DNA from: Lachnospiraceae bacterium
GTDB lineage: Bacteria > Bacillota > Clostridia > Lachnospirales > Lachnospiraceae
Reading direction: 5' to 3'
Assembly (NCBI GenBank): GCA_024693135.1
Contig: JAILLN010000065.1
Location: forward strand, 1-64,000
DNA: 64,000 nucleotides
Shown here: in pieces, positions 1 through 64,000 of the stretch
How positions within the stretch are numbered: the stretch's first letter is position 1
Layout of the letters: each line of letters begins with the position of its first letter
Made by a program: the position numbers and the translations under genes
The notes under the pieces: generated by a model
The model's input: the letters and a program-made list of their open reading frames with translations, nothing else
What the model was told of the DNA's origin: nothing
The model's database searches: none

Positions 1-560
1 GAGCTTCCCGCCGGCTTCGACTATGCAATCTCGGCTATGTGAGCCAACGATAAAGCGTGTTGTCTCACATGGCAGCCGATCTTGCAAGTCTACGCAGGCG
101 GCAATCTCCGCGTGTTCGCGGAAAGAGGCTCCTTAGGAAACACCAAGGCCCGCAGTCGGCTCACTCTTCGCAGAATATATGGAAGCAAGCGAAGGCTGTT
201 TCAAACATATAATATCCCTCATGTACTATGCTTCTTTTATTCGTTTCGCTGGTTGTGCCTGATAATCCATGTGATGCCAAAGGGAACACGGCTCCGCTTT
301 TCAGCTCAGAAAATGCAGTGTGGAAGGGGAGCCGGGAAAAAGGAACTCTGCAAGGCCCTAATGCCGGTATTTCTATGCGAGACCGAGACGCATAAATTTC
401 GCGAGTGCGAAGGCCGGGCTTGTGCCTCACGAATATCCGCCTTACGAAAACTTATTTTGGCGCAAGACCGGAACAGCGCCGAGCGAAATTTTGTCATGCG
501 GCGACGGGCGAGGTTAGAAACGACCGAGCGCCGGCAGAGTTCCTTTTTTCGGCGACCCCA
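1..560 (+). repeat. Dispersed non-coding element, copy 1 (domain A ~1-173, divergent linker ~174-325, domain B ~326-560); continues past the left window edge
   Basis: Reverse-complement match to 44690-45297. Positions 1-140 differ from copy 2 at about 2 sites. Domain B (~352-533) aligns without gaps, with a core at ~472-532 that is nearly identical. All reading frames look similarly conserved, which fits nucleotide-level rather than protein conservation. Confidence 0.85.
331..553 (+). ncRNA. Candidate structured RNA domain B, copy 1, closed by a long terminal stem (331-351 with 534-553)
   Basis: AAAAAGGAACTCTGC (337-351) is the exact reverse complement of GCAGAGTTCCTTTTT (534-548), extended by GCCG/CGGC. 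Copy 2 keeps the stem through three compensatory pair changes. Internal hairpins: TATGCG/CGCATA, TTCGC-GAGT-GCGAA, GGCGC/GCGCC. Confidence 0.6.
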
Positions 561-611
561 GGCGGACACCTGCACTTCAATCAACCAACCGTCCCCCTGT
601 CTGCAGACAGT

Positions 612-2528
612 TCAATCAACGCATTGGAAGTATTCGCTCAATTTTTCAATTGGGATCGGTCTGGAATATTTGTAGCCCTGGAGATACCGGGCCGACATCT
701 TCTCACAGCGCTCCTCGTCCTGATCGTTCTCCACGCCCTCATAAAGCACGGCATAATTCATGTCGCTGAACATCTTGGCCAGATGCTCCACCATGAGCAT
801 GGACTTCTCACTGTTTCCGGAAGCGATGACCAGGGAGCGGTCAAATTTGATGATATCAAAAGGCAGCTGCATGATCCGTTCGAAATTGGAATATCCGGTG
901 CCGAAGTCATCCAAATAAAACTTGATCCCGCATTTCCTCAGTTCATTGATCTTATCCTTCAGGATCATGAAATCGTTCTCATTCTGGCTTTCGGTCACTT
1001 CAATGGCGATCCGGTTATTGGGGATGCCGCTGTCGCCGATGATCTTTTCCACCATTTCGCAGAAGTGCTCCTGCCGGATATCCGAGATGGAGAAATTCAC
1101 GGAGATCCGCTTTACCAGATATCCGTTGTCCAGAAGCCTCTTGATCTGCATGCAGGTCTTGTGCAGGATTATCCGGCTCATCACATGGATATAACCGTGC
1201 TGCTCTGCGATGGGGATGAACTGATCCGGGAATACCATCCCGATCTTTTCCAGCTTCATCCGCATCAATGCTTCGGCGGTATCGTATTCCCCGGTCTCGA
1301 TATTCATCACCGGCTGGCAGTAGACCACCACCCGCTCATCATTCAGATTCTGGTTCTTCTGGATCTCTTCCATCTGCTCCAGGATATACTTCTGCTTCTT
1401 GAAGAGCTCAATATCCGCATCCTTCACATACCGGGTCTGGTTCATCTGCATCCTGGATTCCATATACTGGATCATGCTTGCGTATTCATTGCGCTCATCC
1501 AGCTCCTTACAGGTCTGCACGATGACGATCTTGTAATCCAGGCGGTACTTCGGATATACCTCGGCAAAATTCCCCAGGATCTCCCCCACCTGCACCTCGT
1601 AATGGGGGTTCAGGTCGATGGGTATGGCCAGGATCATATGTCCGTTTGACATCTGGAAGAGCACCGAGCTGTTGAAATAGAACGTGGTGAACTGCCGGAT
1701 GGTTTCCTGGATCCCCTTGGGATATCTGACCCCGTTCCCATCAAATTCCTTCAGATACAGGCTCATGAGGAGGGTCTGTTTCTTTTTCCGGTACCGGTCT
1801 TCGATCAGGTCGTCAAAGGCGGCCGCATTCAGGGAGCCGGTCTCGATGTCATACGGATTGGAATGGACCAGGTAAAGCAGGGCAAAGGTGGGAAACAGGA
1901 AGGTTGCCGCCGTGAAGGAGGTCTGCCGGAAGAACTGCTGGATGATAAGCATCAGGAAGGATATCCCGATGGTCCCCGCCACCCCGTACATGACCTGCTT
2001 ATAGACCCTGCTCCGGTAGGTATACATGATATAAAGGTTAAGTCCCACATAGAAAAGATGGCATATGGGAAACAGGTTCAATCCCGGCACCACAGTCCCG
2101 TCCTGGTCCACATGGAAGCCGATCTTCAGGAAATAGCCCACGATCTCATAGGCGAGCACCAGGAAATAGACGATGGAAGCGATGATGATGAACCGCTTTT
2201 CCTTCTTCTCCTCCAGATGCATGGTCTCCATGATATAGGCCACAAAAAGCACCATCATGCCGGAAATGGACAGATGGTATAAGGCTCTGGTGATATAGGC
2301 CGCGATCCGCCAGGAATAGCCCTTCTCCAGGAACATATGATAGGACACATTGGTCATCGCCGAGATAAAGAGCAGAAGAAGGATGTGGCGGAATATCCCG
2401 TAGTTTCGCGTACGGTTGATATAGGAGGCACGGATCAGGATGGCGAACACAAAGCAGATCGCCATGACGGTGATGTCTCCCACCGGAGAATAATTTATGA
2501 TATATTCAATGCTTGGCTCTCCCATCAT
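612..2528 (-). CDS. Multi-TM membrane EAL-domain protein with degenerate GGDEF-like region (putative c-di-GMP phosphodiesterase)
   Basis: N-terminal hydrophobic helices; EAL motifs EALMRMK, IEVTESQ, YLDDFGTGYSNF, IIKFDRS, EGVEN; no GGDEF signature. Confidence 0.9.
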   Translation of the reverse strand: MMGEPSIEYIINYSPVGDITVMAICFVFAILIRASYINRTRNYGIFRHILLLLFISAMTNVSYHMFLEKGYSWRIAAYITRALYHLSISGMMVLFVAYIMETMHLEEKKEKRFIIIASIVYFLVLAYEIVGYFLKIGFHVDQDGTVVPGLNLFPICHLFYVGLNLYIMYTYRSRVYKQVMYGVAGTIGISFLMLIIQQFFRQTSFTAATFLFPTFALLYLVHSNPYDIETGSLNAAAFDDLIEDRYRKKKQTLLMSLYLKEFDGNGVRYPKGIQETIRQFTTFYFNSSVLFQMSNGHMILAIPIDLNPHYEVQVGEILGNFAEVYPKYRLDYKIVIVQTCKELDERNEYASMIQYMESRMQMNQTRYVKDADIELFKKQKYILEQMEEIQKNQNLNDERVVVYCQPVMNIETGEYDTAEALMRMKLEKIGMVFPDQFIPIAEQHGYIHVMSRIILHKTCMQIKRLLDNGYLVKRISVNFSISDIRQEHFCEMVEKIIGDSGIPNNRIAIEVTESQNENDFMILKDKINELRKCGIKFYLDDFGTGYSNFERIMQLPFDIIKFDRSLVIASGNSEKSMLMVEHLAKMFSDMNYAVLYEGVENDQDEERCEKMSARYLQGYKYSRPIPIEKLSEYFQCVD

Positions 2529-2548
2529 ATTGACAAAAGAATCTCCCC

Positions 2549-3055
2549 TTAAAGCTTTTTCAGCCTCGGCACCTCATCCATGTGGAGATAGCGGGACAGG
2601 CAGCGTACGATAAAGTCGTGGTCCTGCACATGGTTCAATCCGGATACCAGGATGACGCCGATGACGCCCACATCCTCCACCCGGATGGGGAATCCCCCGC
2701 CGGAATTGGCATAGACTGTTTCATCCATGAATTTATCTGCCATCGTATGTCCGGAATTCTGAAGGTACATATAGAATTCGAGCGAGCTGACCTCCGTGCG
2801 CCGGACCGTATTGAATTTCCGCTCCATCCAGGCCTCATTGTCCAGAGTCGTCCCATCCATCATGGCCTGGAACAATACGAGGCCGCTGTTTAAGCGGATG
2901 CTGATGGCTATGGCCAGGCTTCTCTTCCCGGCCTCCTCTGCCATGAGCTTTCCTAATTCATAAGCATCCTTATTGGTGAAATGGGTGAATTGAAGGATCT
3001 CCTCCTGCATCCTCAGGATGTTCATCACCTCTTCTGCCGTCTTTTCTGTATTCAT
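2549..3055 (-). CDS. UPF0303/heme-degrading-domain (HbpS/GlcG-like) protein
   Basis: MNTEKTAEEV... with AIAISIRLNSGLVLFQAMMDGTTLDNEAWMERKFNTV and SGGGFPIRVEDVGVIGVILVSGL; start set at the internal Met. Confidence 0.75.
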   Translation of the reverse strand: MNTEKTAEEVMNILRMQEEILQFTHFTNKDAYELGKLMAEEAGKRSLAIAISIRLNSGLVLFQAMMDGTTLDNEAWMERKFNTVRRTEVSSLEFYMYLQNSGHTMADKFMDETVYANSGGGFPIRVEDVGVIGVILVSGLNHVQDHDFIVRCLSRYLHMDEVPRLKKL

Positions 3056-3098
3056 ATTGATCCCTTCCTTCCTATTCCGTAATCCTTCCGTATGTCCT

Positions 3099-5624
3099 TT
3101 ATTTCCTGGAGGCTGTATTTTCTGCCTCGAGGAACATCTGCTGCAGATCCTTTGTTTCAGAATAAATGGCAAAGCCGTACCTGAAATAGACCGTCACCGG
3201 CATTCCGTCGATCTCCTCGATCTTGGATACGCAGTTGCATACCGCCTCGCAGAGATCACTCATCTCTTCCCTGTTTTCGACCTGCTTCACCACCATAAAA
3301 TGATCGCTGTTGAGCCTGCCTGCGATCCCTGTGACGCCCACAACGGAGCGTACCCGTTCCCCCACGGCCAATAGCAGCTTGTTGCCATATTCTACGCCGA
3401 AGTTGTCATTAAACCTACGGAAGTGCTCGATATCAAATACCGCTATGGCAAAGTCTCTCTTCTCCAGGGCAAAGCTTTCCTGATAGCGAAGCACGGACTC
3501 GACCAGCCCAAGGAAATTGAGGGTTCCGGTCTGGGGATCCGTAAGGGTCAGCTGCTCCACCTGAAGATTCCTAAGCTTCTGATCCGTGACATCGATGAAA
3601 TAGCCCATCAGGCCGATGATCTCCCCGTCATGATACAGCGGGATCTTGCTTGCCATGATATCACGCAGCTGCCCCTTGCAGATGCAGGTCCCGGGCACCA
3701 GGAAGGTCTGCTCCCCTCTTTCCAGCACCCCCTCCTCGTCGCTCTTAAATTGCTGGGGGCTTACATGCCAGCCCATTTCCTCGTCGGTCTTGCCGATAAG
3801 CTCCTCATCCGATTCCAGGCCGTAATACTCCAGGAATTTCCGGTTCACGCCGAGGAACCTCCGGTTCCGGTCCTTCCAGAAATAGGCCGTATCGGAGTAG
3901 GCGATATAATTTTTCCAGAGCATCTCCGGGGTGACCTCCCCCTCATAATGCTCGGCTGTATTAAAGTCGTAGGTCCTGCCCTGCGCCAGAGACGCCGCAT
4001 TGGGAGCCAAGCGTCTGACACAGGCCAGGATAAGCCTTTCCTTTGGATCTCCGGAAAAAAGGAAGGAATAAAGCGCCCATACATAGGATCCGTCCCTGGT
4101 ACGGGTACGGAAGGCCTCGGAAACATAATTCGTCGGGCTTTCCCTGATCCGATCCTCGATGGTGGATAGATCCGAAAATCTCAGGTACCGCTTCCGGTCA
4201 TCTAAATATATCTCGTTTTGAGCATAATCCCTCAGCTCCTCCACTGCAGGAAGCATGTTATAAGAATGCCTCGTCTGGGCGGCGGCATGGAGATTTTTGG
4301 AATATCCGCTTTTCAGATCCACCAGCTCGATCCGGTCATAGATAGAGCACAGGCCGTACAGATGCTCTGTCAGGAGGAATCTCTGGGCGATCCGGGTATC
4401 CTCAGACAGGTTCTGCAATATACACAGGAATGCACTGCCTCCGGGATATTCTGCAATGATCCGCACATGGGCATAGCAGCAGCTGGAGCCCTCTACAAAG
4501 TCTGCCGTTACGATCTCCCCGGTTTCCTTTGCCTTCTGCATCAGGGAAATAAACTTCTGCCCCACCGGACTGGCCCCGTCCCGGAATTCCCTCTCCGCAT
4601 CCTCCAGGCTTCCCTTGCCGATATTCTTCAATGTACTGCGGTAGCTTTCATTGGCAAAAAGGTACCGGATCTTTGTCCCGGAAAGTTCTACAATGGCAAC
4701 GGGCACCTGCTGCTCCCGCCGGGAGGAGTCCGTGGAATTATCCTTCACGGACAGCAGTGGCGTAGCGCTCAATATATTGACTATGCCGATATCGTGATAA
4801 TATTTCCGTTTGAAGGGGTTTTCCAGCTCGTAGCCCTTCTCCTTCAGGGAAGCCAGGCATTCCTCATAGGGCAGGGGCTTTCCGAAGTAATAGCCCTGGG
4901 CCTTCTCACAGCCGATGTTTCTTAGGAATTCAAACTGTTCCTTTGTCTCCACTCCCTCGGCCAGGGTATGGACTCCGATCCGCTTGGCCATATCTACTAC
5001 GGATTTTACGATCTCCTGGGACCGCATATCGAAATGCCTTAAAAAAGCCATGTCGATCTTCAGGGTCTCAAAATGGTAATCCTTCAGCACGTTGAGGGAG
5101 GAATATCCGCTCCCGAAGTCATCCATCCATACCCTTAAGCCGTCCTCCCAGAACCGGTCGATCACTTCCCGCATCCGTTCTTCATTGCTTTCCATCATGC
5201 TTTCCGTGATCTCGACCCTGATGGCATCCTTCGGGACCTTATACTCCTTCAATGCCTCCTCGATCACGCCATGGATGTCGGTCAGCCGGAAATCCAGCCG
5301 GGACAGGTTGAAGGAGACCGACACGAAGCGTTCTTCCTTTTTCAGCGCATCGGCATATCCCATGCAGATCCTGCGTATCATATAGGAATCCAGCTTGTGG
5401 ATCTGCTCCGAAGCTTCTAAGGCATTGATAAAGCGGTCCGGAGGAAGCACGCCATAGACCGGATCCACCCAGCGGGCCAGGGCCTCCATGCTGCAGATCT
5501 CCCCGGTAAGGGTCCTGGCTACCGGCTGGTAATAGACCTTGATCCAGCCCTCCCCGATGGCACGGTCGATATTGCCGATCACATATTCCCGGAGCTCGTC
5601 ATTCTCATTTCTGATAACTGCCAT
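3099..5624 (-). CDS. EAL-PAS-GGDEF(degenerate) signalling protein
   Basis: N-terminal EAL (MEALARW, VEITESM, WMDDFGSGYSSL, LKIDMAFL, LAEGVET), central PAS-like region, C-terminal GGDEF fold with active-site loop degraded to NSDHF. Confidence 0.9.
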   Translation of the reverse strand: MAVIRNENDELREYVIGNIDRAIGEGWIKVYYQPVARTLTGEICSMEALARWVDPVYGVLPPDRFINALEASEQIHKLDSYMIRRICMGYADALKKEERFVSVSFNLSRLDFRLTDIHGVIEEALKEYKVPKDAIRVEITESMMESNEERMREVIDRFWEDGLRVWMDDFGSGYSSLNVLKDYHFETLKIDMAFLRHFDMRSQEIVKSVVDMAKRIGVHTLAEGVETKEQFEFLRNIGCEKAQGYYFGKPLPYEECLASLKEKGYELENPFKRKYYHDIGIVNILSATPLLSVKDNSTDSSRREQQVPVAIVELSGTKIRYLFANESYRSTLKNIGKGSLEDAEREFRDGASPVGQKFISLMQKAKETGEIVTADFVEGSSCCYAHVRIIAEYPGGSAFLCILQNLSEDTRIAQRFLLTEHLYGLCSIYDRIELVDLKSGYSKNLHAAAQTRHSYNMLPAVEELRDYAQNEIYLDDRKRYLRFSDLSTIEDRIRESPTNYVSEAFRTRTRDGSYVWALYSFLFSGDPKERLILACVRRLAPNAASLAQGRTYDFNTAEHYEGEVTPEMLWKNYIAYSDTAYFWKDRNRRFLGVNRKFLEYYGLESDEELIGKTDEEMGWHVSPQQFKSDEEGVLERGEQTFLVPGTCICKGQLRDIMASKIPLYHDGEIIGLMGYFIDVTDQKLRNLQVEQLTLTDPQTGTLNFLGLVESVLRYQESFALEKRDFAIAVFDIEHFRRFNDNFGVEYGNKLLLAVGERVRSVVGVTGIAGRLNSDHFMVVKQVENREEMSDLCEAVCNCVSKIEEIDGMPVTVYFRYGFAIYSETKDLQQMFLEAENTASRK

Positions 5625-5744
5625 AGCACCTCCAAAGCCCGCCCCTGATCCGTCCTGACGGGTTCAAGGCATCCCGGGGGACTTCCTGCTGATTTTAAGC
5701 CTCCAAAACACCGCTTTGGAATCAGACACCTAGAGTATTTATTC

Positions 5745-5772
5745 ATTATACCACACCATGACATTATATCAA
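5745..5772 (-). promoter_or_regulatory. Sigma-A-like promoter for the EAL-PAS-GGDEF gene
   Basis: Minus strand TTGATA-16 bp-TATAAT (-35 at 5767-5772, -10 at 5745-5750). Confidence 0.65.
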
Positions 5773-5884
5773 AGATGATGTATACTTTATAGGTAACCGA
5801 ATTTGTCCTTTTTCCGCCGGATGAACCGGAAGCGGAAAATAGGAGCAGCCGCAGTGAGGCGGCTAAGCGATCCACGGAGTGTCC

Positions 5885-7312
5885 ATGAGCCTCATTTCAC
5901 TGAAATTCATCTTGTTTATGGCTACCCTGCTCATATTGTACTACCGGGTGCCGGAAAGATTCCAGTGGCAGGTCCTGCTTTTGGGAAGCCTTTGCTTCTA
6001 CGCCTTCGCAGGCCCCCATTTTCTCATATTCCTGGGGATTTCCATCCTCTCCACCTTTTTTCTTATGCGAAACCCCACCAAGCCGCGCCTGCTTCTTGTC
6101 TTCGCCATCAGCCTGGGGCTTCTCATCTTCTTCCGGTACAGTATTTATTTCGGGATGAAAAGCATCGCCGTGCCATTAGGCATCTCCTTTTATACCTTCA
6201 TGACCCTGGGATATGCCCTGGACTGCTATGACAAAAAGATCACGCCCTGTGAAAGCCTTCCCCGATATGCCCTCTTCATCTCCTATTTCCCCCAGATCAC
6301 CCAGGGCCCCATTGGCACCTACAAAGCCATGTCGAAGGAGCTTTCCGCCCGCCACCCCTTTGATCCGGAATCCATTAAGGCCGGAGGCTACCGGGTGCTC
6401 ATCGGATGGTTCAAGAAGCTGGTGATCGCCGGCAGGCTTTCCTTTTATGTGGATACGGTTTTTTCAAACCCGGAGGGCTATGGCGGGCTCACCCTCATCA
6501 CCGCCACCTTCTTCTATGCCTTCGAGCTTTATGCCGACTTTTCCGGATACATGGACATTGCCTGCGGCATATCCCAGATGCTTGGAATAAAGCTTTCGGA
6601 AAACTTCAACCGTCCCTACTTTTCCAGGAACATCCCGGAATACTGGAGAAGATGGCACATCACCCTCAACGAATGGTTCAGCGCCCATCTTTTTATGCCG
6701 GCCGTCACCTCGAAATGGAATAAGAAGGCCGCCAACGGGATGCATAAGCTCTTTCCCTTTGCCAAAAAGGGCACCCTGCGCATGATCCTCCCGCTGATCC
6801 TCGTATGGATCACCACCGGCATCTGGCATGGGGCCGAAGCCGTCTACATCGGCTGGGGCGTCTATTTTGCCATCATCATGCTGCTTTCCTTCTGCACCCA
6901 GTCCATGGTAAGATCCTTCTCGGAAAAGAACGGTTGGAATCCGGAACACCCCCTGGCCAGGATCTTTCAGGTGGTCCGGACCTTCCTCATCGTCTGCACC
7001 GGGGAGGTCATGTTCCGGGCCGAATCCATGAAGGATGCCTTTTCCATTTACCGAAGCATCTTTACAAAGACAAGGCTCAATGCTTCCTCCATTGCAGAGG
7101 CACTGGTGCCCTTCGGGAATGGAAACCAGGCCGCGGCCTCCGTCCTGATCCTCTCGGCTCTTTTATTCGGCTTGTTTTTCGTGGAATTCCGGAAGGAGCA
7201 GGATCCAAAGGCCTTTACCTGCCACCGTTACCTTTACGCCGGGGTCTTCCTGGTGCTGACCGCACTTTTGGGCTCCCCCGGCCAGTCCAGCTTTATGTAT
7301 CAGGCTTTTTAG
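5885..7312 (+). CDS. MBOAT family O-acyltransferase (AlgI/DltB-like)
   Basis: Polytopic protein with PEYWRRWHITLNEWF and TTGIWHGAEAVYIGWGVYF motifs. Confidence 0.9.
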   Translation: MSLISLKFILFMATLLILYYRVPERFQWQVLLLGSLCFYAFAGPHFLIFLGISILSTFFLMRNPTKPRLLLVFAISLGLLIFFRYSIYFGMKSIAVPLGISFYTFMTLGYALDCYDKKITPCESLPRYALFISYFPQITQGPIGTYKAMSKELSARHPFDPESIKAGGYRVLIGWFKKLVIAGRLSFYVDTVFSNPEGYGGLTLITATFFYAFELYADFSGYMDIACGISQMLGIKLSENFNRPYFSRNIPEYWRRWHITLNEWFSAHLFMPAVTSKWNKKAANGMHKLFPFAKKGTLRMILPLILVWITTGIWHGAEAVYIGWGVYFAIIMLLSFCTQSMVRSFSEKNGWNPEHPLARIFQVVRTFLIVCTGEVMFRAESMKDAFSIYRSIFTKTRLNASSIAEALVPFGNGNQAAASVLILSALLFGLFFVEFRKEQDPKAFTCHRYLYAGVFLVLTALLGSPGQSSFMYQAF

Positions 7313-7316
7313 AGAG

Positions 7317-8231
7317 ATGAAAAAATCGATCGTCACAATTGCATGCGCCTTCGCCATCATCCTTTTTGCCGTCGCCGGGAAGAATCTCTATTCCTGCGAG
7401 ATTCCCATCCATAACCGGGGGATCCGGGATGCCATTGCCACGGGAGACCTGGACGTGCTCCTCATCGGCTCCTCCACCTTCCGCTGCAATATCGACATGC
7501 GGGAAATGGATGAAACATTCCAGGGCCGGGCTTATGACATCTCCTACGGAGGCAACCAGCTTGCCGCGGCCTCCATCCAGTATGATGAATTAAAACGGAG
7601 GTCAAAGAACCATTACGGCCTCATGGTATTTGAGCTGGGACCCATGATGCTCACCGAGGACATCGCCATCTCCGATTCCAGGGTCATATGGGACCTGTCC
7701 TTTGAAGGCAAGAAAGCCTTATGGAAAAAAATGAAGGAAGGCGGCAATGCCGGCCTCCCCCTGACGTTCGAATACTTTGTCACTTCCGGCATGGACGACC
7801 TTTTGACCTTCCCGGTCACGGAACCCTTTTATGCCACCCGGTATTACAAGGGGGTCAAGACAGAGGCCACTCCGTCCCCCGGGAGGACTGTGCTGGAAAA
7901 TGAAGCCTTTGACCTAAGCGATGCCAGGCCTGTGGAGGCCCAGATCGATGCACTGAAGGAGATCATCGAAAAATGCAGGGCAGACGGGCAGCCCTTCGTC
8001 TTTGTGGAAAGCCCGGTTTACCACCGGCTGGAGGAGGATCCTGCTTACCGGAAATACCGGAAGGAATTCATCCGGATCCTTAAGGAAAGCGGCGCAGACT
8101 TCATCCTTGCAAAGGATGTGGACTTCGACTGCCATGAAGCCTCTTATTTCGAGGACATGAATCATATGTCTGAGGAGGGAAGAAAGCTTTATACCAGGCT
8201 CTTAGCCCCCCTGCTGTCGAAAAGGCTGTAA
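7317..8231 (+). CDS. DltD/AlgJ-like SGNH-type protein paired with the MBOAT
   Basis: N-terminal signal anchor; LLIGSSTFRCNIDM (block I Ser) and DMNHMSEEG (Asp/His block V); directly downstream of the MBOAT. Confidence 0.7.
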   Translation: MKKSIVTIACAFAIILFAVAGKNLYSCEIPIHNRGIRDAIATGDLDVLLIGSSTFRCNIDMREMDETFQGRAYDISYGGNQLAAASIQYDELKRRSKNHYGLMVFELGPMMLTEDIAISDSRVIWDLSFEGKKALWKKMKEGGNAGLPLTFEYFVTSGMDDLLTFPVTEPFYATRYYKGVKTEATPSPGRTVLENEAFDLSDARPVEAQIDALKEIIEKCRADGQPFVFVESPVYHRLEEDPAYRKYRKEFIRILKESGADFILAKDVDFDCHEASYFEDMNHMSEEGRKLYTRLLAPLLSKRL

Positions 8232-8307
8232 GATGCGGGGCATCCGCAAAGCGGAAAAGCCGCTCCAAAGCCCCGCCTTCTAAACCACCCGGCTTAGGGG
8301 CTGCGTT

Positions 8308-8535
8308 TCAGCCCTCCCGCAGCCTCTCCACCATGGCATAGATCGCCTCCGCGCTGTTGAAATTCTCCGGTACGATCTCCGTCGCCGGAATGGAAAGGTC
8401 GTATTCGTCATCCAATGCCGCGATGATCTGGATGATGTCAAAGGAGGTCAGGATCTTTCCATCGATCAGGTCTTTTGCATTCTCAAAGTCCACATCATCC
8501 CGGACTCCCTTTAATAATTCCATTAATTCTTCCAT
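8308..8535 (-). CDS. Acyl carrier protein-like (phosphopantetheine attachment) protein
   Basis: Small acidic helical protein, ILTSFDIIQIIAALDDEYDLSIP; Ser in the DSL-like motif; AAGGAG upstream of the chosen ATG. Confidence 0.75.
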   Translation of the reverse strand: MEELMELLKGVRDDVDFENAKDLIDGKILTSFDIIQIIAALDDEYDLSIPATEIVPENFNSAEAIYAMVERLREG

Positions 8536-8565
8536 TGCTTCTTCTCCTTTTTTCATCAATGCCCT

Positions 8566-9345
8566 TCATACGGGCTTTCTCAATTCAAGCTCCTGTGAAT
8601 AGCTTATCTGATTTCTTTTAAGGAATTCCTCCAATCCGGATACCTCCTCCGGCTGGGCAAGCAGCCAGGGCTGGTGCGCATCGCAGCCCAGGATGAAGCT
8701 TGAGCCAAGGGAGGATGCCAGGCGGAAGAATTCACCGCAGGGATAATTTCTCTTTGTGGTATAGCCGTAGAAATTCACTTCCAGTGGAATGCCACATTCC
8801 TTTGCCGCCACGCAGAGCCTTCCCATCTCCTGCCGGTAAAGTTCCTCCCTTCCCCGGTAATCAAAGCGGATCAGATCCGGGTGGGCCACATAGGAAAAAA
8901 CCCCGGTACGGATACCTTCTATCGTCACATCCACATAATCAATGAGCCTTTGGGGATCCTCTGTCGGCGCCCCTGCATAAAAGCCCTCTGCTTCATCCCT
9001 GACATTATGCTGTCCGAGGATCAGATAATCCAGGGGATAGTTTCTCAGCACCCCCATGAGCTCCTCGAACATGGAGGGAAAATATTCCGCCTCAAAGCCG
9101 ATGAGGATCTCGATCCGATCCTTATACTCTTCCCGAAGACGGAGGAGGGTATCGAAATAGTCATCCAGATCCTCCATTCCCATGCGGATCTTCGATACAA
9201 ATCCATCCTTAAAGGGCCAGGGCACATGGTCGGAAAAGCCCAGGGTCTGAAAGCCCTTCGCAATGGCCGCCTCGATATACATCCGTTCGCTTCCCACCGC
9301 ATGATGGCAGCGGGGCGTGTGGGTATGATAGTTCTTAAGGATCAT
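8566..9345 (-). CDS. PHP-domain histidinol-phosphatase-like protein
   Basis: NYHTHTPRCHHAVGSERMYIEAAIAKGFQTLGFSDH; C-terminal ILGCDAHQP. Confidence 0.85.
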   Translation of the reverse strand: MILKNYHTHTPRCHHAVGSERMYIEAAIAKGFQTLGFSDHVPWPFKDGFVSKIRMGMEDLDDYFDTLLRLREEYKDRIEILIGFEAEYFPSMFEELMGVLRNYPLDYLILGQHNVRDEAEGFYAGAPTEDPQRLIDYVDVTIEGIRTGVFSYVAHPDLIRFDYRGREELYRQEMGRLCVAAKECGIPLEVNFYGYTTKRNYPCGEFFRLASSLGSSFILGCDAHQPWLLAQPEEVSGLEEFLKRNQISYSQELELRKPV

Positions 9346-10544
9346 GCCTTATCCTGTCCGTCCTGCTTCTCCCCAGGGGCAGGAGCGCCGGGAGACGGCT
9401 GGTTCTGTACCGCTGAAGGATCCGGCTGTGCAGGATAACCAGGAGGCGTAGAAAGATTCTGGGGCTGCATGGCCTGCATCTCCTTCTGCCTCTGCTCCAT
9501 CTGCTTCCTTCTTTCCGCCCTTCTTTCCGCACTCTTCCGGCTGCTCCTCTTGATAATGAGGACGACCCCGAAGATGATCAGGGCAAGGATGATCAGATGC
9601 AGCCAGTTCCGGACCAGGAACAGGACCAGCCCCTTAAAGAATTCCTGTATCTCCGTGAGGGAAGCCGCAAAGTTTTTGGAGATCCGCTCAGCGAAGGTAA
9701 GCTCCGGCGGGTCCACCTTTTCCTCATAGATCCTGACCTCCCTGAGGTTAATGTTCACATAGGAATAAGTCACATCCGTATCCATCCGGCGGATGTTGGA
9801 ATTATCCTGGTTGAGGCGGGTCTGGACCGAAGTGATCCGGTCCTGGATCTCCAATACGTCGCTGACCTTGGTGGCCTGCTCCATGATCTCATTCAGCTGC
9901 TTTTTCTCTGCCTCCAAGGACTCGATCTCCGCCTTTGTGTCAGAGTACTGCTGGGTGATGTTCTGGGCGCTGGTATTGCGGGAGTCCACCACCGCATCCA
10001 TATTCCCCGTGGAATCGATGAAATCCCGGTAATTCTTAGCCGGAACACGGTATTCTACATAATAAGTCCTGCCGTTCCTCACTCCGCTTCCGGTGGTATA
10101 CCAGCTGGTATCCCCCTCCGAGAAGTTTTCGCTCTGGATCAGGGCGCCGTATTTTTCCCCGGCCTCGCGGATCTCCTTCAGGGCATTTTCAAAATGGATG
10201 GAGCTCATGGAGATATCTGCATAATATACGATCTTTTCGGCATCCAGCACGACATCCTTGTTGGAAGCCACCATCTTCGTTCCCTCTTCCGGAGCACTCG
10301 CCGTATCTCCCTCATCGGACGAACGGTCGAGCATCATCCCGGCATCCATGGATTCCCCATAGGATTCATAATCATAGGCTTCCTCTGCCGCAGCCTCCAT
10401 CGGCTCTTCGTAGTAGCCGTTATCCTCGTAAGCCCCGGCCTCCGACTTGGCGGCGGCATAAGAGCCTCCTCCGCTTCCTCCGCAGGCCGTCATCGTAAGC
10501 ACAGCCGCCATGATGCAGATCATCCATTTGCTTTTTTTTCTCAT
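9342..10544 (-). CDS. DUF4349-type lipoprotein
   Basis: Lipobox-like LTMTACGGS; IVYYADISMSSIHFENALKEI; coiled coil; C-terminal TM. Confidence 0.75.
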   Translation of the reverse strand: MRKKSKWMICIMAAVLTMTACGGSGGGSYAAAKSEAGAYEDNGYYEEPMEAAAEEAYDYESYGESMDAGMMLDRSSDEGDTASAPEEGTKMVASNKDVVLDAEKIVYYADISMSSIHFENALKEIREAGEKYGALIQSENFSEGDTSWYTTGSGVRNGRTYYVEYRVPAKNYRDFIDSTGNMDAVVDSRNTSAQNITQQYSDTKAEIESLEAEKKQLNEIMEQATKVSDVLEIQDRITSVQTRLNQDNSNIRRMDTDVTYSYVNINLREVRIYEEKVDPPELTFAERISKNFAASLTEIQEFFKGLVLFLVRNWLHLIILALIIFGVVLIIKRSSRKSAERRAERRKQMEQRQKEMQAMQPQNLSTPPGYPAQPDPSAVQNQPSPGAPAPGEKQDGQDKA

Positions 10545-10668
10545 AATCTGACCCTCCACTCAAATTGTATTCATATGCCGCCACAATGATGACAGCCCTC
10601 ATCCTGTCCCTTCCCTCAAACATCCCAGGCCGACCAGGCCTTGAAAGCAAAGGAATGCCATATACCGC

Positions 10669-11778
10669 TCAATCGGTGATGATCATGCTGGCGCAGTTAA
10701 CGTCATTTGCCAGGTCATAGATTTTTCCTGTCTTCAGTCCCAGGACAACGGGCCGCATGTTGTTGATCTTATAATTTTTCAATACCCTGGCAGGCTCTCC
10801 CGTGGAAAGATGCACGACGCTGTCTACAGGATACAGGATCACGCTCTGCAGGAAGGCTTTCATCACACGGATGTCGATCTCCCCGGTCATGGCCATGATC
10901 ATTTCTATGGCCTCCCTCTTGGAAAAAGCCTTCTTATAGGGCCTCTCGGTTACCAGCGCATCATAGACATCGGCTACCGCGATGATCTTCGCGTATTTAT
11001 GGATCCTATTTTCCGGAAGGCCCTGGGGATATCCCGATCCGTTGATCTTCTCGTGATGCTCCAGCACGCCCTCCATGATCCCCTGGGAAAAGCCCCTGCC
11101 CTTGAGGATCTTGAAGCCGAAGAGAGAATGCTGGCGCATGATCTTGAACTCATCATCCGAAAGCCTGCCCGGCTTATTCAGCACCTCCAGGGGGATATTC
11201 GACTTGCCTACGTCATGCAGAAGTCCCGCAACGCACAGCTCCTCCATCTCCTGCTTGCTCAGCCCGAAATTTCTGGCAATGATCATGGACATGGTCGCTA
11301 CATCCACGCTGTGCTTGAAGGTATATTCATCGCTGACCTTGATCAGGTTGATATCCACGGCTACCGCATCGTTACTGTGGATCACGGAGATCAGCTCATT
11401 GGATACGTTCTCGGAGGCTTCCATGAAGCTTTCATCCTCAGGATTGGAGAAGATGTACTTCACTCCTTCCCCCACCCGTTCCACCACCTCGTGGCTGAGC
11501 TCCACCTTGGCCCGGTCTTCTTCCCGGTTCTTTTGGGCTTCTTCCTCTACTTCAGGCGGAAGCTCAGCCGGAATCTCCTCCTCCGGATATTCCTCAGGCT
11601 CATCCGACTCTACGTAGATGCCCTCCAGGCTCCCCGCGGTAATATATTTGATCTGAAAATCATCCAGGAAGGATCCCCGGCCGATCATGGTCCGGCCGGA
11701 GCTGTCCATGATATCCTGCTCCAGCTTCATGCCGTTTTTCAGATCTTTAACGTCAACAAATTTCCTGTGCTTTGCCAA
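10669..11778 (-). CDS. HD-GYP domain protein
   Basis: HDVGKSNIPLEVLNKPG, EHHEKINGSGYPQGL, IIAVADVYDALVTERPYKKA. Confidence 0.92.
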   Translation of the reverse strand: MAKHRKFVDVKDLKNGMKLEQDIMDSSGRTMIGRGSFLDDFQIKYITAGSLEGIYVESDEPEEYPEEEIPAELPPEVEEEAQKNREEDRAKVELSHEVVERVGEGVKYIFSNPEDESFMEASENVSNELISVIHSNDAVAVDINLIKVSDEYTFKHSVDVATMSMIIARNFGLSKQEMEELCVAGLLHDVGKSNIPLEVLNKPGRLSDDEFKIMRQHSLFGFKILKGRGFSQGIMEGVLEHHEKINGSGYPQGLPENRIHKYAKIIAVADVYDALVTERPYKKAFSKREAIEMIMAMTGEIDIRVMKAFLQSVILYPVDSVVHLSTGEPARVLKNYKINNMRPVVLGLKTGKIYDLANDVNCASMIITD

Positions 11779-11818
11779 ATCCCGACTATCCCCCTATCAG
11801 GAAGCTTTTCTTATTTGT

Positions 11819-14185
11819 TCACTCTCTGATACAGTCGCTGAAATATGCCTGATTATAGATGTCCGTAAAACGGTACAGGGCATATATCCCGTCCACATCA
11901 AGCTTCTTATCGGCAAGGGTAAGCCCATCCTCCACCTCAAAGGGTTCCCCTAAAGTAAAGCTGTCCACATACCTGCCCTCGTAGGTATAATAATCACAGA
12001 GCAGCTCGATCTCATCCCCTTCCCGGATCTCCGTAAGCCCCCGGGCCACCGTCTCGCTTTCTGTCTTGTCATATTCCGGATCTGCCCCAAGCACCTCGCC
12101 CTCCGGTTTTTCATCCGAAAAGCAGACCAGGATCCGGACCTTCTGTCCGTTCAGCTTTGCCGGGATATAGCCCGAGATCCGGTAGGCATCGCCCTCCTCC
12201 TGGGTATCTGTATGATAATAAGCCACGGCCTGGCCGTTCAGGGTGAGCCAGGTTCCCTCCAGGTCAGGAAGAAGGTTTTCCTCCTCGTCAAGCTCATAGA
12301 TATTATCCAGCCCGAGGTCGATATAACCCTCGCCGTCATCCACATAGAGGTTCAGGTCTACGGTATGTACCAGCTTCCATTGATCCTCCGGCAGCTTGAT
12401 GCAGTCCTTTCCTTCACTGTTTTTTACCCATTTCAGGTTCCCGGGGTCAAACTGGTTTTCCGCGATATACTGCACAGTAGCCTCATCGCTCATTTCCCGC
12501 TCATCCAGAAATCCGGCATTTCCCTCTTCCAGATCCGCCAGGTTCCGGAAGCTTCCGCCGGCCATCATGTTCACGGCCTGCATGATCTGAAGGGCACTCT
12601 GGAGGGTTGAGGAGCTTCCTCCGGAAAAGGCTCCTCCTGCCGTGCCGCCCAAAAGCGAAGCCAGGGGAGAGGTCTGTCCTCCCGAAGCCACCTGGGCCGC
12701 AGCCTGAAGCCCGGCGAATTCCCGGATACAGCCGGAATACTCCGCATCCATCCCGATGGCTTCATTGATCTGGATCGCCTTGTCAACCTTATCCTTCTTC
12801 TGGTACGGGAAATAAATGGAAAGCCCGTTGCTGTCTGCCATCCCATTTCCGTAGCGGTTATACTTCACGGCACCTTTTATGGTATCCGCCAGTGCCTTTC
12901 CCTCCGGCGTACCCAGCCTTTCGGTAAAATGCACCAGGTCGATCTGGTCCAGCTTGGAAGAGACGGCATACTCCTTCGTCCCCTGCCTGGCATCGGAAAC
13001 CGCCTTGAAATCACCGCCCTTGATCTGCTCCGTCACGCTTCCGGCCCATGCCTTGAATTCATCCGGCAGTGTCTCGGAAAGCTCAGAGAGATCCACCAGA
13101 GAAAGGGTCGTCTTCTGCCTCGGCACGGTCCTCTCACATACCCCCACAAAATCATCCACGATGGCCTTGCCCAGGTCAACCGTAGACATCCCGGGATCCG
13201 CTGAAAGGGCTGAGAGCCAGTTGGTATAATACCAGCCCACTCCCGGCTCCGTCTCCTCTGAAGCAATGAGATAATCCGCATGCTCCGACATGGCAAGAGC
13301 CGTCTCTACCGTGGCCATGAGGCAGGCATCGAAGCCGATGAAGTCAAACTTTGCGCCCGCATTCCCCAGAGCCTTGTCAAGCCCTACCAAGGTCATGGAG
13401 CCGCTGTTTTTATTCTTTTCATCATATCCATATCCCGTGACGGAGCCTCCGCCATGATCCCAGAGGATCAGCATGTTGCGGTTTGCAGGGAAGCTTTCCG
13501 TGCAGAACCGGATGAAATCCGTCAGGTTATCCGGATCAGTCATGGACTTCGAGCCCGCATCCTCCTTCAAAAGCTTAAGCCCGCCATCCTTCACCTGGTA
13601 GATCTGGTTCCGGTCGCTTTTTACGATTTTATTTTTCCATTCCCTGGCTCCCCCGGTAAATACCACCAGATTGACCTTGTCCGAAAGCTCCGCCTTCGTC
13701 ATTTCCGTCAGGTCATTGGTAGCCATGCCGTTATTGGACTCCAGGTCTGTGCCGCAAAGGTAAACCATGAGGGTTACGATGTCTTCCCCATTCCCCTTGA
13801 TCTCCGTATATTTGGGCCTTGCTTTCTCCGATACCGACCGGTCAGGTTCGTATCCTCCCTCTACGCTTCCCGTAGAATACATGCCCCCATATCCGTTAAG
13901 CTCCTGCGAGTCCTGGATGGTGCTCTGGACTTCCTGGGCGGAATCGCCGGAAAGCAGGGAAGCGACGCCTCTGCCTCCCCCAAAGATCAGCAGGAGAAGC
14001 AGGACTGCAATGACCGAAAGGCCGCCTCCCCGCCTGCCTCCGGATCTTCTCGGATCCTGGCCGCCGCCCCCAAATGAAGATCCCGTGCCCACGGGGCCTG
14101 TGCCATGTCCGCTTCCGCTTCTATGCACTCCCACGCTTCCGGGAGCCACATTCTTTTGTCTTGCTCTGGGCCTGTCTGCCATCAC
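11819..14185 (-). CDS. Clostripain-related (C11 family) cysteine peptidase, N-terminally membrane anchored
   Basis: LILWDHGGGSVTGYGYDE (His) and FIGFDACLMATVETA (Cys); Gly/Arg-rich N-terminus then a hydrophobic TM. Confidence 0.88.
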   Translation of the reverse strand: MMADRPRARQKNVAPGSVGVHRSGSGHGTGPVGTGSSFGGGGQDPRRSGGRRGGGLSVIAVLLLLLIFGGGRGVASLLSGDSAQEVQSTIQDSQELNGYGGMYSTGSVEGGYEPDRSVSEKARPKYTEIKGNGEDIVTLMVYLCGTDLESNNGMATNDLTEMTKAELSDKVNLVVFTGGAREWKNKIVKSDRNQIYQVKDGGLKLLKEDAGSKSMTDPDNLTDFIRFCTESFPANRNMLILWDHGGGSVTGYGYDEKNKNSGSMTLVGLDKALGNAGAKFDFIGFDACLMATVETALAMSEHADYLIASEETEPGVGWYYTNWLSALSADPGMSTVDLGKAIVDDFVGVCERTVPRQKTTLSLVDLSELSETLPDEFKAWAGSVTEQIKGGDFKAVSDARQGTKEYAVSSKLDQIDLVHFTERLGTPEGKALADTIKGAVKYNRYGNGMADSNGLSIYFPYQKKDKVDKAIQINEAIGMDAEYSGCIREFAGLQAAAQVASGGQTSPLASLLGGTAGGAFSGGSSSTLQSALQIMQAVNMMAGGSFRNLADLEEGNAGFLDEREMSDEATVQYIAENQFDPGNLKWVKNSEGKDCIKLPEDQWKLVHTVDLNLYVDDGEGYIDLGLDNIYELDEEENLLPDLEGTWLTLNGQAVAYYHTDTQEEGDAYRISGYIPAKLNGQKVRILVCFSDEKPEGEVLGADPEYDKTESETVARGLTEIREGDEIELLCDYYTYEGRYVDSFTLGEPFEVEDGLTLADKKLDVDGIYALYRFTDIYNQAYFSDCIRE

Positions 14186-14259
14186 GATTCCTTCTTTCTA
14201 TCCATAATCAATATATTCTATCAAATAATCTCCAAAATGTAAAAGCTAACGGGACACGT

Positions 14260-14291
14260 AAAAAAAGCCCGCCGCTTGGCTGCGGCAGGCT
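14260..14291 (-). terminator. Rho-independent terminator downstream of cheR
   Basis: Minus strand AGCCTGCCGC-AGCCAA-GCGGCGGGCT followed by TTTTTTT. Confidence 0.8.
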
Positions 14292-14318
14292 GATTGAAGC
14301 ATGTAGTTTAAGGACGGT

Positions 14319-15095
14319 TCAAACCTTGCGGTAGTAGAAGGAATTCTCCCTGGCCAGGCCGATCTCCTTGTAGTTCATGATCTGCTCCGTGCTTCCGATG
14401 AAGAGAAGCCCGCCGCTCTTCAGGGAGGCGGCAAATTTGGCAAAGACCTCATTCTTTGCTTCATCCGTGAAGTAGATCAGCACATTCCGGCAGACGATGA
14501 AGTCATAATTGGTCTCATAGCGGTCCTTCAGCAGATTATGCTCTTTGAAGGTCACTCTCTTCTTGATATCCTCGGAGATCTGGTAGGAAGGCCCCACCTG
14601 GGTGAAGTACTGCTTCTTCAGGTCAGCCGGCACCCCCGCGATGCTCTTTGCCGAATAAAGCCCGACCTTCGCCTTTCCGATCACCGTCTTGTCCAGGTCT
14701 GTGGCCAGGATCTTGATCTGGTTCATGGGAATATGCTTGGAAAAAGCCATCACCAGGGAATAGGGCTCGTCTCCGGTAGAGCAGGCGGCGCTCCAGATCT
14801 TCAGGTTCTTGCCGAAACGGCTGATCAGATCCGGGATGAATTGCTGATCCATGAGCTTCCACTGATCCGGGTTGCGGTAAAACTCCGAAACATTGATGGT
14901 AATGTAATTGATGAACTCGTCGAAGATCTCAGACCGTGTCTTCAAGGCTTCCACATAAGCAGGATATCCCTTGATCCCGTTCTTGGTGATCAGGGAATCG
15001 ATCCGCCGCTTCATCTGCTTCTCCTTGTAGGAGTTCAGATCGATCTTCGTCATCTTCAAGATTTCTTTCTTAAAATCCTCATAATTATCCAGCAT
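14319..15095 (-). CDS. cheR: CheR-type protein-glutamate O-methyltransferase
   Basis: FYRNPDQWKLMDQQFIPDLI, IWSAACSTGDEPYSLVMAF, CRNVLIYF. Confidence 0.92.
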   Translation of the reverse strand: MLDNYEDFKKEILKMTKIDLNSYKEKQMKRRIDSLITKNGIKGYPAYVEALKTRSEIFDEFINYITINVSEFYRNPDQWKLMDQQFIPDLISRFGKNLKIWSAACSTGDEPYSLVMAFSKHIPMNQIKILATDLDKTVIGKAKVGLYSAKSIAGVPADLKKQYFTQVGPSYQISEDIKKRVTFKEHNLLKDRYETNYDFIVCRNVLIYFTDEAKNEVFAKFAASLKSGGLLFIGSTEQIMNYKEIGLARENSFYYRKV

Positions 15096-15202
15096 ATATA
15101 TATCCTCCCCGTCCTATGTCCTCTTAAGGAAGCAAAGCATCATATGGTGAAAAAGTCCTATTTACAAGAGTGAGTTTGCGTTTCCGCAAACCCACCTGTC
15201 CG

Positions 15203-16360
15203 TCATTCTTCGTTTGAACCTTCCTGTGTTTCCTCTCCTGCAGGCTCTTCCTGAGGAGCTTCCTCTGCCTTCGGCTCCTCTGTCGGAGGAGGTGTCAGGG
15301 CTTTCATGCTGAGGGAGATCTTTTTCTCATTTTCATCCAGGTCGACTACCTTTGCCGTAACCTCCTGTCCTGTCTTCAGCACATCAGAGGGCTTGTCGAT
15401 ATGGGTATGGGCGATCTGGGATACATGAAGCAGGGCATCGATCCCGGCCTCAAGCTCCACGAAAGCACCGAAATCGGTCATCCTTGCTACCCGGCCGGTG
15501 ACAATATTGCCCACGGCATATTTCTCTGCGGCATTGAGCCAGGGATTGCGGTCCGGGAACTTCATGGAAAGCGCCACCTTGCTTCCGTTGATATCCTTGA
15601 TCAGGACATCCACTTCTTCCCCGACCTTGAACATCTTCTTCGGGCTCTCTACATGGCCCCAGGACATCTCCGAAATATGAAGCAGACCGTCCACTCCGCC
15701 CAGGTCGATGAAGGCACCGAAATCGGTAAGGTTCTTTACCGTGCCATGTACCGTATCCCCTACGCCGATGCGCTCGAAGAGCTCCTTGCGCAGCGCCTCG
15801 TTCTTCTCGCGGATCAAGACCTTGCGGTCGCCGATGATCCTTCTCCTGCGGGGGTTGAATTCCGTGATGATGAATTCGATCTCCTGGTCTAAGTATTTCC
15901 CAAGATCTCTTTCAAAGGAATCGCTCACCAGGCTTGCCGGAATGAATACCTTCGTATCCTCTACCAGCACGGACAGGCCGCCTTCCACGACCTTGACTAC
16001 CTTAGCCTTCAATACTTCTTTATTGTTATAGGCTTCTTCGATCCGTTTATTGCCCTTATCCTGTGCCAGACGCCGGTAGGTCAGGATCACCTGGCCGTCG
16101 CCGTCATTGATCTTCAGGACCTTGGTCTCCATCTTGTCGCCCACATGGACTACCGTGGTCAGATCCAGGTTCGGCTCATTGGAATATTCCTGCCTGGTCA
16201 CGATGCCGTCCGACTTATAGTGGATATTCAGCACGATCTCTTCGGGCTTGACGGAAATAACGGTTCCCTCTACCACCTCTCCTGCATGTAGTTTCATTTT
16301 GCAATTGCCTTCATCCTCAAGCTTTTCTAGCATTTGTCCAAAAGTCATATCGTCTGACAT
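15203..16360 (-). CDS. rpsA: S1 RNA-binding domain protein (30S ribosomal protein S1 homolog), four S1 repeats
   Basis: VHGTVKNLTDFGAFIDLGGVDGLLHISEMSW and VTGRVARMTDFGAFVELEAGIDALLHVSQ; AGGAGG 9 nt upstream of ATG. Confidence 0.9.
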   Translation of the reverse strand: MSDDMTFGQMLEKLEDEGNCKMKLHAGEVVEGTVISVKPEEIVLNIHYKSDGIVTRQEYSNEPNLDLTTVVHVGDKMETKVLKINDGDGQVILTYRRLAQDKGNKRIEEAYNNKEVLKAKVVKVVEGGLSVLVEDTKVFIPASLVSDSFERDLGKYLDQEIEFIITEFNPRRRRIIGDRKVLIREKNEALRKELFERIGVGDTVHGTVKNLTDFGAFIDLGGVDGLLHISEMSWGHVESPKKMFKVGEEVDVLIKDINGSKVALSMKFPDRNPWLNAAEKYAVGNIVTGRVARMTDFGAFVELEAGIDALLHVSQIAHTHIDKPSDVLKTGQEVTAKVVDLDENEKKISLSMKALTPPPTEEPKAEEAPQEEPAGEETQEGSNEE

Positions 16361-17198
16361 AATTTTGAACCTCCTCGATTATAGTGCTCGGAGTTGATGC
16401 CCCGGCCGTAATACCTACACAAGCAGTCGATTCAGAGAAAAAACCATTCCGTGAAACCAAATCTTCAAGTGTCTGTATAAATATTGTGTTACCGCAGTGC
16501 TCCGAACAGATCTCATACAGCTTCCGAGAATTGGAACTCATGGTATCCCCGATGACGATCATGGCATCAGAGTGCCTGGACAGCTCCTCTGCTTCAGACT
16601 GGCGAGCAGACGTGGCATTGCATATGGTGTTCACAACATTTATAATATACCTTTTTTTTTCCAATATTTCAACAAGTTCTTTAAATTTATTCTGATGAAA
16701 TGTTGTCTGTGCCACAAGGAAGACCTTCCTACCCGGATCTAAAGCCAGTGTTTCCGCCTCTTCGGCATCCTTGATCACCGCCACGTCCTTCCCTGCAAAG
16801 CTTAATATCCCCTGCACCTCGGGATGATCCGGATCCCCCGCGATGACGATCTGGCTGCCCTTTTTTGCCTCATCCTCCACGATCTGATGGATCTTCAGCA
16901 CAAAGGGACAGGTGGCATCCACCAGAGTGCATCCGTTTTTATGGATCAGCTCATAGATGTCCTTTGGCACCCCATGGGAACGGATGACCACCGTGACGCC
17001 CTTAAGCTTTTCCAGCTCTTCCCTGCTCCGAATGACCTTTACGCCCTTTGATTCCAGCTCCTTCACCACCGTGTCATTGTGGATGATGGGACCATAGGTA
17101 TAGATGTCCTCGTTCTTTCCGATCCTGCCGTATACCGTATCCACGGCCTGCCTTACCCCGAAGCAGAAGCCCGCGCTTTTTGCCGTCGTGACCTTCAT
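16317..17198 (-). CDS. ispH: 4-hydroxy-3-methylbut-2-enyl diphosphate reductase
   Basis: AKSAGFCFGVRQAVD, IRSHGVPKDIYE, DATCPFVLKIH, GDPDHPEVQGI, GITAGASTPSTIIEEV. Confidence 0.95.
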   Translation of the reverse strand: MKVTTAKSAGFCFGVRQAVDTVYGRIGKNEDIYTYGPIIHNDTVVKELESKGVKVIRSREELEKLKGVTVVIRSHGVPKDIYELIHKNGCTLVDATCPFVLKIHQIVEDEAKKGSQIVIAGDPDHPEVQGILSFAGKDVAVIKDAEEAETLALDPGRKVFLVAQTTFHQNKFKELVEILEKKRYIINVVNTICNATSARQSEAEELSRHSDAMIVIGDTMSSNSRKLYEICSEHCGNTIFIQTLEDLVSRNGFFSESTACVGITAGASTPSTIIEEVQNYVRRYDFWTNARKA

Positions 17199-17854
17199 TG
17201 TGCATCGATAAGGCGGATGATCTCTTCGGATACTTCCTTTGCCGTCATCTGATCCGTATCGATCTCCACGGCTCCCTCCGCCTTCGTCAGGGGAGATTCC
17301 TTCCGGGTCATGTCCTGCTCATCCCGAAGCCGGATCTCTTCTTCGATCTGCTTCAGGTCTGCTTCCATTCCCTTGGCCAGGTTTTCCTCATACCGCCGCT
17401 TTGCCCTGACCTCTGCGCTTGCGGTCAGATAGATCTTTACCGGGGCATCCGGCAGGACCTTTGTGCCGATGTCCCTCCCGTCCATGACCACGCTGTTTTC
17501 CCTGGCGATCTCCTGCTGCATCGCCACCAGCCGTTCCCGCACCTGCCGCACGGCAGAGGATTTGGAAGCCGCACGGCTCACTTCTCCGGTACGGATGAGG
17601 CCCGTCACATTCTCCCCGTTAAGATATACACACTGCTCCCCGCCTTCATAGCGGATATCGATCTTCGGCCGCACGCACGCCTCCACGATGGCATCCGGTT
17701 TATCCAGATCCACGCCCTCTCTCAGCATGTATAGGGCCATGGCCCGGTACATGGCTCCGGTATCCACGTAGATGAAGCCCTTTTTCCGCGCCACTTCTTT
17801 TGCTACGGTTGATTTGCCCGCTCCTGCAGGCCCGTCGATGGCTACACTGATCAT
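17195..17854 (-). CDS. cmk: Cytidylate kinase
   Basis: VAIDGPAGAGKSTVAKEVARKKGFIYVDTGAMYRA; VMDGRDIGTKVLPDA. Confidence 0.95.
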   Translation of the reverse strand: MISVAIDGPAGAGKSTVAKEVARKKGFIYVDTGAMYRAMALYMLREGVDLDKPDAIVEACVRPKIDIRYEGGEQCVYLNGENVTGLIRTGEVSRAASKSSAVRQVRERLVAMQQEIARENSVVMDGRDIGTKVLPDAPVKIYLTASAEVRAKRRYEENLAKGMEADLKQIEEEIRLRDEQDMTRKESPLTKAEGAVEIDTDQMTAKEVSEEIIRLIDAQ

Positions 17855-19107
17855 ATCGGTTTCCTTTCTGCCAGAGCCCTTCCTGCCGCGGCAGCTGTGC
17901 TCCAGGCGATCTGCAGGTTATATCCCCCGGTGAGGGCATCCACATCCAGCACCTCGCCGACAAAGTAGAGCCCGGGATATTTCCTGGATTCCATGGTTTT
18001 GGGATGGATCTCCTTCACGGAAACTCCCCCCTTCGTGATCACCGCCTCCTCATATCCCCGAAGCCCCGTCACCGTCAGGGGAAACTCCTTTAATAATCTG
18101 AGCAGCCTCTCCCTTTCCTGCCTCGTGACGGAATGCACCTTTTTGTCCGGCGGGATCTGGGAACGCTCCAGGATGACGGGAAGCAGCTTCCCCGGAAGCA
18201 GGCCGTGAAGGGCATGGATGAAATTCCGGTTTTCGGATTCCTTAAAGTCCCGCAGAAGCCTCTGGTCCAGCTTTTCCTGGCTGAGGGCCGGCTTCAGGTC
18301 GATGATCAAGGAAAGCCCCCCTTTATATGCATCCCCGGGAATCCTTGCCGAAGCGGAAAGGATCATGGGACCGGAGATCCCGAAATGCGTGAAAAGCATT
18401 TCCCCGAAATCCCGGAAGAGCACTTTCCCCTCCTTCCGGAAGGCAATGCCTGTATTTTTTAGGGAAAGCCCCATGAGCCTCCGGCACTCCTCGATTTCCT
18501 TCACCTTCATGGGAACCAGGGACGGCGTCCTGTCCTTCAAGGCAAGCCCCAGGCTATGGGCAAAGCGGAAGCCGTCTCCCGTAGAACCGGTGGCCGGATA
18601 GGAAAGCCCGCCGGTAGCGATCACCAGGGCTTTTGCCCGGAGGTTTTCTTCTTTTCCCCGGGGGCTCCTTACGGAAAGAAGATAGCCCTCCTCCGAAGGA
18701 GATATGCCCGTCACCTCCGTATGAAGACGGATCCTGACCGAAAGCTCCTCCAGCCGTTTTTCCAGTGCCCTGATCACATCCGATGATTTATCGCTTTCCG
18801 GAAAGATCCTGCCTCCCCTCTCCGTCTTGAGGGCAAGGCCTCTTTCCGAAAAATACCGCACCGTATCCTCGGAAGAAAAGGATCTGAGGCTTGAATTCAT
18901 GAATCTGGGATTGCTTATGATGCACTCCATCATCTGTTCCGGGCCGGCCTCGTTCGTCAGATTGCAGCGTCCCTTCCCCGTAATGAAGAGCTTCTTTCCG
19001 AGCTTCTCATTTTTTTCCAGGAGAAGCACTTCCCTGCCTCCTTCGGCAGCATGAGCCGCACACATCATGCCGGCGGCTCCCCCTCCCACGATCACGATCT
19101 CAGCCAT
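17851..19107 (-). CDS. HI0933/YhiN-family FAD-dependent oxidoreductase
   Basis: EIVIVGGGAAGMMCAAHAAEGG; GKKLFITGKGRCNLTN; GGYNLQIAWSTAAAAGRA. Confidence 0.9.
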   Translation of the reverse strand: MAEIVIVGGGAAGMMCAAHAAEGGREVLLLEKNEKLGKKLFITGKGRCNLTNEAGPEQMMECIISNPRFMNSSLRSFSSEDTVRYFSERGLALKTERGGRIFPESDKSSDVIRALEKRLEELSVRIRLHTEVTGISPSEEGYLLSVRSPRGKEENLRAKALVIATGGLSYPATGSTGDGFRFAHSLGLALKDRTPSLVPMKVKEIEECRRLMGLSLKNTGIAFRKEGKVLFRDFGEMLFTHFGISGPMILSASARIPGDAYKGGLSLIIDLKPALSQEKLDQRLLRDFKESENRNFIHALHGLLPGKLLPVILERSQIPPDKKVHSVTRQERERLLRLLKEFPLTVTGLRGYEEAVITKGGVSVKEIHPKTMESRKYPGLYFVGEVLDVDALTGGYNLQIAWSTAAAAGRALAERKPI

Positions 19108-20029
19108 GCTTTTCCCTGAAATGCATCTCTGGATAATTCGCGATGGTTTCCTCATTCACCAGATTGATCTCATCATTTCCGTAGATCTGATAATCCGCCC
19201 AGATATGCTCCAGCTCCGTCAGATCCTTCAGGACTGCATCCTGCCTCCTCATGCTGAGCGCCACGATCAGGGCATTGATGAGGCTTAAGGGTGCCACCAG
19301 GGAATCCACGATGGAGACCTGGTCGCTCCGGACCAGAAGGTTGCAGGAGGAGTACATGGTCAGGGGAGAATTCTCATTATCCGTGATGGCGATGAGCTTT
19401 GCGCTCTTTTCGTTGGCATATTCCATGGCCTTTAAGGTCCGCATGGAATATCTCGGGAAGCTGATCCCTACCACGCAGTCATTCTTCCCGACCCTCAGCA
19501 GCTGCTCGAAGATCTCGCTGGCGCTTGTGGATTCGATGAGCCTCACGTCATCAAAGATCATATTCAGGTAAAATGCCAGGAAATGAGCCAGCGGAGCACA
19601 GGAACGAAGCCCGATGCAATAGATGCGCCGGGACGAAAGCAGGATCTCCACGGCAGACTCAAAAGCCCTGGGATCCAGGATCTCTATGGAATCGTTGATC
19701 TTTTCGATATCGGAATGAAAAACGGAGGTGATGATCTCAGACTGGCGGCTCTGCCCGTATTTCGCGCTCATCCTGGAGACGCTGGTAAGCTTCCCCTTGA
19801 CGATGCCCTGCAGGGCTTCCTGAAACTCCGGATATCCCTCAAAGCCAAGGCTCATGGCAAAGCGCACCACCGTAGATTCGCTGACTCCCGCAGCCTTGCC
19901 CATCCTCGAGGCCGTCATGAAGGCCGCGGAATTCAGATCATCGTTCAGAAGGCGTACGAGGCTTTTCTGCCCCTTACTCATCTTTCTGAAATTTTCGTTG
20001 ATCTTTGTGAAGAGGTCCTGATCTGCCAT
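19100..20029 (-). CDS. MurR/RpiR family transcriptional regulator (HTH + SIS)
   Basis: N-terminal HTH (MGKAAGVSESTVVRFAMSLGFEGYPEF), SIS domain. Confidence 0.9.
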   Translation of the reverse strand: MADQDLFTKINENFRKMSKGQKSLVRLLNDDLNSAAFMTASRMGKAAGVSESTVVRFAMSLGFEGYPEFQEALQGIVKGKLTSVSRMSAKYGQSRQSEIITSVFHSDIEKINDSIEILDPRAFESAVEILLSSRRIYCIGLRSCAPLAHFLAFYLNMIFDDVRLIESTSASEIFEQLLRVGKNDCVVGISFPRYSMRTLKAMEYANEKSAKLIAITDNENSPLTMYSSCNLLVRSDQVSIVDSLVAPLSLINALIVALSMRRQDAVLKDLTELEHIWADYQIYGNDEINLVNEETIANYPEMHFREKHG

Positions 20030-20035
20030 ATGGCC

Positions 20036-20617
20036 TTAAGCCTGCTCCCCGAGGGTATCGACCTTGATGTCCGCAAAGGACAGGTAGGTCTCGCAAAGGA
20101 GCTCTTCGATCTCCTTTTCGGTCATGTCGAAGTCATCCTTCAGCACCATGCAGGCGATGCCATGGATAAAGATCCACATCTTCATGAAAAGAAGGCTGAA
20201 GTCATCCTGGGAGACGCCCTTCATCTTCCGGAATTCATTGATGACGAAATTGTTCTCCCCGCCGTTGATCAGGTCATACATGCTCTTCCCGCCCTCGCTC
20301 TCATCCAGAAAGACCACGCGGAACAGCTTCGGATATACGGAAGCAAACCGGATATAGGCAAGCCCCAGGTCTACAAAGGGCGTTTCATTCACCGGCTTGG
20401 AATTCTTATAAAAGCTGGAGAAGAACTCTGCGCATTTATCCAGCAGATCCTTTTCCAGGTCCTTCATATTTTTGTACAGACGGAAGATGGGCTGGGTGGA
20501 GCAGCCACATTTGGCCGCAAGATGGCGGGCGGAAAGCTCTTCCTTCCCCTGCTCCTTTACCAGCTCAAAGGCTCCCTCCAGCAATAGTTCTTTTGTAATG
20601 ACCTGTTTTCTGGGCAT
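20036..20617 (-). CDS. TetR/AcrR family transcriptional regulator
   Basis: ELLLEGAFELVKEQGKEELSARHLAAKCGCSTQPIFRLYKNMKDL. Confidence 0.85.
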   Translation of the reverse strand: MPRKQVITKELLLEGAFELVKEQGKEELSARHLAAKCGCSTQPIFRLYKNMKDLEKDLLDKCAEFFSSFYKNSKPVNETPFVDLGLAYIRFASVYPKLFRVVFLDESEGGKSMYDLINGGENNFVINEFRKMKGVSQDDFSLLFMKMWIFIHGIACMVLKDDFDMTEKEIEELLCETYLSFADIKVDTLGEQA

Positions 20618-20850
20618 TGAAATACGTCCCCCATTTCGAAATATGATGATGTGGCAATAAAATTTGAGAATTTATCTCCGGCCTTTTCCCCCATATCCTG
20701 GCTGGTAAGACCGGCTTCCAGCTTAAATCAAAAGAAAATTTAAGTGTAGCGTATGTTATCTTACTACAAAAGGCAGGAAAAAGCAATCCTACAAGATATG
20801 GCATCCGCACATCCTTATGCCACAATCCCATACGCCATGATTAACCCACT

Positions 20851-20998
20851 GCCGCACTTCTTCAAGCCGGTTCCTTCATGAAATGTGCCGCACTTCTTCA
20901 AGCCGGTTCCTTCATGAAATATGCCGCACTTCTTCCGGGCGGTCCCTTCTTGAAATATGCCACACTTCTTCTTCCGGACGGCTCCTTCATCAAAGAAT
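20851..20998. repeat. Tandem repeat, three 36-bp units plus a diverged ~40-bp unit
   Basis: GCCGCACTTCTTCAAGCCGGTTCCTTCATGAAATRT at 20851, 20887, 20923 (diverged) and 20959 (diverged). Confidence 0.9.
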
Positions 20999-21030
20999 GC
21001 CGCTAAAAAATGCGGCATTCTCTTTTTTTT
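20994..21030 (+). terminator. Strong plus-strand intrinsic terminator-like hairpin; weaker on the minus strand
   Basis: AGAATGCCGC-TAAAAAAT-GCGGCATTCT followed by CTTTTTTTT on plus. Confidence 0.65.
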
Positions 21031-24000
21031 CATTTGATCGTAAACCTTGCCATCTTCGGCGATGCACTGATCAAGCCCTCCGGTCCTGCCGGAATGACGC
21101 TCACGGATACCCGGGCTTTTTTCTTTCCGACATCCCGGTTATCGCTGAAGCTTACCTTAAAGATCATATCGTCGATCTTTGCGCCCTCCCCATAGTCTTC
21201 CTTTTTGATCTCATAGGTTTTGGACGCTTTTCCGATCCGGCCGGTCACCAGGATCCTGTCCGGCTGCACTCTCTGGCCTCCCCGGTAGGACTGGTCCGCA
21301 ATGGGGGCGATCCCGGTCAGCCGGATCAGCCCCTTACCCATATCCGCACTCATGCGGCCGCTGGATGCGGAGCCTTCAAAGCCCCCGCCCGTGCCCGGCT
21401 TAAAGGTGACCCAGTTGGCAGACACCCCGCTTCCGGGCGAATTAAAGGATACCGCCTCAAAGTCATAGTCCTTCTGGTATTTCAATGCCACGGTTTTGTA
21501 ATTTCCGAATGCATCGATCCCCTTCTTTGCGCTGTATTGCACGAGTACCAGCTTTTTGCTGTATTTTTTCAATTCATTCCGGTCGTCCTTCGTAAAGCCC
21601 TTATTCAAGAGGACCAGGGAATTGCTGCTTAAGGCCCCCCGGACCGGCAGCGCCATGTCATCGGTGATCTTTATGGTACCCTTTACGACCTCCCGTCCAT
21701 TCTGGTCCCGGAGCCCTTTGATCGTTACCGCAAGCTTGCCGTTCCTGCCCTTTTTGATCGTCACCTTTGCGCTGCCATTCTTCAGCAGATTGGTCAGATA
21801 ATCACTCCGCAAAAATGCTCCGTTCTTCCCGTTCCTGGCATACAGGGTCATATATACATGCCCGTAAGCATCGGTCGCATAAGGACTCTTTTCCGCATCC
21901 AGGGCATAGGTATATCCGCCGGCATTATACGGGATCTCCGTCACCTCCGGCCCAAAGGGATCCTTATTTTCCGACAGGCAGATCTTCACCCCGGATGCAT
22001 CCATGGGCTTTACCTGATAAGTGGCAACGACCTTGTCCTTCTGGGAATAAGCCCCCTTTCCCCGGAAGATGATCTTATAGGTTCCGGGAGTCGTATTGTA
22101 AGGGGCGAAGGTCCGGTTGATCAAGCCGGCCTCATCGGCAGCGATGGAAGCCACCCAGGTCTCCCCCTTCTGCCCAGGGGCTTTGCTGTATACATCGATC
22201 CGGTTTTTCAGGGCGCCCACTTTGTTTATGCTGATGGCAAAGCCGCAGTTCCCGCTCAGGCTCTCCACCTGGATGCCGCCGCCGATGGCACGCTCCGCAC
22301 CCTCATTGGTATAATACCGGGTGATCACCGTCTTCGGATCCACTGCCTTACTGAGCTTCTGGGTTGTCCTAAAGCTCACCTTCAGCCATACCGGCTCGGG
22401 CAGCATGCCCTTTTCAAGGACCGCTTTTTCCGTCGGGGCAAGGCGCAGCATATAATTTCCTGCCTGGGTGGTGCTGTCCATGACGCTTCCCATCTCCGTA
22501 AATGCCCAGACCCGGTTTCCATTCTTTCTGTCATAAAGCGATGCTTCGATGTCTTCTGCCTTCATCGGAGTCTTATTCTTATCCTTCTTGAATACAGAAA
22601 GCCTAGTATAGAACCCCTTGTCGTTGATCGTCCCGGTATAGGTATTGGCACTGACCGCCTTCATGCCGCCGCAGGTATAGGCCGTGCTCTCCCAGGCCTC
22701 CATTGCACTGTATTTGTTTATCCAGGCGCCTATTTTCGCGCTTCCGTGCGGAAGCACACAGAAGCTGTCAAAAAAGTCATCCCGGTCCAGGATCTCCATC
22801 CGCTCCACGCCGCTCTTTACCTCCGGGATCCCTTCCGGCACAAAGGCCCACAGGGACATCCGGATGCCCCTGCTCCCGAAATAGGTTCCCTCTGCTTTCT
22901 TCACGGCGCCATCGATATAGTATTCCCCGGCATCCTCTAAGGCCCGGCATTCGCTGACCACGCTGTATTTGATCTTTCCTTTTTCTATTGTGGCATACCG
23001 TTTTCCCGAGATTTCCTTTTCATCGTCCCAGTATACCGATGCCACGGCAAAGACCGGATCCACGCTGAAGCGGCTGTTTTTATCCACCTGATAATAGGGA
23101 TTCACGCCCTTCGTTACGGTAAGCCAGATCATTTTGCCGCTCTGGTCATAGCTTCCCGCCGGGTCGATGGGCCGGATGGAATAATACTCGGTAAAGCTTA
23201 CGCCCTTGTAATCGCCCTTTCCCACCGCAATGACGGCCGGCCATTTCCTGGTATCCTTTACTTCCTTGATATTGCAGACCTCTACGTTATTCTTATATTT
23301 TAAGATATAGTCCTTTCCCTCCACCAGCCGGTAGGTCTTCCCGTTCACCGTGGAGGTGATCCTTACGCCGAGGTCCGGGGTATTCTTTTTCGTGCCCGGC
23401 GTCCTGTCGGATACATGCTTGAAGCCGTTATAATACACATCCTCCACCGGATCCATTTTCAGGTTCACGTTATCATTGGGTTCATATTTCTGCTGGGCGA
23501 ACCTGAGGGTAAGCTCCACGGAGCTTATATATTCCCTTCCCAGAGAAGGCGTATATTCAAATGCAAGATATCCCGTGCCCGGCACCCGGGGGATATATTC
23601 TTCATCCACCGATGCCTCAACCGTCTCATGGCGCCGGCCTTCCGTGTCTTTGCTTCCATCGTAAGTGATCTCTGCCCGCCAGATCTTGTCGGTATTCTCA
23701 TAGACATCCTGCCCGCCGGCGAGAGCCCACAGCTCCTGGATGGAGATGCCGGGGATGCTCTTGTGGGTCCACTCATTCCGTTCCGGATAATACAGGCCCT
23801 TTTCATCGGTCCGGTTGTCCTTTCCCGCAAAGGACACCTTTACGGTGGGAATGATCCGGATCCTGCAGGTGCCGACCTCAAGTGCATAATTCCCGGAGAG
23901 GGTATCCGCTTCCCGGAAGACCGGGACCACCTCGGCCGGCTCCTGATAATAATCATACCGGTTAAACCGTTCCTCCGTAAGGCCGCATTGGGCTACGGAA

Positions 24001-27000
24001 AGCTCCCCGTCCACATAGTATTCCGGACTCCCGGCAGGATGTGCCGCTCCCTTCTCGTCATAAAGCTTTATTTCAAAGTGCGGATGCAGCCCCAGGAGCT
24101 GCTCGTCTGCAGGGTTCGTGGTAAAGCTCAGGGCATAGTCCTCATCCTTCGGCAGGATCCCCACTCTCTGTTCCACGATCCGGACCGCACCCTCCTTCGT
24201 GCTTACCGCCTTCTCTCCGTTATAGGTCGCCCGGAAATAGATCGTATCTCCCTTGGCTGCTCCCGTGATCCCTTCCATGGTAAAGGCGCTGTCCCTGTAT
24301 ACCCGGACGGCCACCTTGCCATCATCCGTGATATCCAGGCCGCCCTGCCTTTTATCCGTGACCTTCACGAAGCCCTTCGGATCAAAGCCCGTAAGGGCAT
24401 GGCCGTCTGTCAGGGTATAGGCATAGGGGATGCCGGTATAGACCGGGGTGATCTGAAGCTCCGGTGCCATGACCCGGACCCTTGTGCAGTTGGAAGCCGC
24501 CGCTCCCCTGTATTCATAGTTTTTGGAATTCAATAATGCTTCATTTTGAATGATCGAGATCTCGATCATTCCCGCTTCCTCCAGCAGGATCCCCTGGGTG
24601 TCATTGGATTTCAGCACGCCCAGCTCAGTTCCGTTCTGCCTGACCACGTACCAGACCCGGCTGTCGTTCCAGTACAGTCCTTTAATCTCCTCTTTTCTTT
24701 GGGCATCCGCAAAGAACCGGGTCTCCAGGTTCGACCAGGTTATCCTTTTCCCGGCATCGATCCGCCATTCATTGCTTGCCGGAATGAAGCTCAGCTCCCC
24801 GGAATGGCCTATATTTACAGAAACCGCACCATAAGCCCCTGCAGGCAGCACATTAAACATGACATCGTTGGAGCTTACATAGACAGGATCATAGTCGTCC
24901 GGATCCAGATCCTTCAGGAAGCCTGCCGCATGATAGGTTCCGACGGGAAGCGCTTCTCCCCGGTCAGAATATACTCCGCCGCCCTCGACCGGATAGTCCA
25001 TGCCATCCCAGTCCTGTAAAAGCTCCTGCTCCGCCGCGCTGTTTCCGCTTTCCGCATAGAAGTACCGGATCCGGCTCTCCAGCTCCTGGGGACTGAATCC
25101 TGCCCGCCTGTTTTTGTCCTTCAGGTTCGGCAGCAGGTTATGGCTGGCGGTTTCCCCGTAAATGATATACGGCCGGCCGGTCATCAGCTTATCAAACTGC
25201 ATTTCCTTAAACTTTGCGCTGCGGAAGCCCTCCTCCGTGATTTTGGTGCAGGGGCTGTCCAATGCATCCCCCTTAAAATAAGCCGCATAGACATCATAAG
25301 GCTTGTCGGGAGTAAGCGGCGTATAGCTGTACCATCCCGAATTGCCATAGGATACAGCCTGACGGAGCTCCAGGCCGGAGGATGTCATCTCCTGCCACAG
25401 GTCTTTGCTGATCTGATCGATCTGCCCTCCGGAACCTTCTCCATCGACTGCAATGACATACAGCCCGTCCATATCCAGCTGCTGGTTTGCCGTCCGGACC
25501 TTGAAGGACTTTGCCTTTTTCTCATCCTCCGGGAGGATAAAATCACTTTTTTTCAGTACCGCCTTGTAGGCGTTGAGGGTCTCGCACGGATTCGATGCCG
25601 GTCCCTTGTAGCCGTAATTGCCATTGTTCAGCCCGGCATCATTCCTCGAAATAGAGACCGCTATGCTTCCGGTCGTATTCACGCTGACGCCCCGGCTGTC
25701 ACCATACTTCAGGACGCCCAGCACCTTCCCGTCCTTTTTGACCACATACTGGACGAGGTTATCCTTCCAGCTTAAGCCTCCGATCTCCTCATTTGCCCCC
25801 GGATCGGTGAAAAAGCGGGTAGTGAAATCCGACCATTTCAAATACTTTCTGACATCCATCCTCCATTCTTGCTGATCTGCATCATAGCTCAGATCCGGGG
25901 AATGCCCGGTGGCTACCATGATCCTCCCGTATGCGTCAGCCGGCCTTACCGTAAATCTCACGGAATTCGAGCTGACATATAACGGATCATAGTCGTCCAT
26001 GGCCAGGCCCTTCAGGAAACCGACGGCAATGTACTCTCCCGCAGCCAGCCTTCCGTTCCGGTCGGAATACACGCCGTCTCCTTCCGCAGGATAAGCCCCG
26101 CCGTCCCAGATGCCAAGCACCCTCTCCTCAGCACTTTTGTTGCCGGCTTCTGCGTAAAAATACCGGATCCTGCCCTTGACCTCACCCGGATCAAAGGGCG
26201 GATTCTGCCGGAGGCTTTCGTCCTCCAGAACCGGAGTCATGATCTCGTTTGCATTCCGGCCATAGGCGATGGCATTCTCACTTGCTTTCAGCGTGAACCG
26301 GATCCTTCTGGGATTTTCGGTTTTGAAGCCGTCTCCAGTTATTCTTGCACAGCCGCTGTCTATCTCTCCGTTTTTGAAATAAGCGATATAGACGTCATAG
26401 AGGGTATTCGACAGAAGCGGTTCCGTCATATCCCAAAAAACCCCGTTTTTCTCCGCGCCTTTACGGATCTCCATGACGGAGCCCGTCAACGGCTGCCACA
26501 TGTACTGCGGCATGGCTTCCATAACCTCCGGCGTTATGGAAGCGGTATGCTTTATCGCGGTGATATAAAGCCCGTCCATGTCCAGCTGGCTGTTTGAAAT
26601 ATGGACCTTAAAGCTGCCTGCCTTTTTTTCATTTTCATCTATGGTAAAGTCATCCTTATTGGGCAGCACCTTGCAGACACGGATCCTTATGCAGTCCGTC
26701 CATGTCTCATCTTTATACCGGTAATTCGGGTCATTCAGTCCAGCGCTGCCGCTCAGGATGGAAATATCCAGGAAGCCGGAGCTGTTTAAGGGAATCCCCT
26801 GCTCATCACCCTGTTCCAATACGCCCAGCAGCTGCTGATCCTTGCTGACCTGGTATTTGACCTTGCTGCTGTCTTCATTCTTCCAGGCAAGGCCGGCGCA
26901 TTCCTTCGATGCGTCCTGATCCGCGAAAAAGACGGTCTGGAGATCCGACCATTTAATGGATTTCCGGATATCGATCTGCCATTCCTCATTCTCCGGATCA

Positions 27001-30000
27001 TATTTCAGATCGGAGGAATGTCCGTCATTTATAGAGACCGCGCCATATACCTCAACCGGCTCCACCGTAAAATTCGCTTCCCCGGATCGGACATAAAGCG
27101 GATCATAATCATCCGGATCCAGATCCTTCAGGAAGCCGACCGCAATATAAGCCCCTGCAGGCAGCTTCTGCGTCTGCTCGCTCTGGTCAGAATATACGCC
27201 GTCGCCTTCCGGGTATGCCCCTCCGGTCCAATCCGCCCGGAGCTTATCCAGGGCGGCGGCATCGGCCGTATTGGCATAGAAATACCGGATCCCGTCCTTC
27301 AGGGCGGCCGGGTCAAATGAACGTCCGGTGGTATCCTCCAGCACCGGGATCAGGTTATCGCTTGCCGTCCTTCCGTAGGAAATGGAATACTTGTCTCTCG
27401 TCAGGATGAATTTAAGCTTTCTCTGCTTCGGGGTACGGAAGCCGTCCTCCGTGACCCGGGCATATCCGCCCTCCATGACATCCCCATGAAAATATGCGGC
27501 ATAAATGTCATAAAGCGTGTCCGGCTCAAGGGGCACACTGGTCCATGCATTCCCGTCATAATTCAGTGCCTGGGTGATCTCGGAGCCGGAAACCGCCAGC
27601 GGCTGCCACATAGCCGCAGGAATGCTCCGGATATTCCCCGATCCACTGTCATGCTTTACCGTCGCGATCAAAAGCCCATCCCTGTCCAGCTGCTGATCCG
27701 CAATGCGAAGCCAGAAGCGCTTTGCTTTTTTCTCCGCCTCCGGTACGGTAAAGCTGCTCTTTGACGGCAGGGACTTATAGACATGGATGCGGGCATTATG
27801 ATCCGTGGTCTGTTTATCATAGCTGTAATTCGGATCATTGAGCCCGGCGCCGTTTGGCTCAATGGAGATGGTGATGAAGCCTAAGGAATTCACGCTTACA
27901 CCCTGGCCGCCATTCTCCAGTACGCCCAGCTCCTGATCCTCCTTTTTGACAACATACCGTACCTTGCTGTCACTCCACCGTAAGCTTCCGGCTTCATCTC
28001 CGCCGGAGGGAGCCAGGTAGAACCGGGTCTCAAGATCCGTCCATTTTAGGAATTTTCCTGCATTGAGCCTCCATTCCTGCTGATCCGCATCGTAAGACAG
28101 ATCGGAGGAATGCCCTTCGCTTATAACGGCCGCACCGCAGACCGGAAGCGGTTCTACTCGAACGGTCATATCATCTGACCTGGCATAGGACGGCTCATAA
28201 TCGTACAGATCGTCCAATCCCTTCAGGAAAGCAACCACGCAATAGGATCCCGCAGGCAGCTGCCGGGTCTGGTCGGAATATACGCCGTCACCCTCTGCGG
28301 GATAGTCTATGCCATCCCACTGGCGGGTCAATCTCGAGACAGCCCCCGCATTGGACCGGTCAGCATAAAAGATCCGGATCCGGCTCTGCAAAGGCGTGGG
28401 GTCAAAGCTTCCCTGGCGGGTGCTTGTATCCCTCAGCTCGGTGGACAGGATGAGCCCTGCATCATCGCCATAATAGACCGATCCGGAGCTGGCATTCAGG
28501 GCAAGCTGGATCCTCCTGGCTTCCGGGGTCTGGATCCCCCCGGCCGGGGTAAGCTCGCTTAAGGCACTGTGCAGCTTTAATTCTTTTTGTTTCGTATAAT
28601 AATAAGCCGCATAGACATGATAATATGTCTGCGGTTTAACCGCGGCCGCCTGCCACTGGCCGCCGGCATAGGTTACCGCCTCATTCATCTCTGCCATGGA
28701 TACGGTGAAGGGCTTCCATAAGCCGGGTACCCCCAACAGCTGTTCTAATTGTGCCTCAGCCGGCGTCACACCGCCCTCTACCGCCACGATCCGAAGGTTC
28801 GGATCCGGCTGGCCGTCCTTTTTTCGGACCTGGAAGCTTTTTGCCTTTCTGCTTCCCTCCGGCATCGCAAATTCTCCTGCCGCCGGCTTTTCCCTGTACG
28901 GCCTGACGGGATCCGCATTTTTGTCATAATTCCAGTCTGAGGCATATTTTGACCCATCCGTCGGAGTCCTGGCGATGAGATAATATTCTTTGTCCGGATC
29001 CAGTCCGCTGAAGGAAAGCTCTCCGGTCCCGTTATAGATCTTCTTATGTCCGGACGGAATGGCGGTTCTCGGATCCCCCCAGTAATCAAGAACGGCATAT
29101 TCCACCCCGCTTTTCGGATCGCTTACCAATATCGTCCCGGTCCTCGACCTGTCCGCCGGAAGGGAAAGCGTCCTGATCCCGGGATATCCCAGCTGGTCCG
29201 GTATCCTAAAGTAAGTGAATACCTCGGAGCCAACCCCCTCCCCGTCTATGATCTGCAAAAAGATCGTATGTCCGTTGTCATTGGATATATCATAAATATT
29301 TCCCTCACGTTTGGTATCTTTGTTGTATACCGTTTCAAACAATCCTCCATATATCCGCCAGATCCTCACATTGCTATAGTCGTATTGAATAAAGCAATCC
29401 GCCGATTTGATCAGATCATCGTCCAGAAGGGCATGTGTATTTGTATCCGGCTCTTTTTGGACGGGATATAAAGTAAAATATTCGAAGTCCTTTGCGATAT
29501 TGCTCTCCTGGCAGCTTGAAGTATCCATCGAGGATAAGGGCTTGGTCTTATTCGGATTCTCCAGATCGGTATGCTGCCGCACATAGGTGAAGGCTTTGCT
29601 GTTTGTATTGTCAAAGACCAGTTTCAGGCTTTTGCCTGCAGGCCATTTCCCCTGGACGTTTTCCTTCGTTTTGATGTGAAGAGCATGCCTTGGAATGTCT
29701 GCAGAATAATCCTTGTATCCGGCATAGATATACAGGATCCCGTTCCAATGGGTGCCTGAATAGGCATTCTCCGAGACCAACAGGGTATTCGTCCCTTCAT
29801 CGTAGGTAAGCAGGTCTTCGATATGTTCATAATCATCCCGGATGCCAACCACCCAGCCCTCATAATCCTTGCTGTTTGCGGGGAGGCTGCCGCCCGCAGG
29901 CTCGAGCTCTTCTGCCTCATCTCCGGCCTCCGGCACGGATCCTGCCTCCGCTGTCTGCCCGGCCTCCGGCACGGATCCCATCTCTTCTTCAGCCGGCAAA

Positions 30001-30227
30001 GCTTCCGGTTCCTCGTCATTTGCTGTCTCCGACGGGTTCTCTGCCGTGTCTTCCCCGGACTCCCCAAGCCGTACCGGAGCTTCCTCTTCGGTTTCCCCAA
30101 ACCGTCCCGGAGTTCCCTCTTTTCCGGACTCCCCAAGCCGTACCGTGGCAAATGCCCCGGTATTTGTGCTAAGCACCATGGACAATGCAAGGATCAACGA
30201 CAAAACCTTCTTCCAGTTCTTTTTCAT
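21030..30227 (-). CDS. Giant (3065 aa) predicted secreted repeat protein, possible surface or matrix protein
   Basis: Signal peptide MKKNWKKVLSLILALSMVLSTNTGAFA; four tandem ~368-aa modules; Ig-like YNGFKHV...YKNNVEV...GKGDYKG region; no recognisable LPXTG motif or C-terminal TM. Confidence 0.85.
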   Translation of the reverse strand: MKKNWKKVLSLILALSMVLSTNTGAFATVRLGESGKEGTPGRFGETEEEAPVRLGESGEDTAENPSETANDEEPEALPAEEEMGSVPEAGQTAEAGSVPEAGDEAEELEPAGGSLPANSKDYEGWVVGIRDDYEHIEDLLTYDEGTNTLLVSENAYSGTHWNGILYIYAGYKDYSADIPRHALHIKTKENVQGKWPAGKSLKLVFDNTNSKAFTYVRQHTDLENPNKTKPLSSMDTSSCQESNIAKDFEYFTLYPVQKEPDTNTHALLDDDLIKSADCFIQYDYSNVRIWRIYGGLFETVYNKDTKREGNIYDISNDNGHTIFLQIIDGEGVGSEVFTYFRIPDQLGYPGIRTLSLPADRSRTGTILVSDPKSGVEYAVLDYWGDPRTAIPSGHKKIYNGTGELSFSGLDPDKEYYLIARTPTDGSKYASDWNYDKNADPVRPYREKPAAGEFAMPEGSRKAKSFQVRKKDGQPDPNLRIVAVEGGVTPAEAQLEQLLGVPGLWKPFTVSMAEMNEAVTYAGGQWQAAAVKPQTYYHVYAAYYYTKQKELKLHSALSELTPAGGIQTPEARRIQLALNASSGSVYYGDDAGLILSTELRDTSTRQGSFDPTPLQSRIRIFYADRSNAGAVSRLTRQWDGIDYPAEGDGVYSDQTRQLPAGSYCVVAFLKGLDDLYDYEPSYARSDDMTVRVEPLPVCGAAVISEGHSSDLSYDADQQEWRLNAGKFLKWTDLETRFYLAPSGGDEAGSLRWSDSKVRYVVKKEDQELGVLENGGQGVSVNSLGFITISIEPNGAGLNDPNYSYDKQTTDHNARIHVYKSLPSKSSFTVPEAEKKAKRFWLRIADQQLDRDGLLIATVKHDSGSGNIRSIPAAMWQPLAVSGSEITQALNYDGNAWTSVPLEPDTLYDIYAAYFHGDVMEGGYARVTEDGFRTPKQRKLKFILTRDKYSISYGRTASDNLIPVLEDTTGRSFDPAALKDGIRYFYANTADAAALDKLRADWTGGAYPEGDGVYSDQSEQTQKLPAGAYIAVGFLKDLDPDDYDPLYVRSGEANFTVEPVEVYGAVSINDGHSSDLKYDPENEEWQIDIRKSIKWSDLQTVFFADQDASKECAGLAWKNEDSSKVKYQVSKDQQLLGVLEQGDEQGIPLNSSGFLDISILSGSAGLNDPNYRYKDETWTDCIRIRVCKVLPNKDDFTIDENEKKAGSFKVHISNSQLDMDGLYITAIKHTASITPEVMEAMPQYMWQPLTGSVMEIRKGAEKNGVFWDMTEPLLSNTLYDVYIAYFKNGEIDSGCARITGDGFKTENPRRIRFTLKASENAIAYGRNANEIMTPVLEDESLRQNPPFDPGEVKGRIRYFYAEAGNKSAEERVLGIWDGGAYPAEGDGVYSDRNGRLAAGEYIAVGFLKGLAMDDYDPLYVSSNSVRFTVRPADAYGRIMVATGHSPDLSYDADQQEWRMDVRKYLKWSDFTTRFFTDPGANEEIGGLSWKDNLVQYVVKKDGKVLGVLKYGDSRGVSVNTTGSIAVSISRNDAGLNNGNYGYKGPASNPCETLNAYKAVLKKSDFILPEDEKKAKSFKVRTANQQLDMDGLYVIAVDGEGSGGQIDQISKDLWQEMTSSGLELRQAVSYGNSGWYSYTPLTPDKPYDVYAAYFKGDALDSPCTKITEEGFRSAKFKEMQFDKLMTGRPYIIYGETASHNLLPNLKDKNRRAGFSPQELESRIRYFYAESGNSAAEQELLQDWDGMDYPVEGGGVYSDRGEALPVGTYHAAGFLKDLDPDDYDPVYVSSNDVMFNVLPAGAYGAVSVNIGHSGELSFIPASNEWRIDAGKRITWSNLETRFFADAQRKEEIKGLYWNDSRVWYVVRQNGTELGVLKSNDTQGILLEEAGMIEISIIQNEALLNSKNYEYRGAAASNCTRVRVMAPELQITPVYTGIPYAYTLTDGHALTGFDPKGFVKVTDKRQGGLDITDDGKVAVRVYRDSAFTMEGITGAAKGDTIYFRATYNGEKAVSTKEGAVRIVEQRVGILPKDEDYALSFTTNPADEQLLGLHPHFEIKLYDEKGAAHPAGSPEYYVDGELSVAQCGLTEERFNRYDYYQEPAEVVPVFREADTLSGNYALEVGTCRIRIIPTVKVSFAGKDNRTDEKGLYYPERNEWTHKSIPGISIQELWALAGGQDVYENTDKIWRAEITYDGSKDTEGRRHETVEASVDEEYIPRVPGTGYLAFEYTPSLGREYISSVELTLRFAQQKYEPNDNVNLKMDPVEDVYYNGFKHVSDRTPGTKKNTPDLGVRITSTVNGKTYRLVEGKDYILKYKNNVEVCNIKEVKDTRKWPAVIAVGKGDYKGVSFTEYYSIRPIDPAGSYDQSGKMIWLTVTKGVNPYYQVDKNSRFSVDPVFAVASVYWDDEKEISGKRYATIEKGKIKYSVVSECRALEDAGEYYIDGAVKKAEGTYFGSRGIRMSLWAFVPEGIPEVKSGVERMEILDRDDFFDSFCVLPHGSAKIGAWINKYSAMEAWESTAYTCGGMKAVSANTYTGTINDKGFYTRLSVFKKDKNKTPMKAEDIEASLYDRKNGNRVWAFTEMGSVMDSTTQAGNYMLRLAPTEKAVLEKGMLPEPVWLKVSFRTTQKLSKAVDPKTVITRYYTNEGAERAIGGGIQVESLSGNCGFAISINKVGALKNRIDVYSKAPGQKGETWVASIAADEAGLINRTFAPYNTTPGTYKIIFRGKGAYSQKDKVVATYQVKPMDASGVKICLSENKDPFGPEVTEIPYNAGGYTYALDAEKSPYATDAYGHVYMTLYARNGKNGAFLRSDYLTNLLKNGSAKVTIKKGRNGKLAVTIKGLRDQNGREVVKGTIKITDDMALPVRGALSSNSLVLLNKGFTKDDRNELKKYSKKLVLVQYSAKKGIDAFGNYKTVALKYQKDYDFEAVSFNSPGSGVSANWVTFKPGTGGGFEGSASSGRMSADMGKGLIRLTGIAPIADQSYRGGQRVQPDRILVTGRIGKASKTYEIKKEDYGEGAKIDDMIFKVSFSDNRDVGKKKARVSVSVIPAGPEGLISASPKMARFTIK
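24470..28871 (-). repeat. Four ~1.1 kb tandem coding modules inside the giant protein gene
   Basis: Module starts (F-x-x-P/D-E-x-E/S-x-K-A) at about 28871, 27752, 26648 and 25541. Shared motifs EGDGVYSD, YDPLYVxS, GHSxDLSYD, EWRxDxRK, AGLNdxNYxY. Confidence 0.85.
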
Positions 30228-30393
30228 GCTTTTCCTTTTCTTTGACCAGTCCGTATAAAAGTTCCGTCAAGGAAGCCGAATCTCTTCCCCTGCCTGCAGA
30301 AAGCGGATCCGTATCCCCTTTTCCCTCAGAAAAATAAAATATCCTTAATCTTATTTTATCGTCATTTTTTTATTATGAAAAGAGGGTTGATAC

Positions 30394-30426
30394 GAAAAAG
30401 ACCGCCGGCAATAAACCGGCGGTCTT
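30394..30426 (-). terminator. Rho-independent terminator downstream of the decarboxylase operon
   Basis: Minus strand AAGACCGCCGG-TTTATTG-CCGGCGGTCTTTTT. Confidence 0.9.
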
Positions 30427-30449
30427 CATTCAAAAATCTTTTTATGCGG

Positions 30450-31862
30450 TCAGACCGGATAGGCCTTGGCCTCCTTGTCTCCCTTGCTTAAATCCACGCC
30501 CTCCTGCTGGGCCTTGCGGTATTTGAAAAATTCCACCGCCACCTGAGGGAAGAGCGCATAGGATAAGGTATCCTCATCCTGCTGCTTCCAGGGCGCGACC
30601 TCTTTTTCGAATTTCGGCAGCATGGGCTCCAGATGGTCTGCCGGCCGGTCTGTAATGGGGGTCTCCCCGGGAATGATCTTCTTTACCACCTCCGGATCCA
30701 TGGGCTTGATGGTCTGCCCATACATGCCCCGGCAGAGCTCCTTGGTCTGCTCCGAAGACACCTTATAGCGCTCGCCCATCAGCACATTCATGACAGCCTG
30801 GGTACCCACGATCTGGGAAGAAGGCGTGACAAGGGGCGGCTCGCCCAGATCCTTACGGACCCGGGGCACTTCCTCCAGCACCTCATCCAGCTTGTCGCTG
30901 TGCCCCTGTTCATCCAGCTGCTTCACCATATTGGAAAGCATGCCGCCGGGCACCTGATAGCGCAGGGTATTGACATTCACGCCCATGACCTTCGGGCTTA
31001 AGAGGCCGTTTGCCAGGCATTCCTCCCGGTAAGGGGCAAAATGCTTCGCCACCTTGATGAGAAGGTTCACATCCAAACCGGTATCATAAGGCGTACCCTC
31101 CAGGGCTTTTACCATGACCTCAGTAGCCGGCTGGGAGGTTCCCAATGCCAGCGGTGAGGACGCGCAGTCGATCACATCCACGCCTGCCTCGATGGCCTTC
31201 ATATAGGTCATGGAAGCCATGCCGGAGGTATAATGGGTATGGAGCTGGATCGGCAGCTTGGTATTCTTCTTCATGGCCGTGATCAGGTCGTAGGCAGCCT
31301 GGGGAAGAAGAAGTCCCGCCATATCCTTGATGCAGATGGAATCCGCTCCCATCTCCTCGATCTGCTTTGCCACATTCTGCCAATACTCCAGGGTATAGGC
31401 ATCTCCCAGGGTATAGGAAAGAGCGATCTGTGCATGCCCTCCTTCCTTCTTCGTGGCCCTCACGGAGGTCTCCAGGTTCCTCAGGTCATTCAGGCAGTCG
31501 AAGATCCTGACGATGTCGATGCCGTTTGCCACAGACTTCTGGGCGAAATATTCCACCACGTCATCGGAATAATGGCTGTAGCCCAGGATATTCTGCCCGC
31601 GGAAGAGCATCTGCAGCTTGGTATTGGGCATGCCCTTCTTGATCTTCCGAAGCCTCTCCCAGGGATCCTCCTTCAGGAAACGAAGGCAGGCATCAAAGGT
31701 CGCCCCGCCCCACATCTCTACGGAATGATAACCGACCTTGTCCATGGTATCCAATATGGGAAGCATGACCTCTGTCGGCATTCTGGTGGCGATCAGGGAC
31801 TGATGCGCGTCACGCAATATGGTCTCGGTGATGCCCACCGGCTTTTTTACTGTATCTGCCAT
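30450..31862 (-). CDS. oadA: Oxaloacetate decarboxylase alpha/pyruvate carboxylase B-type carboxyltransferase subunit
   Basis: ITETILRDAHQSLIATRMPTEVMLPI, EMWGGATFDACLRFL, IQLHTHYTSGMASMTYMKAIEAGVDVIDCASSPLALGTSQPATE; no C-terminal biotin domain. Confidence 0.92.
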   Translation of the reverse strand: MADTVKKPVGITETILRDAHQSLIATRMPTEVMLPILDTMDKVGYHSVEMWGGATFDACLRFLKEDPWERLRKIKKGMPNTKLQMLFRGQNILGYSHYSDDVVEYFAQKSVANGIDIVRIFDCLNDLRNLETSVRATKKEGGHAQIALSYTLGDAYTLEYWQNVAKQIEEMGADSICIKDMAGLLLPQAAYDLITAMKKNTKLPIQLHTHYTSGMASMTYMKAIEAGVDVIDCASSPLALGTSQPATEVMVKALEGTPYDTGLDVNLLIKVAKHFAPYREECLANGLLSPKVMGVNVNTLRYQVPGGMLSNMVKQLDEQGHSDKLDEVLEEVPRVRKDLGEPPLVTPSSQIVGTQAVMNVLMGERYKVSSEQTKELCRGMYGQTIKPMDPEVVKKIIPGETPITDRPADHLEPMLPKFEKEVAPWKQQDEDTLSYALFPQVAVEFFKYRKAQQEGVDLSKGDKEAKAYPV

Positions 31863-31897
31863 TGATTTATTCCTCCTCTAAATAAATGCTGTATCTG

Positions 31898-33025
31898 TTA
31901 TACGATTCCAAAGACCGCCATAAAGGTGCCGGCCACCACAGCCGTGCCGATGACCCCGGCCACATTGGGCCCCATGGCGTGCATCAGCAGGAAATTGGTC
32001 GGGTCGGCCTCCGCACCCACCTTCTGAGAAACCCTGGCCGCCATAGGCACGGCGGATACTCCAGCCGAGCCGATGAGGGGATTGATCTTCCCATGGGTGG
32101 CGACGCACATGATCTTGCCGATGAGGATGCCGGCCGCCGTTCCGAAGATAAAGGCGATCAGGCCCAGCGCCACGATCTTCAGCGTTGTGGAATTCAGGAA
32201 CGCCTGGGCTGAGGTGGTGGCTCCCACCGATGTGCCCAGAAGTATGACCACGATATACATCAATGCATTGCTGGCCGTCTCCGTCAGCTGGCGCACCACG
32301 CCGCACTCCCTGAAGAGATTGCCCAGCATAAGCATGCCGACCAGGGGTGCCGTAGTAGGCAGGATGATGGCCACCACGATGGTAACGATGATCGGGAAGA
32401 GGATCCTCTCCAGCTTGGATACGGGACGCAGCTGCTCCATTTTGATCTTTCTCTCCTCCTCCGTGGTCAGGAGCTTCATGACCGGAGGCTGGATGATCGG
32501 CACCAGCGACATATAGGAATATGCCGCCACGGCGATGGGTCCCATGATGTCCGTCTGCCCCAGCTTCGATGCCAGGAAGATGGAAGTCGGGCCATCTGCT
32601 CCGCCGATGATCGAGATCGCGGCGGCCGCCCTGTCGTTGAAGCCAAAGGCAATGGCTCCGAAATAAGCCATGAAGATTCCGAACTGAGCCGCGGCACCAA
32701 GCCAGAAGCTCTTCGGATTGGCGATCAGCGGACCGAAGTCCGTCATGGCTCCAACGCCCATGAAGATAAGGCTCGGGAGGATGGCCCATTCATCCAGTTT
32801 GAAGAAATAATGGAGCAGTCCCCCTTCTCCCATAATATCGGGATAAATATTCACCAGCAGCATGCCGAAGGAGATCGGCACCAGCAGCAATGGCTCAAAT
32901 TCTTTAGCAATCGCCAGATACAGGAAGATGCAGGCAACGATGATCATGATCACGTTTCCCACGCTCATGGTCGCTACCGCAGACTGGGATAGGAGATTGC
33001 TAAGCGTATTCGCTATATATGACAT
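31898..33025 (-). CDS. oadB: Na+-translocating decarboxylase beta subunit
   Basis: Polytopic; [93 protein letters not shown]. Confidence 0.93.
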
Positions 33026-33046
33026 GTTCTGACCTCCAAAACGTCT

Positions 33047-33418
33047 TTAATTCAGGGTTGCCAGCAGATCTCCAGCCTCACAGGCATCACCGACTGCGCA
33101 GTCGATGCTTGCCACGGTACCGTCTTCCGGTGCCACCACAGGGATCTCCATCTTCATGGCCTCGATGGTGACCACCGCATCGCCCTTCTTCACGGCATCG
33201 CCAACCTTCGTGTCAATCTTAAATACCTTGCCTGCCGCACCGGCCTCCACGCGGATGGATCCTGCGCCCTGAGCCTGTGCCTTCGGTGCGGGAGCGGGAG
33301 CTGCGGCCTTAGGCGCCGGAGCCTGGGGCTTTGCGGCTGCGGGAGCCTGTCCCTGTCCTGCCTCATCCACCGTTACGTCATAAGTGGTTCCGTTTACTGT
33401 GATCGTATAGTTTTTCAT
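33047..33418 (-). CDS. Biotin carboxyl carrier protein (free subunit)
   Basis: Ala/Pro linker followed by VVTIEAMKMEIPVVAPEDG. Confidence 0.93.
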   Translation of the reverse strand: MKNYTITVNGTTYDVTVDEAGQGQAPAAAKPQAPAPKAAAPAPAPKAQAQGAGSIRVEAGAAGKVFKIDTKVGDAVKKGDAVVTIEAMKMEIPVVAPEDGTVASIDCAVGDACEAGDLLATLN

Positions 33419-33472
33419 AATGTACTCCTTTTATTATTATCTTTTTTGCAATTTTCTAATATACCGTGTGCC

Positions 33473-34255
33473 TTACCTGCGGCGGATGGACCGTACCACA
33501 AATCCGTCGCCTGAAGCGCTTCCCACGGCCGTATCCGCCTGATAAGCCGCGATGGCCGCGCTGATGACGGCGATAAGCTCTCCGTCATCCAGGGCAGATA
33601 CCTGCTCTTCCTTCTCGATGATCTGGCTGATGGTCTTGTCCACCGCCGGAGCGGCCGGAGGCGCATTCTTCTTTTCATATTTTGCCTGAAGCTCAGGAAT
33701 GAACTTGAAGAGCCCGATGATGATGCTGAGGAAGATCAGAATCACAAAGGTCGTGCCCATTCCCAGCAGGGTATTGAGGGCCGCCTTGGTAATATTTTCA
33801 CCCGTGGTATAGTGTGCATTGGTTGTGATGGAGGTGATCTTCTGCCTGCTGTCCATCACCACCACCGATGTAGCATCCCGCTCAATGCCCTTTATGGTAA
33901 AGGTGGCAATGATCTCATCCTCGGTGCTGCTCATTACGGGATCCTCGATGGAAACCAGGCCTCCCATAGCCTCGACGGCATCCCTGAAGCCATTCAGGCC
34001 GTTGATGAAGGTATCCCCCTCCAGGGAATATCCGTACTGCTTGAAGAAGTCCTCGATGTCCTCCTCTTCCATCAAAAGCATCTGCTCTGAGGAGGCATCA
34101 TCCATATTGGCGATCCCATGCAGGATGCCCACAGCTGAGGCCTGATCCATCGGGGAGACCGCTAAAGGCTCTCCCTTCCTGGCACATCCCGCAAGCAGGC
34201 ACAGCACGGAAAGGACGCACACGGCTGTCATGATTTTTTTCAATAATTTCATCAT
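33473..34255 (-). CDS. OadG-like gamma subunit with N-terminal lipoprotein/DUF3887-like region
   Basis: Lipobox LLAGCA; central TM LLGMGTTFVILIFLSIIIGLFKFIP typical of OadG. Confidence 0.75.
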   Translation of the reverse strand: MMKLLKKIMTAVCVLSVLCLLAGCARKGEPLAVSPMDQASAVGILHGIANMDDASSEQMLLMEEEDIEDFFKQYGYSLEGDTFINGLNGFRDAVEAMGGLVSIEDPVMSSTEDEIIATFTIKGIERDATSVVVMDSRQKITSITTNAHYTTGENITKAALNTLLGMGTTFVILIFLSIIIGLFKFIPELQAKYEKKNAPPAAPAVDKTISQIIEKEEQVSALDDGELIAVISAAIAAYQADTAVGSASGDGFVVRSIRRR

Positions 34256-34273
34256 TCGCTTTCCTGTCCTTTC

Positions 34274-35707
34274 TCAGATACTGCCGTGCTTCTTTTCCGG
34301 CCTGTCTTCCCTCTTGGTATAAAGCATCTCCAGGGCGCCGATCACATACTTTCTGGTATCCTCCGGCTCGATGATGGTATCCACATAGCCGCGCTTTGCC
34401 GCAGATTCCGCACTGACCTGAAGCGCCTCGTATTCCTTGGCCTTCTCGTCGATGACGCTCTTGTCCTCGCCGTCATACATGATCTGGGCCGCATCCTTTG
34501 CTTCCATGGAGCCGATCCTTGCCGCAGGCCATGCATAGGTATAATCCGCGCCTATGGACTTGGAATTCATGACGATGGCGGCTGTGCCCAGGGCATCCTT
34601 GATATATACATTGACCTTCGGCACCGTAGCCTCTGCAAATGCGGCGATCAATGCGGAGGCCGCCTTTGCCATATGCTTTTCTGCATATTCCGAAGGACAG
34701 AAGCCCTTGATATTGGTGAGGGTCAGGATCGGGATCTCAAAGGCGTCGCAGAACTTCACGAACTTGGCCGCCTTATTGGCTCCCGCCACGCAGAGCACCG
34801 GCTTAAAGGTTTCTGCCGGCTTTCCGTCCTCTCCCGTGATCTCGGTGCGGTTTGCAATACAACCCACCGTAGCGCCGTCCAGCCGGATGAAGCCCGTGAC
34901 CATGGATTTTCCGTATGCGCTCTTCAGCTCCAGGAAATTCCCATCATCGGCGATCTCCCGGAAGGCGGCCGCCGTATCCCCGGTACAGGCCGAAATGGAG
35001 GCCGATGCGCGGTTCAGGTCGTCGGTGCAGTCCGAAAGAGCTTCTTCCTCGTTATTTGCAGGAAGGAAGGAGATCAGCTCCCGGATAGACTGAAGGATCT
35101 CCTCCTCCGTCCCGGTAAAGTCCACGATCCCGGTATTCCCGCTCTGGTATTCGGCGGATGCGGTATCGCATTTCTCCTCATAATTTCCCTTGACCGCATT
35201 GGGGGAATTCACAAAAAGCTTCGCCTTGCTTCCCTCCATAAAGGTGAAGTCCGTAAGCCCCGGGATCAGGGCAAGCCCGCCTCCGCAGCTTCCGAATACG
35301 GCTGAGATCTGAGGGATCACTCCGGATGCCATCACCTGGCTGCGGTAGATCCTTCCGAAGGAGTACAGCGCATCCGTAGCTTCCTGAAGCCTTAAGCCCG
35401 CCGAATCAATGAGCCCGATGACCGGTGCTCCGGTCTTCATGGCCATCTTGTAGAGATTCACGATCTTCTTTGCGTGCATCTCTCCCACGGCGCCCTTCAG
35501 CACAGAGGAATCCTGGCTGTACACAAACACGAGTGCCCCGTCGATCAGCCCGTATCCGGTGATCACTCCGTCTCCGGGGGCTTTTTGGGTTTCGAGGTTG
35601 AAATCCGTGCTTCTGGCTGTGACCTTCGCACCGATCTCCACGAAACTGTTTTCATCGAGCAGACCCGTGATCCTTCTGCCCGCTGAGCTGGTTGTGAGAT
35701 TGCTCAT
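34274..35707 (-). CDS. Acyl-CoA carboxyltransferase-type subunit (MmdA/PccB-like)
   Basis: VFVYSQDSSVLKGAVGEMHAKKIVNLYKMAMKTGAPVIGLIDSAGLRLQE; crotonase-fold CT domains. Confidence 0.88.
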   Translation of the reverse strand: MSNLTTSSAGRRITGLLDENSFVEIGAKVTARSTDFNLETQKAPGDGVITGYGLIDGALVFVYSQDSSVLKGAVGEMHAKKIVNLYKMAMKTGAPVIGLIDSAGLRLQEATDALYSFGRIYRSQVMASGVIPQISAVFGSCGGGLALIPGLTDFTFMEGSKAKLFVNSPNAVKGNYEEKCDTASAEYQSGNTGIVDFTGTEEEILQSIRELISFLPANNEEEALSDCTDDLNRASASISACTGDTAAAFREIADDGNFLELKSAYGKSMVTGFIRLDGATVGCIANRTEITGEDGKPAETFKPVLCVAGANKAAKFVKFCDAFEIPILTLTNIKGFCPSEYAEKHMAKAASALIAAFAEATVPKVNVYIKDALGTAAIVMNSKSIGADYTYAWPAARIGSMEAKDAAQIMYDGEDKSVIDEKAKEYEALQVSAESAAKRGYVDTIIEPEDTRKYVIGALEMLYTKREDRPEKKHGSI

Positions 35708-35770
35708 GGTAAGACCTCCATCCATAATATTGACAACACAGGAACCACAGGAAAACCCCGTGGCGCCAGT

Positions 35771-35788
35771 TTGTTAAAAAGTTCACAC
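35771..35788. promoter_or_regulatory. Candidate Rex operator upstream of the decarboxylase operon
   Basis: TTGTTAA-AAAG-TTCACAC resembles the Rex box TTGTTAAnnnnTTAACAA; just downstream of a TATACT -10 (35798-35803, minus). Confidence 0.5.
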
Positions 35789-35990
35789 TGTTTTTCAGTA
35801 TAACACATCTTATTTAAAAATAAAAGCTGAACCGCCGAATAATTCATCTCCGGTGCACTCACGAAGAATGCCCCTGCTTATACCCATGAAGCCGAACGAG
35901 GCAATACGGGCATTTCCGGCCAGGACAAAGCCGCAATGCACGATCAGGCAAGGGCAGCAATAGCCGAACCGCATCGGGAATGCTAAAGGA

Positions 35991-36569
35991 TCAGACGCCC
36001 AGGTTCAGCCTGGCATTGGCCTCCTCCTCCGCCTGCTCCCTGAAGTCCTCCACTTTATCCATATTGACCTCCGGCAGGTCCTCTAAGGAGGTCACGCCAA
36101 AGGCTCTTAAGAATTCTTCCGTGGTTCCGAAAAGGATCGGATGGCCCGGCGCATCCAGCCTCCCCAGCTCCTTTACCAGGTCGTATTCCACCAGCTTATT
36201 GACCGCATGATCTGAGCTGACCCCCCGGATGGTCTCGATCTGGAGCTTCGTGACGGGCTGCTTGTAGGCAATGATGGAGAGAGTCTCCAGCACCGTGTCC
36301 GTCAGGGAATAGCTTTTGGGCGACCTGGCCACCCGGACCAGATACTCATAAAGCTCCGGTTTCGTGCAGAGCTGCACCTTATCTTCCAGCCGGATCAGGC
36401 TGATCCCGCTGTTTTCCTCCCCATATTTTTCCTTCAGCGCCTCGATGGCAAATTCCACGTCGATCTGCTCGCATCCCGTGACTTCGCAGAGCTTCTCCAG
36501 GCTCACCGCAGAACCCAGCGTAAAAAGCACGCCCTCGATGACAGACTGTAATTTTTCGCGTTTCATTTC
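35991..36569 (-). CDS. scpB: Segregation and condensation protein B
   Basis: SVIEGVLFTLGSAVSLEKLCEV; TDTVLETLSIIAYKQPVTKLQIETIRGVSSDHAV. Confidence 0.93.
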   Translation of the reverse strand, partial: EMKREKLQSVIEGVLFTLGSAVSLEKLCEVTGCEQIDVEFAIEALKEKYGEENSGISLIRLEDKVQLCTKPELYEYLVRVARSPKSYSLTDTVLETLSIIAYKQPVTKLQIETIRGVSSDHAVNKLVEYDLVKELGRLDAPGHPILFGTTEEFLRAFGVTSLEDLPEVNMDKVEDFREQAEEEANARLNLGV

Positions 36570-36576
36570 TACCCCA

Positions 36577-37359
36577 TCAGATTTCGGCAAGGCTCAGCGC
36601 CTCCCTGTCCGTGACCGTGATCATAATGTCGCTTCCCAGCTCGGCCTGGCTTGCCTTAAAAGCCCCGGTTTTCATCATCTCTAAAAGGACCAGGAAGGTG
36701 ACCACCACCTCCTGCCTCGTATGCGCCTCCCCCAAAAGGTTACGGAAGGAAAAGGATCCATGTTCCATGGCATAGCTCTTGATATCGGCCAGCTTCTGCT
36801 TTGCGCTCACTTCTTCCTTCTCGATCCGCCCGAATTTGGAACGGATGGGATCGATCTTGTTTTCCTGCCTTTTCAGGACCTCCTGGAAGATATGATTCAG
36901 CGAGATCAGGGTGGTCTTGCCGATGAGCTTCTCATAATCCAGGGGCGGCTTCATGTCCAGGATCTCCTTCGGCATGGTGGAGGGCTTGAACAGGGCATGT
37001 CCCGCATCGATCTGCATATCCTTCAGCTCAAAGGACATGTATTTATAGATCTTATATTCCAGAAGCTTCTGTACCAGCTCGTCCCTGGGGTCGATCTCCT
37101 CTCCCTCCTCATTTTTCTCCTTGGGAAGGAGCATCCGGCACTTGATGTCCAAAAGGGTGGAGGCCATGACCAGGAAATCGCTCATCCGGGACAGGTCCAC
37201 ATCGCCGCTCTCCCGCATTTTTTCCAGATAATCCATGTACTGCAGCGTAATGAGGGAAATGGGAATATCGTAGATATCTACCTCATTCTTGTCGATCAGA
37301 TGCAGCAGAAGATCCAGGGGGCCTTCAAATATTTCCAGCTTGACTTCGATTTTTTCCAT
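36577..37359 (-). CDS. scpA: Segregation and condensation protein A
   Basis: VKLEIFEGPLDLLLHLIDKNEVDIYDIPISLITLQYMDYL. Confidence 0.95.
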   Translation of the reverse strand: MEKIEVKLEIFEGPLDLLLHLIDKNEVDIYDIPISLITLQYMDYLEKMRESGDVDLSRMSDFLVMASTLLDIKCRMLLPKEKNEEGEEIDPRDELVQKLLEYKIYKYMSFELKDMQIDAGHALFKPSTMPKEILDMKPPLDYEKLIGKTTLISLNHIFQEVLKRQENKIDPIRSKFGRIEKEEVSAKQKLADIKSYAMEHGSFSFRNLLGEAHTRQEVVVTFLVLLEMMKTGAFKASQAELGSDIMITVTDREALSLAEI

Positions 37360-37487
37360 AGTTACGATTCCGGTTCCTACGTCGGCATCTGCCCTTCATC
37401 CAGCCGCGATCCTGAGGGAAAGGTTCCGGGCCTTCCGGCTTCTTAAAGCTCCCGCCCGCCACCAGGCCATCCGGTTTATCTCCCCGC

Positions 37488-38300
37488 TTACCGGCAGGGC
37501 ATGGGCTTTAAGCAGATCACGGGAAGCTCCGGAGGATTGCCTACCCGTAAATTGATCGTGTGGGATCCAAGCCCCCGGCTGACGATCATCCTGGTGTCCC
37601 CGGCGCGGTACAGGCCTGCGCTGTATTTCGGGAAAAGCTTATATTCCGGGGAGATAAGCCCTACTCCTCCGGGAAGCCTTACGATCCCCCCATGGACATG
37701 GCCGGAAAGAATGAGCTCCGGCCCAAAGGCCAGGTATTCCGGAAAATGCAGGGGATCATGAGCCAGCATGATATGATAATGCCCCTCCCTGCGCTGACCC
37801 AGGTATTCCTTCATCTTATCCGGCGGGATGGGATGGTGCTTCCCCCGGTGGTAATAATCCTTAGGCAGGTCCAGCCCCAGGATCTCCACCCCGGTGCCGG
37901 GCAGTTCATACCGCCGGTTGTGGATCAGCTTCACTCCGGCTTTCTGCAGTCCATAGACCAGCTGATCCCTCTGGGCCAGGAGGCTCTTTCTCAGAAAAAC
38001 CCGCTTTTCATGATTCCCGACGCCATAATATACGGGAAAACGCTTGGAAAGCTCGTAAAGCAGAGCCATGGCAGGCCCTTCATCCGCCCTGGGAGACGCT
38101 TCGATAAGGTCTCCTGCGATCAGCACGGCCGCAGGAGCGATCTCCTGGATCACCGCAAGGAGGCGGCAGTTCCCCCTTCCGTATTCGCAGTTATGCAGAT
38201 CCGAGATCATCACAAACCGAAGCTCCTTTCGGATCTTCGGGCTGAATAAGATGTATTGGCTGACCTCGAAGGAGGTATTGGGATTCCATGGAGGGATCAT
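37488..38300 (-). CDS. Calcineurin-like metallophosphoesterase
   Basis: ISDLHNCEYGRGN, VLIAGDLIEASP, GVGNHEKR, MLAHDPLHF, LSGHVHGG. Confidence 0.9.
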   Translation of the reverse strand: MIPPWNPNTSFEVSQYILFSPKIRKELRFVMISDLHNCEYGRGNCRLLAVIQEIAPAAVLIAGDLIEASPRADEGPAMALLYELSKRFPVYYGVGNHEKRVFLRKSLLAQRDQLVYGLQKAGVKLIHNRRYELPGTGVEILGLDLPKDYYHRGKHHPIPPDKMKEYLGQRREGHYHIMLAHDPLHFPEYLAFGPELILSGHVHGGIVRLPGGVGLISPEYKLFPKYSAGLYRAGDTRMIVSRGLGSHTINLRVGNPPELPVICLKPMPCR

Positions 38301-38315
38301 CGGAAGCTTCCCTCC

Positions 38316-38888
38316 CTACTTAAGGTCATAATCGTCATCATCCGCCACCTGAATGTCATAATCCGGCTCTTTGCGTACCTTCACCGGAGGCACGGGAAGC
38401 GGATTCGGGATCATGCCCGGCTTCTCATCCACAGGAGGCTCAAAGCCCTCCTTCCGGAAAGGCATCGTGGGCGGAACCGGACGCGCCACGGGTGCACTCT
38501 GCGCCATCGGCGTGCTCTGTGCTATCGGTGTGCTCTGCGCCGTGGGTACGTTCTGCGCCATCGGTATGCCCTGCGCTATCGGTGTGCCCTGCGCTATCGG
38601 TGTGCCCTGCGCCATCGGCGTGCTCTGTGCCGTGGGTATGCCCTGCGCCATCGGTGCCGGCCTGACATTTGCCGCGGGCTTTCCCGGAGCCTGACTCTTA
38701 AGGGGAGCCGCCTCTTCATCCATGCTGATCTTTTCCAGCCTGCTTCCCCGGATGAGGAAGATCAGCACGATCACCAATATGACCGCCACGATGCCCAAAA
38801 GCCCTGCCAGCATAAAATAGGCGATGTTGCTTTCCATCAGGTAATTTCCGTATTGTTCCCCGAACAAGAAATATACGATCTGCTCCAC
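38316..38888 (-). CDS. Small single-TM protein with AQ(G/S)TP(M/I) hexapeptide repeat
   Basis: N-terminal TM then about nine hexapeptide units; acidic C-terminus. Confidence 0.7.
   Translation of the reverse strand: MEQIVYFLFGEQYGNYLMESNIAYFMLAGLLGIVAVILVIVLIFLIRGSRLEKISMDEEAAPLKSQAPGKPAANVRPAPMAQGIPTAQSTPMAQGTPIAQGTPIAQGIPMAQNVPTAQSTPIAQSTPMAQSAPVARPVPPTMPFRKEGFEPPVDEKPGMIPNPLPVPPVKVRKEPDYDIQVADDDDYDLK
38487..38651 (-). repeat. 18-bp tandem repeat coding for hexapeptides
   Basis: MAQGIP TAQSTP MAQGTP IAQGTP IAQGIP MAQNVP TAQSTP IAQSTP MAQSAP. Confidence 0.9.
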
Positions 38889-38890
38889 AC

Positions 38891-39622
38891 TCAGACCTCA
38901 TTCCAGTTGTGGTATACAGACTGAACGTCGTCATTATCCTCCAGAAGATCCAGAAGCCGGTTGATGCTCTTAACTTCAGACTCCTCCGTCACATCCACGT
39001 AATTCTGCGGAAGCATCACCACCTCTGCGGATGCCATGGGAATCTCTAGCTTTTCCAAGGCTTCCCGGACCTGGTCGAAATCCTGGGGAGCGGTAATGAT
39101 CTCGAAGCTGTCTTCTTCCTCCGAAAAGTCTTCCGCCCCGGAATCCAGAGCCTGCATCATCAGGTCATCGGCAGAAAGGCTGCATTCCTCCTTTGCCACA
39201 ATGATCTGTCCTTTTTCGTCAAACATGAAGGATACGCAGCCCGGCGTTCCCATATTGCCGTTTCCCTTGGTAAATGCGGAACGCACGGCGGCGGCAGTGC
39301 GGTTCTTATTGTCCGTCAGCGCCTTGACGATGATGGCGATCCCTGAAGGCCCGTAGCCCTCATAGGTGCAGTACTCATAATTCACGGATCCGCTGTCCCC
39401 GGAGGCCTTTTTGATGCCGCGCTCAATGGTATCATTCGGCATGTTGTTGGCCTTGGCTTTTGCTATCACGGTGGCCAGCTTGAAATTGTTGGAGGGATCC
39501 GGCCCGCCCTCCTTCACGGCCACGGCGATCTCACGGCCGATGATGGTAAAGACCTTGCCCTTCGCGGCATCATTCTTTTCCTTCTTATGCTTAATATTTG
39601 CGAATTTTGAATGTCCTGACAT
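38891..39622 (-). CDS. YebC/PmpR family protein
   Basis: MSGHSKFANIKHKKEKNDAAKGKVFTIIGREI. Confidence 0.95.
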   Translation of the reverse strand: MSGHSKFANIKHKKEKNDAAKGKVFTIIGREIAVAVKEGGPDPSNNFKLATVIAKAKANNMPNDTIERGIKKASGDSGSVNYEYCTYEGYGPSGIAIIVKALTDNKNRTAAAVRSAFTKGNGNMGTPGCVSFMFDEKGQIIVAKEECSLSADDLMMQALDSGAEDFSEEEDSFEIITAPQDFDQVREALEKLEIPMASAEVVMLPQNYVDVTEESEVKSINRLLDLLEDNDDVQSVYHNWNEV

Positions 39623-39748
39623 GATTTCCTCCCTCTTATGCTTTGATTTCCAATGCCTTCAATGATTTATTGCTTTTCCGCAGCCTGCTTTTCCTTCCTG
39701 CTTACCCCAACGCCTGCCTTGCAAGTCCGCACCCCGAGTCCCGGTTTC

Positions 39749-40582
39749 TCATCCGTCCCCTGCGGTCTCCGGGCTTTCCTTCCTGACCCTGACCTTCTGG
39801 ATCACATGATTGCGGATGGAAACCACATGGAACCGGTACCCTCCGTATTCCGTTTCAAAGATCTCTCCGGATTTCGGCACATGTCCAAGGATCGCCGTCA
39901 GAAATCCGTTTAACGTCTGCACCCCTTCGTCCGGAAACTCGATCCCAAGCTTCTCTTCTGCCTCGCTTAAAGGGGTAAGGCCGTTCATGATGAAGGTATC
40001 GGGGCTTACCCTGCGAATATTGATCTCATCCTCATCGTGCTCATCCAGGATGTTTCCCACGATCTCCTCCAGAATATCCTCCATGGTGACAAGCCCCGAG
40101 GTCTGCCCATATTCATCGATCACGATGGCCATGTGCATCTTCCTCATCTGCATCGTGCGGAAAAGAGAATCGATCTTCTTGGTTTCCGGAATGAAGATCG
40201 CATCCTTCAAAAGGCCTTCGATCTCACCCAGGCTTTTCTCTCCTGCTCCGTCCATGGCCTGAGCCTTCACCGCATCCTTAAAATGGAGAATCCCCACGAT
40301 ACTGTCGACATTCTCCTCATACACCGGATAGCGGGAATTATTGCCGTCAAGCATCTCCGTGATCACTTCATTCAGGATGCATTCCGCTTCGAAGCCTGCG
40401 ATATGCTCCCGGTGGGTCATGATATCCTTGACCTCCTTATCGTCGAGCTCAAAGATATTGCGGATCATCCGGGCTTCAGCTTCCTCAATGCTGCCGGAGC
40501 CCTTGCCCTCCTCCACCATGGATTTGATCTCATCCTCCAGGCCGTCGTCCTTCCCCTTAGGATGCAAAAATTTCAGAGCCAA
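39749..40582 (-). CDS. CBS-pair/CorC-HlyC C-terminal domain protein lacking the N-terminal DUF21 membrane domain
   Basis: MIRNIFELDDKEVKDIMTHREHIAGF; IVIDEYGQTSGLVTMEDILEEIVGNILDEHD. Confidence 0.88.
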   Translation of the reverse strand: MALKFLHPKGKDDGLEDEIKSMVEEGKGSGSIEEAEARMIRNIFELDDKEVKDIMTHREHIAGFEAECILNEVITEMLDGNNSRYPVYEENVDSIVGILHFKDAVKAQAMDGAGEKSLGEIEGLLKDAIFIPETKKIDSLFRTMQMRKMHMAIVIDEYGQTSGLVTMEDILEEIVGNILDEHDEDEINIRRVSPDTFIMNGLTPLSEAEEKLGIEFPDEGVQTLNGFLTAILGHVPKSGEIFETEYGGYRFHVVSIRNHVIQKVRVRKESPETAGDG

Positions 40583-40596
40583 TGGCCGTTCCTCCG

Positions 40597-41721
40597 TTAC
40601 CGGTAGACCCTGGGGACCCGCCCGGAGATACAGCAGGGGATCTCATAATGAAAGCCTCCGCTGAGCCGGGCGATCTCCATCATAGAGATCTCATCCTCCC
40701 CATCTTTTCCAATGAGGGTCACCTCGTCATATTCTGCCACATCCGGGATATCCGTCACATCTGCCATAAATTGATCCATGCAGACCCTGCCGCAGATCGG
40801 CGCCCGCTTACCCCGGATCAGCACACAGCCCTTCCCGGACAGGTCCCTGGGATACCCGTCCCCGTATCCTACCGGGATCGTGGCGATCTTAGAGAGCCTG
40901 CGGGCAGTCCAGGTGCCCCCATAACTTATCTCTGTCCCGGGGGCAGCCTCTTTAATATAAACGATATGGCTTTTCAGTGCAAGTGCAGGCTCCAAGGAAA
41001 CGGGAAGCTCCATCTCTTCTGACGGAGGAAGCCCGTACATACTGATGCCGGCACGGATCAGATCGTAATCCGTCCCGTAATTCCTGTAGATCCCGGCGGA
41101 ATTTGCACAATGCCTGAGCTCAAAGGCGATGTCGTGATCCTTCAGCAGGCCGATATAGGATCCAAACCGTTCAAGCTGGACCTCCGTAAAGGAAGGATCT
41201 GTCCTATCTGCCTTGGAGAAATGCGTGAAGATCCCCTCCATCCGCACATTGGGAAGGCCGGCCATTTTTTTTACCAAAGGAAGGCTTGAAGAATCCGGGG
41301 ACACGCCGATCCTGCCCATGCCCGTATCCACGCCCAGATGAAGAAAAGCGGTCTTATTCTGCCGGACGGCCTCCTCAGAAAGCGCCCTGGCCATGTCTTC
41401 CTTGAAAACCACGGTCCGGATCTCATCCCTGACGAGCTCCCCATAATGCTCGGGAAATACATATCCAAGGATCAGTACCGGCTTTCGGATATCCGCCGCC
41501 TTAAGGTGGAGGGCTTCTTCGGCCGAAGCAACGGCAAAGCCCCAGATCCAGGGAATCTCCTCCACAAAGCGGGCCACCTTTTCGGCCCCATGCCCATAGG
41601 CATCCGCCTTGACCACGGCAATGATCCTTGCATCGCCGCCCGTCAGGCTGTGCATGCCCTCCAGATTATGCTGGATGGCTGAAAGATCGATCTCACAACA
41701 AACCCGTTCATGTTTTTTCAT
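40597..41721 (-). CDS. alr: Alanine racemase
   Basis: IIAVVKADAYGHGAEKVA; HLGVDTGMGRIG; ISYGGTWTA; IPVGYGDGYPR. Confidence 0.95.
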   Translation of the reverse strand: MKKHERVCCEIDLSAIQHNLEGMHSLTGGDARIIAVVKADAYGHGAEKVARFVEEIPWIWGFAVASAEEALHLKAADIRKPVLILGYVFPEHYGELVRDEIRTVVFKEDMARALSEEAVRQNKTAFLHLGVDTGMGRIGVSPDSSSLPLVKKMAGLPNVRMEGIFTHFSKADRTDPSFTEVQLERFGSYIGLLKDHDIAFELRHCANSAGIYRNYGTDYDLIRAGISMYGLPPSEEMELPVSLEPALALKSHIVYIKEAAPGTEISYGGTWTARRLSKIATIPVGYGDGYPRDLSGKGCVLIRGKRAPICGRVCMDQFMADVTDIPDVAEYDEVTLIGKDGEDEISMMEIARLSGGFHYEIPCCISGRVPRVYR

Positions 41722-41724
41722 ATC

Positions 41725-43224
41725 TTATCTGATCTCCTCTATAATATCCCTGGCCATGACCGAAGCTGCCCCGTGCTTAGCCGAAGCCAGATCCCCCGCC
41801 CTGCCGTGGAGCGCCGTGCCGAGCATGGCCGCCATGAAGAGCGGCGTATCCTGGGCGATGAGGGAAGCAATCATGCCGGTAAGCACATCCCCGCTTCCCG
41901 CCGTGGCCAGGCCCGGATTGCCGTTCCGGTTGATTCCGGGGATGCCCTTGGGATCCGCGATCACGGTCCTGGCATCCTTCAGTACGCAGACCACGTTGTA
42001 GCTCTTCGCAAAATCCATGGCCGTCTCGAGCAGATGCCCCTTTATATCCTCCGGGGAGAGCCCGGAAAGCCTGGCCATCTCTCCTAAATGCGGCGTGATC
42101 ACGATGTCCGTGCCGCCCTGGAGCAGGGGGCTCAGATCCTCCGACAGGATATTTAATGCATCCGCATCCGCCACCACAGGCCTCGTCGAATCCGTAATGA
42201 CGTGCTTTACCAGGCTCCTGGCGGCCTCCGACCGGGAAAGCCCGGGCCCCAGTGCCACGGCATCGCACCACTCCAGATCCTCCCTGATCCCCCGCAGAGG
42301 ATCCTCATCGCTGTAGGTCGTCACCGTAGCCTCCGGAATGCTTCCCTGCAGGATGATCCGGTTAGACTCATGGGTATGGATCCGGACCATGCCGCATCCA
42401 CACCGGAAGGCTGCCGTGGCCGAAAGAAAGGCCGCCCCGGCCATGCCATGGGAGCCTGCCACCACAAGAACCTTTCCGTAGGTTCCCTTATGCGAATAAG
42501 CCACTCTTGGCGGAAGGCTGATCTCCTGCTCTGCTAAGGCACAGGCAGAAGGCTTTCCCTCAAGAGCCTTCTCCGTAATGCCGATCCCGGCCCGGATCAG
42601 CTCCCCGTTATAATCCGCCCCGGGATACAGCACATTCCCGAGCTTCAGAAAGGCATAGGCGATGGTAAGGTCTGCCCGGACCGCATGACCCATGACCTGC
42701 GCCGTGCTGGCATGGATCCCTGAAGGAAGGTCAAGGCTTACGACCTTTGCCCCCAGCTCCTTAAGCCTCTGCACCCTTTGGATGGCATCTGCATAGCTTC
42801 CCGCCACCGGCCGGTTCAGGGAAATGCCAAAGAGCGCGTCAATGACCAGGTCCAAAGGCTCCTCCGGCAGAGCTCCAATCAGTCCCTCTCCATCCCCCTT
42901 CAATGCCTCAAAGGCCTGATACTGCTTAAGCCAAAGGCCGCTCTTCCCCTCCGTGCCGCCATCTGCCCAGATTCTCGGAGCAAAGCCATGCTCCAAAAGG
43001 ATCCGGCCCAAAGCCAGGCCGTCGCCCCCGTTGTTGCCGGGGCCGGCCAGGATCAGGATCTTCATCCTGTCTGCCTTCTCCAGGCTGATCCATCCCTTCT
43101 CCATCAGGATATCGAAGGATTCCAGAGCCGCCCTTTCCATAAGAGCCTCTTCGCTTACATACATCTCTTCGCTGGTCTTCCGGTCTGCGGCGGCCATCTG
43201 GGCTTTATCCACGATCCATTCCAT
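41725..43224 (-). CDS. nnr: Bifunctional NAD(P)H-hydrate epimerase/dehydratase
   Basis: ILAGPGNNGGDGLALGRIL; VLVVAGSHGMAGAAFLSATAA; GNPGLATAGSGDVLTGMIA. Confidence 0.95.
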   Translation of the reverse strand: MEWIVDKAQMAAADRKTSEEMYVSEEALMERAALESFDILMEKGWISLEKADRMKILILAGPGNNGGDGLALGRILLEHGFAPRIWADGGTEGKSGLWLKQYQAFEALKGDGEGLIGALPEEPLDLVIDALFGISLNRPVAGSYADAIQRVQRLKELGAKVVSLDLPSGIHASTAQVMGHAVRADLTIAYAFLKLGNVLYPGADYNGELIRAGIGITEKALEGKPSACALAEQEISLPPRVAYSHKGTYGKVLVVAGSHGMAGAAFLSATAAFRCGCGMVRIHTHESNRIILQGSIPEATVTTYSDEDPLRGIREDLEWCDAVALGPGLSRSEAARSLVKHVITDSTRPVVADADALNILSEDLSPLLQGGTDIVITPHLGEMARLSGLSPEDIKGHLLETAMDFAKSYNVVCVLKDARTVIADPKGIPGINRNGNPGLATAGSGDVLTGMIASLIAQDTPLFMAAMLGTALHGRAGDLASAKHGAASVMARDIIEEIR

Positions 43225-43902
43225 CTATCCGTCTCCCTCCAGCAGCTTCTTCCGCCGCATCTCCTCAGCCTTGGCCTCTGCGGCCGCGATGATGGCCTGC
43301 TTCTTTGCCTCCACATCATATTTGATGTCAAAGATGCTGATCACCTCCGGGCCGAAGATATCATGCATATAGGAATAGAGCTCCACATTCTTGACTTCCA
43401 TCTGCTGCTTCTTCAGGATATTCCTTTTCAGCTCCATCCGCATGCTCTTGATCCAGGCTCCGATATTCTCGATATCCTCCGTATTTTCCAGAAGCTCCTC
43501 ATAGCACACGTCCATGGTCATGAGCATCAGCCGGATATTCTCCTCATCCAGCCTTTTGGGGAGGTCTAAGAGCCGGTCGTCATATTCCTCCATCCGGTGG
43601 TTGATCTCATCGATCATCTTCCGGTCCTTCTGCATCTTCTTATCCGCGGCCGGGTCGCTCTTTTTGCCTTCCTCAGGCATATTGGCCACCACATCATCCA
43701 TAAGGTCTGCTTTCAGCTTCCGAAGCTTCTTCATCTCGTCATTCAGCCGTCCCTGCTCCTTCAGCAGGTCGTTGACCACAGCCTCCTGGCGCTTGATCTC
43801 CTTCGACTGGCCGTTATTGAAAAGCTTATGCCATTTATTATCCAGGGTAAGTACCGGGATATTCTTTCCCTTCAGTACCTTTTCAAAATCACTCTTCGCC
43901 AT
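43225..43902 (-). CDS. Conserved hypothetical coiled-coil protein
   Basis: Long charged helical protein MAKSDFEKVLKGKNIPVLTLDNKWHKLF...; no catalytic motif seen. Confidence 0.7.
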   Translation of the reverse strand: MAKSDFEKVLKGKNIPVLTLDNKWHKLFNNGQSKEIKRQEAVVNDLLKEQGRLNDEMKKLRKLKADLMDDVVANMPEEGKKSDPAADKKMQKDRKMIDEINHRMEEYDDRLLDLPKRLDEENIRLMLMTMDVCYEELLENTEDIENIGAWIKSMRMELKRNILKKQQMEVKNVELYSYMHDIFGPEVISIFDIKYDVEAKKQAIIAAAEAKAEEMRRKKLLEGDG

Positions 43903-44551
43903 TCTCTCCCGGTTCCTTTGACCCGGTATAGCTGTCGATGTCGTAAGAAAGCCGCATAAGGCTGTCCAGAAGATGGACATTCTCCACGATCACATCATCC
44001 GGTACGTTGAGCTCCGTATTGGAGAAATTCCAGATGGCGCGGATATTGCTGGACACAATGCGCTCCGCCAGCTCCTTGGCGGCCTCCTTCGGCACAGCGA
44101 TCACGGCAATATCAATGTCATGTCCGCCCACAAAGTAATCAAAGGCATCCATGGAGTATACATTGATCCCATGCACACTCTTGCCAATCTTCTCTTCATC
44201 CACATCAAAGAGGCCCTTGATGATGAAGCCCCGGTGGGCGAAGCTGCCGTTGCCGGCCAGGGCTGCCCCCAGATGCCCGGCTCCGCAGATGATCAGATTA
44301 TGAGTCCGGTTCAGCCCAAGGATCTTGCCGATCTCCTCACACAGGTAATCTACGTTGTAGCCGTAGCCCTGCTGGCCGAAGCCACCGAAATTATTCAGGT
44401 CCTGCCTGATCTGAGAAGCAGTCACCCTCATCAAGAGGGACAGTTCCTTCGAGGAGATCCGCTCCACTCCCTTATCCTTCAGATCCCCCAGATACCGGTA
44501 ATATCTCGGCAGCCGGGCGATCACCGTCTTTGAAATCTCTTTGCTGTCCAT
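43889..44551 (-). CDS. rex: Redox-sensing transcriptional repressor Rex
   Basis: VIARLPRYYRYLGDL; MRVTASQIRQDLNNFGGFGQQGYGYNV; LIICGAGHLGAALAG. Confidence 0.95.
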   Translation of the reverse strand: MDSKEISKTVIARLPRYYRYLGDLKDKGVERISSKELSLLMRVTASQIRQDLNNFGGFGQQGYGYNVDYLCEEIGKILGLNRTHNLIICGAGHLGAALAGNGSFAHRGFIIKGLFDVDEEKIGKSVHGINVYSMDAFDYFVGGHDIDIAVIAVPKEAAKELAERIVSSNIRAIWNFSNTELNVPDDVIVENVHLLDSLMRLSYDIDSYTGSKEPGENGEE

Positions 44552-44639
44552 TGCAGTGTCTCGTCCTTCTATGCTAAAATTTATAAAACTCAGGTTTCAT
44601 TAATAAGTGCAGCCTGCGGGCTGATCGGTTTATGTGTTT

Positions 44640-44702
44640 CTATTTGGTCGTTTTGGGTCGCTGTGACAAGTAACAAAGGGCTATGTGGTCGTTTTGGGTC
44701 GC
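44640..44702. repeat. Imperfect 22-bp direct repeat, spacing 41 bp, at the domain-B boundary of copy 2
   Basis: CTATTTGGTCGTTTTGGGTCGC (44640-44661) and CTATGTGGTCGTTTTGGGTCGC (44681-44702). Confidence 0.9.
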
Positions 44703-45297
44703 CGAAAAAATGATATCTGCCAGGCGCTCGGTCGTTTCTAAGCTCGCCCGTCGCCTCATGACAAAATTTCGCTCGGCGCTGTTCTGGTCTTGCGCCCGGC
44801 CGTTTTTTCGCAAAGCAGCAGGCTGTGCGGCGCAAGCCCAGCCTTCGCACTCGCGAAATTTATGAGCCTCGGGCTCGCATAGAAATACCGGCATTAGAGC
44901 CTCTGCAGATATCATTTTTCTCGGCTCCCCCTCCGCGCTGTGCCTGCACAGACGAACCGCTGACCTAAATCGCACTATGTATTTGCACGGGCAAGGCTTG
45001 CGTTCTGGCTGTCCCCTGAGCCGCTACATAGATCTTCAGGCTCAGCCTGCGCAACGAATGGTTAAAGGGTAAGCCGCGAAAACGCCCTGCTGTTCATGGA
45101 AGCCCCTTCCGTGTTCTCATTGGTACTGCGAAGCGTGAGCCGCCAAGGGCCTTGACGTTTCCTAAGGAGCCTCTTACCGCGAACACGCGGAGATTGCCGC
45201 CTGCGTAGACTTGCAAGATCGGCTGCCATGTGAGACAACACGCTTTATCGTTGGCTCACATAGCCGAGATTGCATAGTCGAAGCCAGCGGGAAGCTC
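44690..45297 (-). repeat. Dispersed non-coding element, copy 2 (inverted relative to copy 1)
   Basis: Reverse complement of 1-~560: domain A' 45126-45297, linker ~44930-45125, domain B' ~44690-44930. Confidence 0.85.
44701..44925 (-). ncRNA. Candidate structured RNA domain B, copy 2
   Basis: Minus strand GCCGAGAAAAATGATATCTGC ... GCAGATATCATTTTTTCGGC closing stem; covaries with copy 1. Confidence 0.6.
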
Positions 45298-45335
45298 CGC
45301 ATTAAGTGAGCGGTGAGGCGACGTGGAAATGCAAG

Positions 45336-45447
45336 GCCCGCCGGCAGCGTAACCCCGCACCCCCGCGGTCCGCCGGCGGCGTAACCCCACACCACCGCAG
45401 TCCGCCGGCGGCGTAACCCCACACCACCGCAGGCCCGCCGGCAGCGA
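45336..45447. repeat. GC-rich tandem repeat, exact 32-bp period, ~3.5 copies
   Basis: (G)YCCGCCGGCRGCGTAACCCCRCACCMCCGCR at 45336, 45368, 45400 and a partial from ~45433. Confidence 0.95.
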
Positions 45448-45524
45448 TCAAGACAAAAGAACCGTCCCCCTGTCTTCGTCTATTATATTAGATTGACAAT
45501 AATTTGACAAGGATTTGACAAAAA

Positions 45525-47444
45525 ATGACGATGTTGCAATGTTCGAATATTTCCAAGTCCTTCGAGGGCAAGGAAATCCTCTCCGGATGCTCATTCCATC
45601 TGGAGGAAAATGAAAAATGCGCCCTTGTGGGCAATAACGGCACCGGAAAATCCACCCTGCTTAAAATCATCGCCGGGAAGCTTTCGGCCGATGAAGGCTC
45701 AGTCACCCTGAAAAGCGGTGCTTCCCTGGGCTACCTGGCCCAGCAGGAAGCCGTGGATACCCAAAATACCATCCGGGAAGAACTGCTTCTGGTAAAAAAG
45801 GAGCTTCTGGATGAGGAGCAGGAGCTGCGCCGCCTGGAAAAAGACATGAAGCATGTAGAAGGCGAAGCCCTTGAAGCCATCATGAAAAGGTATGCCGCCT
45901 TAAATGAACACTTCGAGCGGAATAACGGATATGCTGTCCAAAGCGAGGTCACGGGCATCTTAAAGGGGCTCGGCTTCCTTGAAGAAGAGTTCGATACCCG
46001 GATCCATACACTGTCCGGCGGGCAGAAGACCCGGGTCGCCCTGGGCAAGCTCCTGCTTCAGAATCCCTCGCTGATCCTTTTAGACGAGCCCACAAACCAT
46101 CTGGACCTTCCCTCCATCGAGTGGCTGGAAGGCTTTCTTTCCGGATATCGGGGCACCGTGCTTATCGTGGCCCATGACCGGTATTTCCTGGACCGGATCG
46201 TCAATCAGGTGGTGGAGATCGAAAATACCCACGCCCTGAGCTATAAGGGAAACTATACCGCCTTTTACGAAAAGAAAAGGCAGCTCCGGAATGCCGCCCT
46301 GAAGGCTTACCTGAACCAGCAGGCTGAGATCCGCCATCAGGAGGAGGTCATCCGCAAGCTGAAAAGCTTCAACCGGGAAAAATCCATCAAGCGGGCGGAA
46401 AGCCGGGAGAAGCTTCTGGAAAAGACCGAGCGGCTGGAACGGCCCCCGGAGATCGACGGCGAGATGAAGCTTTCCATCACGCCCTCCATCGTAAGCGGCA
46501 AGGACGTGCTTTCTGTCACGGAGCTATCCAAGTCCTACCCCGGGTCCCAGCTTTTCTCCGGCATCTCCTTCGACATCCGCCGGGGAGAACGGGTAGCCCT
46601 GATCGGAATGAACGGCACCGGCAAGACCACTATGCTCAAGATCATCACCGGATCCGTGATGCCGGATTCCGGCTCCTTCCGGCTCGGCACCAATGTGAAG
46701 GTAGGCTACTATGACCAGGAGCACCAAATCCTCCATCCGGAAAAGACCCTTTTTGAGGAGATCAGCGATGCCTACCCGGATCTGACCAATACCCGGATCC
46801 GCAATACCCTGGCTGCCTTCCTCTTCTATGGGGATGATGTCTTTAAGCTGGTGGGAGCCCTGTCCGGAGGGGAACGGGGCCGCATCTCCTTAGCCAAGCT
46901 CATGCTGGGAAACGCCAATTTTCTGATCCTGGACGAGCCCACGAATCATCTGGACATCACCTCCAAGGAGGTCCTGGAAAATGCCCTGAATGAATACGAG
47001 GGGACTGTCTTCTATGTAAGCCATGACCGTTATTTCATCAATGCCACGGCCACCAGGATCTTAGACCTTACCGGAAAGACTCTCACCAGCTATCCCGGAA
47101 ATTATGATTATTATGCGGAGAAAAAGGCTCAGCTTGCCGAGGCTGAAGGCTCCCTGCTCAAGAAGGAAGATGCCGGCGAGACCCAGGGCAAGCAGGACTG
47201 GCTGGATCAGAAGGCAAAGCTTGCCGAAATACGCAGGAATGAAAGCGCCCTGAAAAAATGCGAGTCCGAGATCGAGTCTCTGGAAGGGCGTCTTAAAGAG
47301 ATCAACGCGCTCCTCTCCCGGGAAGAGATCGCCACGGATCTGGAGCAGTGTACGAAGCTTACCGAGGAGAGCGCACAAGTTTCAGAAAAGCTGGATGAAT
47401 GCTACGCAAGATGGGAAGCGCTGGGGGAAGCCATGTCCCAATGA
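45525..47444 (+). CDS. ABC-F family ATPase
   Basis: Two ABC domains: GNNGTGKSTLLKIIAG / LSGGQKTRVALGKLLL and GMNGTGKTTMLKIITG / LSGGERGRISLAKLML; LDEPTNHLD; C-terminal coiled coil. Confidence 0.95.
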   Translation: MTMLQCSNISKSFEGKEILSGCSFHLEENEKCALVGNNGTGKSTLLKIIAGKLSADEGSVTLKSGASLGYLAQQEAVDTQNTIREELLLVKKELLDEEQELRRLEKDMKHVEGEALEAIMKRYAALNEHFERNNGYAVQSEVTGILKGLGFLEEEFDTRIHTLSGGQKTRVALGKLLLQNPSLILLDEPTNHLDLPSIEWLEGFLSGYRGTVLIVAHDRYFLDRIVNQVVEIENTHALSYKGNYTAFYEKKRQLRNAALKAYLNQQAEIRHQEEVIRKLKSFNREKSIKRAESREKLLEKTERLERPPEIDGEMKLSITPSIVSGKDVLSVTELSKSYPGSQLFSGISFDIRRGERVALIGMNGTGKTTMLKIITGSVMPDSGSFRLGTNVKVGYYDQEHQILHPEKTLFEEISDAYPDLTNTRIRNTLAAFLFYGDDVFKLVGALSGGERGRISLAKLMLGNANFLILDEPTNHLDITSKEVLENALNEYEGTVFYVSHDRYFINATATRILDLTGKTLTSYPGNYDYYAEKKAQLAEAEGSLLKKEDAGETQGKQDWLDQKAKLAEIRRNESALKKCESEIESLEGRLKEINALLSREEIATDLEQCTKLTEESAQVSEKLDECYARWEALGEAMSQ

Positions 47445-47479
47445 ACCGGCTTCCTCCCGGCAGTTTGTTCAAATCTTTT

Positions 47480-48676
47480 TCAAAGGTTTTCCGCGATCTT
47501 ATGAATGAAATCCTCTGTATTCAGGGGATGCACCTCGGTAAGGGTGGTAAGGAGCGTCAGGTCTTTTGTCATATATCCGCTCTCTATGGCTTGGAGCGTA
47601 GCCCTTTCCAGCCGGTCCGCAAATTCCGCAAGCTCCGGCAGCTGATCCAGCTCTCCCCTTTTCCGGAAGGCTCCGGTCCAGGCAAAGATCGTGGCTACCG
47701 GATTCGTGGAGGTCTCCTCTCCCTTTAGGTGCTTATAATAATGCCTCTGCACGGTGCCATGGGCCGCCTCGTATTCAAAGACCCCCTTCGGCGATACCAG
47801 AACGCTGGTCATCAGCGCCAGGGATCCACAGGCCGAGCTTACCATGTCACTCATGACGTCGCCGTCATAATTCTTGCATGCCCAGATGAATCCTCCCTCG
47901 GACTTCATGACCCTGGCCACCGCATCATCGATCAGGGTATAGAAATAGGTGATCCCTTCGGCCTGGAACCGGGAAGCATATTCCTCGTCATAGACCTTCT
48001 GGAATACATCCCGGAATTCCGCATCATAGGTCTTGGAGATGGTATCCTTGGCTCCAAACCACAGATCCTGCCTGGTCGACAGGGCATACTCGAAGCAGCA
48101 GCGCGCAAAGCTTGTGATGGAGGGCACGGTATTATAAAGGCCCTGGATGATCCCCTCCGATTCGAAATCAAAGATCGTCTTTCTGGTCTCCTTTCCGTCT
48201 GCGCCGGTGAAGACCAGCTCTGCCCTTCCCGGCCCCGGGATCCGCATTTCCGTATTCTTATATACATCTCCATAGGCATGCCTGGCCAGGGTGATGGGCT
48301 TCTTCCAGCTCTTCACATTCGGCTCTACCCCCTTCACGGCGATAGGCGCACGAAATACCGTGCCGTCCAGGATGGCGCGGATGGTTCCGTTGGGACTTTT
48401 GTACATTTCCTTCAGCCCATATTCCTTCACCCGGTCTGCATTGGGCGTGATGGTGGCGCACTTCACCCCCACCCCGTACTTCAATGTGGCATTGGCCGCA
48501 TCCACGGTCACCTGGTCATCGGTCTCATCCCTATGCTTCATTCCCAGGTCATAGTACTCCGTCTTCAGGTCTACATAGGGCAGGATCAGCTCGTCCTTGA
48601 TCATCTGCCACAAAATCCTCGTCATCTCATCCCCGTCCATCTCCACGAGAGGGGTCTTCATCTGAATCTTTGCCAT
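47480..48676 (-). CDS. icd: NADP-dependent isocitrate dehydrogenase (eukaryotic-like type)
   Basis: [81 protein letters not shown]. Confidence 0.95.
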
Positions 48677-48757
48677 TTCTGCCTCCATACGCATCAATCT
48701 TTTTAACCGCATCACGCTACATTGTAAGAAATAAAAGCCCTTTCTGTCAAACAAAAG

Positions 48758-48794
48758 AAATATAAGCCGCATAACCATCATGCGGCTTATATTT
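48758..48794 (-). terminator. Terminator-like hairpin downstream of the MCP gene, 15-bp perfect stem
   Basis: AAATATAAGCCGCAT-AACCATC-ATGCGGCTTATATTT; minus strand continues TTTCTTTTG. Confidence 0.7.
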
Positions 48795-48889
48795 ACTCAT
48801 ATAGAAAGAGAGGAGTATGTCCCTCCGGCCCGGTCCCAAGCCCGGCGCCCCACCGGTCCTCTGGTCCGGGCCGTAAGGCCATAGATGGC

Positions 48890-50617
48890 TTATTTGAAGA
48901 ACGACATATCCTCGGTCAGCTTCTTTGCCAGGTCGTTCAGCATATCGGCAGAGCCGGCCAGCACATTAACCGTAGCATTCAGCTCCTCCATGGAAGCAGA
49001 GGTCTGCTCCGAGGCGGCCGCATTCTGTTGGGAGATCGCGGAAAGGGAACCCATGGCATCCACCACCACGTCCTTTGCGGACATGCAGGTGCCTGCATCG
49101 CTGGATATGGAGCCCACTCCGCTGACCGTGGTCTGGATATTGGCGATCAGGCTGTGGATGCTGTCTACCGTAGCCTGCAGCACGGCCTGTTGCTCTAAGG
49201 CTACCTTCTTCACGGCCTCGGCCTTCTCCGTGGCCTGCTCGGACTGTGCCAGCAGGCTTGCCATTTCCTTGCGGATCTCTTCTGCCGTGGTATTGGAATC
49301 CGTGGCCAGGTTGCCGATCTCGGTAGCCACCACGGCAAAGCCCCGGCCTGCCTCTCCTGCCCTTGCGGCCTCGATGGAGGCATTCAATGCCAGGAGGTTG
49401 GTCTGGGAGGCGATATTGGTGATCATGTCTACCTTCTCATTTACGGTATTTACCGCCGCGCTGGTGGCGCTGATGGCCTCCGTGATCTCTTCCACGTTCT
49501 TATTCATGGCCTCGGAGCTCTTCATGAGCTTATCCAGCTCTGTAGCGGATTCCTGGCTGCTGCTGTTCATCTCGTCTGCCGTGCCCGCCAGCATATTGGT
49601 ATTGTCCGTGACGCTGGATACGGCCATGTCGATATTGCCCACGCTCTCGGTGGCCTGCTGGATATTGTCCGCCTGCTCCGTAGCGCCCTTGGCGATCTCC
49701 TGGATGGCATTGGATACGTCGTCTGCGGTCTGGGAGATCTGGCTTGCGGTACCGGCCAGCTCATTGGAGGAATTCCCCAGGGTCTGGGTGGTCTCCTTCA
49801 CATTGCCGATGATATCGCGGAGCTTCTCGATCAAAGTATTGGTGCCATGGATCATCTTGCCCAGCTCGTCTTCATAATCCGTATATTTGTCGATCTCCAC
49901 GAACTCGCCGTTGGCAAGATGCTCGATGGAAGCAGAGATCGCCGCGGTGCTGCCGAGCAGATACTTCAGGATGACGATGCCGATAGTGATCAAAACCGCC
50001 AGAAGGATCACCAGCACGATGACCAACATCACGACCTTTGACCGGACTTCCTTCTGCATCTTTGCATTCATATACTCGGAATATTCTTCCACGATATCCT
50101 GGAAGGTGCCGATGATCTCCCTGGCCTCCAGGAAGGTGGGATATTGGGCTGCATAGTCTCCGGCCTTTGTATGGGGATCATATATGGCCTCCCATTCCTT
50201 CACCAGAGCCTGCGCCTGGGACAGCATGGAAGCCACCGAATCGGTCTGGCCGGAGATCCGGTATTCGTTGTTCAGGTATGCATCATTTGAAAAAGAGCTT
50301 CCCAGTTCATCCAGGCCTGCATAAACCTGATCCCGGTTTTTGTCAAAATCCTCCAGCTCCTCCGCAACGGCATTCAGATCGCCCTTCTCCTCCATCAGAT
50401 ACGCCCGGTCGCTGGCCAGCTGTGCCTGATAGAAATCCCGGTCGGTGCTCAGGATCTTGTCGATCATATGCTCCAGCTCATCGAAATAAACCTTCTTCGC
50501 TTCATTCAGCGTAGACATTTCACTGACGCCGGCATAGATCGTCAGGAAGATGCACATGATGATAAATGGCATCACCAGCACACTCAGTTTCACAAAAAGC
50601 CCTTGTTTTTTTAACAT
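48890..50617 (-). CDS. Methyl-accepting chemotaxis protein
   Basis: Two TMs, HAMP-like region, signalling hairpin [32 protein letters not shown]. Confidence 0.95.
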
Positions 50618-50897
50618 GATGTACCTTCCCCTCTTAAATAATGAACCCGGCCCTTTACGTTTGGCACAAACAGGAAAAAGACCTTGATGTTCGGTTTCTG
50701 ACAGAGTAAAGTATGACATATTTTTTTTACCAAATCAACTACATATTGTGGTCAAAAACCGCATAAAATCAACATATTGGCGTTATGTTACCTACATGAG
50801 ACCGTATGCAGAAATCACAAATTCAAAGAAACAAAGCATGTTTTGGAGCGGGGAAAAAAATAAAAAAAATAGTTTATGACAACCAGGTCAACCATCC

Positions 50898-53800
50898 TCA
50901 GGTTAAGAGCTCCAGCATGTCTTCCCGATTGAAGGAGGCGGAGCCGATCTCTTCTCCCGTAAGCACATCTTCCACCAGCTTCGTCTTTCCTTCCTTGATC
51001 TTCTGGATCTTCTCCTCCACCGTATCCTCCACGATGAGCTCATATACGGTCACATGCCTGGTCTGGCCGATCCTGTGCGTCCTGTCCGTGGCCTGATCCT
51101 GGGCCGCCTGGTTCCACCAGGGATCATAATGGATCACGATATCGGCCGCCGTCAGGTTGAGACCCGTCCCTCCCGCCTTCAGGGAGATCAGGAATGCGGG
51201 CACATCATCATTGGCAAAGGAATCCACCATCTGCATCCTTTTCTCCTTCTGCACGGATCCGTCGATCCGGTGATACCGGATGCCGGCTTCCCGAAGCCTT
51301 TCGCCGATGATGTCCAGCATGGTGGTAAACTGGGAAAAGATCAGGAGCTTATGCCCGCCGTCCACCGCCTGGCCCACAAGCTCAACGCAGGCCTCAAGCT
51401 TCGCGCTTTCCCCGCGGTAATTCTCATAAAGAAGGGAGGGATCGCAGCAGATCTGCCGAAGCTTCGTCAGCATGGAAAGGTACTGGAGCTTTTCTCCCTT
51501 AAATTCATCGGCGCTGACCTTGGAGAGCATCATCCGGATCTCCTCCACCGTGGCATCGTAAAGCTTCTGCTGCTTCTCCTCCATGCGGACAGAAACCACT
51601 TCCTCAAGCTTATCCGGCAGCTCCTTCAGCACTTGCTTCTTCAAGCGCCTCAGGATGAAGGGATGGACCATTTTCCTGAGCCTCTCCAGGGCAGCCTCGT
51701 CCTTTTCCGCCACAATGGGGGTCTCGTATTCCTTCTGGAACCGGGAATACTGCAGGAGGAAGCCCGGCATCAGATAATCCATGATGCTCCAAAGCTCGCT
51801 CAAATAGTTTTCGATGGGCGTGCCGGTAAGGGCCAGCCGGAAGGAGCTCTTCACCACCCGCACGGATCTTGCCGCCTGGGTATTCTGGTTTTTCACGAAC
51901 TGTGCCTCATCGATGATCTCATTGGCAAACCGGATCTCCTCATACAGGGCGATATCTCTTTTAAGCAGGTCGTAGGAGGTGATCCACACTTCCTTATCTC
52001 TGCTCTGCGCGATAAGCCCTGCTCTTTCCTTCGCATTCCCCGCGATGACGGCACAGGAAAGGCCTCCGGCATAGGTTTCCAGCTCCTTACGCCAGTTGTA
52101 GACCAGGGAAGCCGGGCATACCACAAGGGTTCTCAGCTCATCCCCCTTTTTCCCGGAAAGCTTCTCGGAAAGCAGGAAGGAAAGAACCTGCAGCGTCTTT
52201 CCCAGACCCATATCATCGGCCAGGATGCCCCCGAAGCCGCATTTTTTCAGCATGGCGATCCAGCGGAAGCCCTCCTTCTGGTATGGACGGAGGATCCCGG
52301 AGAGCGCCGGAGGCTCTTTGGCCGGATCTCCCCCATCCGGATCCATGTCGGCGATGAGCTTCGCATAATCCTCTCCGGCTTCAAGGGAGGCATCCTCCCT
52401 GTCTTTCAGCATTTCTTCCAGATAGAGGGCCCGGAAGGCAGGGATCCGGATGTTTTCGGGATCCTTCTTCCCATAATCCTGATACAGGGCCGATACCGTA
52501 TCCCAGGCATTTCCTTCCCCTTCCTCCATGGAGAGGAATTCCCCTGACCGCAGGCGGAAGTACTTCTTCTTTTTCCGGTAGGCGCCGAGGATCTCATCCA
52601 TCTCTGCCGCTAAAAGCCCCGTGCCCTGAAGGGAAAGAAGAAGATGCCCGGATTCCACGGATACGCCCACATGCATGACCGGCAGGGAACGGATCCGGTT
52701 TTTGCGCAGGTTTTCCGTGGCCATGACCTTCCCCATCTGCTCCAGCCTGGGCAGCTCTTCCTTCATGAAATGATAAAGCTCCTCCTCTGTAAGCCTGGAG
52801 GAAAGGACTCCGCTTTTGGGATCCAGCTTCTGGAAGATCTCCGGAAGGACAGACGCCACTTCGTTTTCCGCCCCGCTGTTCCGCCTTACCACCTCCGCCC
52901 TGCTGTCGTATAACAGGCAGGTCAGGTCCTGCTTGTCATATACCGCATAGGGAGTGCAGAGGAGTATCTGGCTGTCATCATAATCCAGCTTAAAAAGGAA
53001 GGCGGGCTGCTCCGGTTCATAATCCTCCAGATCCAGCCCCCTTGTCTCAAGGATCCCATATTTCTGGAACACGGGCAGGATATTGCGGAGCACCGCCCCG
53101 ATCTCGGATTCCCGGATATACAGCTCCTCATCCGTCCACTTCAGGAGGGAGAGCAGCTCCTGGGCCTTCTTCGTGCTTCCCATCCGTACCCGGAAGATCC
53201 CCTCCGGATCGTACAGATAAAGCACGGAGCCGTTGTTGTAAAGAAGCTTCGCTCCCGAAATGGCAAGGCCTGCTCCATAGGCCTTCTTTTTCAGCACCGC
53301 CCTTAATCCCTTGCGGTCCATGCTGACCGGATACTCCAGGGCATCGTCCACAAGGATCTCCTTCCCGTCCCAGACCTTCATGAAGGAATCAAATTCCGGA
53401 CCGGACAGGACAAGATAGCGTTTGGATTTTGACGCATCCAGGGCAAAAAGCTGTGCCCGGAAAAGTCCGTTTTCATAAGCCGACAGGAGGCCGGAGAGGA
53501 AATCCATCAGCGAAGCGGATTCCAGGTCGCAAAAGCCCCTCCCCATCCGGAGTTCATTTTTCCCCAGGGGATAATCCTCCCCCTTCTGATACGCCTCAAG
53601 GAAGCCTGAAAGATCCTTTACCTGCAGGGCTCTTTTTCCATAGCCTGCCCTAAGCTCCAGAAGCATCCTGCCCTGGCTCCTTAAGAGACCGCACTCAACC
53701 CTCCAGCGCTCCAGGCTCTTTACGGATTCATTAAAGGAAGGCAGGGGCTTGTCCTCGTTTCCCTTCAGCAGGGAAAGCAGCCTCCCGTCTGTGCGCTTCA

Positions 53801-54293
53801 GCACTCCGGGCAGGAAAGGATCCTCCACCCCGGTGAGGTTTCTTAAATCTTCCTCCAAAGGGGTCCCCAGGAAGGCCTCTTCCCCGGCATTCCTTGCCAT
53901 ATAGGCCGTAAGGAGCCCCGCGGTATGGGGACAGCCGTACCGGTCCTGCAGGAAGGCCTCGCATGTGCAGTCTGCCTCGCATATGATGTTCAGCTTTTTA
54001 TGGATCGTGATGGAAGCGGTCCTCTCCACGGCCTTGGATGTGGCATCCTGCTCCGTCCATCTGGCACAGAGAGCCTCCGTATCCTCCCGGGGAAAGGTAC
54101 CGTATGCCGCCTCCCCGTTCTTTTTCTCCTTCTCATCCACGCCAAAGCCGTAATAAGCCAAAGTCCTGGGTCTCGGCGCAGGTTTCCTCTTCGGGGCATC
54201 GGTAAGCTCCAGGTCTCCGGAAAAGTACAGCTCCGCGCCCTTTGCCAGTTCCTCCTCCGTATAGAGTCGGAAATAATCCCGGATCGTCATCAT
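50898..54293 (-). CDS. SNF2-family helicase with N-terminal SWIM zinc finger
   Basis: SWIM CTCEAFLQDRYGCPH; ILADDMGLGKTLQVL; IIDEAQFVKN; LTGTPIENYLSELWSIMDYL; IHYDPWWNQAAQDQATDRTHRIGQTRHVTVYELI. Confidence 0.95.
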   Translation of the reverse strand: MMTIRDYFRLYTEEELAKGAELYFSGDLELTDAPKRKPAPRPRTLAYYGFGVDEKEKKNGEAAYGTFPREDTEALCARWTEQDATSKAVERTASITIHKKLNIICEADCTCEAFLQDRYGCPHTAGLLTAYMARNAGEEAFLGTPLEEDLRNLTGVEDPFLPGVLKRTDGRLLSLLKGNEDKPLPSFNESVKSLERWRVECGLLRSQGRMLLELRAGYGKRALQVKDLSGFLEAYQKGEDYPLGKNELRMGRGFCDLESASLMDFLSGLLSAYENGLFRAQLFALDASKSKRYLVLSGPEFDSFMKVWDGKEILVDDALEYPVSMDRKGLRAVLKKKAYGAGLAISGAKLLYNNGSVLYLYDPEGIFRVRMGSTKKAQELLSLLKWTDEELYIRESEIGAVLRNILPVFQKYGILETRGLDLEDYEPEQPAFLFKLDYDDSQILLCTPYAVYDKQDLTCLLYDSRAEVVRRNSGAENEVASVLPEIFQKLDPKSGVLSSRLTEEELYHFMKEELPRLEQMGKVMATENLRKNRIRSLPVMHVGVSVESGHLLLSLQGTGLLAAEMDEILGAYRKKKKYFRLRSGEFLSMEEGEGNAWDTVSALYQDYGKKDPENIRIPAFRALYLEEMLKDREDASLEAGEDYAKLIADMDPDGGDPAKEPPALSGILRPYQKEGFRWIAMLKKCGFGGILADDMGLGKTLQVLSFLLSEKLSGKKGDELRTLVVCPASLVYNWRKELETYAGGLSCAVIAGNAKERAGLIAQSRDKEVWITSYDLLKRDIALYEEIRFANEIIDEAQFVKNQNTQAARSVRVVKSSFRLALTGTPIENYLSELWSIMDYLMPGFLLQYSRFQKEYETPIVAEKDEAALERLRKMVHPFILRRLKKQVLKELPDKLEEVVSVRMEEKQQKLYDATVEEIRMMLSKVSADEFKGEKLQYLSMLTKLRQICCDPSLLYENYRGESAKLEACVELVGQAVDGGHKLLIFSQFTTMLDIIGERLREAGIRYHRIDGSVQKEKRMQMVDSFANDDVPAFLISLKAGGTGLNLTAADIVIHYDPWWNQAAQDQATDRTHRIGQTRHVTVYELIVEDTVEEKIQKIKEGKTKLVEDVLTGEEIGSASFNREDMLELLT

Positions 54294-56077
54294 TTCCTTC
54301 TCCTCCCGGCCACCTTCCTTACGGCCACGGACGTTTTCTTCACCCTGCTTTTGGCTTTCGCGGCTTCTGCCTCACTCCGTTTTGCTTCCTCTTCCTTCCG
54401 AAGCTTTTCCCGTTCTTCTTCCATGTGCCTTAAGATGTCCTTCGGGCAGTCCGCCTTCGAATATCCCCAAAGCGCCATTACCGGCACGCGCTCCGCTTCC
54501 TTTCTCAGAATATCCAAAAGCTGTTTTAAGACCAGCTCCTTCCTTCCATCTCCTGCCCAGTCAAGCCTCGGCATTTGGGATACCGCCTTCCCGGCAGCCT
54601 CCACGGCGTCTCCTTTTTGGGCAAGGGCCGATGCCACGGAATCCACCCTGCCTTTGATCTGGTCTGCCCTGCTGCCATACCAGGTATAACTCCCGTACTG
54701 TTCGAAGAGAACTTCCATGTCCCTCCAGGCTTTTTCGGTTAAACCGAACCTCTGGTACGCTGCGGCATGAATGTCCTCCTTTGCGGGAAGGAAAAACCGC
54801 CCCGGCTCATCCGGCCGTATCCGGAGGATCTTCTCTGCATCCCCCTTGCTAAGCCGGGTGCTGTCATAAAGCAGCACTTTCTCCTTCGGGCTTATCCTGC
54901 CTCCTCTGCTTCCGAGCCTCTTGATCCCCAGGTGATTACGCTCTTCTGCCAGGGCATGGAAGAATTCCTCCTTCTTTTTTTCTGAAACAAGGTCCTCTCC
55001 AAGTACGCCGATCATGGCTTCAACCTGCTTCCACAAAAACACCCCATAGTAGGTCGAGCATGCCCATACGGCAGCCTTCAGGAGCTTTTCCTCCAGATAC
55101 TCCCTTTCCTCTTCTGTTCCGTACCATTCGTCATAGTATTCCAGTGCCTCCAGGGCGATCCTCGCCCCATCCTTCCCGGCATCCATGAGCAGGCCCATGT
55201 AATATAAGCGATGCAGCCTTTTTCCCCAATTCCCTGCAGGCTCCGGCTTTTCCGAAAGCACCAGCTCCTTAAAGGCCAGGAATTCCGAAAAGGTCATGTC
55301 CCGGAAGATCTCCTTCAGGCGGCTTCTGTCATAGCTTCGGCAGAAGGAATCCACGATCCCCTGCTTTCGCATGGTGGAGTCCACATAGATATTGTTTGCA
55401 TCCGCGATGTCTTTCAGATCGGCTACCTTCCACTGGCTGAGGAGAGCCTTCATGGGCATTCCCAGTTTCATATTGATCTCCCGGGATGCATTTTCCGGAT
55501 CGAAATATTTCCTGATCCCATTTTCGATTTTTTTCGGCTGATATTCCAAGGATTTCTCGGTAAGGAAGGTGCCGTCCTCTTCCCCACGGGCGGCCTTCCC
55601 GGATTTAAGCTCCGCCTGGATCTCGTTGATCCGTGCGATGTCCCAGATCCCATCCGGCAGATTTCTCCCCACATGCATGGTGACCGAAGGACGCCCCTCC
55701 TTCTCCCGGGATCTCCCCGGCCCGGCTCCCGCGCCTTCATCAGGGACAAGGAAAAGGGAAAGCCCCATCCTTCCCTTCTTTTTCCGGTGATCCGGTCCGG
55801 TAAGCAGGATCCGGATATCCCCTTCTTCCTGAAAGGCTTCCGAAATGGGCATTTTCTGATCAATGAGCTCCTGCTCCCCCAGCATGACCTTTCCCTCCTC
55901 CACAACCCTGCCCAGGGAGATCTGGCAGAGAGCCAGGAGATCACGCAGTACGGCATCCTCCGGCAGGCTGATGCGCCTTACGATGACCGGATTCGACCGC
56001 TCCACGCAGACATAGAATCCCGCCGCCCTCGTTCCTCCGTTTTCTTTTTTCTCCAATTCCCCCATCGGATCCCTCAT
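54290..56077 (-). CDS. Uncharacterised SNF2-associated protein with SAP/Rho-N-like helical segment and basic tail
   Basis: 4-nt ATGA overlap with SNF2; ALLSQWKVADLKDIADANNIYVDSTMRKQGIVDSF resembles SAP/HeH; N-terminal NPVIVRRISLPEDAVLRDLLALCQISLG loosely resembles the pRiA4b ORF-3 family; tail KAKSRVKKTSVAVRKVAGRRRK. Confidence 0.7.
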   Translation of the reverse strand: MRDPMGELEKKENGGTRAAGFYVCVERSNPVIVRRISLPEDAVLRDLLALCQISLGRVVEEGKVMLGEQELIDQKMPISEAFQEEGDIRILLTGPDHRKKKGRMGLSLFLVPDEGAGAGPGRSREKEGRPSVTMHVGRNLPDGIWDIARINEIQAELKSGKAARGEEDGTFLTEKSLEYQPKKIENGIRKYFDPENASREINMKLGMPMKALLSQWKVADLKDIADANNIYVDSTMRKQGIVDSFCRSYDRSRLKEIFRDMTFSEFLAFKELVLSEKPEPAGNWGKRLHRLYYMGLLMDAGKDGARIALEALEYYDEWYGTEEEREYLEEKLLKAAVWACSTYYGVFLWKQVEAMIGVLGEDLVSEKKKEEFFHALAEERNHLGIKRLGSRGGRISPKEKVLLYDSTRLSKGDAEKILRIRPDEPGRFFLPAKEDIHAAAYQRFGLTEKAWRDMEVLFEQYGSYTWYGSRADQIKGRVDSVASALAQKGDAVEAAGKAVSQMPRLDWAGDGRKELVLKQLLDILRKEAERVPVMALWGYSKADCPKDILRHMEEEREKLRKEEEAKRSEAEAAKAKSRVKKTSVAVRKVAGRRRK

Positions 56078-56119
56078 CGATTTTCTGTATTTATCAAGGC
56101 CTGGCTCTCCGGGAATGAT

Positions 56120-57154
56120 CTACAGGATGATCATGGCATCCCCAAAGGAGAAGAAACGGTATCTTTCCCGGATGGCTTCCTCATAAGCGCTAAGCACTGC
56201 CTCCCTTCCTGCAAGGGCGGAGACCAGCATGAGCAGGGTGCTTTCCGGCAGATGGAAGTTGGTGATCAGGCCGTCCAGGAGCTTAAAGCGGTATCCGGGA
56301 TAGATGAAGATATCCGTCTCTCCGGAGCCCGGGCTGAGCACCCCCTCCTTTGTGGAGGCGGATTCCAGGGTACGGCAGGCCGTGGTGCCTACGCAGATGA
56401 TCCGTCCCCCGTCACGCTTCGCCCCGTTTATGGCTTCTGCCGCAGATTCGGAGACAGAAAAAAACTCTGAATGCATATGATGCTCAGAGATTTTTTCTGC
56501 CTTCACGGGACGGAAGGTGCCAAGCCCCACGTGAAGAGTCACGAATACGGTCTTCACCCCCTTAGCCCGTATCGCTTCCAGTAATTCATTTGTAAAATGC
56601 AGCCCTGCGGTAGGCGCCGCGGCTGAACCGTCATGCTTCGCATAGACCGTCTGATAGCGGTCCTTGTCCAAAAGCTTATGGGTGATATAAGGCGGCAGGG
56701 GCATCTCCCCCAGCCGGCTTAAGACTTCCTCAAAAACGCCCTCATAATGGAACCTCACCAGGCGGTTCCCATCCTCCAGCACAGTGAGGATCTCCGCCGT
56801 AAGCTGTCCCTCCCCGAAGGAGACTCTGCTTCCCGGACGGAGCTTTTTTCCCGGGCGGACGATGCACTCCCATACATCCCTTCCCTTATTTTTTAAAAGC
56901 AGGATCTCTGATGCGGCGCCGGTGCCCTCCTTGGTGCCAAGAAGCCTTGCGGGAATGACCCGGGTATCGTTCAGCACAAGGCAGTCCCCCTCCTTCAGGA
57001 GATCAATGACCTCATGAAAGACATGATGCTCCGTCTGCCCCGTATCCTTATGCAGGTAAAGGAGCCTCGAATCATCCCTCTTTTCAAGGGGATCCTGGGC
57101 GATAAGGCCGGGCGGCAGCGCATAAAAGAAATCGCTTCTCCTAAGCTCTGCCAA
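56120..57154 (-). CDS. queA: tRNA S-adenosylmethionine ribosyltransferase-isomerase
   Basis: [58 protein letters not shown]. Confidence 0.96.
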
Positions 57155-57157
57155 GGC

Positions 57158-59581
57158 CTACTCCCTGAGCTTTATCCCGAGGGTTCCAAGACCGTTCAGG
57201 ATCTTTTTCATGACAGAATTGACCTCCTCATCGGAAAGGGTCTTTTCCTTATCCCGGAAGGTCACCGTATAGGCCATGGACTTGAAGCCCTCCTCGATCT
57301 GCTCTCCCTCATAGATATCAAAAAGCATGCAGCCCTCCAGGATCCTTCCGCCCCTTTGGCGGATCATCTCCTCTATGGTGCCTGCCAGGGTATCCTTCGG
57401 CACCACCATGGAGATATCCCTGGAAACTGCCGGGAATCTGGCAACTCCCTCATATTTCCTTTCAAAGCCGGCCTTCTCCGTGACCTTCGGCATGTCGATG
57501 ACGGCAAGATATGCCTCCGCCTTTGCCATGTCATAGGCCTTGCAGGTAAGGGGATGCACCTGCCCTAGATAACCGATCTTCTCTCCCCCGATGAGGATAT
57601 CCGCCTGCCTTCCCGGATGCAGGAAGGATTTATGGGATTCCGGGCTGTATGAGGCACGGTCCTTTATCCCGGCCTTCTCCAGGAACTGCTCTACCACGCC
57701 CTTCAGGAAATAGAAATCCCCTTCGCCATAAAAGCCCAGGGTAAGCTGCATACGCTCATCCGGAAGCTCCTCTAAGGGAAGACTGCGGGCAATATAAATG
57801 TTCCCCAGCTCATAAAGCCTGACGTCAGGATTCTTGCGGTTAAAGTTCGTAGACAGGGAGGTCAGGATCCCGTTCACCGGAAGGGTCCTCATGATGGAAA
57901 AGTCCGTCCCTAAGGGGTTGGCGATGGTGATGGCCTGTCGCTCTGCCGCATCCTTGGGAAGCAGGAGCCGGTCAAAGACCTCCGGGCTTTCGAAGGAATA
58001 GCAATAGCCCTGGGAAAAGCCGTTGGCCTCCGCCACGTCCTTCGCCACGTTTTCGATCCGGACCTTGAAGGGAAGCTTCCCGGAGGATGCCGTATCCTTG
58101 GGAAGGGTTACCGGGATCTTATCATATCCGTAGAACCTCGCCACTTCCTCCGCCAGGTCGGCAAAGCCCTTCAGGTCCTGCCGGAAGGTAGGGCAGATGA
58201 CCTCATTTGCCGCCTCATCATATTCAAGCTCCAGCTTCTTGAAGTATTGGAGCATTTCTTCCCTGGGGATGGCCGTCCCCAGATATTCGTTGATCCTCTC
58301 CGGCTCGAAGGGGATCCGGCATTCCTTGGGAAGCTCTCCATGGACATCCACCCGGCCGCCCACTATCGTGCCGCATTGAAGCTCCTCCACCAGGGTGCAG
58401 GCCCTCTCCATGGCAAGATAGGCATTGTGGGGGTCAAGCCCCTTTTCGAAGGTAGAGGAGGCATCCGTCCGAAGCCCGATCCTTCTGGCGGATTTCCGGA
58501 TATTGACACCGTTAAAGCAGGCCGCCTCAAAGAGCACGTCCTTCACGCTGTCCGTGATCTTGGAATTCTCTCCTCCCATGATGCCGGCGATGCCGATCTC
58601 CTTTTCTCCGTCACAGATCATCAGCACGTCGGAGTCCATCTTCCGTTCTTCCCCGTCCAGGGTCGTAAACACGTCTCCATCCTTTGCCCTCTGCACCACG
58701 ATCTTGCCGCCGGCCACCGTGGAAAGGTCAAAGGCATGCATGGGCTGCCCGCATTCCAGCATTACGTAATTCGTGATATCCACCAGGTTGCTGATGGGCC
58801 TGATCCCTGCGGCGCGAAGCCTCTGCTTCATCCACTCCGGGGATTCCCCGATGCGAATATCCTTCACCACCCGGGCCACATAACGGCTGCAAAGATCCGG
58901 ATCCTTGATCTCCACGCGGATATAGTCCTCCGCCTTCTCCCCGTTCCCGGTCTCCCGGATCTCCGGACCCTTATAGGGCAGGCCGAAGGTAGCCGCCGCT
59001 TCCCTGGCGATGCCCGCTACGCTGTAGCAGTCCACCCGGTTGGAGGTGATCTCATATTCAAATACGGTATCATGAAGCCCCAGTGCCTCCACGGCATCCT
59101 CTCCCAGCTTCACGTCACGGTGGAAGATGTATATGCCGTCCTCCGGGGCATCGGGAAATACATCCTGGGAAGAACCCAGCTCCTCGATGGAGCAGAGCAT
59201 GCCGTTGGATTCCACGCCGCGAAGCTTCCCGGCCTTAATGGGGACTCCATTTTCCGGCAATGGACCTCCGTCATGGCCCCCGGCGACCCTTCCCCCGCTC
59301 AATACCACCGGTACCAGGTCTCCCTCCTTTACATTGGGAGCTCCGGTCACGATCTGGGTCACTTCGCTTCCCACGTTTACCTGGCAGATGATCAGCTTGT
59401 CTGCATCAGGATGCTTCTCGATCTTTTCGATCCGTCCCACGACGATCTTTTCCAGGTTTCTGTCCAGCCTCCGGTATCCCTCCACCTTAGTTCCGCTCAA
59501 GGTCATCCTGTCCATATACTCCTGGTCTGTACAGGACAGCTCCGGCACATATGCTTTAATCCATGATAAGGGTGTATCCAT
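57158..59581 (-). CDS. pheT: Phenylalanyl-tRNA synthetase beta subunit
   Basis: MDTPLSWIKAYVPELSCTDQEY; tRNA-binding domain; GIAGIMGGENSKITDSVKDVLFEAA. Confidence 0.96.
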   Translation of the reverse strand: MDTPLSWIKAYVPELSCTDQEYMDRMTLSGTKVEGYRRLDRNLEKIVVGRIEKIEKHPDADKLIICQVNVGSEVTQIVTGAPNVKEGDLVPVVLSGGRVAGGHDGGPLPENGVPIKAGKLRGVESNGMLCSIEELGSSQDVFPDAPEDGIYIFHRDVKLGEDAVEALGLHDTVFEYEITSNRVDCYSVAGIAREAAATFGLPYKGPEIRETGNGEKAEDYIRVEIKDPDLCSRYVARVVKDIRIGESPEWMKQRLRAAGIRPISNLVDITNYVMLECGQPMHAFDLSTVAGGKIVVQRAKDGDVFTTLDGEERKMDSDVLMICDGEKEIGIAGIMGGENSKITDSVKDVLFEAACFNGVNIRKSARRIGLRTDASSTFEKGLDPHNAYLAMERACTLVEELQCGTIVGGRVDVHGELPKECRIPFEPERINEYLGTAIPREEMLQYFKKLELEYDEAANEVICPTFRQDLKGFADLAEEVARFYGYDKIPVTLPKDTASSGKLPFKVRIENVAKDVAEANGFSQGYCYSFESPEVFDRLLLPKDAAERQAITIANPLGTDFSIMRTLPVNGILTSLSTNFNRKNPDVRLYELGNIYIARSLPLEELPDERMQLTLGFYGEGDFYFLKGVVEQFLEKAGIKDRASYSPESHKSFLHPGRQADILIGGEKIGYLGQVHPLTCKAYDMAKAEAYLAVIDMPKVTEKAGFERKYEGVARFPAVSRDISMVVPKDTLAGTIEEMIRQRGGRILEGCMLFDIYEGEQIEEGFKSMAYTVTFRDKEKTLSDEEVNSVMKKILNGLGTLGIKLRE

Positions 59582-59730
59582 TTTTTCCTCCTCTATAAAC
59601 GCATGCTTAAATCTGACTTACCCCGGTGGGATGCGGAACCCGTAACCGGCCAAAACCAGCCGCCAAAGGGTTCCCGCTCCTTTATTAATGCTCTGCATTC
59701 CGCCTGTTTCTCCGCTCTATCCGGGAATCC

Positions 59731-60768
59731 TCAGAACTGCTTCAGGAAGCGGATGTCGTTTTCATATAAAAGCCTCATATCGTCGATCTCATATTTCAGC
59801 AGCGCGATCCGCTCCAAGCCGATGCCGAAGGCAAAGCCCCGGTATCTTAAGGGGTCGATCCCGCTCATCTCCAGGACATGGGGATGGACCATCCCGCAAC
59901 CTAAGATCTCGATCCAGCCCTCTCCCTTGCAGAACCGGCAGCCCTTGCCCCCGCACTTAAAGCAGCTGACGTCCATTTCCGCCGAGGGCTCCGTGAAGGG
60001 AAAATGGTGCGGCCGGAAGCGTACCTTCGTATCCGCCCCGAAAAGCTCCTTTGCAAACTCTGCCAGGGTGCCCTTCAGGTCGGAAAAGGAGACCTTCTCG
60101 TCAATGAGAAGCCCCTCCACCTGGTGGAAGGAGGGGGAATGGGTGGCATCCACCGCATCCGACCGGAATACCCTTCCCGGAGAGATCATCTTGATGGGAA
60201 GCCTTCCCTTTTCCATCTCATGGACCTGAGTGGAGCTGGTCTGGGTACGAAGAAGGATATCCCCGCTGATGTAGAAGGTATCCTGCTCATCCTTGGCCGG
60301 ATGGCCCTCCGGAATGTTCAATGCCTCAAAATTATAATAATCCCGCTCTACCTCCGGGCCTTCCACCACCTCATAGCCCATGCCGATGAAGATCCGCTCC
60401 AGCTCCTCTAAGGCGATGGTATTGGGATGACGATGCCCCATCTCCTGCCGTTTCGAAGGAAGGGTCACGTCAATCTTCTCCTTCTTCAGCCGCTCATTCA
60501 TCGCCGCGGCCTCCATGCGCTCCTTGGCTTCCTTCAGGGCATTTTCGATCACGTCCCGGGTCTCATTCACCATCGCGCCCACCTTCGGACGCTCCTCGGC
60601 CGCCACTTCCTTCATGCTCTTGAGGACTGCGGTCAGCTCCCCCTTTTTCCCAAGGAAGGCCACCCGCACATCATTCAGCGCATCCAGCGCATCCTTCTCG
60701 CCGATGCCGGCATCATTGATCTGCTTCAGCGCCGCTTCCCTGATCTTTTCCAGATTTTCCCTGATCAT
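59731..60768 (-). CDS. pheS: Phenylalanyl-tRNA synthetase alpha subunit
   Basis: HRHPNTIALEELERIFIGMGYEVVEGPEVE; LLRTQTSSTQVH; GFAFGIGLERIALLKYEIDDMRLLYENDIRFL. Confidence 0.96.
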   Translation of the reverse strand: MIRENLEKIREAALKQINDAGIGEKDALDALNDVRVAFLGKKGELTAVLKSMKEVAAEERPKVGAMVNETRDVIENALKEAKERMEAAAMNERLKKEKIDVTLPSKRQEMGHRHPNTIALEELERIFIGMGYEVVEGPEVERDYYNFEALNIPEGHPAKDEQDTFYISGDILLRTQTSSTQVHEMEKGRLPIKMISPGRVFRSDAVDATHSPSFHQVEGLLIDEKVSFSDLKGTLAEFAKELFGADTKVRFRPHHFPFTEPSAEMDVSCFKCGGKGCRFCKGEGWIEILGCGMVHPHVLEMSGIDPLRYRGFAFGIGLERIALLKYEIDDMRLLYENDIRFLKQF

Positions 60769-60875
60769 ACTGTTTCCTTTCTATGTCTGATGCGATGTCT
60801 TTTTCCGCCTAAATCCCGTCAAATTTCCTGATCCCCAAAAGCCGGATCCTTCGATCTTCTTTGCCGGATCTTCCT

Positions 60876-60903
60876 ATCATAACGAATCACTACTTTATCA
60901 CAA
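60876..60903 (-). promoter_or_regulatory. Candidate sigma-A promoter for pheST
   Basis: Minus strand TTGTGA-16 bp-TATGAT. Confidence 0.5.
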
Positions 60904-60921
60904 ACAGGGGAAAATGACAAA

Positions 60922-61758
60922 TCAGAATAATTCAAGCAATGCCCTGCTTACCCCGTCTTCTTCGGCACTTAAGGCCACATAATCTGCGGCCGCCTTTACC
61001 TCCTTCGTGGCATTGCCCATCGCCACCCCGATGCCGGCAAAGCGGATCATGTCGAGGTCATTGCCCCCGTCCCCGAAGGCCATGCTCTCTTCCACAGAAA
61101 AGCCGAAATGGCTGAGGACGATCTCCATCGCCTTGTCCTTCCCAGAATCCTTCGGAATGATATCCACTGCCCTGTCCCACCACCGGGCGCACATCACGGA
61201 GGAGGTCCCCTTTACCAGAGCCTCATCCTCGTCGGCTGTAGCTCCGATCATCATCTGGTAGATCTCCTCTTTTTCAAAGGCCTCATACTCCTTCAATACG
61301 TTGCAGGTGTTTTCGGAGATATGGAGGTATTCCTCCAGGTTTTCTTCGAAGAAATTGCTGCCAAACCGGGCAGCCGAGGCCAAAGCCACCGATCTTCCGA
61401 GGTCTTTGGCATTTCTGACCACCACGGGGATGTCCTCTCCCCGGATAGGATGCCGGTAGATCACGCCCTCACGGTCATAGCAGTAGCCCCCGTTGAAGCA
61501 GAGTGCCCCGTCAAAGGAAAAATCCTGAAACTCCGGCAGGAAGTAGGGCGCCCTGCCTGTAGCCAGGAAAAGCTTTACCCCCTCCTGCTGCTTCTGCTTC
61601 AGGGCCTGCTTAAGCCCAGGCCTCAGGTCTTTTTCCCCGAAGGGGATCAGGGTTCCGTCGATGTCAAAGAAAATGATCCGGGTCTTTTTTCTCTTTTCGG
61701 TCAATAGCATATGATCTGCCAGCCTTTCTGCTCTAGATCTTCCCACAGGCTCCTTCAT
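60922..61758 (-). CDS. Cof-like HAD-superfamily phosphatase
   Basis: RIIFFDIDGTLIPFGEKDL; LFLATGRAPYFLPEF; SMAFGDGGNDLDMIRFAGIGVAMGNATKEVKAAADYV; start uncertain. Confidence 0.88.
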   Translation of the reverse strand: MKEPVGRSRAERLADHMLLTEKRKKTRIIFFDIDGTLIPFGEKDLRPGLKQALKQKQQEGVKLFLATGRAPYFLPEFQDFSFDGALCFNGGYCYDREGVIYRHPIRGEDIPVVVRNAKDLGRSVALASAARFGSNFFEENLEEYLHISENTCNVLKEYEAFEKEEIYQMMIGATADEDEALVKGTSSVMCARWWDRAVDIIPKDSGKDKAMEIVLSHFGFSVEESMAFGDGGNDLDMIRFAGIGVAMGNATKEVKAAADYVALSAEEDGVSRALLELF

Positions 61759-61921
61759 CCGGCATTGCCCCTCGTAAAAGAAGATACCGGCCATGCCAGG
61801 GAACCCTCCCATTATATTCCGAAGCCGGTTTACTGGCAATGGTCCGGGAAAGCCGGATTGAAAACATCTCCGGCATGAGGTAAGATAACCGCAGTGAAAA
61901 AAAGATCCGGGAGACACGAAA

Positions 61922-63124
61922 ATGACGGAAAAGCTCTATGAGAAGCAAAGTTACCGGAAGGAATGCCAGACTCTTGTGACGAAATGCGTCAGGGAGGGGA
62001 ATAAAGTTTACATAAAACTCAAAGAGACCATCTTCTTTCCCGAAGAAGGAGGCCAATATTCCGATACGGGCACCCTCTGCTTCGGAGGCCGAACCGTGCA
62101 TGTGCTTAGGGGGGATCTTCTGGGCTCCCCCACCGAGGGCGAGACCGATATCCGCTATCTTGCCGACGGGGAGATCGAGGCGGGAACGGAAGTTTTATGT
62201 AAACTCGACTGGGATATCCGCTTCGACCGCATGCAAAACCACAGCGGTGAGCATATCCTTTCCGGGCTGCTGCATAGTAACTATGGATATAATAATACGG
62301 GCTTTCATTTAAGCGACACGGAACCCGTTACCGTGGATACGGACGGGGTTTTGTCTGCCGAAGAGGTCGAAGCCTTAGAACGGGAGGCAAATTCGGTCAT
62401 CTATGCCAACCTGCCCATAACCGTAAGCTATCCTTCCGCCGGAGAGCTAAAGGCCCTGGACTACCGCAGCAAGATCGAGATCCGCTCGGCCCTCCGGATG
62501 ATCACCATCGGTGATGAATCCCAGACGGTGGATGTTTGTGCCTGCTGCGCTCCCCATGTATCCTCTACCGGCTCCGTCGGGATCCTGAAGATCCTGTCCG
62601 CCGAGAAGTTCCGTGGAGGGACCAGGCTTTCCATCCTTTGCGGGAGGAGGGCTTATGCGTATATCAACCAGAGCCTGAAGTATCTTGATGCCGCATCCAG
62701 GGTCTTTTCCACAAGGCCCGAGCTTCTATCCTCCATTGCCAAAAAATCCAAGGAGGATAACCTCCGCCTGAAGGAGGAAGCCGGGAAGCTTGCCGAAGAG
62801 CTCCTTTTGAAGGAGATCCGTTCTGAGGCAGGATCAAATCTGATCTGCACTGAGATCGCCCTTGCTCCGGACATCATGAAAAATCTATACAATGTCCTCA
62901 CCGGTCTCCGGGAGGGCTTCGTGGGCATCTTTTCGGGAAATGACAGGGACGGCTACCGGTACTACGCCGGGGGACGTGATCTGGACGCCAGGTCTCTTTC
63001 CCAAAGGATGCAGGAAGAGCTCGGCGCTAAGGGAGGCGGTTCCCCTGAAATGGTGCAGGGGAAGACCTCCGCCGGCCGAAAGCAGCTGGAGGCCTTCTTT
63101 TCCCGCATTAACAAAGGCTCATGA
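61922..63124 (+). CDS. AlaX-type alanyl-tRNA editing protein with C-terminal DHHA1-like domain
   Basis: FPEEGGQYSDTGTL; RMQNHSGEHILSGLLHSNYGYNNTGFHL; VDVCACCAPHVSSTGSVG. Confidence 0.9.
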   Translation: MTEKLYEKQSYRKECQTLVTKCVREGNKVYIKLKETIFFPEEGGQYSDTGTLCFGGRTVHVLRGDLLGSPTEGETDIRYLADGEIEAGTEVLCKLDWDIRFDRMQNHSGEHILSGLLHSNYGYNNTGFHLSDTEPVTVDTDGVLSAEEVEALEREANSVIYANLPITVSYPSAGELKALDYRSKIEIRSALRMITIGDESQTVDVCACCAPHVSSTGSVGILKILSAEKFRGGTRLSILCGRRAYAYINQSLKYLDAASRVFSTRPELLSSIAKKSKEDNLRLKEEAGKLAEELLLKEIRSEAGSNLICTEIALAPDIMKNLYNVLTGLREGFVGIFSGNDRDGYRYYAGGRDLDARSLSQRMQEELGAKGGGSPEMVQGKTSAGRKQLEAFFSRINKGS

Positions 63125-63128
63125 AGCC

Positions 63129-63347
63129 TCAGTCAAAGTCAAACCGGTCAAATCGTTTGAGCATGTCCTTATAGCGGAATCTTGCCATTTGATTTTTCTG
63201 GAGCACGTCCTCCTCGCTTCCCACGTATTGGCAGCGCAGGCAGTAGTACTCCTTTTTTTCCTCATCATAAAACATGTCCAGGTCCAGATCCCTCATGAAG
63301 CAGGAGGGACACCGGTAATTCAGTCTGCCTTTTGTAGATTGAGCCAT
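63129..63347 (-). CDS. Small zinc-ribbon protein
   Basis: YRCPSCFMRDLDLDMFYDEEKKEYYCLRCQY (two CxxC knuckles). Confidence 0.65.
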   Translation of the reverse strand: MAQSTKGRLNYRCPSCFMRDLDLDMFYDEEKKEYYCLRCQYVGSEEDVLQKNQMARFRYKDMLKRFDRFDFD

Positions 63348-63991
63348 GTGGTAAATACCTCCTTTTCCTGAAGTGTCCCCGTAAAGGACAGGGTAAACAT
63401 GGGCGAGAAGGCGTAGCCCTCTCTGATATGGCCTGTGGCATTTTCTGCGCCGCAGGTAAATCCAAGCTTGGTATTCACCTGGGGGATCCGGGCCGCCGCC
63501 TCTACCTTCCCGCCTTCCAGTTCTTCTTCCCTGCAGCGGTATTCATAATCGATCTTCTTCTGTCTCTTTCCGTCGGAAAGGGTCAATACGATGCCGGTCA
63601 TGTCCTCGGAGTACTCGTTGGTGCCATAGCAGGCCGTGATATAATCCTGGATCTCTACCGGCCCGCCCTCTCCCGTAAGGGACAGCACCCGCCGGTCCGT
63701 GCGGATGGCAGAGCTGCCCTCCGTGAAGGTATAGACGGTCTGGAGCCGGATCTTTTTTTCGGCAAAGACCACCTCCACCGGATCCAAGGTGATGATGGTA
63801 TCCTTCCCTTCTTTGGCATAATGGGCATGGCTGCGGGTAAGGCAGAGGTCCACTTCCTGTCCGTCGCAGGTAAGCTTTGCGCTCCGGATGGTGCCCTCCC
63901 CGGCATAGTGGGTGAAGTATCCGGCCCGGTATTTATCCTGGATCAGGAAGGGATAGGAGGCGTTTGCGGGATTGCCGGTCCCGATGCCCAC
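63320..63991 (-). CDS. Hypothetical beta-rich protein, truncated by the right window edge
   Basis: Open reading frame continues past the window end; overlaps the zinc-ribbon ORF by 28 nt. Confidence 0.6.
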   Translation of the reverse strand: MGIGTGNPANASYPFLIQDKYRAGYFTHYAGEGTIRSAKLTCDGQEVDLCLTRSHAHYAKEGKDTIITLDPVEVVFAEKKIRLQTVYTFTEGSSAIRTDRRVLSLTGEGGPVEIQDYITACYGTNEYSEDMTGIVLTLSDGKRQKKIDYEYRCREEELEGGKVEAAARIPQVNTKLGFTCGAENATGHIREGYAFSPMFTLSFTGTLQEKEVFTTWLNLQKAD

Positions 63992-64000
63992 CGGGATGGA

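Follow-up and report, generated by a model that had tools for sequence, protein, structure and literature searches.

The window analysed here, a 64,000-nucleotide stretch of a Lachnospiraceae genome, carries two copies of one hairpin family, at 331-553 and, on the minus strand, at 44701-44925. Both stretches belong to an undescribed family of long hairpin-forming dispersed DNA repeats of Lachnospiraceae. The hairpin, termed domain B, is probably a long palindromic intergenic repeat, hitherto undescribed, that works in the manner of REP, ERIC or MITE elements. The element is 200-290 bp long, and its core is bounded by CTTAG (Table 1). A sequence-only reading had described paired arms, a GCCG/CGGC base, a TTCGC-GAGT-GCGAA segment and a conserved core in the two copies, and all of them are found in both. 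Its suspicion that the element belongs to no known RNA family was also borne out: the Rfam 15 covariance models gave no match in the window at gathering thresholds and none in window 1-700 at E values up to 5. The window forms the beginning of contig 42 in a genome of 67 contigs, and this contig opens inside the element at window 1. Because this contig and others end inside copies, the assembly breaks within the element, and the copy numbers given below are therefore lower bounds.

Table 1. Features of the two copies in the window (R1, covariance model of the hairpin core)
Feature	Position	Strand	Remarks
Domain A, copy 1	1-235	+	Second long hairpin; 5' side cut by contig end
Left outer arm of domain B, copy 1	331-351	+	GCCGGGAAAAAGGAACTCTGC
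Domain B core, copy 1	363-529	+	R1, 158 bits
AAATTTCGC helix, 5' side	394-402	+	Helix 3; partner 483-491
AAATTTCGC helix, 3' side	483-491	+	Partner 394-402
Apical stem CCGGGCTTGTGCC, 5' side	414-426	+	Partner 459-471; closes variable loop
Apical stem, 3' side	459-471	+	Partner 414-426
Right outer arm of domain B, copy 1	534-553	+	GCAGAGTTCCTTTTTTCGGC; unique among 15 copies of this genome
Domain B, copy 2	44701-44925	-	R1 core 44726-44892, 165 bits
Domain A, copy 2	45126-45342	-	BLAST match 45126-45297 plus conserved 5' extension

A strand of domain B can fold into one long rod, in which the helices vary freely and the non-helical motifs persist. Copy 1 folded as RNA reaches -97.4 kcal/mol (z = -4.2), and its complement folded as DNA gives z = -4.7; none of 200 shuffles was as good in either case. 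RNAalifold applied to 53 extended copies yielded 43 pairs, 22 of them with changes on both sides. Among 111 distinct copies aligned to the model, two-sided changes occur in 35 of the 43 core pairs and 96.7% of pair cells are paired, with a covariation score of 0.444 versus 0.138 in shuffles, a value that none of 500 shuffles matched. Since the 111-copy alignment was fitted to the model, this result leans towards structure; nevertheless, pairing falls to 31-40% when the partners are slid by 1-3 columns. Thus, the covariation expected by the earlier reading is real and beyond chance in a large alignment, and it supports a conserved fold. Helix 3 alone shows two-sided changes in eight of its nine pairs across the family. 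The motifs that persist outside the helices are CTTAG facing CTTAG, tandem G.A, and CAATNAGC facing GAGC, and an inspection by eye across genera finds CAATnAGC facing GAGC, CTTAG/CTTAG, CGAA/TGAG and CGGAG/GACGAACG. Domain A forms a hairpin as well: across 17 copies from its own genome, two-sided changes affect 8 of its 71 predicted pairs. The compensated helices and the hairpin architecture make coding an unlikely explanation.

Outside the core, the outer arms are lineage-specific, and their outermost 15-25 bp even vary from copy to copy in several lineages while staying complementary. Three positions of the outer stem differ between the two copies in the window, each with a compensating change on the other arm, and they had been taken as proof of selection on pairing. 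However, the arms of 15 copies in the genome of the window, compared with the right arm written as its reverse complement, do not bear this out. The segment reads TGATATC/TGATATC in eight copies, GGAACTC/TGATATC with three mismatches in five and TGAACTC/TGATATC with two mismatches in one, and GGAACTC/GGAACTC is found solely in copy 1 of the window. The same three positions are therefore unpaired in 5 of 15 copies, and unmatched outer arms occur in 6 of 15, so that the mismatched state is common in this genome. Because copy 1 alone has its combination of arms, the three changes look like one copying event, and its matched arm probably arose when the left arm was copied onto the right in a single step. 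Replication template switching is known to cause compensatory changes of several bases at once and to invert loops in place, and in such palindromes it can yield compensatory changes without selection at each pair (PMC8794818). Both patterns, multi-base compensatory changes and in-place inversion, are present in the family.

Bases 1-560 gave 58 full or partial matches in the genome of the window, comprising composites of domains A and B, either domain alone, and fragments, and about 30 of these fall in the domain A part (window 1-235). Domain A is found only in this genome, with no match in 60 relatives. Domain B is more widespread and occurs in AD3010, RGIG8315, RUG14895, RGIG3735 and SRR8387716_bin.19, all Lachnospiraceae; several of the relatives carrying it are rumen MAGs according to their record titles. 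R1 detects the core in 17 of 48 genomes of the genus, with up to 27 copies each: 27 in G012, 18 in G000, 17 in G026, 15 each in G065 and G001, and 12 each in G027, the genome of AD3010, and G006 (G numbers denote genomes and L numbers individual loci). Copy-rich genomes of the genus hold 7-27 copies, and 31 of the 48 hold none. R1 matches were found in 7 of about 395 Lachnospiraceae genomes of other genera, three of them weak, and membership of the weakest hits (G101, G339 and G368) is uncertain. A scan of an order-wide sample added one further genus, which is within Lachnospiraceae, and gave no match outside this family. The viral contigs, phages and plasmids searched contained no match, and a phage or plasmid origin was rejected on this basis.

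Copies come and go at orthologous sites, as judged from genomes that are mostly draft MAGs and in which homologous sites within repeat arrays align poorly. At the L177 site, the copy is present in G027 only and missing from G006, G025 and G028; at the L180 site, it is shared by G027 and G006 and absent from G025 and G028; and the L175 site is occupied in G027 and empty in G006 and G025. At L174, G027 and G006 have the complete element, G025 has a palindrome without a core, and G028 has nothing. In five genomes (G027, G025, G006, G012 and G026), about seven places carry such arms without a core, fused through a single CTTAG. Tandem copies at one site are common to G027 and G006. No clean target-site duplication could be made out at empty sites, since the copies are embedded in arrays of other repeats; the core itself is flanked by a CTTAG repeat. 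Some of the absences may be deletions.

The element also inverts in place. At one orthologous site, G025 and G006 share one orientation and G027 has the other; both flanks are the same in G025 and G027, the apical loops are recognisably homologous, and G006 is cut off at the element by the end of its contig. A second inversion distinguishes G006 from G027: here the right flank and the adjacent 35 bp on the left are conserved, and sequences farther to the left differ. In seven other orthologous groups, inspection showed a constant orientation. One reading of the in-place inversion, and of the forms from several genomes that lack a core and have a single CTTAG at the junction, is a hairpin-DNA switch: a dedicated recombinase or HUH-type enzyme would recognise the element and would cut out and flip its core between CTTAG repeats. 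However, such a switch is highly unlikely, given that ordinary replication slippage deletes between 5-6 bp repeats by a hairpin, ordinary template switching flips a palindrome, and no candidate enzyme tracks the element.

All copies examined are intergenic and lie in short spaces, often 50-150 bp from a gene. Relative to tandem genes, 27 copies have the same orientation and 28 the opposite one, and 13 lie in divergent and 11 in convergent contexts. The balance of 27 to 28 contradicts a cis-regulatory role through a fixed orientation to a controlled gene. It also bears on a cis-acting mRNA element (a terminator, an RNase III/E site or a stabiliser) that moved within untranslated regions, as for ERIC and Correia. 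Such an element would fit the short intergenic positions and has a precedent in PMC10969869, and transcripts containing a long hairpin are likely targets of processing; but the copies show no orientation preference towards flanking genes and many divergent contexts, no T-run follows the right arm in AD3010-type and RGIG8315-type copies (by eye), and no common gene neighbours were seen, so that this alternative has little probability. Neighbouring genes were named by eye. Seven neighbouring proteins look like products of housekeeping genes, and composite transposons were rejected because the open reading frames between paired copies resemble genes of this kind (YqhQ-, PrmC-, PrfA- and HisC-like ones among them). 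At L164 and L165 (G150) and L175 (G027), copies lie just upstream of a thyA-like gene in two different genera and of a pyrK-like gene in G150. A shared link to nucleotide metabolism through these thyA-like and pyrK-like genes was dropped because other copies have unrelated neighbours.

Wobble pairs bear on whether the structure acts as RNA or DNA. When one nearly invariant T.G column is left out, the ratio of G-U to A-C cells in the core is 46:42, and G-U makes up 1% of cells. For RNase P of the same genus, with its structure predicted in the same way, the ratio is 203:19 and G-U makes up 7% of cells. Counted as distinct events, the core gives 17:13 versus 44:9 for RNase P (p = 0.018). The outer arms show a modest but significant G-U excess, with 35:9 cells and 24:9 distinct contexts (p = 0.014), and pairing on the oriented strand is therefore probably of some importance, which would be true of both RNA and an extruded single-stranded DNA hairpin. 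Most pair changes lack the usual wobble trail, and the wobble pairs favour RNA weakly.

A new class of structured non-coding RNA, present in multiple copies, each with its own putative promoter, and acting in trans with a protein partner, would account for the two-sided changes in 35 of 43 pairs, the conserved internal-loop motifs with G.A and U.U mismatches, the G-U excess of the outer arms and the lack of an Rfam family. From the sequence evidence, we consider such a class unlikely: wobble pairs in the core are nearly as rare as A-C and far below those of RNase P, copies are gained or lost between sister species, the entire element is inverted at orthologous sites, and many carriers have 12-27 copies when 31 of 48 genomes of the genus have none. 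The initial description of domain B as a structured RNA domain thus stands with respect to the conserved fold, the covariation and the absence of a known family, whereas its identification as an RNA is not supported; the repeat is dispersed, polymorphic in presence and absence, neutral in orientation and inverting in place. A further, less probable reading is a new structured nucleic-acid class of Lachnospiraceae, either a multi-copy RNA or a mobile hairpin-DNA unit that would be recognised by its RNA-like non-canonical motifs, with helices rewritten and a core flipped in place by replication.

For the palindromic repeat that we favour, a folded single strand would be recognised by a putative mobilising or processing factor, and such recognition would explain why the non-helical motifs are kept. 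Template switching in replication, or copying from one arm to the other, would do most of the work of restoring perfect arm pairing and would also invert the core. Several observations count against this explanation: simple REP or MITE palindromes do not usually have conserved non-canonical motifs, the G-U excess of the outer arms fits selection on a folded single strand, either RNA or single-stranded DNA, clean target-site duplications were not found at the empty sites, and no transposase tracks the copies.

Among known systems, ERIC elements are intergenic, exceed 100 bp, form one long stem-loop and vary widely in copy number among relatives (PMC2267715, PMC10969869). In architecture, the present element is likewise a long single-hairpin intergenic repeat, found in both orientations and variable in copy number. 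Unlike ERIC, it belongs to Lachnospiraceae, has no phage or plasmid match, carries several conserved internal-loop motifs, replaces its helices wholesale between lineages and inverts in place. It resembles REP/BIME elements with RAYT (TnpA-REP) in being an extragenic palindrome in arrays, with alternating orientation and a hairpin with mismatches. However, REPs are 20-40 bp long and mostly carry GTAG/CGTC tags (PMC3733652), and an element of 200-290 bp with a CTTAG-bounded core departs from that description in size and tag. Furthermore, a search for Y1_Tnp (PF01797) found none in two copy-rich genomes, G000 (the genome of the window, whose 88% completeness leaves room for a missed gene) and G025, and Y1 transposases are abundant in G030 and G032, where R1 finds no copies. 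An IS200/IS605-type Y1 transposase was therefore rejected as the mobiliser for want of any correlation with the copies. As no transposase tracks the copies, we only infer enzymatic mobility. Like bacterial MITEs, the element is non-autonomous, small, non-coding, multi-copy and intergenic, with terminal inverted repeats; unlike them, it showed no parent insertion sequence among the seven neighbouring proteins read by eye and no clean target-site duplication at the empty sites examined. HEARO, GOLLD, ROOL, OLE and raiA are also long, structured, covarying and non-coding, but the element matches none of them in Rfam at either threshold and differs in its repeat and inversion behaviour.

Covariation is usually treated as near-proof of a functional RNA, and this family passes the usual covariation tests. 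Its biology, with absence at sister sites, orientation neutrality, inversion, arm copying and few wobbles, is consistent with a palindrome that spreads by itself and relies on replication to repair its pairing. The family is thus a natural test case for separating functional RNA from replication-repaired palindromes and a caution for screens that look for new RNAs in genomes rich in repeats, and it may lead to a new hairpin-recognising enzyme.

Several further modules and repeats accompany the element. At L012:380-520, L013, L017 and L018 (G000), the position downstream of domain A is occupied by a further repeat module (GGGGCTGAAAAGATTTTTGCGCGATATTG...GGGCAAAATGACATGGATGTCATTTTGAGCCG...) instead of domain B. 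In two species, one and the same internal loop of the core has received a different small hairpin (GCAAAACATGCCCTTTGGCATGTTTTGAA...), at L091 (G012) and at L156 and L157 (G065); this hairpin also occurs alone. Back-to-back inverted pairs, 110-160 bp apart, are seen at L153, L154, L155 and L156 (G065, which has two subtypes) and at L161 (G064). Short tandem arrays flank the element at window 45300-45480 and 44640-44690 and at many other loci: domain A is preceded by GGCCCGCCGGCGGCGCA..., domain B is followed by GGCGACCC..AGCGAACACATAAACC, and relatives have AAGATCCTTCGTCGCTTTCGCTCCTCAGGATGACA. Short AGACAGGGGGACGGTTCTTTTGTCT-type tags lie near many copies (window about 592-610 and 45450-45480) and also occur in other members of the genus (L051 and L042). 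Elsewhere in the window, the minus strand contains one open frame of 3065 amino acids at 21030-30227.

Follow-up and report, generated by a model that had tools for sequence, protein, structure and literature searches.

A large palindromic intergenic repeat of the Lachnospiraceae with likenesses to REP elements

The repeat that occupies the first bases of the sequence above, called domain A here, looks like a member of an uncatalogued class of mobile palindromic repeats of unusual size. Our reading, to which we give somewhat better than an even chance, is that domain A is the core of palindromic mobile DNA elements, ~180-290 nt long, which occur throughout the family Lachnospiraceae and are comparable to oversized REP/REPINs. 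In the scheme that we put forward, the element in its single-stranded state, on the lagging strand or upon excision, would fold into one long hairpin, and a trans-acting HUH/Y1 transposase, most likely of the RAYT class (REP-associated transposases), would recognise the folded DNA via its conserved mismatched core. The transposase would cleave at a GGAC tag at the foot of the hairpin, and the hairpin would insert into intergenic DNA. We infer that single-stranded DNA is the functional form of A. Abundant gut bacteria would thereby gain a further class of REP-like mobile DNA, large and elaborate in structure, whose tag and core are open to biochemical testing.

The window, that is, the whole stretch of 64,000 nucleotides that was analysed, is the start of one contig (C42) of a 3.19-Mb assembly of 67 contigs that is 88% complete (G000). 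Copy 1 of domain A lies at 1..160 on the forward strand and consists of the 3' three quarters of a giant hairpin; as window base 1 is also the first base of the contig, the 51 nt that should precede it are cut off. Copy 2, at 45138..45348 on the reverse strand, is full-length, internal to the contig and genuine. The first-pass annotation had matched positions 1-140 to the reverse complement of 45297-45158 with about two differences, and there are exactly two mismatches, at positions 12 and 122. It had also described this block as far more conserved than the adjoining linker, as is borne out by the mean pairwise identity among 13 copies, which amounts to 0.89-0.97 in 1-140 and 0.86 in 141-173 vs 0.65-0.72 in the linker (174-310), the values in domain B being 0.73-0.87. 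On the other hand, the limits (1-173) and the two-hairpin fold that it had assigned to the domain were wrong, since the 5' quarter of A is missing from the window: the true start lies 51 nt further 5' (GCCGCCnGCGGGCCTTGCATTTCCACGTCGCCTCACCGCTCACTTAATGCG) and the end near position 160, and the length in this genome is ~210 nt.

In the genome of the window, domain A is present at ~40 distinct sites, some of them at contig ends, among 58 BLAST matches that also take in domain B. These sites are intergenic, bar one under a long open reading frame (L058) which is taken as spurious. A is there part of a composite element, whose order is a REP sequence (AGACAGGGGGACGGTTCTTTTGTCT), an array of 1-7 repeats of the 5' arm of A, A itself, a linker, domain B and sometimes an inverted REP. 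Of 31 copies, 16 have the leading REP (AGACAGGGGGACGG...) on the 5' side of the array, and within the 64-kb window it is found twice only, each time at a composite end. In copy 2, the 5' REP AGACAGGGGGACGGTTCTTTTGTCT lies at 45451..45475 (reverse strand) and is followed by an array of ~32-34-bp units (GCCGCCGGCGG...GGGGTTAC) at 45349..45446 (reverse strand). In copy 1, the poorly conserved linker occupies 161..330 (forward strand), and an inverted REP-like end (AACCGTCCCCCTGTCT, the reverse of AGACAGGGGGACGGTT) closes the composite at 579..602 on the reverse strand. Just after it, a gene for an EAL-domain protein extends over 612-2528 (PF00563, E 1e-53). Domain B is a second giant hairpin with the ends GCCGGGAAAAAGGAACTCTGC/GCAGAGTTCCTTTTTTCGGC, placed at 331..553 (forward strand) in copy 1 and at 44696..44940 (reverse strand) in copy 2. 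The window copies of B and those of loci L031-L048 form a family of giant-hairpin repeats of the genus that is distinct from A and whose outer stems are private to each copy in one related genome (G016) too (for example GGGCTGTTGAAACTG.../...CGGTTGAAACAGCCC). The occurrence of A without B, raised as a question by the first-pass annotation, is real: the copies in three other genomes (G001, G004 and G030) are A alone.

The folding of 24 copies by RNAalifold results in one giant imperfect hairpin of 73 pairs that takes in the whole of A. Eleven of these pairs are doubly compensated, with up to 10 of the 24 copies altered on both sides, and a single copy has a folding energy of -124.4 kcal/mol (z = -9.8); like the number of sites, this goes beyond chance. 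The stem formed by TCGGCT-ATGTGAG and CTCACAT-ggc-AGCCGA (31..79, forward strand; arms 31-43/64-79), which had been proposed as a hairpin of its own, is real and covaries, its pairs being kept while both sides are altered in 7-10 of the 24 copies; in the full domain it is the tip of the single hairpin. The second hairpin that had been drawn, the GC hairpin at 107..122 (forward strand), is nearly invariant and can still be drawn, but it competes with better-supported long-range pairings, namely GAG(1-3) with CTC(106-108), which covaries across genera, and the pairing of the segment to the 5' arm that is absent from the window.

The conserved core covers 1..108 (forward strand), as defined by the 24 own-genome copies and by 55 copies from many genera. 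It is built from GAG(1-3)/CTC(106-108), CCGCC(8-12)/GGCGG(97-101), an internal loop CTTCG/CTACG and GACT(19-22)/AGTC(87-90), and the internal-loop mismatches TnC/TnC and GGAT are retained across genera. In A3 the core fold is found again, with 15 of 25 pairs doubly compensated. Over the 55 copies, 91% of the cells are paired, and several pairs use three or four pair types (for example GC38/AT6/TA5/CG5). Such counts are biased toward the structure, because some of the 55 copies had gone into the broader covariance model (R2) to which the alignment was fitted. Despite this bias, the changes at single pairs can be seen in the sequences themselves.

The spread of the element was followed with covariance models. 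A model made from the copies of the window's genome (R1) led to a related genome (G025, E = 2e-7), and BLAST with the nine strongest related sites of that genome brought up more members of the genus. With R2, the core of A was found in 16 of 48 genus genomes and in 20 of 397 family genomes, the internal loops being kept and the stems covarying; when more candidates were scored, the matches per genome were 23 in G148, 30 in G439, 14 in G344 and 10 in G410. When 84,980 species genomes were scanned with a pattern, at least 120 stretches were returned, and among those listed the titles are solely Lachnospiraceae or Clostridia (Dorea, Blautia schinkii, Acetatifactor, Eubacterium, Lachnotalea). The same scan of viral contigs gave no A stretch, the searches of phage and plasmid records gave no match to A, and Rfam gave none for A or B, either at the gathering cut-off or at E up to 0.5-1. 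None of the catalogued RNA families, phages and plasmids that were searched contains A as a piece. Other repeats were seen as well. A third family stands beside one A copy (L090:1688-1776, with matches in G016, G045, G009 and G013) and occurs several times as closely spaced inverted pairs; another repeat, of ~145 bp (L258:1447-1606), is present more than 30 times in G148, most copies sharing 87-100% identity.

The comparison of two sister species bears upon mobility. Contig C7 of G439 is syntenic with positions 1260421-1277004 of G148, and one ~240-bp element of G439 is absent from the orthologous G148 site. On the left, the two flanks are nearly identical as far as the junction, on the right they become so beyond a diverged stretch, and the flanking G148 sequence at this empty site is devoid of the stem. 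Of two further G439 elements, one is shared with G148, though its apical hairpin differs, and the other is missing from G148 at the point where right-hand synteny ends. No clear target duplications were seen. In our reading the difference at the empty site would be a gain of the element, though a loss may also explain it. The suggestion of the first-pass annotation, that the identity of the block reflects recent mobility, gene conversion or strong functional constraint, was right in direction, since A is multi-copy, intergenic, present or absent between sister species and folded alike across genera; the invariance within one genome from which it was drawn cannot, however, separate mobility from constraint.

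Most copies in four genomes (G148, G439, G073 and G410) carry, beyond the core, a near-perfect outer stem of 18-45 bp which is different in each copy. In other genomes, that of the window included, the outer stem is common to the copies. A first set, which comprises 46 distinct stems and 1419 bp, has mismatches at 77 positions: 18 G.T, 21 A.C and 38 of other types. The pattern scan supplied a second set, and its 62 stems contain 58 G.T and 44 A.C mismatches. GGAC immediately precedes the outer stem on its 5' side in most of the 46 stems of the first set and in 29 of the 62 of the second, where TG usually comes after the 3' arm whenever GGAC precedes the stem. The stems of the first set do not look like diverged homologues of one another, as the similarity between loci (0.436) barely exceeds the value for shuffled stems (0.423). 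Nor do the 22 G148 stems that were searched look like captures from the chromosome, no third occurrence of them being found in 1.2 Mb of G148. At orthologous sites in sister species, the stem is identical or nearly so (L190/L271, L261/L272, L265/L275). The presence of a private stem in nearly every examined copy of G148 and G439, the lack of a third copy and the absence of the stem from one empty site lead us to suggest, tentatively and at well below even confidence, that each insertion of an A-family element gives rise, at the site or close to it, to a fresh inverted repeat of 18-45 bp that is near-perfect and private to the copy. If this were true, the element would make a unique palindrome at each site by an undescribed copying mechanism.

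Could the structure of A be selected as RNA? The covariation with conserved asymmetric internal loops and the position of some copies right after a stop codon (L141/L142) would suit a structured non-coding RNA gene or element, for instance protein-binding or decay-controlling, that has been multiplied intergenically. If a structural RNA were at work, departures of the G.U type should outnumber those of the A.C type on one strand. However, G.T mismatches are not in significant excess over A.C mismatches in either set of outer stems (18/21; 58/44), the pair table of the core, counted by eye, likewise shows no significant G.U-type excess, the genes around the A copies of the window's genome are unbiased in orientation (upstream reading frame toward/away 17/12, downstream 8/9), and A is absent from Rfam. 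We regard the RNA explanation as unlikely. The lack of a significant G.T excess and the missing orientation bias favour folded DNA, and a structure at the DNA level is thus the likelier one; the unbiased gene orientation in this genome also speaks against a cis-regulatory untranslated region. Repeats such as A, which break assemblies, can mislead covariation-based discovery of non-coding RNAs, since compensatory changes also arise in DNA hairpins.

Template switching can also yield covariation in DNA palindromes. The compensatory changes would then result from the correction of quasi-palindromes, and A would be an old repeat without current function, its arms homogenised by mutation. The near-perfect outer stems without wobble bias and the four matched changes within 14 bp between two related G439 copies are consistent with this mechanism, yet correction would erase the TnC/TnC and GGAT loop mismatches that persist across genera, and in orthologous copies the stem stays the same, or almost so, from one species to the other. 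The retained mismatches argue for selection over template switching, which appears distinctly improbable as the whole explanation. Finally, the near-identity of A in the window's genome might stem mainly from gene conversion or from assembly collapse at the repeat rather than from recent movement. Indeed, the assembly breaks inside domain A at the ends of contigs C11, C31, C33, C34, C35, C41, C42 and C65-C67, and several contigs start or stop in identical 97-103-base pieces of A, which are probably shared assembly nodes, so that the identity between contig-end copies is partly an assembly artefact. Against this, ~25 copies that are complete and have flanks of their own are distinguishable from each other at structured, covarying positions, and we consider it very unlikely that conversion or collapse is the main cause.

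For the mobile palindromic DNA that we favour, the candidate enzyme is suggested by the tag. In the 36 kb that surround 15 RAYT-type genes at 10 loci, the motif GGGGACGG was counted 39 times, as against 0 in 78 kb around 26 IS200-type loci and 8 at A loci, a distribution that ties the GGAC tag to RAYTs. Hairpins with GGGGACGG stand beside the RAYT genes of the family, often as inverted doublets and in several cases directly after the RAYT stop codon; Lachnospiraceae RAYT genes with such adjoining hairpins were seen at L240, L242, L244, L245, L249, L250 and L252. The long RAYT-type genes belong with NCBIfam REP_Tyr_transpos (NF047646), for which 2 of 7 score above the cut-off. Y1 transposases are present in 34 of 50 examined genomes, and none of either kind was found in the 88% complete genome of the window. 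In a hand-picked set, RAYT-like genes occur in ~10 of 28 A-positive vs ~5 of 22 A-negative genomes, and this co-occurrence supports neither RAYT presence as a predictor of A nor a RAYT as its mobiliser. With no clear enrichment of RAYTs where A is present, a RAYT stays the putative mobilising enzyme of A.

A number of known systems share some of these traits. The core words of integron attC sites, judged by eye, do not fit A. The TwoAYGGAY RNA (RF01731) has a long closing helix, as A has, but A itself fails to match its model; this RNA adjoins an A element at L174:1160-1324 and L343:3359-3523, probably one locus in two records, and did not recur at the other A loci scanned. MITEs and foldback elements are likewise non-autonomous, built on inverted repeats and present in high copy, whereas the conservation of A sits in its inner core and the mismatches of that core, not in terminal sequences. 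The BOX repeats of Streptococcus are modular (boxA-boxB-boxC) and, like A, intergenic composites with a variable number of internal units; their host group, size and core differ, a distinction made here by description.

The closest likeness is with REP/REPIN (BIME) elements mobilised by RAYT (TnpA-REP). REPs measure 21-65 nt and have a foot tetranucleotide that is read by TnpA-REP, no REP being found for Y1 subclass 2.1 (PMC6006769), and GTAG and CGTC classes have been described in a text that does not name the Firmicutes (PMC3733652); a full-text search for GGGGGACGGTTC returned nothing among open-access papers. At 180-290 nt, A is several times longer than this range (PMC6006769), its tag is GGAC where REP/REPINs have GTAG/GTGG, absent in A, and it differs by its elaborate conserved internal loops and by private outer stems that REP models leave unexplained. 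Nevertheless, A is likewise intergenic, multi-copy and palindromic, with a tetranucleotide at the hairpin foot, and in relatives within the Lachnospiraceae the RAYT genes have short flanking repeats with the GGGGACGG tag that is also seen at A loci.
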